From: Bacteroidota bacterium
Lineage (GTDB): Bacteria; Bacteroidota; Bacteroidia; Chitinophagales; Chitinophagaceae
NCBI GenBank assembly: GCA_026391195.1
Contig: JAPLEI010000082.1
Span: 1-36,035 of the forward strand
Reading direction: 5' to 3'
Length of the DNA: 36,035 bases
Part shown: positions 1 to 36,035 of the stretch, one piece after another
Layout of the letters: each line of letters opens with the position of its first letter
How positions within the stretch are numbered: position 1 is the first letter of the stretch
Notes under the pieces: generated by a model
Databases searched by the model: none
Told to the model about the DNA's origin: nothing
What the model saw: only the letters and a program-made list of their open reading frames with translations
Translations under genes and position numbers: made by a program

Positions 1-486
1 GATGATATGCACCTGGTACCGGAAGGGAAAATCTGTTCTACTATTTTACAATTGTATAACCAGGATGCAATAGTAGTGGAACCTGCTGGAGCCATGACGA
101 TTGCTGTTTTGGATGATTATGCGGATAAGATTAAAGGCAAAAATGTGGTATGTATTGTAAGTGGAGGCAACAATGATATAGACAGGATGCAGGAAATAAA
201 AGAGCGGTCGTTGCAATACGAAGGACTGAAACATTATTTTTTGATTCGGTTTGCCCAGCGTCCCGGTGCTTTAAAGGAGTTTGTAAGTAAAGTATTAGGG
301 CCGAACGACGATATTATCCGGTTCGAGTATATGCAAAAGCATAATAAAGAAACCGGACCTGCTTTGGTGGGGATTGAATTAAAGACTAAGTCGGATTATG
401 AAGTATTGATTCAAAACCTACATCAATATCAAATTAATTTCACGGAAATTAAACCCGAAGATAATTTGTTTGGGTATCTGATATAA
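1..486 (+). CDS. ilvA: Threonine dehydratase, C-terminal part (gene enters from the left)
   Basis: This is the 3' end of a PLP-dependent threonine ammonia-lyase, which makes 2-oxobutanoate, the first step to isoleucine. The reading frame is open from base 1, so the true start lies outside the window. Visible are the end of the catalytic domain with the glycine-rich SGGNND motif that binds the PLP phosphate, then one ACT-like regulatory domain of about 80 residues beginning at GLKHYFLIRFAQRPGAL. A single ACT-like domain matches the shorter form of IlvA rather than the two-domain E. coli type. It lies 102 bp upstream of thrA on the same strand, so threonine synthesis and consumption are genetically adjacent. 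Feedback control by isoleucine is expected from the family, not shown here. Confidence 0.9.
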   Translation, partial: DDMHLVPEGKICSTILQLYNQDAIVVEPAGAMTIAVLDDYADKIKGKNVVCIVSGGNNDIDRMQEIKERSLQYEGLKHYFLIRFAQRPGALKEFVSKVLGPNDDIIRFEYMQKHNKETGPALVGIELKTKSDYEVLIQNLHQYQINFTEIKPEDNLFGYLI

Positions 487-588
487 GTTTTCATCTCATT
501 TTAGTTGGGATGGATATCGCAGGTGCTAAGCCTACTTATTATCTTTTGGCAGTAACTGCTCACGAAGTGTATTGAAAATAGTAAAAGT

Positions 589-3030
589 ATGCAAGTAATT
601 AAGTTCGGAGGAAGTTCTGTTGCGAATGCGGAGAATATAAAAAAGGTAATGGAAATTACCCGGCAGAAAATGGAAAATGGCAGAACCCTTGTTGTAGTTT
701 CTGCGCTGGGGGGAGTAACGGATTTTTTATTAAAGATCGGCAGCATGGCTGCAACGGGAGAAGATGGGTATAAAAATGTATTACAGGAAGTGGAAACCCG
801 CCATTTGGATGTTGTAAGGGGTTTGCTGCCCATTCAACAGCAAAGCGCAACACTTAGCCTTGTAAAGCAGCACTTCAATCAATTAGAAGGACTGTGTGAT
901 GGGGTATTTTTGTTAAGAGAACTTTCTGCCCGAACCAAAGATAAAATGGTGAGTTATGGAGAACTTTTATCTTCCCTGATCATTTCTGCCAGCTTTCAGG
1001 CAAATCAAGTGGAACAACATTGGTTAGATTCGAGGGAGTTGATTAAAACTGATAGCCATTTTGGAATGGCTGCGGTAAATTTTTCACTTACCAACTTGGC
1101 CATTCAAGCCTATTTGAAAAGCCATCCTGCGAATCTTTATATCGCACCTGGTTTTATCGCTTCCGACGAACATCAGCAAACTACTACCCTTGGAAGAGGG
1201 GGTTCTGATTATACGGCTGCTATTTATGCTGCTGCAATTGATGCAACTGTATTGGAGATTTGGACAGATGTGAGTGGAATGATGACGGCTGACCCAAGAT
1301 TGGTTCAAAATCCACGCCCCATTGCTCGTATATCTTATCAGGAAGCTATGGAGCTTTCACACTTTGGAGCTAAAATTATTTATCCACCCACGATTCAACC
1401 GGTAATGGCCAAAAACATTCCGGTATGGATCAAAAACACTTTTGCACCGGAAGATTTTGGAACCCTGATAGAAAAGGATGCTGCTGCATCTGATAGTTTT
1501 ATCAGAGGAATTACCAGCATCAATAAAATTTCCCTGCTAAGTTTAGAGGGAAGCGGAATGGTAGGTATTCCCGGATTTTCAAAAAGATTATTCGAGGCAC
1601 TTGCCAGTGAAAGTGTAAATGTTATTTTAATTACGCAAAGTTCTTCTGAACATTCTATTTGCGTAGGCGTAAATGAAGGCGATGCCCATCGGGCTAAAGT
1701 AGCTGTTGACCAGCAATTTGAAGTAGAGATAGTTAGTGGAAAAGTTGAACCCCTGCATATCGAAACGGGATTGTCTATATTGGCACTCGTAGGGGAACAG
1801 ATGAAAAGTCACCCGGGTGTAAGTGGAAAAATGTTTGGCGTATTGGGCCGGAATGGCATCAATGTGCGGGCAATCGCTCAGGGTTCGTCTGAAAAAAATA
1901 TATCCGCGGTATTGCTTGAAAAAGATGTGAAGAAAGCGATTAACGTATTGCATGAAGCGTTTTTTGAAACCACCTACAAGCAACTGAATGTTTTTATTGC
2001 CGGAACCGGAAATGTGGGTGGAAAATTAATCAGTCAAATCCATCAGCAAATTGCCTACCTGCAAGAACATTTGCGTTTGCAAATTCGGATTACCGGATTG
2101 GCGAACAGTAAAAAAATCTGCATCCAAGAAGAAGGTATACCCTTAGATAATTGGCGCGATCAGTTGGCCGCATCTCCTTCGGGTACTATTCATGATTTTG
2201 TACAAGCTATCAAAAACGCCAATCTGCGGAATAGTGTATTTGTAGATGTAACGGCTAATGATGTGGTAGCGGGTGTGTATAGTGCCTTGCTAGAAAAGAG
2301 TATATCAGTGGTGGCTTGTAATAAAATTGCCTGCTCCGCTTCCTATGCGCATTACAGGCAGCTTAAATTACTGGCACGAGAATACAACACCCATTTTTTA
2401 TTCGAAACCAATGTGGGGGCAGGATTACCGGTTATAGGAACCCTCAACGATTTATTGCGTAGTGGGGATACCATCATTACTATTAAGGCGGTGTTATCGG
2501 GTACCTTGAATTATGTGTTTAATAATTATGATGCTACAATTCCATTTTCACAGGTTGTGCGACAGGCACAAAAAGAAGGCTATACCGAACCGGATCCGAG
2601 ATTAGATTTAGGAGGTACGGATGTGATGCGTAAAATTATGATTTTGGCAAGAGAGGCAGGCCAAGCAATAGAAATGACCGACATTCATAACGATCCATTT
2701 TTGCCGGCTGCTTGCTTTGAGGGTTCTGTAGAGGACTTTTACAAGGAAATGGAAAAGCAGGAGCCCCATTTTCAGCAGTTGTATCATCAAGCCGCTGCTA
2801 ATAATTGTAAATTAAAATTTGTAGCTACCTATCAGCAGGGAAAAGCAGCAGTTGGGTTACAGCATATTTCTGCTGATTCTGATTTTTATCATTTATATGG
2901 GAAAGATAATCTGGTATTATTTTATACAGAAAGATATCCTGAGCAACCCATGGTAATAAAGGGAGCGGGCGCTGGGGCAGATGTAACAGCTTCCGGCGTG
3001 TTTGCTGATATAATTCGCGTGGCCAGATAA
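589..3030 (+). CDS. thrA: Bifunctional aspartokinase / homoserine dehydrogenase
   Basis: A fused enzyme that phosphorylates aspartate and reduces aspartate semialdehyde to homoserine. The aspartokinase domain (about residues 1-295) opens with KFGGSSVA at 5-12 and holds the LGRGGSDYTAA motif at 201-211. A tandem ACT region follows (about 313-460). The homoserine dehydrogenase domain starts at about 466 with the nucleotide-binding loop AGTGNVGG (471-478), followed by the VLSGTLNYVFN and DLGGTDVMRK signatures and a C-terminal GAGAGADVTA. At 813 residues it has the normal length for fused ThrA. The thrB start is 15 bases after its stop, so the two are surely co-transcribed. Allosteric control by threonine through the ACT pair is the family norm. 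Confidence 0.97.
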   Translation: MQVIKFGGSSVANAENIKKVMEITRQKMENGRTLVVVSALGGVTDFLLKIGSMAATGEDGYKNVLQEVETRHLDVVRGLLPIQQQSATLSLVKQHFNQLEGLCDGVFLLRELSARTKDKMVSYGELLSSLIISASFQANQVEQHWLDSRELIKTDSHFGMAAVNFSLTNLAIQAYLKSHPANLYIAPGFIASDEHQQTTTLGRGGSDYTAAIYAAAIDATVLEIWTDVSGMMTADPRLVQNPRPIARISYQEAMELSHFGAKIIYPPTIQPVMAKNIPVWIKNTFAPEDFGTLIEKDAAASDSFIRGITSINKISLLSLEGSGMVGIPGFSKRLFEALASESVNVILITQSSSEHSICVGVNEGDAHRAKVAVDQQFEVEIVSGKVEPLHIETGLSILALVGEQMKSHPGVSGKMFGVLGRNGINVRAIAQGSSEKNISAVLLEKDVKKAINVLHEAFFETTYKQLNVFIAGTGNVGGKLISQIHQQIAYLQEHLRLQIRITGLANSKKICIQEEGIPLDNWRDQLAASPSGTIHDFVQAIKNANLRNSVFVDVTANDVVAGVYSALLEKSISVVACNKIACSASYAHYRQLKLLAREYNTHFLFETNVGAGLPVIGTLNDLLRSGDTIITIKAVLSGTLNYVFNNYDATIPFSQVVRQAQKEGYTEPDPRLDLGGTDVMRKIMILAREAGQAIEMTDIHNDPFLPAACFEGSVEDFYKEMEKQEPHFQQLYHQAAANNCKLKFVATYQQGKAAVGLQHISADSDFYHLYGKDNLVLFYTERYPEQPMVIKGAGAGADVTASGVFADIIRVAR

Positions 3031-3044
3031 TAGGAGTTCAGCGT

Positions 3045-4052
3045 ATGGAAAACATATTTAACAACAAACGAATTTTTGATGCTTCCCCGGCTGCTTCTGG
3101 GGGTTTTGTATGGGATATTCAACAGGATAAAGTAGTTACTGTTCAGTCACCGGCTACGGTTGCTAATATGGTGTGTGGATTTGATGTACTGGGTTTTGCG
3201 GTAGAAGCGCCCTATGATATAATGCGGATTCAGTTTTCTAACCATCCGGGTATTACCATTATTAATGAAGACGATTTTCAATTGCCGGTTGAGCCCGAGA
3301 AAAATGTTGCTGGTGCGGCTTTGATGGCGTTATTAGCGGAAGTTCCAATTCCCGGCTTAGGGATGGAAATACGAATCCGAAAACAAATTAAACCCGGTAG
3401 CGGTGTAGGATCCAGTGCGGCCAGTGCGGCAGGGGCAGTAGTGGCAGCTAATTATTTGCTCAATGAGCCTTTTAATAAATCAGATTTGGTAAGGTTTGCG
3501 ATGAATGGCGAAAAGCTGGCTTCCGGGGTGAAACATGCCGATAATATTGCTCCTTGTATTTATGGAGGTGTAACCTTAATCCGATCTATTTTTCCACTCG
3601 ATATTGTATCTATACCCGCTCCGGAATTATATGTAACCATTGTGCATCCTCAAATTGAAGTGCGAACATCCGATGCCCGAAGTATTTTAAAGCAAAATGT
3701 GTTGCTGAAAGATGCCATCAAACAATGGGGCAATATAGCAGGGCTGGTGGCCGGCTTATTACAATCAGATTATGCCTTAATTGGCCGATCACTAGAAGAT
3801 GTGCTGATTGAACCCGTTAGAAGTATTCTCATTCCGGGATTTCATGAAGTAAAAGAAAAAGCGCGGGAAGTAGGTGCTTTGGGAGGAGGCATTTCAGGAT
3901 CCGGACCTTCTATATTTATGCTCAGCACCCGCAGAGATATTGCCGAATCAGTAGAGCAAGAGATGAAAGCAATTTTTTCGCGCATCGAATTAGCCCATCA
4001 TACTTATGTAACTACTATTAATCCCATTGGTATTCGTGTTATTGAATCGTAG
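3045..4052 (+). CDS. thrB: Homoserine kinase
   Basis: A GHMP-family kinase that phosphorylates homoserine for threonine synthase. GHMP motifs are clear: SPATVANMVCGFDVLG (35-50), the ATP-binding PGSGVGSSAASA (117-128) and a C-terminal GGGISGSGPS. The start is supported by a TAGGAG ribosome-binding sequence at 3031-3036, 9 nt before the ATG. The oddity is an N-terminal stretch of about 30 residues before the first conserved strand (KVVTVQSPATVAN), where homoserine kinases normally begin. No later in-frame ATG precedes the conserved core, so the extension appears real. It sits between thrA and thrC, completing the thrABC order. Confidence 0.95.
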   Translation: MENIFNNKRIFDASPAASGGFVWDIQQDKVVTVQSPATVANMVCGFDVLGFAVEAPYDIMRIQFSNHPGITIINEDDFQLPVEPEKNVAGAALMALLAEVPIPGLGMEIRIRKQIKPGSGVGSSAASAAGAVVAANYLLNEPFNKSDLVRFAMNGEKLASGVKHADNIAPCIYGGVTLIRSIFPLDIVSIPAPELYVTIVHPQIEVRTSDARSILKQNVLLKDAIKQWGNIAGLVAGLLQSDYALIGRSLEDVLIEPVRSILIPGFHEVKEKAREVGALGGGISGSGPSIFMLSTRRDIAESVEQEMKAIFSRIELAHHTYVTTINPIGIRVIES

Positions 4053-4075
4053 CTACCAGCCTATTTTACCTATCC

Positions 4076-5374
4076 ATGCAATATTACAGCTTACATAATC
4101 CCCAGTTGAAAGTTGATTTTCGCGAAGCAACTATATTGGGTCAGGCTCCTGATAAAGGATTATTTTTTCCGGAGTCGATTCCAACCTATTCAGTTGAAGA
4201 ATGGGAGGAGCTGCTTCATTTGCCCGCTCAAGAGATGGCTTTCCGAATTATGCAGCCCTATGTGGGTGATACTATTCCGGCTGCCACATTACAAAAAATT
4301 ATTGCCGAAACCCTTTCTTTCCCTTTTCCTTTGGTTCCGGTTACTTCCTCTCTGTATGCGCTTGAACTATTTCATGGCCCTACCCTTGCTTTTAAAGATG
4401 TAGGTGCCCGATTCATGAGTCGTTGTTTGGGATATTTCTTTCAATCGCATCCTAAAAAAGTAACTGTTCTGGTTGCAACATCGGGTGATACCGGCGGAGC
4501 TGTTGCCAGTGGTTTTTTAGGGGTAGCAGGTGTTGAAGTAGTTATCCTGTATCCAAAGGGGAAGGTAAGTCCGGTGCAGGAGTTACAGCTTACTACCTGT
4601 GGACAAAATATTTCAGCGCTTGCTGTTGAGGGAAGTTTTGATGATTGTCAGTTTATGGTAAAAGAAGCATTCATGGATGCTGACTTACAACAGCATCGTC
4701 AACTTACTTCTGCCAATTCTATTAACGTAGCCCGCTGGTTACCGCAGCAATTGTATTATATACTTGCCTGTCAGCAGTGGCCCAAACAACTTCCTTTGCC
4801 AGTAGTGTCTGTTCCCAGTGGCAACTTTGGAAATCTTTGTGCCGGATTGGTTGCCTGGAAAAGTGGTTTGCCGGTGCATCATTTTATTGCCGCTTGCAAT
4901 GCCAACGACTCGGTGGCAGCCTTTTTGCAGGGTGCCGCTTTTTCACCACAAAAAGCCATTGCTACCATCTCAAATGCTATGGATGTGGGCAATCCAAGTA
5001 ATTTCATTCGCATACTTGAATTGTTTCAGCAGGATAATGAATTGATACGTGGTTTAGTTTCGGGATATACTATTTCAGATGCTGATACAAAAGCTACCAT
5101 GGAAAGGGTATATCGCGATTATCATTATGTACTTGATCCCCATGGTGCTGTTGCGATGCTTGCCTTGGAAAGATTTCTGGCTGATAATCCCTCCGAAGCG
5201 GGACTCTTTATGGCAACAGCTCATCCGGTAAAGTTTCCGGAAACGGTTGAACGCGCTATTGGAAAGCAGCTTGAAATGCCCGCAGCTGCAAAAGATTTAA
5301 TAGGGAAAACCAGTTATTCAGTTCCTATGGCGGCTGATTTTTTGTTATTCAAGTCCTGGTTATTGAATCGCTAA
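4076..5374 (+). CDS. thrC: Threonine synthase
   Basis: A PLP enzyme that converts O-phosphohomoserine to threonine. The PLP lysine is K107 in LAFKDVGARF, and the phosphate-binding loop ATSGDTGGA follows at 134-142. The N-terminus (MQYYSLHNP...LGQAPDKGLFFPE) is typical of the shorter bacterial ThrC class, and 432 residues is the usual length. It starts 24 bases after the thrB stop and closes the thr operon. Its stop codon is separated by only one base from the stop codon of the convergent sulfatase gene, leaving no room for a terminator between them. Confidence 0.96.
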   Translation: MQYYSLHNPQLKVDFREATILGQAPDKGLFFPESIPTYSVEEWEELLHLPAQEMAFRIMQPYVGDTIPAATLQKIIAETLSFPFPLVPVTSSLYALELFHGPTLAFKDVGARFMSRCLGYFFQSHPKKVTVLVATSGDTGGAVASGFLGVAGVEVVILYPKGKVSPVQELQLTTCGQNISALAVEGSFDDCQFMVKEAFMDADLQQHRQLTSANSINVARWLPQQLYYILACQQWPKQLPLPVVSVPSGNFGNLCAGLVAWKSGLPVHHFIAACNANDSVAAFLQGAAFSPQKAIATISNAMDVGNPSNFIRILELFQQDNELIRGLVSGYTISDADTKATMERVYRDYHYVLDPHGAVAMLALERFLADNPSEAGLFMATAHPVKFPETVERAIGKQLEMPAAAKDLIGKTSYSVPMAADFLLFKSWLLNR

Positions 5375-5375
5375 A

Positions 5376-6854
5376 TTAATATGCTTTTCCAGCCGGTCTG
5401 ATTCCTTTGCCTTTTCTCTTTTGTAAATCATCTCCTAACTCTTCTCGTGCTTTCTCTGCTAATTGCATTAATTGCTGAACAACTTCTGGATGGTCTGTCT
5501 GTATATCATATCTTTCTCCGGGATCTCTCCGTAAATCATATAATGCCATAGTTACCGGCACATTTTCCGGTGCCTTACCGGGAAACCCATCCTTGCCGGG
5601 TAGCTGATTCAGATAGCTACGCCCCTCATGGGGGAACACCAATTTATATTGTTCATTTCGAACCGCTTCTAAACTATTTTGCCGGTAATAATAGTAAAAG
5701 GTTGTTCTGATAGCGCCTGAAGAGGGATTGAGTAAAAGAGGAAGGATATTTAATCCATCGATTGTATGTGTCGGAAGGGAGGCATTGGCAATTTTTGTTA
5801 TGGTTGGCAAGAGGTCGATTGTAGCAGCCAATTCCGTACAAATAGTTCCTGCCGGAATTTTTCCGGGCCATCGCATGATGCAGGGTACTTTTTGTCCACC
5901 CTCAAAACTGGTACCTTTTCCTTCCCGCAACCCGCCAGAACTTCCTGCATGATTACCATAATTCATCCAGGGGCCATTGTCGCTCGTAAAAATGAGCAGC
6001 GTATTTTTGTCAAGATGAGTAGCTTTCAAGGTTTTCATGATTTCACCAACAGACCAATCAATTTCCATCAGTACATCTCCATATAATCCCTGTTTGCTTT
6101 TTCCTTTAAATTTTGCAGAAACCGCCAACGGAACATGCGGCATTGAATGTGGTAAGTATACAAAAAAGGGTTGTTGCTTATTTGCCTGAATAAATCGAAT
6201 GGCTTCTTCTGTGTACCGCGTGGTAAGGAATGCCTGATTTTCCAGCGTTTGAATGGTTTCAATTACCTGATTATTTTTATAAAGTGGGAGTAAGGGATAT
6301 TTACCTCTGTTCACAGTTGTATCCTGATAGGGGATGCCATCATAATTTACTGGCCACATATCATTTGAGTAGGGTAATCCGAAATAAGAATTAAATCCAT
6401 GTTGCAGGGGGAGAAACTTTGCTTGATCGCCTAAATGCCATTTTCCAAAAATACCGGTTGCATATCCTTTGGATTTTAATATTTCTGCAAGGGTAGTTTC
6501 GTTTTCATGTATCCCCGTTTTACTACCCGGCCCCAATGCACCGGAAATGCCTATTCGATTGGGATAGCAGCCGGTTAATAAGCCTGCTCGAGACGCAGAG
6601 CATACTGCCTGGGCAGCATAGAACTCGGTAAAGCGAACTCCTTCTTTTGCTAATTGATTCAAATGGGGTGTTTCCGTTTGGGTTCCCCCATATAAGGGAA
6701 TGTCACCATACCCTAAATCGTCACAAAAAATGATGATAATATTGGTTGTGCTTGCTGTAGATTGTTGGCTCAACAGTAACCAGGGATTTAGCAACAATAA
6801 CAAAATCATACTCCCTGTAATCCGATATTTTATATTGAATAAAATTGCTTGCAT
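5376..6854 (-). CDS. Secreted S1-type sulfatase
   Basis: A formylglycine-dependent sulfatase of the arylsulfatase A superfamily, hydrolysing sulfate esters, probably in the periplasm. With the start at 6854 the protein has 492 residues: an N-terminal hydrophobic segment (about 16-29, export signal), metal-binding DDLGYGD (45-51), the maturation motif CSASRAGLLTG with Cys85 as the formylglycine precursor, and KWHLGD further on. An upstream in-frame ATG at 6935 would add 27 residues but would overlap the HAD gene. The 6854 start sits 19 bp after that gene's stop and puts a signal peptide first, so I prefer it. Substrate is unknown. No formylglycine-generating enzyme lies in the window. It is the last gene of the 9159-5376 unit. 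Confidence 0.9.
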   Translation of the reverse strand: MQAILFNIKYRITGSMILLLLLNPWLLLSQQSTASTTNIIIIFCDDLGYGDIPLYGGTQTETPHLNQLAKEGVRFTEFYAAQAVCSASRAGLLTGCYPNRIGISGALGPGSKTGIHENETTLAEILKSKGYATGIFGKWHLGDQAKFLPLQHGFNSYFGLPYSNDMWPVNYDGIPYQDTTVNRGKYPLLPLYKNNQVIETIQTLENQAFLTTRYTEEAIRFIQANKQQPFFVYLPHSMPHVPLAVSAKFKGKSKQGLYGDVLMEIDWSVGEIMKTLKATHLDKNTLLIFTSDNGPWMNYGNHAGSSGGLREGKGTSFEGGQKVPCIMRWPGKIPAGTICTELAATIDLLPTITKIANASLPTHTIDGLNILPLLLNPSSGAIRTTFYYYYRQNSLEAVRNEQYKLVFPHEGRSYLNQLPGKDGFPGKAPENVPVTMALYDLRRDPGERYDIQTDHPEVVQQLMQLAEKAREELGDDLQKRKGKGIRPAGKAY

Positions 6855-6873
6855 AGAATTTATTATTGCTGCC

Positions 6874-7572
6874 TTAGCAAATGAGGGTAAGTATTTCGGA
6901 TATATGAAGCATATGTTTAAAATTCGGATGAGCAATTTCTTTTTCTATTGCTTCGTGAGCCCAAGTGATGTGATACGGGATATGTATCGCATGGCCTCCT
7001 AATTCCAATACCGGAATAACATCTGATTTTAGTGAATTGCCTATCATCATAAATTCATCCGGCAAAATATCGAGATGCCGAATCAACTTTGCATAATCAT
7101 TTGGTTGTTTATCCGACATAATCTCTGTATGATGAAAAAACGAAAGCAGGCCCGATTTAATCAGTTTTCTTTCCTGGTCTAGTAAATCTCCTTTTGTAGC
7201 AACTACCAATCGGTACTTTCCCTGTAAATCTGCAAGCACCCGTTCAACTCCATCAATTATTTCAACAGGTCTGTCGAGCATTTCTTTTCCTATTCGCAGT
7301 ATCTCCTGAATAAGCGCAGGGGGGAGTTGCTGATTCGAAATTCGCAAGGCAGTTTCAATCATCGATAGCATAAATCCTTTTACTCCATAACCGTAGAGGG
7401 AAAGATTAGTAATTTCTGTGCTAAACAGCTCTTTTTGAATACTGTGCGCTGGCAGGTAGTCTAGCAATAAATTTGCAAAATCTTCCTCTGCCTTTCTAAA
7501 ATAAGGCTCATTCACCCAAAGGGTATCATCCGCATCAAATGCAATCACTTTCAGTTTTGGGCTAAGTGCCAC
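6874..7572 (-). CDS. HAD-superfamily phosphatase-like hydrolase
   Basis: A cytoplasmic HAD hydrolase of about 232 residues. Motif I is FDADDTLW (residues 12-19), with Asp13 the expected nucleophile and Asp15 the general acid. The C-terminal half holds MIGNSLKSD, which fits the motif IV region. A helical cap lies between them, as in subfamily IA. The start codon is GTG (7570-7572) and shares one base with the TAG stop of the upstream membrane-protein gene, so translation is probably coupled. The substrate cannot be told from sequence; small sugar phosphates or nucleotides are typical of the family. Confidence 0.88.
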   Translation of the reverse strand: MALSPKLKVIAFDADDTLWVNEPYFRKAEEDFANLLLDYLPAHSIQKELFSTEITNLSLYGYGVKGFMLSMIETALRISNQQLPPALIQEILRIGKEMLDRPVEIIDGVERVLADLQGKYRLVVATKGDLLDQERKLIKSGLLSFFHHTEIMSDKQPNDYAKLIRHLDILPDEFMMIGNSLKSDVIPVLELGGHAIHIPYHITWAHEAIEKEIAHPNFKHMLHISEILTLIC

Positions 7573-8348
7573 TAAAACATTTTTCTGAGATCTACAATAA
7601 ACTGGTTCGTGCCCTGCATATTTATAAAGCCTTGTCTGGGTCTGTCTAAATCAATAATTACTTGAATACATGCACAAACCATTAAGGCAAATACGATACT
7701 GATAATATATGGATTTCGGTTGGTCGATTTTTGAAATCCAAGGATAAAACTGCTGATAAAACAAAGCAGAAATAAAAGCCAAAGGATAGAATCCGGCACG
7801 GTTGCATTTTTTTCGGCATTGCGATTGGTTACAATATCTATCATTGCATTTAATGCAGGTATCATTTGATTGGAGGCAACCAGGTTATCTTTTACCTTAG
7901 ATGCTTTAGCAACTTCCGACCAAATCAGGTTATCCCATTTTTCGGTTTCCGCAATAGCTTTTTTTTCCTTTGCTTCATCACTGCCAGACTGAAAATAATC
8001 AATTCGGGCTTCTACATAGGGTTTCAGGTAATTTTTTAAAACAATTCGGGTAGAGTCGGGATAGAGGTCGCACCGTAAAATAACGGTTCCTATATTGTTG
8101 GCTTCTGATAACATTACAGCCCTTCTGCTTTCGTACCGAGATGCCGACATGCCGAAGGTAAATGCCAAGAGCAAGGCCAATAAGCCTAAAAGAGAGCCTT
8201 CAATCGGGTTAATGGTGTCGTCTACATATTTGCTAAAAATCGGACGTTTCGCCAGTTGATTGGCAATAAAATAAATCAAAATCATCCCTATAAATAAACC
8301 GAGAGAAATGGAAAGGGGACTTAAGCCAGATAGAAAAGTATGCTGCAT
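7572..8348 (-). CDS. DUF4239 / bestrophin-like membrane protein
   Basis: An integral membrane protein with two hydrophobic segments near the N-terminus (one starting at SISLGLFIGMILIYFIA, one at GSLLGLLALLLAFTFGM) and two near the C-terminus, separated by a soluble, charged middle region. This arrangement and the ASRYESRRAVMLSEANNIGT segment match DUF4239-type proteins, which are loosely related to bestrophin channels. The function is unproven. The start at 8348 lies 10 bp after the upstream gene's stop; an ATG at 8384 in the same frame would add 12 residues and overlap that gene. It is followed by the HAD gene with a one-base overlap. Confidence 0.75.
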   Translation of the reverse strand: MQHTFLSGLSPLSISLGLFIGMILIYFIANQLAKRPIFSKYVDDTINPIEGSLLGLLALLLAFTFGMSASRYESRRAVMLSEANNIGTVILRCDLYPDSTRIVLKNYLKPYVEARIDYFQSGSDEAKEKKAIAETEKWDNLIWSEVAKASKVKDNLVASNQMIPALNAMIDIVTNRNAEKNATVPDSILWLLFLLCFISSFILGFQKSTNRNPYIISIVFALMVCACIQVIIDLDRPRQGFINMQGTNQFIVDLRKMF

Positions 8349-8358
8349 ATAACAAGTA

Positions 8359-9159
8359 TTAGAAGTTAATGGTGATATATTCATCCACGGATTGTCCGCC
8401 CCAATTTTGCACTTTATTCATGATCCATTTCTTTTGTTTACTATTGGCAGTAAATCTGATTTTGCCTTCTCTTTTGCAAATTTTGCCCCCGTTAATGATT
8501 GCTTCCTGACTAACAATGGTACCACTAAATTCCACGATGCTGGCACTGATTATTTGCAGGGTGCCATTGATTGTCATATAACCCTTGTTATCTCTGCCGG
8601 TTTGTTTGCCGGAGATTGAATATTTACCGTTTCCTGCAGCCGTAATGGTTGCTTTTCCGGGCTTATCCCAGCTCATCCATTCGGCCCAATATATTTCAAT
8701 ATCGTGTGAGCCTGTTCGAATGGTGGGGGAGGGTGCGGGGATATTTCTTTTATAGAATCCATCTACATATACGTTTTTCCCAAATCCACAGGCAAATGCT
8801 GAGGAAGCAGATGTTTGTTTTACCTGAACACCCTGTTCGGTAAACTCAAAACTTACCCGGCAAGAACTGTCTTCGTTTGTGCGATAATAGGTGTTGGTTC
8901 CATATACCATCAGCGAATCTTTGATAATGCCTAAATGGTTCGCCGGTGCGCCGGTTGAATACCTAAGGTGAAACAGGCATTTGTTATTGGAGGCGGCTGA
9001 AACAACCAGTTTGCCATAAGGACCTCCTGATTTGGTGGCTTGTGCCTCGGTTTTGTCGTTTAAGGTGTATGTACCAGGTACAATTGGAGAAACAAATGAA
9101 GGGGTTTGTGCGAAAACTCCTAAAGGAGCAATTAAAAGAAAGAATTTAACCGCGTTCAT
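8359..9159 (-). CDS. Secreted protein of unknown function
   Basis: A 266-residue protein with a clear Sec signal peptide (MNAVKFFLLIAPLGVFAQ, cleavage near residue 17-18). The mature part is rich in Thr, Ser, Gly and aromatic residues, with alternating patterns that suggest beta-sheet. Two cysteines in the middle and two others (KCLF, KICKRE) could form disulfides. I recognise no family. It is the first gene of the minus-strand unit ending in the sulfatase. The repeated GKY/GYM and GTL/GTI segments resemble lipocalin-like or surface-glycan-binding folds only in a general way. Confidence 0.7.
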   Translation of the reverse strand: MNAVKFFLLIAPLGVFAQTPSFVSPIVPGTYTLNDKTEAQATKSGGPYGKLVVSAASNNKCLFHLRYSTGAPANHLGIIKDSLMVYGTNTYYRTNEDSSCRVSFEFTEQGVQVKQTSASSAFACGFGKNVYVDGFYKRNIPAPSPTIRTGSHDIEIYWAEWMSWDKPGKATITAAGNGKYSISGKQTGRDNKGYMTINGTLQIISASIVEFSGTIVSQEAIINGGKICKREGKIRFTANSKQKKWIMNKVQNWGGQSVDEYITINF

Positions 9160-9349
9160 TTTTTTCTTAAAAATAACTAACGTTTCCCAATTGAGAAAAC
9201 CAATTTTTTACTAAGACCTATTTCAGCTAATTGGCAATAATTGATCTTGAAAAATCTGATTATTAAATGATTGCAGGTAACCTTTAGAAAAAATCATTCA
9301 TTTGTATATGTTTATCATAATTCATAGCTAGGACAAACATTTTTTTATT

Positions 9350-10795
9350 CTAAAAATCGTATTGCTTCCTTCTGGGTCGGGAGAGCATGGCAGTTGCTTC
9401 TGAATCGTTATTGCTGAAACGCTCTTTTGCAGGATCCCAGTAGATTTTTCTTTTCAGCTTCATGGCTATTTGGTGTAACAAACAGGCGCTGCAAGAACGG
9501 TGTCCGATTTCAACAGGTGCAACGGGTTGTTTACCCGATTGAATGCAGTTTAGCCAGTTTAGGTGTTGTTCGGGACTATCGTAGAGATGAATTTCATTAG
9601 CACCAATAACCGATTGCAGTATAGTAGGGTTACTGGCATCGATGGGTTTTACTCCGTTATTATCTGCTACCGGATCGGTATCGGTTACGCGATAATTACC
9701 ACGGGTTACCCATATCCATCCTTCTGTTCCAATAAATTTTACGCCATTTGGTAATTCATTCGATACAACCATGGTTACCCCATTTGCATACAGGGCTTCG
9801 GTTCTAAAAATTCCGTGAACGTTCCATAAGCCAGTATAGTTGGGGTCATCTGTAGGGAAATTCGCCTTACCCCAGATTTCTATTGGGCCACTGTATTCCA
9901 TATCCATGCCCCAGTGGGCAATATCTATATGGTGAGCACCCCAACCGGTGATCATACCGGCACCAAACTGCTCGCAGCGCAGCCAGCCTGGTCGGCTATT
10001 GATTCCTTTACTGCCTGCTTCTTGCGAATGTACCCGGTCTTCGGTATAAAATGCTTCCGGGGTAGCTCCCAGCCACGCATCGTAGTTTAAAGATGCTGGA
10101 ACGGGCATTACTATTTTATTGCCACCACCGGGATCGCCGGGTAAGCCCACTTCAACCGTTTTTAATTGACCAATTCTGCCGTTTCTTACTAATTCAGCAG
10201 CTTTTTTAAACTGCGGCCAAGGATCGGCAGATCTTTGCTGACTTCCTAGTTGTAATATTTTTCCGCTCTTTTTAACGGCATTGCTCAGCATGCGTCCTTC
10301 TTCAATGGTAAGTGAGGCAGGTTTTTGTAGGTATACGTGCTTACCCGCATTTACTGCATGCGTACTTACAATGGCATGATGATGATCGGGTAAACTTACC
10401 AATACCGCATCGATATCTTTATTTTGCAATAGCTCTTTGTAGTCGTAATACACTTTCATATCCCAATCGCCGGTTAAACCGCCATTCTCTTTGGCTGCTT
10501 TACTGTAGCTGCTTTTTACTGCAGCAGGGGCAGCGTCGGCACGGTTTCTATCTAAATCGCATACAGCAATAATGCGGGCACTATTAAAACGGGCAGTAGA
10601 AGCAATATCATGCGTAACGGCAATCCGTCCGCAACCAATTGCCCCAACATTAATTCGGTTACTGGGGGCATTTTTACCAAATACAGAGGAAGGAACAATG
10701 GTAGGAAATTGACTCATTACTAAGGTTCCGGCAGCGAATTTTCCGGATGATTGCAGAAATTTTCTTCTGCTAACAGCATTCGTATTTTTTTTCAT
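9350..10795 (-). CDS. Tat-secreted Gfo/Idh/MocA-family oxidoreductase
   Basis: An NAD(P)-dependent oxidoreductase or glycosidase-like member of the Gfo/Idh/MocA family, exported folded with its cofactor. The N-terminus carries a twin-arginine signal (SRRKFLQ, residues 9-15) followed by a hydrophobic stretch. The Rossmann loop is GAIGCGRIA (51-59). The usual EKP triad reads QKP here (157-159), a variant I associate with secreted Bacteroidota members. The 481-residue length matches the secreted subgroup. It stands alone, with about 200 bp of non-coding DNA on each side. The substrate, a sugar or inositol by family, is unknown. Confidence 0.9.
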   Translation of the reverse strand: MKKNTNAVSRRKFLQSSGKFAAGTLVMSQFPTIVPSSVFGKNAPSNRINVGAIGCGRIAVTHDIASTARFNSARIIAVCDLDRNRADAAPAAVKSSYSKAAKENGGLTGDWDMKVYYDYKELLQNKDIDAVLVSLPDHHHAIVSTHAVNAGKHVYLQKPASLTIEEGRMLSNAVKKSGKILQLGSQQRSADPWPQFKKAAELVRNGRIGQLKTVEVGLPGDPGGGNKIVMPVPASLNYDAWLGATPEAFYTEDRVHSQEAGSKGINSRPGWLRCEQFGAGMITGWGAHHIDIAHWGMDMEYSGPIEIWGKANFPTDDPNYTGLWNVHGIFRTEALYANGVTMVVSNELPNGVKFIGTEGWIWVTRGNYRVTDTDPVADNNGVKPIDASNPTILQSVIGANEIHLYDSPEQHLNWLNCIQSGKQPVAPVEIGHRSCSACLLHQIAMKLKRKIYWDPAKERFSNNDSEATAMLSRPRRKQYDF

Positions 10796-11000
10796 GGGGC
10801 AAGCGTTATTCAGATAAAGAAAGAATCTCTAAGATAAAGAAATACTTGGTTTTACCAATCAACCCGCACTAATTAATCCTATTTATTATAGAAGGGCCCT
10901 TTGTTGGAAGATTTGGTCGAAATTGTAGAATTCAAACCAATAAAATATACACTAATCTGACTTTAAGGGCTATTTTGATAATTAAAAAAGTGAAACAAAG

Positions 11001-11150
11001 TTACTCTGGCTTCAAGCGGATAATTTTATCTTCCCGAAGAACCACCACTACGCTATTTTTTTGTTTCTTGAATTCTAGCATTTTCCTGTAAGAATTTTCA
11101 AGCCCCATCAAAATCTTGTTTCTTCTATCAAGCTTATTTTGCGTTTTCAT
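11001..11150 (-). CDS. Small partner gene of the zeta-like kinase (49 aa)
   Basis: A 49-residue basic protein starting MKTQNKLDRRNKI and ending KIIRLKPE. The start is decided by a strong AAGGAG sequence 4 nt upstream of the ATG at 11150, which lies inside the end of the preceding gene: the two overlap by 17 bp and are translationally coupled. The pattern of a short helix (SYRKMLEFKKQKN) then a beta-strand pair (SVVVVLREDKIIRLKP) recalls small proteins I remember beside zeta-type kinases in Bacteroidota. An antitoxin role is possible but is inferred only from position and size. Confidence 0.6.
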   Translation of the reverse strand: MKTQNKLDRRNKILMGLENSYRKMLEFKKQKNSVVVVLREDKIIRLKPE

Positions 11151-11721
11151 ATTGCTCCTTGAGTTTTGAAAATAAATGCTGATCCATAGTAGTGAGCGGT
11201 TCATTTTGAGACTTTTCGGCTATCAATACTGGAAGTCCTTCCGAGTTATCGAAAATCATAACCTCATCCGACAAAGGTATAAATATTTCAAATAAATTAA
11301 CTATTCCACGAATATATCTGCGTTCTATTATCGATTCCTCAACATTATGTCCGCCTTCTAAAACCCGAGTCTTAACGCGCTCTTTTGCTAATTCCATATT
11401 TCGGAGCCAGAAAAATAACAGGGTAACATTATATCCATGCGTCTTGGCTGACTTTATGCGTTCTTTATGGCTAATTGATGAAAGCGTTGTTTCGAAAGCA
11501 AAATTATTTCCTTCACGCATCAATTCATCTATTCTATGCAACATAATTCTACCCGCCTCAATAGCAACTTTTTCTGGCTGAAAAGGGGATAGGCCTCTAG
11601 CAATTTCGTCAGCATTCACAAACTCCCGGCAATCTAAAATTTCGGGAAGAATAGTAAATGAGGCAGTTGTTTTTCCAGCACCATTGCAACCGGCTATTAC
11701 ATATAGGGATTTAGCATCCAT
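11134..11721 (-). CDS. Zeta-toxin-like P-loop kinase
   Basis: A 195-residue P-loop protein resembling the zeta toxin/UDP-GlcNAc kinase family. It has Walker A GCNGAGKTT (residues 11-19), NADE (36-39) where zeta toxins hold a substrate-contacting Asp, and FETTL (76-80), a typical zeta/AAA feature. True zeta toxins phosphorylate UDP-N-acetylglucosamine and poison wall synthesis, but many homologues of this short length are not shown to be toxic. I chose the ATG at 11721; a TTG five codons upstream (11736) is less likely. The gene overlaps the 49-residue partner gene at its 3' end, in the order kinase first, partner second. Confidence 0.8.
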   Translation of the reverse strand: MDAKSLYVIAGCNGAGKTTASFTILPEILDCREFVNADEIARGLSPFQPEKVAIEAGRIMLHRIDELMREGNNFAFETTLSSISHKERIKSAKTHGYNVTLLFFWLRNMELAKERVKTRVLEGGHNVEESIIERRYIRGIVNLFEIFIPLSDEVMIFDNSEGLPVLIAEKSQNEPLTTMDQHLFSKLKEQYENAK

Positions 11722-12066
11722 TATTACAATATACAAAGAAAATTCGGCAAATTGCCTTTTTCAGTATAGGGTTAAGAAAGCGACTTCTTTTTTATGAGTT
11801 TACTCAATTACTTTTTTTCATGGGGTAGTTTGAGTTATAAAAAAACTGCTGAAATGAAATCAGCGGTACGATGTTATTTTTATAATAATATAGGGCCTTT
11901 GATGGGACCAGTTCTGATGAAATCATAGTCGGGTTGAGTGACAATATAAAAAATAATGGCCGCTGGAATATTGTTTCCAGCGACCATTATTTTTTCTGAA
12001 ATATTAGTAACCAGAAATGGATTATCTTAAATTAGGCAATGAAATGCGAATATTCTACATTTGAAA
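11722..12066. other. Non-coding stretch with one strong hairpin
   Basis: A 345-bp divergent gap between the zeta-like gene (minus) and the small protein gene (plus). It is A+T-rich and holds no convincing coding frame. Its only clear structure is the hairpin at 11952-11991, listed separately. Confidence 0.7.
11952..11991. repeat. Palindrome copy 1, terminator-like hairpin
   Basis: The left arm AATAATGGCCGCTGGAA (11952-11968) pairs with a right arm at 11975-11991, with a single C/A mismatch and a six-base loop. Both outer ends run into T-rich or A-rich tracts, so it would look like an intrinsic terminator on either strand. Oddly, no gene ends here: it lies upstream of two divergent genes. A diverged copy is at 12413-12455. 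Confidence 0.75.
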
Positions 12067-12279
12067 ATGAATCGTTTCAAACTCGAAAGATCTGTTAGTA
12101 AAGCCCAAACCTTACAGGAAGCTGCAGACCATACTGCTGAGTACAAAAAGCTATCCTGGCTGGAGCGTTTAGAGATTGCTGCCTACTTGAACAGTGTTGC
12201 CTATAATTTTGACGTGAACAACCCCCCTAGGATGGATAGGACTAAATTTATTGCTAAATCGAGTACTTTTCGTGGGTAA
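12067..12279 (+). CDS. Small conserved-type Bacteroidota protein (70 aa)
   Basis: A 70-residue, mostly helical protein. Its outline, an acidic helix (QTLQEAADHTAEYKKLS), a WLERLEIAAYLNSVAYNF helix, then a NNPPRMDRTKF tail, resembles a group of small Bacteroidota proteins I have seen next to toxin-antitoxin or nucleotidyltransferase genes. No partner gene lies beside it. The ATG at 12067 is preferred over a TTG at 12061. It is bracketed by two related palindromes (11952-11991 and 12413-12455). The function is unknown. Confidence 0.6.
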   Translation: MNRFKLERSVSKAQTLQEAADHTAEYKKLSWLERLEIAAYLNSVAYNFDVNNPPRMDRTKFIAKSSTFRG

Positions 12280-12324
12280 TATTTTCAATACCGACTTTCG
12301 TGATTTTCCGGCATGATAAAAAAA

Positions 12325-12384
12325 AGTGAGTGTGAGTTTGCGTGTGGGGATATTTTCGTCCTCCATACTCAAACCCCACTCACT
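12325..12384 (-). terminator. Possible minus-strand terminator hairpin
   Basis: AGTGAGTGTGAGTTTG (12325-12340) is an imperfect inverted repeat of CAAACCCCACTCACT (12370-12384). Read on the minus strand the stem is followed by eight T residues (12317-12324). The loop is long (29 nt). It lies 140 bp past the stop of the minus-strand peptidase gene, so a role as its terminator is plausible but not certain. Confidence 0.4.
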
Positions 12385-12412
12385 CTAGCCGATTTGAGGG
12401 ACCTTCTAAAAC

Positions 12413-12455
12413 AATAATAGCCGCCGGAATAGTACTCCCAACGACCAGTATTATT
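12413..12455. repeat. Palindrome copy 2, diverged
   Basis: It starts AATAATAGCCGCCGGAATAG and ends GACCAGTATTATT, aligning with the palindrome at 11952-11991 along its whole length with a handful of substitutions and one inserted base; the similarity continues into TTTTCT and AAATA just beyond. The outer arms (AATAATA/TATTATT) still pair, but the inner stem is degraded. It lies between the small gene (plus) and the peptidase gene (minus), where it could act as a weak shared terminator. Confidence 0.65.
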
Positions 12456-12524
12456 TTCTAAAATAACTTAGCACAATCTGTAAGTGCTGCTAACAGCGAT
12501 AATTTTATCGATATACCTGTTTAC

Positions 12525-13817
12525 TTATCCAAAAGGCTGATCAATAGAGGTACTTTGTGCACTGAAAAAGCGGGGGCCATTTTCGGTGATATAAAGACAA
12601 TCTTCTAGCCGTATCCCAAACTCTCCGGGAATAGAAATAGTAGGCTCATCACTAAAACACATGCCTACCCCAATGGGTGTTGTGTTGCCTTTTACAAAGT
12701 TGGTCCACTCGTGCCCCTCCATGCCTATGCCATGTCCGGTTCTATGGGGTAGTCCGGGTAACTTATAATTTTTACCATAGCCAGCATTTTCAATCACTGC
12801 GCGGGCTGCGGCATCTACTATTTCGCAGGGTGCTCCTAAACGAATGGCTGCAAAAGCGGCATCCTGGGCTTTTTTCTCCTGATTCCACACTGCTATTTGT
12901 TTGTCGGTTGGCTTGCCTACTACAATAGTTCGCGTAATGTCGGAAGCATAGCCCTGGCAAGAAGTTCCCCCATCTACCATCACTACATCCCCCTCCATTA
13001 TTTTTTGAGGAACAATACTTCCATGTGGAAGGGCTGAGTATTTACCCACCTGAACAGAAGCTCCACCGGTGTATCCCAGCTTTTCAAAAGCAGCCGAAAT
13101 ATTTCTGCTCAGTTGTGCCTGCGTCATGCCGGGTTGAATAGAGGCAAAAGCAGCTTTATATGCTTCAATGGTAACATCATTGGCTTTTTGCATCAGGGCA
13201 ATTTCAGCCGCCGATTTATACATTCTGCAACCAGCTGTTATTGGGGTAGCATCTACTATTTCTATGCCGCTGGCTAGTTTCTTCACACCATCTGCAATAA
13301 AAAATCGTACCCTTTCTTCCATTCCGATTCTTCTAAAGCGAATTCCACGGTCTTTTATGATACCTAGTATTAAGGCATAAGGACTTTCATGTTCTTCCCA
13401 ACAGCGAACCTCTTCTCCAAATACCGGGTTAATCAATTCCCGGGCTCTGTCTTCCTCAAATTGCGGACAAACATAGGCGATGGAGCCTTTGGCAGGAATT
13501 ACCACTCCAAAAGTTCGTTCGCTTTGTCCCCACCTAAGCCCTGTAAAATAGTTACAGGAAGTAGTGCCTTCTAAAAAAATACCATCTATTTTATTTTTTT
13601 GCATGAGGTCTTGTGCCTTGGCAATCCGTTGTTTTCTTTCTTCAACGGAAATGGGCACTACGCCATCTAAAGCGGGTTGCAGTGCTTGAATTTCCCGGGG
13701 AAGAGGGGTTTCCTGCTTTTCGTTGGAAAGGGTATTTCCGAATCCGGTTTGGGTTATACCCAGGGCACCTGCTAGGATACTGGTTTTCTGTAAAAAAGAT
13801 CGTCTGTTCTGTTTCAT
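12525..13817 (-). CDS. Tat-secreted M24 metallopeptidase (Xaa-Pro peptidase type)
   Basis: A pita-bread-fold peptidase of the Xaa-Pro aminopeptidase/dipeptidase group, cleaving N-terminal residues next to proline. A twin-arginine signal NRRSFLQ (residues 4-10) with a following hydrophobic segment indicates folded export. The creatinase-like N-terminal domain covers about 55-195 and the catalytic domain about 205-415. All five metal ligands can be placed: D282 (VDGGTS), D293 (SDITRT), H362 (GHGIGMEGHE), E391 (SDEPT) and E405 (IRLEDC), so a two-metal active site is intact. At 430 residues it has a normal length. It is monocistronic and convergent with the small gene at 12067-12279. Confidence 0.92.
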   Translation of the reverse strand: MKQNRRSFLQKTSILAGALGITQTGFGNTLSNEKQETPLPREIQALQPALDGVVPISVEERKQRIAKAQDLMQKNKIDGIFLEGTTSCNYFTGLRWGQSERTFGVVIPAKGSIAYVCPQFEEDRARELINPVFGEEVRCWEEHESPYALILGIIKDRGIRFRRIGMEERVRFFIADGVKKLASGIEIVDATPITAGCRMYKSAAEIALMQKANDVTIEAYKAAFASIQPGMTQAQLSRNISAAFEKLGYTGGASVQVGKYSALPHGSIVPQKIMEGDVVMVDGGTSCQGYASDITRTIVVGKPTDKQIAVWNQEKKAQDAAFAAIRLGAPCEIVDAAARAVIENAGYGKNYKLPGLPHRTGHGIGMEGHEWTNFVKGNTTPIGVGMCFSDEPTISIPGEFGIRLEDCLYITENGPRFFSAQSTSIDQPFG

Positions 13818-14052
13818 AAGTAAGCGTTGTATTGTTTAAAGATATTAATAAATCGAAAAGCAGGTATAAAGAGTTTTCTATAAATAGACTTTTAGGAAGG
13901 GCCTATTAGTTCCCTCTGTTCTAAGTAATCTGCAATCCTATGAAACTACTGAATAAGAGCTGCTCAAAATATTTAAGTATATTGTATGTAGAAATAGCAG
14001 GTTTCAACTGTACCCCCTATTTATACTGTTTCGAATCATAAATCATTCCTCT

Positions 14053-14727
14053 ATGCGGGTAAGCCTTCAGGATCCACGGCTGATTTCGTTTAATACACTT
14101 CGAAGGTCAATAGGATGGCTTAGCATTTTATTACCACCCGCCATGCTTATCGGAAATTACTGGTTGGGTGATTGTTCGGATATTCAGCAGTCTTTAAGTG
14201 ATTATTATTATACCATCACGGGTAATCTGCTGGTTGGGATGTTATGTGCTATGGCACTTTTTTTTATCTCCTATAAAGGGTATCCCGGTGATCGGCTGGA
14301 TGGATGGCTTTCAACGATTGCAGGATTGCTGGCACTGGGCGCTGCTTTTATACCTACCAATGAGCCATTGTTGAATGGGTGTGCTGTTATTCATTTACCC
14401 TGGAATGATGCCCGAAGTTTAACGCATAACCTCTTGGCCTCTGTGCTCTTTATTGATTTAGCCCTCATTTCATTATTTCTTTTTACCAAGGGGCAGGGAA
14501 TACCAACCCCCCAAAAAAGAAAACGCAACCAGGTTTATAAAGCCTGTGGATATATCATTCTTGTGGTAATCATTTTGGTGCCTATCTATAATCGATTGGT
14601 AAAAAGCTATCCCGAACTGGCCGTGTATAAATTAGTATTTGCATTAGAATGGATAGCTATGACGGCTTTTGGATTTTCTTGGCTGGTGAAAGGGGGACTT
14701 ATTTTACACGATCAGCCGAAGAAATAA
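14053..14727 (+). CDS. DUF998-like membrane protein, six helices
   Basis: A 224-residue polytopic membrane protein with about six hydrophobic segments: around residues 18-38, 54-74, 84-104, 122-144, 163-182 and 192-216. Conserved-looking features are SDYYYTITGNLLVGMLC after helix 1 and AAFIPTNEP after helix 3, which resemble DUF998-type proteins. No catalytic residues can be named. It is a single gene, 235 bp from the divergent peptidase gene and 171 bp upstream of the amidohydrolase. Confidence 0.75.
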   Translation: MRVSLQDPRLISFNTLRRSIGWLSILLPPAMLIGNYWLGDCSDIQQSLSDYYYTITGNLLVGMLCAMALFFISYKGYPGDRLDGWLSTIAGLLALGAAFIPTNEPLLNGCAVIHLPWNDARSLTHNLLASVLFIDLALISLFLFTKGQGIPTPQKRKRNQVYKACGYIILVVIILVPIYNRLVKSYPELAVYKLVFALEWIAMTAFGFSWLVKGGLILHDQPKK

Positions 14728-14898
14728 ACCGTTTCTTTTCTTTGCAAATTTCAATTGATTTGCTGCTATTAGTTATAATATGAGTGTGATTTTGGTGCTG
14801 GCGGGGCTAAAAATTGAAAACTTCTACTTGCTGGCGGGAAAAATTTACCGACTAAATATTATATTTACCTCAAGCCACCCATCTTCATTTTTTAAACA

Positions 14899-16509
14899 AT
14901 GTATATGCGCAAATATTTTTTATCCTTTCTCATAGTATGTTTTCCGGTTCTTTTATTCTCCCAAGTTAAACAAGACGCTGCATGGGTAGAGTCCTTGAAA
15001 AAAAATGCAGTAATGCAGGTGCAGAGCAAGGCCAAAAATATTCAGGAAATGGTAGACATGGTTTTTAGCTATGGTGAGTTAGGTTTTCAGGAATTTGAAA
15101 CCTCCCGCTACCTTACAGAAGTGTTAGCCAAAAATGGGTTTACCATTCAAAAAGATATTTCAGGTATTCCAACAGCCTGGATGGCAAAATGGGGATCGGG
15201 TAGCCCGGTTATTGCTTTGGGAAGTGATATTGATTGCATTCCAAAGGCTTCCCAAAAGCCAGGGGTAGCGTATCGTTCGCCTATAGTAGAGGGTGCGCCC
15301 GGACATGGGGAGGGACATAATTCTGGTCAGGCCGTAATCATTTATGCAGCGATTGCAGTAAAAAAAATAATGGAGGAAAATAAAATACCCGGAACCCTGG
15401 TAATATGGCCGGGTGTTGCCGAAGAATTGGTGGCCAGTAAAGCTTGGTATATCCGGGATGGATATTTTAAAAATATTGATGCCTGTATTTTCACCCATGT
15501 AAGCAGTGATTTTTCTGCCGATTATGGCGATAATGGTGGGAATGGACTGGTTAGTATCAACTTCGATTTTGAAGGGGATGCAGCCCATGCAGCGGGTGCT
15601 CCGTGGCGGGGAAAGAGTGCATTAGATGCCGTTGAATTGATGAATGTAGGATGGAACTATAAGCGGGAGCATTTGAAGCCAACCCAGCGTTCCCATTATG
15701 TTATCCGAGATGGGGGCGACCAGCCCAATGTGGTACCCTCACAAGCAAGTGTTTGGTATTACTTCCGCGAAAGAACCTACGACGATATTTACAAAAATAT
15801 GCAGGCCGGAATTAAAATCGCACAGGGAGCCGCGATGATGACGGATACGAAAATGTCGTATAAAATTGTAGGTACCGCCTGGCCCGGGCATTTTAATAAG
15901 CCCATTGCAGAAGCCATGTATAAAAATATTCAGCGGGTAGGTATGCCGGAATGGTCGGAGCAGGATGAACAACTGGCCATGGCGGTTCAAAAATTATTGG
16001 ATGCACCGGAAAAAGATAATCAGGGCCGACCAATAAAAGGGATGCGGAAAGTAATTGATACAATTAAAGGATCTGTTCCATTTTCGTGGGGTGGGGGCTC
16101 TGATGATATTGCAGATATTTCATGGAATATCCCTACCATCGTTTTGCGGTACCCAGCTAATATTCAGGGTACCAAGGGGCATCATTGGGGAGATGCCATT
16201 GCTATGGCTACTCCTATTGCCCATAAGGGTTGCGTAGCGGGTGCAAAAGCTACTGCCTTAACGTTGGTAGATTTATTTACCAACCCAGCCCTGCTAACTC
16301 AGGCCAAAGATTATTTTACCAATGTGCAAACGAAAGATCAAAAATATATACCCTTTATTTCTGCAAAAGATCCGCCCCCTGTTTACCTGAACAGGGAAAT
16401 TATGGATAAGCACCGAGATAAGATGAAGGCGTTTTATTATGATCCCACTAAATATGGCACTTATCTGGAGCAGCTGGGAATAAAATATCCAACTTTATCG
16501 CCCCAATAG
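14899..16509 (+). CDS. Secreted M20-family amidohydrolase (AbgB-like)
   Basis: A zinc amidohydrolase/peptidase of the M20D type, related to the p-aminobenzoyl-glutamate hydrolase subunit AbgB. A signal peptide is visible at residues 3-21 (ATG at 14899 or 14905). Metal-site motifs are GEGHNSG (137-143), PGVAEE (171-176, with the catalytic Glu pair) and FTH (198-200). A dimerisation-domain insert follows (GDAAHAAGAPWRGKSALDA). At 536 residues it is longer than AbgB because of a C-terminal tail of about 60 residues (CF-type DYFTNVQTKDQKYIPF region onward). The natural substrate is unknown: acyl or aryl amino-acid amides are likely. Confidence 0.88.
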   Translation: MYMRKYFLSFLIVCFPVLLFSQVKQDAAWVESLKKNAVMQVQSKAKNIQEMVDMVFSYGELGFQEFETSRYLTEVLAKNGFTIQKDISGIPTAWMAKWGSGSPVIALGSDIDCIPKASQKPGVAYRSPIVEGAPGHGEGHNSGQAVIIYAAIAVKKIMEENKIPGTLVIWPGVAEELVASKAWYIRDGYFKNIDACIFTHVSSDFSADYGDNGGNGLVSINFDFEGDAAHAAGAPWRGKSALDAVELMNVGWNYKREHLKPTQRSHYVIRDGGDQPNVVPSQASVWYYFRERTYDDIYKNMQAGIKIAQGAAMMTDTKMSYKIVGTAWPGHFNKPIAEAMYKNIQRVGMPEWSEQDEQLAMAVQKLLDAPEKDNQGRPIKGMRKVIDTIKGSVPFSWGGGSDDIADISWNIPTIVLRYPANIQGTKGHHWGDAIAMATPIAHKGCVAGAKATALTLVDLFTNPALLTQAKDYFTNVQTKDQKYIPFISAKDPPPVYLNREIMDKHRDKMKAFYYDPTKYGTYLEQLGIKYPTLSPQ

Positions 16510-16552
16510 TATTCAGTGATTTGCTAAAATAATAATGGGTAAATCGGAGAAG

Positions 16553-16575
16553 AAAGAATTTTTATTGAATTCTTT
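16553..16575. terminator. Weak A+T-rich hairpin between convergent genes
   Basis: AAAGAATT (16553-16560) and AATTCTTT (16568-16575) form a perfect 8-bp stem with a 7-base loop, in the 80-bp gap between the convergent amidohydrolase and phosphodiester glycosidase genes. The stem is low in G+C and has no clean T-run, so it is at best a weak bidirectional terminator. Confidence 0.3.
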
Positions 16576-16589
16576 AAGTGGGTAGGCTG

Positions 16590-17612
16590 TTATTTTTGCT
16601 TAATTACAACAGCACTCACTACCGGTCTTTCTACTCCATTGTCGCCGGGCCTAACTAATAATTGATTGCCCACCACCATACTGGTAGATCCACCACCATC
16701 TAGATTAATCGCATTGGTGCAGGAAAGATCTTTTAACATAGCCGCCAATTCTGCCAAGTTCATACCGGCATAACCTGCCGAAGTATTATCACCCTCTACT
16801 GCCAGCACAATTACTAAGCCACTGCTATTCGCACCAATGGCAGATCTTGGCCGGGAAGTAGTATTATTAATATTGATTAATTCCGCTACATCGGATATTT
16901 GAATGGTACCATTTCTAATCAACATAGGAGAACCTCCAATTGCAGCCGTGGTTACCCATCTGCTGCCTCCTGCAGGGAATAACGCAGTAGGTTCCGCTTG
17001 GGGCGCACTCCCTTCTGCATTGGGTGAGGGGGCTGGGTAGCTGTACACATCATTTAATCCAGCTCCCACATGGTAAATCCAGGCACTAACTGGTTCTCCG
17101 GATGCGTTCATCCCAAAAGCCGCACGCGTTGGATAATAGGCTGTATTTACCCCATTCAATGCACGACTAACTGATTTAATATTTGCACTTAATACGGTAT
17201 TGTTATACTGCACCAGACTATAAGATTGGTTGCTACCAAAAAATCCTCCATTTATGCAGGCATACACCACCCCGGGTTCCTCTTTAAAAAAGTCACTCGG
17301 TTTTTTAGCAGCTGCAGCCAACAGCGGTTTGAACTCGAGGTTTGTTTTTTTACTATCATAGGCCAAACAAAAAGCCTTGGTTTTTTTACCCTGATACAGT
17401 GTGTCGAAATAATATAATTGGATGCCGCTGGGAAATGAGGCAGTGAGTAAGGTTGATAATTTCCAACCAGCGGGAAGGGTTAATAAAGTGGTAGGTGGGG
17501 GGGTAGGTGTTGGGTTAACCGGAGGTACCGGCGTAACTGTTGTATTGTTGCTTTTCGTACAACCCGATAATATCCATAATGAGATGAGTAAAGAGTAGGC
17601 GAACCGTTTCAT
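16590..17612 (-). CDS. NAGPA/DUF2233-type phosphodiester glycosidase lipoprotein
   Basis: A lipoprotein (lipobox LSGC, Cys18) with a Pro/Thr-rich linker (25-42) and a phosphodiester glycosidase domain. This family includes the human uncovering enzyme, which removes GlcNAc from GlcNAc-1-phospho-6-mannose. Family motifs are present: INGGFF (120-125), GGSPML (226-231), RPRSAIG (254-260) and LDGGGSTSM (304-312). It should act at the cell surface or in the periplasm, releasing a sugar from a sugar-1-phosphodiester. It is the last gene of the minus-strand unit with permease, DUF4434 and GHL10 genes, 53 bp after GHL10. The substrate is not known; context favours amino-sugar phosphodiesters. Confidence 0.88.
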   Translation of the reverse strand: MKRFAYSLLISLWILSGCTKSNNTTVTPVPPVNPTPTPPPTTLLTLPAGWKLSTLLTASFPSGIQLYYFDTLYQGKKTKAFCLAYDSKKTNLEFKPLLAAAAKKPSDFFKEEPGVVYACINGGFFGSNQSYSLVQYNNTVLSANIKSVSRALNGVNTAYYPTRAAFGMNASGEPVSAWIYHVGAGLNDVYSYPAPSPNAEGSAPQAEPTALFPAGGSRWVTTAAIGGSPMLIRNGTIQISDVAELININNTTSRPRSAIGANSSGLVIVLAVEGDNTSAGYAGMNLAELAAMLKDLSCTNAINLDGGGSTSMVVGNQLLVRPGDNGVERPVVSAVVIKQK

Positions 17613-17665
17613 GGATTACTTTTTTAATATTGTAGAGAATAGGAAAACTCAAAGCGAAATTTATT

Positions 17666-18763
17666 TTATTGATATAAAGGATCGGTAGCTTCCCGAATGG
17701 TTTCATAATAAAAGTACACTTCGCCCAAATAACCATATTTCCGGTTAATCGTTATCATACTGTTCAGCATGATTTTATCTGCTCGGTATCCATCGCCCAG
17801 TGAAGTAAGCATACCGGGAAATATCCTGTTTTTAAACTCAGCAGGTACCTGCGTGTCGATGGCTTTGAGCGTTTGTTCATAAGCATCAATTTTATAGCGG
17901 TACACCTGCGGTATAATAAAGTCGGCATATCCTTCTTTCAGCCAGGTAGGCCAATCTTGCAAATATTGTTCTTTGCTCCAGGGATAAATACTCGGTGCCC
18001 AGGATACTAAACAGTTCGGTTTTATTGCTTTTACTGCTTTGTAAAGCGATTGGCCAAATTGACTGATTCGATTGGTTTTCCAGTTTAGCCATTCCATTTC
18101 TCGGGGATTTTCGGGAGGCAGTTTCCCCTGATGTTCTTTGGCAAATGCCGCTTGGGTAAATGCGTCGTAGCCACCTTCTGCCGGCATGGCGGGTAACCTG
18201 TCATCTCCCTGTATACCATCCACAGCATAGTTATGTACCACTTCCAATACCAGTTGATTCATAAAAAGCTGTACTTCGGGGTGTAAGGCATTCCACCAGA
18301 AAAATCCATTTTTTTTAAGCAGATTTCCCTTTGCATCCTTGCCCACCCATTGTGGATACTTTGCCAACCAGGCACGCTGACTACTGTCTTTATACGCAAA
18401 GGAAAATCCAAATTCAAACCAGGCATGTACCCGAAGCCCAATTGCATGACCTTCCTCAATAAACACCTGTAAGGGATCAAATCCATTGTAGAGCGAGTCT
18501 TGTTGGATACCGATATAGGAGGCAACTACTTTACTGGGATACATGGTAACACCTCGGTTCCAGACTACCACAAAAATATCGGTGAGTCCATTTTTTTTAC
18601 ATTGGATTACGGTTTCGCGAATTTTCTCTGGCGAGCGCATGGCTTCACTGGCCACATTGGTAATCCAAGTGCCCCTGATAATTTTTTGCTGTGGCTGTGC
18701 AATTGCGGAATACGAAATAATGCCTGCACACAGTAACAGATATAATCGGAAGGGTAGGCTCAT
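17666..18763 (-). CDS. GHL10-family glycoside hydrolase-like protein, copy 1
   Basis: A secreted TIM-barrel hydrolase of the GHL10 (DUF187, PF02638-type) family, to which E. coli DigH, a hydrolase of denuded peptidoglycan glycan, belongs. A signal peptide ends near residue 22 (SAIAQ). Visible motifs: RGTWITNV (30-37), HAWFEFGFS (113-121), DGIQGDDRLPAMP (182-194) holding the probable catalytic acids, and YLQDWPTW. In classic members the segment after DG reads more like HxDDYFYP; here and in the paralogue at 21085-22275 it is QGDDRLPAMP, so this is a distinct subgroup. Its ATG overlaps the TGA of the DUF4434 gene (ATGA), showing coupling. Confidence 0.85.
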   Translation of the reverse strand: MSLPFRLYLLLCAGIISYSAIAQPQQKIIRGTWITNVASEAMRSPEKIRETVIQCKKNGLTDIFVVVWNRGVTMYPSKVVASYIGIQQDSLYNGFDPLQVFIEEGHAIGLRVHAWFEFGFSFAYKDSSQRAWLAKYPQWVGKDAKGNLLKKNGFFWWNALHPEVQLFMNQLVLEVVHNYAVDGIQGDDRLPAMPAEGGYDAFTQAAFAKEHQGKLPPENPREMEWLNWKTNRISQFGQSLYKAVKAIKPNCLVSWAPSIYPWSKEQYLQDWPTWLKEGYADFIIPQVYRYKIDAYEQTLKAIDTQVPAEFKNRIFPGMLTSLGDGYRADKIMLNSMITINRKYGYLGEVYFYYETIREATDPLYQ

Positions 18764-19689
18764 AATTTTATATATTCCTTATAGCGATTGTATAAATGAT
18801 GCGCTTGCGGATAAGCAGATTGGGGACTCATAAAATGGGAGAATTCAAAAGTAATCGCCTTATCATAGCCAGCTCTTGCGGCAGCATCTAATTTAAGCTT
18901 GAGCTTCTCGAACTTGATGGGTAAAAACTTGATGGGCATGTCTCTGTCAAAAGATTCGGCATTCGTCCAGCACTTCAGTTGATATCGATCTGCCAGTTGT
19001 TTGTTCACCCGAAAAAAATCTTCCATTTCATGAAAATCAATATGTCCATCCTGAAAAGCAACCGCATCAATTGCGTGTTGAATTCCATCAAAAATTTCAT
19101 TCCATTCTTTTTCATGTTCCTGCAGCGAGATGGCGTCTTCTTTGGTTAGTTGGCCCGATGCTGCCATCACCGCTTTCTTGCCATCTATCCAGGGAGAAAT
19201 AAAAACGGGTAATCCGCCACTAATTTGTTTACAGGTTTTTCCCAGGCTGTCAAAAATTTCTATGGCACCTTTTGTTTTTCGGCTGATTTCAGTGCTGATA
19301 TACCAACCCTTAAACGCTTTTCGGTTTCCGTACATTTTCCAAATCTCATCAATCACAAACCGATTCACATCTACCTCGTGTTGCATATTTCCTGTATCCC
19401 AATAAAAACCACTGTCGTACAATCCAAAATAAAATTGCATCTCATACTTTTCGGCCAGGGTTAAATACAGATCAATTAAATCGATAGGAGGGCGATAGCA
19501 TCCCTGCTGATTGATTAGATAGGGAGATGGATAAGTGAGGAAACGCCGGTAGCCACATCGGATAACAATTACAGTATCTATGCCTATGGCTTTCATGTGT
19601 TGAAAGTCTTTTTCCCATTCCTCCGGTCCCCAATTTTGATGGGGTATGTCGTGACTGATTTCGTCGATAAATGTGCCGGTAATTTGCAT
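18760..19689 (-). CDS. DUF4434-family protein, probable cytoplasmic glycosidase
   Basis: A 309-residue TIM-barrel-like protein that begins directly with the family's opening pattern (ITGTFIDEISHDIP...NWGPEEWEKDFQHMKAIGIDTVI) and has no signal peptide. DUF4434 proteins are related to glycoside hydrolases; candidate acids include E in STEISRKTKG, D and E in HIDFHEMEDFF, and the C-terminal TFEFSHFMSPQ. Its lack of export signal contrasts with the coupled GHL10 protein and suggests that it acts on imported sugars inside the cell. It lies 15 bp downstream of the permease gene and overlaps GHL10 by 4 bp. Substrate and activity are unproven. Confidence 0.75.
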   Translation of the reverse strand: MQITGTFIDEISHDIPHQNWGPEEWEKDFQHMKAIGIDTVIVIRCGYRRFLTYPSPYLINQQGCYRPPIDLIDLYLTLAEKYEMQFYFGLYDSGFYWDTGNMQHEVDVNRFVIDEIWKMYGNRKAFKGWYISTEISRKTKGAIEIFDSLGKTCKQISGGLPVFISPWIDGKKAVMAASGQLTKEDAISLQEHEKEWNEIFDGIQHAIDAVAFQDGHIDFHEMEDFFRVNKQLADRYQLKCWTNAESFDRDMPIKFLPIKFEKLKLKLDAAARAGYDKAITFEFSHFMSPQSAYPQAHHLYNRYKEYIKL

Positions 19690-19704
19690 ACGGGGGTATT
19701 GATA

Positions 19705-20991
19705 TTAAGTTTCCGGGTTGTTGGATTTGTCGGATAAAGGTACCAACCAGCTTACTAAAAATGCTGGTATAGTAGAAACTAATACCCAGATAAAGAAATG
19801 CGCATACCCCAGATAATCGCTGATGGCACCACTCATCATAGAGGCTATGGTATAACCAAAGTACGTAATGGCACTACCAAAAGCATAATGCGCCATCTGA
19901 TAGGGCCCGGGTGCAATCCGCTGCATAATGAATAAAATAATACCAATAAAGCCGAAGCCATAGCCGAAGTGTTCTACCGCTATAGCGGTTCCGATTACCC
20001 ATACGGAACTGGCCTGTGTGATGGCAAGATATGCATAGGCGGCAAAGGGCAAATTAAAAAAGGCACAAAGCAGTAGTAAAGTTGTTCGGGTTAGCCCCTT
20101 ATTAGAAACAAAGTATCCGGCTGCCAGTGAACCCAGAACAAATGCCGCTGTTCCATAGATGCCGGTAAGCAGGCCTACCGTAGCCTCTGATAAACCTAAG
20201 CCACCAGCAGCGCGCGTTGCTTTTAAAAATAAAGGCATAATTTTTATCCCCTGCCCCTCTGCGAATCGGTACAATACAATAAATAGAATGCCGGCCCATA
20301 TATGTTTTTTTCTAAAAAAGCTCACCATCACATCTTTTAGCGTAATCCATACTTCGCGGGTGCTGGTTACTGATCTGGCCGTTGTTGAATCTGGCAATAC
20401 ACCCCGGTTGTACATACCCAATGCCAACATAATAATGGCATAAATGGCTAATACTACGGCCCAGGCATCCCGGTCTCCAATAACAGGAATCAGTATGCCC
20501 GCTAAAAACACCATCCCCCCGTTAGAGAAAAGCTTTGCAACATTATAAAAAGTACCCTGCCATCCTACATAGCGCGCCTGATCACTGGCTGATAACTCAC
20601 TAAGATAAATACCATCCGCCGCCATATCCTGCGTAGCACCAAAAAAGGCAATCAAAAAGAACAACGTTACCGAAAGGGGAAAAAAGGTTGCCGTATACAA
20701 GGAAAGTACCGAAAGCGCAAACAAAACGCCACAGGCAATTTGGGAAACCTGGATATAGAACTTTTTGGTTTTGTACAACTCCATAAAAGGACCCCATAAT
20801 GGCTTAAAACTCCAGGGTAAAACAATGATGCCAGTCCAAAATGCAATCTGACCATCAGAATACCCCAAGCTCTTATACAGAAGTGAGGCTACCGTACCGC
20901 CCAGCACCAAATTGGGTAACCCCATCGCAAACCAGGTAGTAGGAATCCAGTAAAATGGATGGCGAGATGATTTTTTTTCAGCATTAGTCAT
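19705..20991 (-). CDS. AmpG-like MFS permease
   Basis: A 428-residue, 12-helix major-facilitator protein. Features shared with the muropeptide permease AmpG are GLPN in helix 1 (24-27), FKPLWGPFMELY (62-73) where AmpG has FKFLWSPLMDRY, and ATQDMAADGIYLSEL (119-133) where AmpG has SQD..FDAWKTDVL. AmpG takes up GlcNAc-anhydroMurNAc muropeptides across the inner membrane. Here the gene heads the unit permease-DUF4434-GHL10-NAGPA, so it probably imports the sugars released by the periplasmic enzymes. It is divergent from the second GHL10 gene, with a 93-bp shared upstream region. Substrate specificity is inferred from family and neighbours only. Confidence 0.85.
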   Translation of the reverse strand: MTNAEKKSSRHPFYWIPTTWFAMGLPNLVLGGTVASLLYKSLGYSDGQIAFWTGIIVLPWSFKPLWGPFMELYKTKKFYIQVSQIACGVLFALSVLSLYTATFFPLSVTLFFLIAFFGATQDMAADGIYLSELSASDQARYVGWQGTFYNVAKLFSNGGMVFLAGILIPVIGDRDAWAVVLAIYAIIMLALGMYNRGVLPDSTTARSVTSTREVWITLKDVMVSFFRKKHIWAGILFIVLYRFAEGQGIKIMPLFLKATRAAGGLGLSEATVGLLTGIYGTAAFVLGSLAAGYFVSNKGLTRTTLLLLCAFFNLPFAAYAYLAITQASSVWVIGTAIAVEHFGYGFGFIGIILFIMQRIAPGPYQMAHYAFGSAITYFGYTIASMMSGAISDYLGYAHFFIWVLVSTIPAFLVSWLVPLSDKSNNPET

Positions 20992-21084
20992 ACAGCAGTC
21001 CGAAAATTATTAATTAAAAAATTTAAAAACTATAGGTGAATTTATAATTTTTTTAATTTAGTAGCTCCTAATCACCCCAAATTC
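20992..21084. promoter_or_regulatory. Divergent promoter region, permease / GHL10 lipoprotein
   Basis: A 93-bp A+T-rich stretch from which two units of the sugar locus diverge. Both must have promoters here. I see no element matching the Bacteroidota -7 consensus (TAnnTTTG) well enough to place either one. Confidence 0.5.
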
Positions 21085-22275
21085 ATGCAAAATAACCTGA
21101 TTTTTTCCCGATACAACCCCTTCCGGATTGTAATTCTTGCCATTTTGCTATCTTTTTGCATCGGTTGTGCTAAGTCAGGCACAAACGGTGGAGGAACTAC
21201 ACCTCCTACACCCACTCCCAACCCTCCTTCACCTGTTTGGGATGCCAATGCAATGCGGGGGGTATGGGTAACAACCACAGCTAGTACCGCATTGGATTCA
21301 AGGGAAAATATTAAGACTATGGTTAGCAGTTGTAAAACTGCCGGCATCAATCATTTATTTATTGTAGTATATAACAATGCCCGAACCATTTACCCGAGTA
21401 CAGTTATGCAAAATCTGATTGGGAAACAACAGTTAGAGAAGTTTGTGGGCCGAGACCCTTTGCAGGAATGCGTGGAAGAAGCCAAGGCACAAGGTTTAAA
21501 AGTACATGCCTGGTTTGAGTATGGATTCTCCTCTTCTTATTCGGCCAATGGCGGACCCATTGTGGCAGCCAAACCCAATTGGGCGGGAAAAGACCAGGCT
21601 GGAAATCTATTGGTTAAAAATGGATTCGACTGGCTGAATGGCATTCATCCGGAAGTTCAGCAGTTTATGATTGATATGTTTAAAGAAGTTGTTACCAAAT
21701 ATGATGTGGATGGCGTGCAGGGCGACGATCGATTGCCCGCCATGCCCAGTACTGGCGGATATGATGCCTATACGGTTGGATTGTATCAGTCCGAAAATGC
21801 CGGTGCCTCCCCGCCCCCGAATCCGGCAGAAGTGAATTGGGTAAATTGGCGGGTAAAAAAGTTAAACCAATTTGTAAAGCGTTTGCGAACAGAAATACGG
21901 CAGATTAAATCTTCCATTCAATTGTCTATGTCTCCAAGCCCTTTCCCATGGGGAAGAGATGAATATTTACAAGACTGGCCAACCTGGGTAGACAGTGGAT
22001 GGGTTGATGCAGTAATACCTCAGTGTTACCGATATGATATCGGTGCATACAATACAGTTTTGTTGCAACAGAAATCCTATCATCGCAGTACCACCATTCC
22101 ATTATATTCGGGGGTATTATTGCGTTCAGGAACCTATACGGCAACAGATGCTTTTTTAACCCAGATGATTCAAAGTAACCGAAACAATGGCATCAAGGGG
22201 GAGACCTACTTTTTTTATGAAGGCATTAAGGATCGGGCTGCCTGGTTTCAGGGTCAGTATCCTTTTATAAAATAA
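21085..22275 (+). CDS. GHL10-family glycoside hydrolase-like lipoprotein, copy 2
   Basis: A lipoprotein version of the GHL10 protein. A hydrophobic segment ends in CIGC (Cys28 as lipidated residue, a slightly non-standard lipobox), followed by a Gly/Pro/Thr linker (33-49), then the hydrolase domain: RGVWVTT (58-64), HAWFEYGFS (141-149), DGVQGDDRLPAMP (209-221) and YLQDWPTW. It is clearly paralogous to the protein at 17666-18763, sharing even the unusual QGDDRLPAMP motif and the GGYDA[FY]T that follows. The lipid anchor suggests action on the outer membrane while copy 1 is soluble in the periplasm. GH92 follows after only 3 bp. Confidence 0.86.
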   Translation: MQNNLIFSRYNPFRIVILAILLSFCIGCAKSGTNGGGTTPPTPTPNPPSPVWDANAMRGVWVTTTASTALDSRENIKTMVSSCKTAGINHLFIVVYNNARTIYPSTVMQNLIGKQQLEKFVGRDPLQECVEEAKAQGLKVHAWFEYGFSSSYSANGGPIVAAKPNWAGKDQAGNLLVKNGFDWLNGIHPEVQQFMIDMFKEVVTKYDVDGVQGDDRLPAMPSTGGYDAYTVGLYQSENAGASPPPNPAEVNWVNWRVKKLNQFVKRLRTEIRQIKSSIQLSMSPSPFPWGRDEYLQDWPTWVDSGWVDAVIPQCYRYDIGAYNTVLLQQKSYHRSTTIPLYSGVLLRSGTYTATDAFLTQMIQSNRNNGIKGETYFFYEGIKDRAAWFQGQYPFIK

Positions 22276-22278
22276 ATT

Positions 22279-24435
22279 ATGCTTACAAGAAACCTGTTGG
22301 TAGCGGCATCAATTATTGCCGGCACCCATGCAACCGTTGCTGCACAAAATTTTACCCGATGGGTTGATCCCTTTCTCGGAACCGGAGGGCATGGACACAC
22401 CTATCCCGGCGCTACCCGTCCATTCGGGATGGTTCAACTGAGCCCCGATAATGGAACAGAGGGATGGGACTGGAGCAGCGGCTACCACTATAGCAGCGAT
22501 AGCATTGCCGGTTTTAGTACCCATCTCAATGGAACCGGTAGTGGTGACTGGTGCGATATTTCATTTCAGCCACTGGCAGATACTGTTAATAGTGGTAAAC
22601 GATTTATTAAGCATGCTTTTCAACATAAAAATGAAAAAGCGGCACCGGGATATTATTCGGTTCAATTCAATAATGGTATCCGCTGCGAACTCACGACAAC
22701 TAAGCGTGTTGGGTTTCACCGATATCAATATACGTCGGCAAAAAAATGGGTTCGAATTGATTTGGATTTTCATATCAACTGGGATAAAACAACTGCTTCT
22801 TATGTTAAATTATTGGATGATTCTACCATTGTAGGCTATCGTTATTCTACTGGTTGGGCAAAAAATCAGCGGGTATATTTTGCGGCACGGTTTAATCGCG
22901 CAGTAGTAAACCATCGTTTTCTGGGGGCCGACAATGCTGATGCTCTATCGGCCAGTGGACTTTCCCTTAAAATGTTGGTTGAACTAGGAGGAAACGATCG
23001 TAGTCTCTCAATCAAAACCGGATTGAGTAGTGTGAGTTATGAAAAAGCTTTGCTGGCTTTACAAGAAGTGGGAGGGCAAAGTTTTGAGCAGGTAGTAAAA
23101 TCAGCAACAATGGATTGGGAAAAAGAGTTGAGTAAAATCAGGATACCCACTACCGATCCTGCTTTTGCCACCCGATTTTATACAGCGTTGTACAGAACCT
23201 GTCTTTCTCCTTCTTTATATTCGGATGCCGATGGAACCTACCGCAACCAAGATAATCGGGTGCTTACTATGCCGGGAGGCAATAGTCGATATACCATCTT
23301 CTCACTCTGGGATACATTCAGGGCTTTGAATCCTTTGTATACTATCACGCAACCAGATAGGGTTCCGGCATTTATCAACAGCATGTTACAGTTTTATGCG
23401 GACAATGGTTTGCTGCCGGTTTGGGATATCAGTACCTGGGAAGCTAATACCATGACGGGGTATCATGCCATTCCGGTAATTGCCGATGCTATTTTGAAAA
23501 ATATTTCCGGATTTGATGAAGCGAAAGCATATGAGGCGATGCGAAAAAGTGCTTTTCAGCAACAAAGAGGTACCCAAGATTATATTAAATACGGCTACCT
23601 GCCACAAGACAAACATGGATGGAGTGTAACCATTACCCTAGAATATGCATACGACGATTGGTGCATTGCCCAGGTTGCCCGTAAATTGGGTAAGATGGAT
23701 GATTACAATCTTTTTATGCAACGCTCCAAAAGCTACCAGCCTTTGTTTGATGCATCCACCGGATTTATGCGGGCAAAAAATAGTAAGGGCGTTTTTATTG
23801 AGCAATTCGACCCCCTGCTTTCCGAACATGGATTTGATGGACAATATATTGAAGGTACCGCCTGGCAGCATAGTTTTTTTGTGCCCCATGATGTAAATGG
23901 ATTTGCTCAACTGATGGGAGGGAAACAGCAGTTAGTAAACAAACTAGATGAATTGTTTACCGCTCCCTCCGAACTGCATGGGGATAATACTTCTGCAGAC
24001 GTTACAGGTTTGATTGGCCAATACGCCCATGGAAATGAGCCCAGTCACCACATAATTTATATGTACAGCACATTAGGCAGAAGAGATAAGGCCGCCAAAT
24101 GGATAAAAGTAGTGGCCGACAGTATGTATAAAAATGGCGCAAACGGCTTAACGGGAAATGATGATTGTGGACAGATGAGTGCCTGGTATATATGGACCAG
24201 TCTTGGTTTATATCCCATGAATCCCGCTTCCGGTGAGTACGTAATTGGGTTTCCGCTGCTGGATTCGGCTACCTTACAATTGCCGAATGGAAAAAAATTG
24301 CAAATACAAACGAAAGGTAGAAGAACTAAGGATGCCTTTGTGAAAGAAGCATATTGGAACGGAAAAAAAGTTAATCAGTATTATATCACCCATGCTCAGC
24401 TAATGCAGGGAGGTGAGTTAATTTATGTTTTGTAA
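22279..24435 (+). CDS. GH92-family exo-alpha-mannosidase
   Basis: A 718-residue secreted glycoside hydrolase with a signal peptide ending near residue 22 (TVAAQ). Family GH92 enzymes are calcium-dependent inverting exo-alpha-mannosidases; a few act on mannose phosphodiesters. Conserved segments: VDPFLGTGGHGHTYPGA (29-45), GFSTHLNGTGSGDW (78-91), FSLWDTFRALNPLYT (341-355), EGTAWQHSFFVPHD (525-538), GNEPSHH (585-591) and GNDDCGQMSAWY (626-637). The acidic residues in the last three motifs (E525, E587, D628, D629) are all present, so the mannosidase site looks intact. It follows GHL10 copy 2 in a two-gene unit and ends opposite susD. Confidence 0.93.
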   Translation: MLTRNLLVAASIIAGTHATVAAQNFTRWVDPFLGTGGHGHTYPGATRPFGMVQLSPDNGTEGWDWSSGYHYSSDSIAGFSTHLNGTGSGDWCDISFQPLADTVNSGKRFIKHAFQHKNEKAAPGYYSVQFNNGIRCELTTTKRVGFHRYQYTSAKKWVRIDLDFHINWDKTTASYVKLLDDSTIVGYRYSTGWAKNQRVYFAARFNRAVVNHRFLGADNADALSASGLSLKMLVELGGNDRSLSIKTGLSSVSYEKALLALQEVGGQSFEQVVKSATMDWEKELSKIRIPTTDPAFATRFYTALYRTCLSPSLYSDADGTYRNQDNRVLTMPGGNSRYTIFSLWDTFRALNPLYTITQPDRVPAFINSMLQFYADNGLLPVWDISTWEANTMTGYHAIPVIADAILKNISGFDEAKAYEAMRKSAFQQQRGTQDYIKYGYLPQDKHGWSVTITLEYAYDDWCIAQVARKLGKMDDYNLFMQRSKSYQPLFDASTGFMRAKNSKGVFIEQFDPLLSEHGFDGQYIEGTAWQHSFFVPHDVNGFAQLMGGKQQLVNKLDELFTAPSELHGDNTSADVTGLIGQYAHGNEPSHHIIYMYSTLGRRDKAAKWIKVVADSMYKNGANGLTGNDDCGQMSAWYIWTSLGLYPMNPASGEYVIGFPLLDSATLQLPNGKKLQIQTKGRRTKDAFVKEAYWNGKKVNQYYITHAQLMQGGELIYVL

Positions 24436-24596
24436 CCGCATAGCTTATTTGTAGCTAACATATCGTATGGATTCTTATTACTCGAATTGGACTATGTTTT
24501 AGTTCCGCTAGAATTGTTTTCTGTAGATACAATAGCATCCTATAGACTCATCTCACTCCGGGTGAATGAGTATTGCAAACAAAAAGTGTAAAAAGA

Positions 24597-24634
24597 AAAG
24601 CAGGCCATCAAGTGAATGAGGCCTGCTTTTTTTT
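24597..24634. terminator. Bidirectional intrinsic terminator
   Basis: GCAGGCC (24600-24606) and GGCCTGC (24620-24626) form a perfect 7-bp G+C-rich stem followed by eight T residues on the plus strand. The A-rich tract on the left gives a T-rich tail on the minus strand. It sits between the convergent GH92 and susD genes and can end both transcripts. Confidence 0.85.
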
Positions 24635-24664
24635 ACCTAAACTGCTGTTAGGCAAGGGGGAAAA

Positions 24665-26458
24665 CTACCAACCGGGATTTTGTGTTATACCAGGATTGTT
24701 ATCAATCTCTGGCTGAGGTATCGGCCAGAGTTTATATTTTGCGTTGGTGTTTGCACGTGTTTGTGCACGGAACCGAATCCGCTGATTGATGCTGGTACTA
24801 TAATCGGGAATATTATTGGCATCAAATACCGGAAGCGCAGCGGGAATAGCAGGATCTAATGAAATACCTACAATTGGAACGCTATTGGCTTTGGCATAAA
24901 TATCCCATCTTCTTAAGTCGAACAACCGCAATCCTTCTCCGGCAAATTCAACGGCTCTTTCTCTGCGAACCAGGGTTCTCAGATCGCTTTGAGCAGCAAG
25001 TGCAGTAGCAGGTTGGCCCGAACGGGCACGAACTGCATTGATAGCTGCAGTTACGGTTGCATCAATTTCATTCAATTCTATTTTCGATTCAGCATACATT
25101 AATAGAATGTCGGCATAACGAAGCAAATTGTAACCAACTTTCGATTCAAATGTATATTGGGTAGAATCGTTGTATTTGTTCCAAACATATCCAACCCCAC
25201 CAATATTTCCGGTTGCACTCACCTGCCACTGAATACCGGCAGCTTGCGCACCAATCCAATCGTTATTACCACCTGCTATATTATCCCACACGCCAGTGTT
25301 CCAGTTGAACTTTCTTCGAACATTGGTATAAATATTAAAAATGGTTCTCTCCCGAAGATTATTGTAAGGAAGTGCAGCTGTTTTAGATGCAAAATGCACC
25401 ATGGTATCACCCGGTTGATAAATACTCCAGGCCAACCGGCGGTCTCTGTTCAATCTTGGATTGGCAGGATCGTAGGTAGTAGAGGCATCAATTCGGTTAC
25501 CGCTTCTGTCTTCAAACTGGTCTACCAGTGCCTGTGATGGGAAATGGCTCGACTGAGAATTGGTTACCTGACGGGGAACACCCAAAATCGGTCCCCAGTT
25601 TTGGGGTTCATTCACATCTGTAGGATAGGTTTGGCAGAATAAAATTTCTCTACCTGCATTGGTATTCTGACCGGCCAGTGAAAACAGGTTCTGAAAAGAA
25701 GGATTCAATGAATACTGGGCACCATCAATAATTGCTTTGGAAGCGGCGGCTGCAGTTTTAAAATCCTTGATTAATAAAGCCAGTTTTGCTTTTATACCCA
25801 GTGCAACGGCTTTGTTTACTTTTCCCAAGGTTTGAACTGGTGCAGTTCCTGCAGCATCGAAGGCAGCAGCGGCCTCATCCAAATCTTTGTTCAAATCCGC
25901 TACAATAGTTGCAACTGCAGTACGTTTTGCACTTAACACTTCAGAAACGGCGGGAGGTGCCTTATAAAAAGGTACATCACCGAACCAGCTAATTAGGTGA
26001 AAATATCCCCAGGCTCTCAGCACCTGTGCTTCTGCTTTAATACGATTGTAAGTGGTTGCCGTAACATTGGCTCTTCCGTTTTCCATACCAGCAATTTGCT
26101 GATTGGCTCTTTGTACCAGCTTATAGGCCTGATTCCAAGCAGCACCTGTAACCGCGTTGTTTACAAGAAACGGTCCGCCATCTCCCATGGCAATCAGGTC
26201 GGCAGCATTACCACCTCTTTTCATAGCCATGTCGGTACTAGCTTCAATTTCGTACAGCATGGGTGTATTATTTGCAATCACCCACATAGAGGAGGCATAT
26301 ACCCCCGTAAGACCCTGTTCCATTTCTGCCTGATTACTTAAGAAAGTAGTAGCAGATGATGCATCCAGCGGCTTCCTGTCGAGAAATTTCTGACAAGCAC
26401 TGAAACTAAGTGCCAGCACTGGAAGCAGCAGTAATAGTTGCTTTTTCATATTATTCAT
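24665..26458 (-). CDS. SusD-like glycan-binding lipoprotein
   Basis: An outer-membrane surface lipoprotein of the SusD/RagB type, binding glycan and capping the SusC porin. The lipobox SFSAC puts the lipidated Cys at residue 22, and the mature start QKFLDRKPLDASSATTFL is typical of SusD. TPR-like helices cover the N-terminal half, and the C-terminal part has the usual RRERAVEFAGEGLRLFDLRRW motif followed by KYKLWPIPQPEIDNNPGITQNPGW. The 597-residue length is normal. It starts 14 bp after the susC stop, as a standard pair. The ligand cannot be deduced; neighbours suggest amino-sugar or mannose-containing glycan. Confidence 0.96.
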   Translation of the reverse strand: MNNMKKQLLLLLPVLALSFSACQKFLDRKPLDASSATTFLSNQAEMEQGLTGVYASSMWVIANNTPMLYEIEASTDMAMKRGGNAADLIAMGDGGPFLVNNAVTGAAWNQAYKLVQRANQQIAGMENGRANVTATTYNRIKAEAQVLRAWGYFHLISWFGDVPFYKAPPAVSEVLSAKRTAVATIVADLNKDLDEAAAAFDAAGTAPVQTLGKVNKAVALGIKAKLALLIKDFKTAAAASKAIIDGAQYSLNPSFQNLFSLAGQNTNAGREILFCQTYPTDVNEPQNWGPILGVPRQVTNSQSSHFPSQALVDQFEDRSGNRIDASTTYDPANPRLNRDRRLAWSIYQPGDTMVHFASKTAALPYNNLRERTIFNIYTNVRRKFNWNTGVWDNIAGGNNDWIGAQAAGIQWQVSATGNIGGVGYVWNKYNDSTQYTFESKVGYNLLRYADILLMYAESKIELNEIDATVTAAINAVRARSGQPATALAAQSDLRTLVRRERAVEFAGEGLRLFDLRRWDIYAKANSVPIVGISLDPAIPAALPVFDANNIPDYSTSINQRIRFRAQTRANTNAKYKLWPIPQPEIDNNPGITQNPGW

Positions 26459-26472
26459 TTTTACTGTTACAG

Positions 26473-29400
26473 TTAAAAGTTAACGTTAATACCTCCGGTG
26501 AATGTGCGCATCAGCGGATAAAATTCTGCATTGGCGCTGTTGATTTCTGGGTCAAATCCTTTCCAGGCATCCGACAAGGTTAGCAAATTGGCACAGCTGA
26601 AATAAACGCGCAGACTGCTAATTTTTGCTTTATTCAACAGCGACTTCGGAATGGTATATCCGATATTGATATTCTTGATACGGAAGTAAGCAGCACTTCT
26701 AATCCATTGACTGGCCAGCAAAAAGTTATTGCCGCCCGATCCAGAAGGAAGGAGTCTAGGGAATAAAGAATTTTGGTTTTCAGGCCGCCAGTAATCTTTA
26801 TGAATATCTAGTAGAGAGGCTGCGAAATCTGCTGAGTTGAATGGAACCGCACCGGTACCGCTCAGGTAGTTATTTCTCATTCCAACGCCCTGACCAAAGA
26901 GGTTGAAATCCCAGTTTCCATAAGTCAGGTTGATGTTGATAGAATATTCATATCTAGGGAAAGAATTTCCAATAAATTTCCGGTCGTTTGCATCAATCTT
27001 TCCATCATTGTTAATATCTGCATAGCGAACATCGCCGGGTTTGGGACCGGTAGTAAGACTAGAGCTCCATGGAATTCCGAATTGAACGGGAGAAATTTTA
27101 ACGTCATTCGAATCGCTGAAGTAACCGGAACTAACATAACCAAAATAAGAGCCCAATGCTTCGCCTGGGGCAGTTCTGATACCATCTCCAATAAAGGGGG
27201 TTCCATCTACCAGACTAACTACTTTATTCTTTACGTCTGAAATCATACCAGTTACATCCACACCCAGTTTGCCGAATTTGTTTCTGTAATTAACCGTAAA
27301 CTCCCATCCTTTGTTTTCCATGTTACCGGCATTTACAAATGGATTAGATAATCCACCTGCAGACTGTGGAAGGGTTCTTTGCAGTAACATATTTTTAAGT
27401 GACTTCACATAATAGTCGGCAGTGAAGGTGAAATGTTTTGCCAAGGTGAGGTCTAACCCGATATTGAATTGACGGGAAGTTTCCCAGCTTAAATCGGGAT
27501 TGGCAAATTGTAATAGGGCAAATCCTAGGTTGGTAGAATTGGCAAAGTAGGCATTGGTACCATTGTTGGGGTTGCTGTATCCTGACTGAGCATAGAAGGC
27601 ATCAAAGGCATAGTTGTTGCCGATATTTTGATTTCCGTTTCCTCCATAAGAAGCACGGAGTTTACCAAATATAATATCCTTACTAAGCGACTCCATGAAT
27701 TTTTCTTTAGAAAAAATCCAGCCGGCAGAAATGGCGCCAAAATTACCCCATTGCTTATCCAGTGCCTGTGAAAAACGAGAGCTACCGTCTCTACGACCAT
27801 TCAGTTCTAGATAATATTTATCGGCATAGCTATAGTTGAAACGGGCAAAGTAACCGGCGAGCGCCAGTTCAGAAGCTCCGGCATTATTATCACGAATACC
27901 AGATCCGAGATTCAGGTAAGGTTGATTTGAATTGATAAAGCCCTGACGGGAAGCACCAAAGAAATAATTGGTAAATAACTCAGACTGACCACCCACTAGT
28001 AATTTAAAGCTATGTGCTCCAATTCTTTTGCTGTAGGTACCCTGTGCGAGATAGGTGGTATATACGTTGTTCGTCCATGCTTCTGATAAGCTGGTTGTTC
28101 CGGGCCAAGTGCCTATCAACGAATAAGAAGAAGTAGCCAGGTTGGGCTGATAAATATTGGCATTGGTTATCCAGGTTTTCGAATTCGGGTTGGTGGTTTG
28201 TCTACCCCAATAGGCTTCCACCTCTAATCCCGTAATCGGATGATAATTAAATCCGGCACGGGTAAGTAAGATATTGTTATTTACAACCGAATTGCCGGTA
28301 GCTTCTGCCATGGCAATGGGATTACGGTTGTTCGATTGGGCAGCGGTTCCATACATACCCGGACCATATTTACCACCTCCAATAGCCGGCAATCCAATAG
28401 CCTGACGGATAACAAATTCGGCCGAACCGGTAGAAGGGTTGGTAGTAATACTGTTCGTGTAAGCAAGTACGCCTATAAGCGAAAGTTTTTTACTCAATTT
28501 GAATTCAGGATTCAGTCGCAGATCATATTTGCTAAATGAACTGTTTGGAATCAATCCCTGTTGCGTTAAATACGTGAATGAGCCAAAAAAATTCATTTTT
28601 TCACTGCCTGCATTCAGTTGAATGTTGTGGTTCTGCATGAGGCCGGTATTGGTTAATACTTCGTTTAACCAATCGGTATCTATAACATCCAGGTTATTGG
28701 CAGGTGTAGTTTTGTATTTATCAATCAATGCCTGCGAAAATAGAAATGCTGCCGGATTGCCGGTTCTGTTTTGCTCTGCCACATTACTCAGCTGCATATG
28801 ATCAATGGCACTTACCCTTTCTGGGATTGCAGTAGCTTGTTGTTTGGTAACAAATCCGTTATAGCTCAATTTCATTTGACCATTTGTTCCCCTTTTCGTT
28901 TTTACCAGCACAACCCCGTTGCTGGCTCTGTTTCCATAAATGGAAGTAGAAGCAGCATCTTTCAGCAGGGTGATACTTTCAATGGCATTGGGGTCTATCA
29001 GATCTAAGGAGCCAATGGCTAATCCGTCTACAATAATCAGCGGAGCACTGCTTCCAGAAATAGATCCTTGTCCACGTATAATAATACTGGCACCATCTGC
29101 ACCGGGTTTTCCGGATTGTTGTTGAACAGTTACCCCAGGAGCCAAACCTTGCAATGCTTGGCTGGTACTGGAAACCTGTCTGCGGTTCAGTGCCTCGTTA
29201 TTGAGGGTAACCAATGATCCGGTTAAGCTGGCCTTTTTCTGTGCGCCATAACCTACCACTACCACTTCACCCAAATCACCAGAAGTGGCCTGGAGAGCTA
29301 CATCGAGCAGGTTACCGGTAACTTTTACTTCTTTGGTTGCAAAACCAATTCCGGAAAATACCAGCTCGGCACCTTTGTCGGCCGGAATGCTAAATTCACC

Positions 29401-29571
29401 ATTTGTTCCGGTTGTGGTGCCGGATTTTTTGCCTTTAACTACAACAGTGATGCCTTCTGCTGGATTACCGGTTCCGGAACTAGTAACCCTACCCGACACC
29501 CTGTTTGTTTGCGCTATCGCCTGCTGAAATAGCAGCAATAACAGGCAAGCAAGGAAAGATAGTTTTTTCAT
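26473..29571 (-). CDS. SusC-like TonB-dependent transporter
   Basis: A 1032-residue outer-membrane transporter for oligosaccharides. A signal peptide ends near AIAQ (residue 21). A carboxypeptidase-regulatory-like domain (about 24-95) follows, then the SusC segment GEVVVVGYGAQKKASLTGS, the plug domain (up to about 230, with LIIVDG and SITLLKDAASTSIYGNRASNGVVLVKTKRG), and a 22-strand barrel ending in a terminal Phe (GGINVNF). There is no extra N-terminal signalling domain, so no anti-sigma partner is expected. It begins 11 bp after the FAD oxidoreductase stop, so it belongs to the AGE-FAD-SusC-SusD operon. Confidence 0.97.
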   Translation of the reverse strand: MKKLSFLACLLLLLFQQAIAQTNRVSGRVTSSGTGNPAEGITVVVKGKKSGTTTGTNGEFSIPADKGAELVFSGIGFATKEVKVTGNLLDVALQATSGDLGEVVVVGYGAQKKASLTGSLVTLNNEALNRRQVSSTSQALQGLAPGVTVQQQSGKPGADGASIIIRGQGSISGSSAPLIIVDGLAIGSLDLIDPNAIESITLLKDAASTSIYGNRASNGVVLVKTKRGTNGQMKLSYNGFVTKQQATAIPERVSAIDHMQLSNVAEQNRTGNPAAFLFSQALIDKYKTTPANNLDVIDTDWLNEVLTNTGLMQNHNIQLNAGSEKMNFFGSFTYLTQQGLIPNSSFSKYDLRLNPEFKLSKKLSLIGVLAYTNSITTNPSTGSAEFVIRQAIGLPAIGGGKYGPGMYGTAAQSNNRNPIAMAEATGNSVVNNNILLTRAGFNYHPITGLEVEAYWGRQTTNPNSKTWITNANIYQPNLATSSYSLIGTWPGTTSLSEAWTNNVYTTYLAQGTYSKRIGAHSFKLLVGGQSELFTNYFFGASRQGFINSNQPYLNLGSGIRDNNAGASELALAGYFARFNYSYADKYYLELNGRRDGSSRFSQALDKQWGNFGAISAGWIFSKEKFMESLSKDIIFGKLRASYGGNGNQNIGNNYAFDAFYAQSGYSNPNNGTNAYFANSTNLGFALLQFANPDLSWETSRQFNIGLDLTLAKHFTFTADYYVKSLKNMLLQRTLPQSAGGLSNPFVNAGNMENKGWEFTVNYRNKFGKLGVDVTGMISDVKNKVVSLVDGTPFIGDGIRTAPGEALGSYFGYVSSGYFSDSNDVKISPVQFGIPWSSSLTTGPKPGDVRYADINNDGKIDANDRKFIGNSFPRYEYSININLTYGNWDFNLFGQGVGMRNNYLSGTGAVPFNSADFAASLLDIHKDYWRPENQNSLFPRLLPSGSGGNNFLLASQWIRSAAYFRIKNINIGYTIPKSLLNKAKISSLRVYFSCANLLTLSDAWKGFDPEINSANAEFYPLMRTFTGGINVNF

Positions 29572-29582
29572 AATTGTTTGTT

Positions 29583-31499
29583 TTAGTTTGAATATTTCGG
29601 TTGAAATTGTCCGTGGAGATTAACACCCAATAAATCGAAAGGATTTACCTGCGTATCTAGCAGCTTGGCAAACTGCACGCGGGTGATGGGTTGATTGGAA
29701 TTAAACAACCCAAACCCCCACTTTTTCCAAAGGGTTGCTATTTGCTTTTTTCGCAGGGGTGGGTTACTCGTGTTCGAAGATCCAGGTACTTGGTTTTGTA
29801 GTACAATGGATTTTACAATTGCCAGGGCCTCATTCCCCGTAAGGAATTCGCCGGCATTCAGTGAAATGGTCTTTCCTGTAAAGGGTTGCAGGTCTATCAG
29901 TAGGCTATCCTTTCGAATCAGCGAATCTGGATAGAACCAGGTTTGATTGGCCCAGGCATTGGGTTTGCCGGTTCCTCTCAATATTCCGGTAGCACCTATT
30001 CGTTGAACCGCTTCGAACTGTGGATGCTTGGCAGGTACATCATAATAAGGCATTAGATAAGCACCCTGTTGTAACAAACTGGCTTGCACCAATCGAACGG
30101 CTACATCAGCCGCATTTGCCTTGCCCTGTTGAACACTCAATGCTGCCAGCGTGCCCGCTGCTTGCCCGGTTAATAATACACAGGGCTGTAACCGGGTGGT
30201 ACCATTGGCCAGGTTAGAAACGCTGATGGCCTTTTCTGCTACAATCAATCCCTCCATATTCGCGGGTAACAATGCGCCTAAGGGAATAGTAAAAGAGGGT
30301 ACCGGATAAAAATCTAAGTGTTGTGGAGCGAGTGGATTTTTTTTGTGGTGATGATCTACCGGATAATCACCTACCGAAATACCGGTGCGGTAAAGGGGTT
30401 CGCCATTGTTATAGGGATTGGCAATATGTTGAATTTTAAATCTCACAATACCCTTTACCCTTCTGCCTTCGCGATGATAGGGAATCAGTGCAAGTTTGTC
30501 TTCGGTTGGAAATTCATCATCCGTCAGTCCCAAATTTTTAAAACCCAATTCATGTTGTATAAAGTATACAAAGCGGAGAGTTGTTTGCCGGGCTTTCGAC
30601 AATTCTACCTGGCGCATCGAATCGGATAACTGAATTACGTTCAAATAAGTATCGTTTCCAAATATTGGCCAGTTGAGCATGTACTTGTTGTTGGGTAGTT
30701 TACCATAGTCCAACATCTTTTTGGCATCAACACCGGGTGCTTTCCGGGAAAGGTCTTTGTAGTAATTGGTGCAACTGCCATCAAATTCTGCGGGATTATA
30801 ACCCACAGGCTTGGCAATGGTACAATCGGCAGCAGCCCCATACGTTTTTAATATTGCAACATAAGTGAGGTCTTGAATAATATCGTTTGTTTCGGCTACC
30901 GGGATATTTTCTCCGGTTAGGCGGTTGGCTTCCATGCCAATGTCGTAGGGCAGTTTTGCCATCTCCAGCAGGTCGCCTAATTCGGTGGCATCAATTACTT
31001 GTTGTGCAAAAATGTATACGGTACGGTTATTCTGCAAATTGCGCAGCACCGCCCCTTTCATATTTTCTCCTTCAACCATTGCCGCGATTGGTTGATGGCG
31101 GAATAGTACTTTCAGGTTCGGCAGGCGAGCCGCCATGCTTTTAAAAATACTGTCGCCAATATGGGGTTCAAATAAGGTATTGCTTACCCATCCGGTTGAT
31201 ACTTTCTTTTCACCGCCATATTTTGTGTACAGCGCATTGCGAAATTCTGCCCATAAACCCGAGGGTAAACTATGGTTACCATCTACTGCACTTACGCCAG
31301 CAGCTGTAAGCATTCCACCCAACCAGGTAGTTGCCTCCGTAATAATTACCTGCCTGCCTAATCGGGCTGCTTGAATGCCTGCAGCGGTTCCTCCCACACC
31401 GCCTCCTACTACTAGTATTTCAGTACGCAGGGTATCCTGCGCAACCATAGCGGTAGAAAGAGAAAGAAGGGGGATTATATGGAGTAGTTTCTTCAGCAG
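29583..31499 (-). CDS. FAD-dependent oxidoreductase, probably secreted, with SLH-like tail
   Basis: A FAD_oxidored (PF12831-type) enzyme: ILVVGGGVGGTAAG holds the dinucleotide-binding GxGxxG, and WLGGMLTAAGVSAVDG and VIDATELGDLLEMA are family motifs. The first ATG is at 31448, but the frame remains open upstream and encodes LLKKLLHIIPLLSLSTA before MVAQ, a good Sec signal peptide. Only CTG (31499 or 31496) or ATT (31505) could start it. I give the CTG at 31499, with 638 residues; the ATG form has 621. The last 150 residues resemble S-layer homology repeats (RIGATGILRGTGK...TWFYP; PITRVQFAKLLD). It lies between AGE and susC in one operon. Substrate unknown. Confidence 0.85.
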   Translation of the reverse strand: MLKKLLHIIPLLSLSTAMVAQDTLRTEILVVGGGVGGTAAGIQAARLGRQVIITEATTWLGGMLTAAGVSAVDGNHSLPSGLWAEFRNALYTKYGGEKKVSTGWVSNTLFEPHIGDSIFKSMAARLPNLKVLFRHQPIAAMVEGENMKGAVLRNLQNNRTVYIFAQQVIDATELGDLLEMAKLPYDIGMEANRLTGENIPVAETNDIIQDLTYVAILKTYGAAADCTIAKPVGYNPAEFDGSCTNYYKDLSRKAPGVDAKKMLDYGKLPNNKYMLNWPIFGNDTYLNVIQLSDSMRQVELSKARQTTLRFVYFIQHELGFKNLGLTDDEFPTEDKLALIPYHREGRRVKGIVRFKIQHIANPYNNGEPLYRTGISVGDYPVDHHHKKNPLAPQHLDFYPVPSFTIPLGALLPANMEGLIVAEKAISVSNLANGTTRLQPCVLLTGQAAGTLAALSVQQGKANAADVAVRLVQASLLQQGAYLMPYYDVPAKHPQFEAVQRIGATGILRGTGKPNAWANQTWFYPDSLIRKDSLLIDLQPFTGKTISLNAGEFLTGNEALAIVKSIVLQNQVPGSSNTSNPPLRKKQIATLWKKWGFGLFNSNQPITRVQFAKLLDTQVNPFDLLGVNLHGQFQPKYSN

Positions 31500-31509
31500 A
31501 AAAATTTAT

Positions 31510-32709
31510 TTAAGATTCGAGAGATGATAAGGTATGGGCAACCTGATATAAAGCACGGGGAATATGGAAACAACCCTTCCATTTGCCACCCTTCAGGGGC
31601 GTAAGCACTTGCCCTTGTCTGTTCAGGTAGCCGAACCATTCTCCCTGCTCTTTATCTTTAAAATGTTTCCAGGTATACTCATGTAATTTTTTAAACCAAG
31701 GCACGCATCTGGCATCTCCCGTAAATGCATAGGCTTTTGCCAGGGCAACCAGTGCTTCTACATGCACCCACCAAAGTTTTTGATCCCACTCCAGCTGCTG
31801 CATAGGGTATCCCTTCACATCCTGAAAGTAAAAGATACCGCCATGTTCCTTATCCCAACCGAGTTCCAGCATATCAAACAGAATGGTTACGGCACGTTGA
31901 ATCAACGCTTCATCTTTCATTCTTTTACCCAGATCCATAATAAACCACATGGCTTCAATGGCGTGCCCGGGATTTAACAGTCTTCCCTCAAAACTATTCG
32001 AAAAGGAACCATCGGGTTGAACATTTTCCAATACCACTTTCCATTCCCGATTATAAAAAACTTCCATCACTTCATGGATAACTTCGGGCACAAAACTGTT
32101 CACTCTTTCGGTTCCTAACAGGTGTTCCAGCTCGAGCGACAGATTGCACAAAATCATGGGCAAGCTGAAATTCTTCAGGGGTCGGGTTCCGGGATAGGCT
32201 TTGTTATATTTCCCCTTGGTATTATTTTTTCTGGCAATGATATTTTCAAAAGTGCTCAGGGCGATATCTTTATATTCGTCGGAAGGTTGAATTCTATCTA
32301 AGGCTGCAAACGCCATGGTGGCAAAGCAATCGCTGAATATATTATAGGGCTGTACCAGGGGCTGTCCGTTGGCAGTAAGTGAAAAATACCAGTTACCCGA
32401 TTCATCTCGGCCATGTTGTTGCATAAACCGGGCACCATGTAAAGCCATTGCTAACCACTCTTGCTTGGGAGCTACATGCTGATACATATAACTGAAACAC
32501 CAAACCTGCCTTCCCTGCAGCCACATAAATTTATCGGTATCGTATACCTGGCCAGCTCTATCTAAACAAGTAAAAAATCCTCCATTTTGCTCGTCCTTAC
32601 TATTATGCAGCCAAAAGGGGAGAATATTATTAACCAATTCATCCTGATACATACCCGCATACGATTGTAAAGATTGCTCGGGAGCTGTTTTCAATGTTTC
32701 TAATTCCAT
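31510..32709 (-). CDS. AGE-family N-acylglucosamine 2-epimerase
   Basis: A cytoplasmic (alpha/alpha)6-barrel epimerase interconverting GlcNAc and ManNAc, closest by motif to renin-binding-protein-type GlcNAc 2-epimerases. Residues: MWLQGRQVWCFSYMY (62-76) with the conserved Arg; EGRLLNPGHAIEAMWF (241-256) with His249; and KGGKWKGCFHIPR (373-385) with Cys380 and His382, matching the residues reported as important in the mammalian enzyme. The 399-residue length is standard. Cellobiose/mannobiose epimerases of the same fold are an alternative, but the GKWKGCFH segment favours the N-acetyl type. First gene of the AGE-FAD-SusC-SusD operon, divergent from the ROK gene. Confidence 0.9.
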   Translation of the reverse strand: MELETLKTAPEQSLQSYAGMYQDELVNNILPFWLHNSKDEQNGGFFTCLDRAGQVYDTDKFMWLQGRQVWCFSYMYQHVAPKQEWLAMALHGARFMQQHGRDESGNWYFSLTANGQPLVQPYNIFSDCFATMAFAALDRIQPSDEYKDIALSTFENIIARKNNTKGKYNKAYPGTRPLKNFSLPMILCNLSLELEHLLGTERVNSFVPEVIHEVMEVFYNREWKVVLENVQPDGSFSNSFEGRLLNPGHAIEAMWFIMDLGKRMKDEALIQRAVTILFDMLELGWDKEHGGIFYFQDVKGYPMQQLEWDQKLWWVHVEALVALAKAYAFTGDARCVPWFKKLHEYTWKHFKDKEQGEWFGYLNRQGQVLTPLKGGKWKGCFHIPRALYQVAHTLSSLES

Positions 32710-32731
32710 GAAGGCACCTATAGTTAGTAAT

Positions 32732-32821
32732 CAAATAAAAGATAAGTACGGCAATATCTTAAAAATATTACAAATAACCCAATACTTAATAAAATAATTT
32801 ATTTAGTTGAGGCTTTCTTTG
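32732..32821. promoter_or_regulatory. Divergent promoters of AGE operon and ROK gene (tentative)
   Basis: TTTATTTG on the minus strand (32732-32739) and TTTCTTTG on the plus strand (32814-32821) each match the Bacteroidota -7 consensus TAnnTTTG at 5 of its 6 fixed positions. They would place starts about 16 nt before the AGE ATG and about 55 nt before the ROK ATG. No clear -33 elements accompany them. Confidence 0.3.
32784..32807. promoter_or_regulatory. Candidate ROK operator, inverted repeat
   Basis: ACTTAATAAA (32784-32793) and TTTATTTAGT (32798-32807) form an inverted repeat with 9 of 10 pairs and a 4-base spacer, between the divergent AGE operon and ROK gene. ROK repressors such as NagC and Mlc bind long A+T-rich palindromes of similar build. 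It would cover the -33 region of the tentative ROK promoter. Confidence 0.5.
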
Positions 32822-32881
32822 CAGTTTTTATCGAAAAATCAAACTAAATTGTCCCTGTTTTCACCCGAATTACAAGCTGGT

Positions 32882-34114
32882 ATGGCACGTAACCGTATTT
32901 TTTCCGATGTATTTAACGAAGAGACTTCTTCCGGGGTCGCCCTGAAAAACAAGGCACTTAAAAAGCTGATTTTTAATATATTAGATAAAGCCGACAGCAG
33001 TTCTATTACCGAGATCAGCAAGGAATTGAACATCAGTGTACCCAAAACAACCAGTTTAATCAATGAATTGATTGAAGATCGATTGATCAGCGATTATGGA
33101 AAGATTGATTCTACTGGGGGGCGAAAAGCCAGTATGTATGGGTTGGTGGCGGAAGCCTGTTTCTTTTTAGGGGTGGATGTGAAGAAATATTACGTGAATA
33201 TTGGCTTGATGGATTTTAAGAAGCACCTCGTTACCCAAAAAACCAAGATCCCCTTCCGCCTCGAAAATACCCAGGCTTCTCTTTCACAACTGATTCAATT
33301 AATTAACCAGTTTATTAAAGAGGCGCCGGTAAAGAAAGATAAGATATTGAGTATGGGCATCAATCTTTCGGGGCGTATCAATCATACCATTGGGTATAGC
33401 TATAGCTTCTTCCATTTTCAGGAAGAGCCTTTATCCGGCATCATCGAAAGCAAAACCGGCATAAAAACTTATCTCGAAAACGACTCACGGGCCATGGCCT
33501 ATGGCGAATTTATGTGCGGGGAAGTGAGTACCGAGAAGAACGTACTTTTTGTGAACGTAGACTATGGCGTGGGCTTGGGCATTTTAATAGACGGAAAAAT
33601 TTATTATGGTAAGTCGGGATTCAGCGGCGAATTTGGACATGCCCCCATTTTTGAGAATGAAATTATTTGTCATTGCGGAAAAAAAGGTTGTCTCGAAACT
33701 GAAGCTTCCGGCACTGCCCTTATCCGACGGTTTCGCGAACGGATTCAGGAGGGCTCTTCCTCTTCTGTTGTAAAGAAAGTAAAAAACCTGAACGACCTTA
33801 CGGTTACCGATTTAATACAGGCTGCCAATGCGGAGGATATGCTCTGCATCGAACTACTGGCAGAAGTAGGCGAGAAACTGGGAAAGGGATTGGCGGCACT
33901 TATCAATGTGTTTAATCCCGAACTGATCATTTTAGGAAGAACCCTATCCGAAACTGGCGATTACCTTCGATTGCCCACCAAAAGTGCTATTAATAAGTTT
34001 TCATTGAGCTTGGTAAATACAGATACACAGCTAAAGCTCTCGCGGCTGGGGGAGAAAGCGGGGGTGCTGGGGGCTTGCCTGCTGGCCAGAAATAAAGTGC
34101 TTACTGTTTTTTAA
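32882..34114 (+). CDS. ROK-family transcriptional regulator
   Basis: A NagC/XylR-type regulator: an N-terminal winged helix-turn-helix (SSITEISKELNISVPKTTSLINELIEDRLIS) followed by a ROK sugar-kinase-like domain with the zinc motif CHCGKKGCLE and GFSGEFGHAP. The ATG at 32882 gives 410 residues and starts just before the DNA-binding domain; a TTG at 32807 would add 25 residues without family support and overlap the inverted repeat. The N-terminal helix makes a regulator more likely than a glucokinase. It is divergent from the AGE operon and is the best candidate to control the whole locus in response to an amino sugar, as NagC does with GlcNAc-6-P. Confidence 0.9.
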   Translation: MARNRIFSDVFNEETSSGVALKNKALKKLIFNILDKADSSSITEISKELNISVPKTTSLINELIEDRLISDYGKIDSTGGRKASMYGLVAEACFFLGVDVKKYYVNIGLMDFKKHLVTQKTKIPFRLENTQASLSQLIQLINQFIKEAPVKKDKILSMGINLSGRINHTIGYSYSFFHFQEEPLSGIIESKTGIKTYLENDSRAMAYGEFMCGEVSTEKNVLFVNVDYGVGLGILIDGKIYYGKSGFSGEFGHAPIFENEIICHCGKKGCLETEASGTALIRRFRERIQEGSSSSVVKKVKNLNDLTVTDLIQAANAEDMLCIELLAEVGEKLGKGLAALINVFNPELIILGRTLSETGDYLRLPTKSAINKFSLSLVNTDTQLKLSRLGEKAGVLGACLLARNKVLTVF

Positions 34115-34183
34115 GGGGGGAAGCTTTCTCGAACACTTGTTACGATTGCACCTATATAACACATCCTTCTATCATACATTCAA

Positions 34184-35461
34184 ATGGCATGCATGAAATA
34201 TTGTTTATCTATTTTATTGCTCTTGTTTGCTAGCAACGCAAAAGCGCAATGCGATACGGCCCTTCGTCCCGTAGTTTTTGTTCATGGGTTTCTCGCCTCC
34301 GGAGATACCTGGGCGAATGCTGTTCATTATTTTCAACAAGCCGGCTATTGCGCTAATCGTATCTATGCATTTGATTGGAACAGTGTTGGGGGGAATGGAA
34401 AGCGAACTGATAGTTTGTTGCATCAATTTATTGAGCAAATTCTTATACAAACTGGGGCAAGCCAAGTTGACCTCGTAGGGCATTCAGCCGGTGGCGGACT
34501 GGGCAGAAATTACCTGAAAGACAGTTTGCATGCTAAAAACATAGCCCATTATGTTCATATAGGTAGCCGAAAGTGGACTAGCGCCTATGCCTGGTTTCCG
34601 AACAACAGGTGTATGAATATTTTCTCTTCCGGAGACAAGGTTGCAGCTAATACGGCGGGCTTGGTAGAGGGAGCTTTCAATCTTGCATTGGAGGAGCAGG
34701 ACCATTATCAGGTAGCTACCAGCGATACTTCCATCAAATCGATGCTGCAATTTTTTACTGGTAAACAAATGTTCCTCCCTAACATTAAACCCAGCAGAAA
34801 AGTTACACTCTCCGGTAAGGCATTGATTTTGGGAGATAATACCGCCATGTCGGATGCGGTAATTAATATTTATCCGATTAATAAAAAGAACGGACAGCGG
34901 AAACAATCGGATCAACCCATACGTTTGCAAACCGATCAAGCGGGTGCCTGGGGGCCAGTTACCCTTCGTGCGGGAATCCCTCATGAGATGGAACTAATTC
35001 CGGCGGGAGCGAATAAGCGCATCATTTCTTATTTTTTTCCGAGGTTTGATTATTCCAATCCACTGGTATACCTGCGGGGATTTCCAGAAGATGGTCGCAT
35101 GACTTTTCTATTAGGAAAAATTCCTGCAATTGAAAACCAATCAACGCTGGTAGTGTATTCAGCCGCACAGGCGATGGTGGGTGGCAGGGATTCGGTTACC
35201 GTTAATGGATTGCCTATATGTTCCCCCTCGTTAACGCCTGCATCAAAAACTGCCATCACCAGTTTCTTGTTTGATGATGGAGATGCAATCAATTCCGGGA
35301 AAGCGTTGAAACAATTTTCGAATGTACCGTTTATTGGTGGAGTGGATATGGTATTACCTGCCAATGCCAAAGAGGGGATACGTATGTATTATAATGGGCA
35401 ACAACTTACCCTGCCTGCTCGGCCTTCTAAGGAAAGAATATTGTTGGCAGTGTTTAGATAA
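34184..35461 (+). CDS. Secreted lipase-like alpha/beta hydrolase
   Basis: A 425-residue secreted serine hydrolase (class-2 lipase-like). The signal peptide ends near NAKAQ (residue 22; a start at the ATG at 34193 is equally possible). The oxyanion-hole segment is VVFVHGFLASG (30-40), and the nucleophile elbow GHSAGG (99-104) contains Ser101. About residues 205-425 form a second, beta-rich part with repeated 'LSGKALILGD', 'INIYPIN' patterns, as in some lipases with C-terminal barrel domains. It follows the ROK gene after 69 bp on the same strand but has no visible link to sugar use. Substrate: esters or lipids by family; not determined. Confidence 0.82.
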   Translation: MACMKYCLSILLLLFASNAKAQCDTALRPVVFVHGFLASGDTWANAVHYFQQAGYCANRIYAFDWNSVGGNGKRTDSLLHQFIEQILIQTGASQVDLVGHSAGGGLGRNYLKDSLHAKNIAHYVHIGSRKWTSAYAWFPNNRCMNIFSSGDKVAANTAGLVEGAFNLALEEQDHYQVATSDTSIKSMLQFFTGKQMFLPNIKPSRKVTLSGKALILGDNTAMSDAVINIYPINKKNGQRKQSDQPIRLQTDQAGAWGPVTLRAGIPHEMELIPAGANKRIISYFFPRFDYSNPLVYLRGFPEDGRMTFLLGKIPAIENQSTLVVYSAAQAMVGGRDSVTVNGLPICSPSLTPASKTAITSFLFDDGDAINSGKALKQFSNVPFIGGVDMVLPANAKEGIRMYYNGQQLTLPARPSKERILLAVFR

Positions 35462-35960
35462 TGGCACAGCCAACTCATCCGAGAGCTTCAACTATCAAAA
35501 TTATATCAATATCCTTTGTAGCTCTAAAATGCAAATCCTTTTGTTCCATATGCCAATCACAAGCGCTGCCCCCAAATAAAATCCCTACTCATTTAATCCA
35601 CAAATCAATAGTAATCATTATCAATTTTATTTTAGATTTGTATTGTTGGTTATAATGATACTGCAATGGCCTATCAAATGTAAAAGCAATGGATTGCAAA
35701 ATCAATATTTGATTTGATATCCTGCCAACTTTGTATATATTCTTCTACTAGTTAATAATAAATAGTAAAGTGGTTTCCCTCCCTCCTTTAATTATGGCAT
35801 GATAATTGTTTTGGTTCCAAAACCGATTAACCCAAAACCTGCCATTATGAAAAATTTACACTATTGTCCGACTAAAATATAATAAAACTGGCATAAAAAG
35901 GGCAGTTCCTAAGAACCGCCCATAATCGTTAAGTTTGGTTTACCACAACTAAACATTACG
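35462..35960. other. Non-coding stretch running into the left end of an insertion sequence
   Basis: A 499-bp A+T-rich stretch with no credible gene. From roughly 35865 (CTATTGTCCGACTAAAATA) the composition changes and the sequence leads into the transposase start, so the element's left end probably lies near 35865-35875. The right end and any target duplication are outside the window. Confidence 0.55.
35900..35921. terminator. Hairpin inside the insertion sequence leader
   Basis: GGGCAGTTC (35900-35908) and GAACCGCCC (35913-35921) form a 9-bp stem with one A/C mismatch and a 4-base loop. On the minus strand it is followed by TTTTT, which would make a terminator for transcription leaving the element leftwards. 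On the plus strand it lies 40 bp before the transposase ATG. Confidence 0.5.
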
Positions 35961-36035
35961 ATGAGCGAAGTTAAAAAATTTGTCGGACAGCCGGTATTAT
36001 CTCAAATATTAGATGTAATACCCAGTTCTTTGATA
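35961..36035 (+). CDS. Transposase, IS4-family DUF4372 type (N-terminal fragment, cut by window end)
   Basis: Only the first 25 residues are visible: MSEVKKFVGQPVLSQILDVI and onwards, continuing past the window edge. The FVGQP...QIL..IP pattern is the usual opening of DUF4372-type IS4 transposases in Bacteroidota, which cut and paste their element by a DDE mechanism. The upstream leader with a hairpin and the abrupt non-coding junction support an insertion sequence. Whether the gene is complete cannot be seen. Confidence 0.7.
   Translation, partial: MSEVKKFVGQPVLSQILDVIPSSLI

Follow-up and report, generated by a model that had tools for sequence, protein, structure and literature searches.

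In bacteria, CUG makes up 0.024% of start codons, and in E. coli it gives 0.86% of the initiation obtained with AUG (figures quoted in PMC11497404). A multi-genome survey found the switch from TTG to CTG at 1 in 2,468 ancestral UUG starts (PMC5622118). Bacteroidota are naturally without Shine-Dalgarno sequences, and in Flavobacterium johnsoniae initiation is helped by weak structure and by an A at position -3 (PMC6847099). A literature search found nothing specific to the case described here.

The DNA analysed is a stretch of 36,035 nucleotides, hereafter the window (contig JAPLEI010000082.1 of assembly GCA_026391195.1, a Bacteroidota bacterium of the Chitinophagaceae). It encodes an FAD-dependent oxidoreductase whose translation most likely starts at a CTG codon. 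Starts of this type are known, although rare. As in other rare bacterial CUG starts, CTG replaces ATG, GTG or TTG, and the switch from TTG has a precedent (PMC5622118), whereas the present case was deduced by comparison only and concerns a Bacteroidota gene located 10 nt past another stop, in two lineages. The exported PF12831 oxidoreductases found beside an N-acylglucosamine 2-epimerase in Chitinophagaceae have the same domain, a hydrophobic leader ending in AQ and the same neighbourhood; the start codon alone differs, most relatives having ATG and the nearest ones TTG. As in the non-Shine-Dalgarno initiation of F. johnsoniae (PMC6847099), there is no Shine-Dalgarno-like site and the leader is weakly folded and A/T-rich, but a T takes the place of the favourable A at -3 of CTG 31499.

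The oxidoreductase gene is on the minus strand (Table 1). A preliminary description had proposed that a signal peptide was hidden upstream of its first ATG, with CTG 31499, CTG 31496 and ATT 31505 as the only available starts. On re-reading, both the encoded peptide, LLKKLLHIIPLLSLSTA-MVAQ, and these near-cognate codons proved exact. The reading frame is bounded by a TAA stop at 31508-31506, while the TAA stop of the epimerase is at 31512-31510. The codons that follow are ATT(31505) TTT CTG(31499) CTG(31496) AAG AAA CTA CTC CAT ATA and then ATC CCC CTT CTT TCT CTT TCT ACC GCT ATG(31448) GTT GCG CAG. Between the stop at 31508 and ATG 31448, the window has no ATG, GTG or TTG in frame, ATG 31448 being the first such codon.

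Table 1. Features of the oxidoreductase locus (positions in the window).
Feature	Position	Strand	Remarks
CTG, most likely start codon	31497..31499	-	Common to L028; aligned with the TTG of L109; 10 nt past the epimerase stop
Second CTG, alternative start	31494..31496	-	Aligns with TTG-AAG-AAA of L030; CTA in L028
ATT, alternative start	31503..31505	-	TCT in L028
First ATG of the frame	31446..31448	-	In the c-region of the predicted signal peptide; not conserved in L028
Predicted signal-peptide coding segment, (M/L)LKKLLHIIPLLSLSTAMVA	31440..31499	-	Conserved with L028 at the protein level; hydrophobic N-terminal segment in 114/114 homologues
Mature FAD-dependent oxidoreductase, from Q of AQDTLRTE	29583..31439	-	PF12831, 6.6e-88; NG86 comparison with L028
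Upstream operon gene, N-acylglucosamine 2-epimerase	31510..32709	-	PF07221, 6.8e-74; NF052547 above cut-off; immediate upstream neighbour in many relatives
Downstream operon gene, SusC/RagA outer-membrane receptor	26473..29571	-	TIGR04056; 11 nt past the FAD gene
SusD-family lipoprotein, next in operon	24665..26458	-	PF07980

The product matches the PF12831 profile over its full length (296.2 bits, cut-off 27; profile positions 1-416 of 416), and comparison with solved structures gave marginal matches only, to the FAD-binding fold. The next two genes of the operon follow after intergenic gaps of 11 and 14 nt. The pair formed by the epimerase (31510-32709) and the FAD oxidoreductase (29583-31499) is conserved in many Chitinophagaceae. 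In the case of the ROK gene at window positions 32807-34114, the mechanically called TTG start is probably too far upstream, and the ATG of MARNRIF is likelier.

The segment preceding MVAQ displays features of a Sec type I signal peptide, with KK in the n-region, a LLHIIPLLSL core and A at -1 before the Q. For a cleavage before this Q the residue at -3 is Met, which is atypical (V in L028, the nearest full-length relative), while cleavage after STA would follow the canonical pattern. A crude signal-peptide rule was applied to every 21-codon stretch of the window that lacks a stop. It was passed by 1,139 of the 30,035 stretches (3.8%, about 1 in 26), so that the hydrophobic stretch, taken from the sequence alone, is only suggestive. 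The leaders of the window and of L028 both pass this rule.

L028 comes from another MAG, where it lies on the same contig as G036/L003, and it is 93.3% identical to the window at the nucleotide level over 5.1 kb. The leader reads LLKKLLHIIPLLSLSTAMVAQ in the window and LLKKLLHIIPFLSLTLTGVVSAQ in L028. Their first 48 nt differ at 15 positions, 10 of them third codon positions, and 13 of the 16 residues are identical; randomly placed changes reached this identity in 2.2e-4 of simulated trials. Because L028 keeps the residues despite the nucleotide changes, the leader can be regarded as a real protein-coding segment. CTG 31499 is the sole one of the proposed start codons to be preserved in L028. 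Among the comparable CTG codons of the gene, 15 of 19 are unchanged between the two sequences, and the identity of this codon, taken alone, is weak evidence. A base-calling error at the CTG is very unlikely, the same codon being present in an independent MAG. Entry by frameshift from another frame was also rejected: neither of the two other frames has an ATG, GTG or TTG just upstream, as read by eye in the window and in L028.

Homologous loci were collected by scanning GTDB genome contigs and by searching the whole genomes of relatives, of the genus and of the family. A simple rule assigned their starts, so that single rows may err, but the rows nearest to the window were read by eye; L052, L061 and L063, left without a start by the script, have ATG, and L028 was taken as CTG. 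The 114 distinct homologues start with ATG (98), TTG (12), GTG (2) or CTG (2, the window and L028). A hydrophobic N-terminal segment is present in all 114, in some with a lipobox-like Cys (three mis-scored rows were corrected by eye), and it is headed by ATG, TTG or GTG in every homologue except the window and L028. Relatives starting at the equivalent of MVAQ and devoid of such a segment were looked for and amounted to 0 of 114. The hidden signal-peptide segment is thus backed both by its conservation in L028 and by the homologues, and the original reading of it stands.

Starts other than ATG turn up repeatedly among these oxidoreductases (16 of the 114 distinct homologues), with 8 changes on a tree of 62. 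TTG was found in L030, L031, L033, L109, L110, L127, L133, L134, L135, L140, L116 and L055, and GTG in L005 and L132. The upstream epimerase, used as a control, has ATG in nearly all cases (39 of 45 rows, counting duplicates, with truncated or masked rows among the others). In a maximum-likelihood tree of the mature part, the window grouped with L028 and L029 (support 100) and then with L030 (100), followed further out by L031 and L109 (96) and by L110/L127 (96). These closest outgroups, L030, L031, L109, L110 and L127, all have a TTG start. In register, L109 reads TTG CTG AAA CGA, the window CTG CTG AAG AAA, and L028 CTG CTA AAA AAA.

The preliminary description had offered two possibilities, a rare start codon or the loss of an ATG, and had suggested looking for an ATG at the equivalent position in close relatives. 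No such ATG is found there, L028 having CTG and the five nearest outgroups TTG. The non-ATG start is supported by the homologues, through the CTG shared with L028 and the aligned TTG of L109, but the loss of an ATG is not, a TTG having probably been replaced instead. Since the closest outgroups all use TTG, the likely and simplest history is a change from TTG to CTG at 31499 before the split of the window and L028.

Taken together, these features make it quite probable that this gene, part of an epimerase-FAD-SusC-SusD operon, specifies a PF12831 FAD oxidoreductase exported by Sec and that its translation starts at CTG 31499, a codon derived from TTG. The predicted enzyme would be of an ordinary type, its CTG start being unusual and backed by relatives. 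We infer that ribosomes really start at this CTG and that export occurs by Sec. The codon would be read as fMet by the ordinary initiator tRNA, and the precursor, MLKKLLHIIPLLSLSTAMVA-QDTLRTE..., would be cleaved near the A/Q junction. A TTG start was already the rule in this branch, and one T-to-C change would have been enough to turn it into CTG.

The surroundings of the CTG are consistent with such an initiation. The mRNA around it belongs to the most weakly folded parts of the region (-2.9 kcal/mol versus a local mean of -11.2). The distance from the epimerase stop is 10 nt in the window and in L028, much like the gaps ahead of the next two operon genes, and 5, 17 and 13 nt in L030, L031 and L109, respectively. 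A CTG placed 10 nt past the epimerase stop in poorly structured mRNA fits translational coupling, and it is reasonable to suppose that ribosomes leaving the epimerase reinitiate in this A/T-rich stretch and thereby help the weak codon. A relaxed initiator tRNA was ruled out by the normal GGG-CTCATAA-CCC anticodon arm, with three G-C pairs, of the initiator tRNA of this genome. Among the homologues, ATG is often abandoned where the oxidoreductase gene sits just behind the epimerase stop: a gene end lies close upstream in 12 of 16 non-ATG loci versus 35 of 98 others (Fisher p = 0.005). This association is not established, because on correction for relatedness independent tree pairs give a median p of 0.375.

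It could also be that the signal peptide is real and that translation starts at another near-cognate codon, CTG 31496 or ATT 31505, with L028 starting elsewhere, for instance at an inner TTG. In L030, L031 and L110, Lys-Lys is immediately preceded by a TTG, which aligns with CTG 31496, and an A-rich region precedes ATT 31505, but neither codon persists in L028, where they are replaced by CTA and TCT. The segment of L028 has no ATG or GTG and a single in-frame TTG, four codons in; a start there would give a shorter leader deprived of both lysines, and the equivalent codon of the window is CTA. We therefore hold a start at these other codons to be unlikely. The change from TTG to CTG might instead have largely silenced the gene, its loss being under way, given how poorly CTG initiates in E. 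coli (PMC11497404). This appears still less likely in view of the intact frame, of a CTG common to two lineages (93% nucleotide identity), and of the NG86 values of the mature part between the window and L028 (dN 0.033, dS 0.27, dN/dS about 0.12). The purifying selection on the mature protein makes continued expression of the gene probable and, as the codon is common to the window and L028, this selection would have acted while both lineages had CTG. Finally, a cytosolic enzyme starting at ATG 31448 (MVAQ) behind an untranslated remnant would agree with this codon being the first ATG and the choice of a gene caller using ATG, GTG and TTG, but it is highly improbable given that L028 has no such ATG, that synonymous changes have preserved the residues encoded upstream (P about 2e-4) and that every homologue looks exported or lipoprotein-like.

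A different arrangement was observed in L029, a very close relative located on a short contig. Starting at the A/Q junction of AQDTLRTE, it is 95% identical to the window (31442 down to 30001), and beyond, in the lipase gene, the identity is 92% (window 34157-35476). In between (L029 positions 2704-2810, compared with window 31443-34156), the ROK gene, the epimerase and the window-type leader are absent, and an unrelated stretch of 107 nt brings an ATG and another signal peptide, joined in frame exactly at the mature part. An assembly fault or a chimera is possible, but an ATG-started leader in frame by accident is unlikely. This comparison suggests that export of the oxidoreductase was kept even after replacement of its leader. 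At the contig end, L029:4253-4403 leaves the window homology and resembles ankyrin repeats when read on the reverse strand.

The CTG start at 31499 might have a role of its own. With reinitiation after the epimerase, codons as weak as CTG could serve to keep the exported oxidoreductase at a deliberately low dose, in which case CTG would be a maintained tuning device and not a tolerated mutation; we consider this idea tentative and rather doubtful. Gene callers that accept only ATG, GTG and TTG would delete the export signal of this enzyme and misplace it in the cytoplasm. With ATG, GTG, TTG and CTG all occurring at one gene, this oxidoreductase family would offer a natural series on the tolerance of weak starts behind an upstream stop in Bacteroidota.
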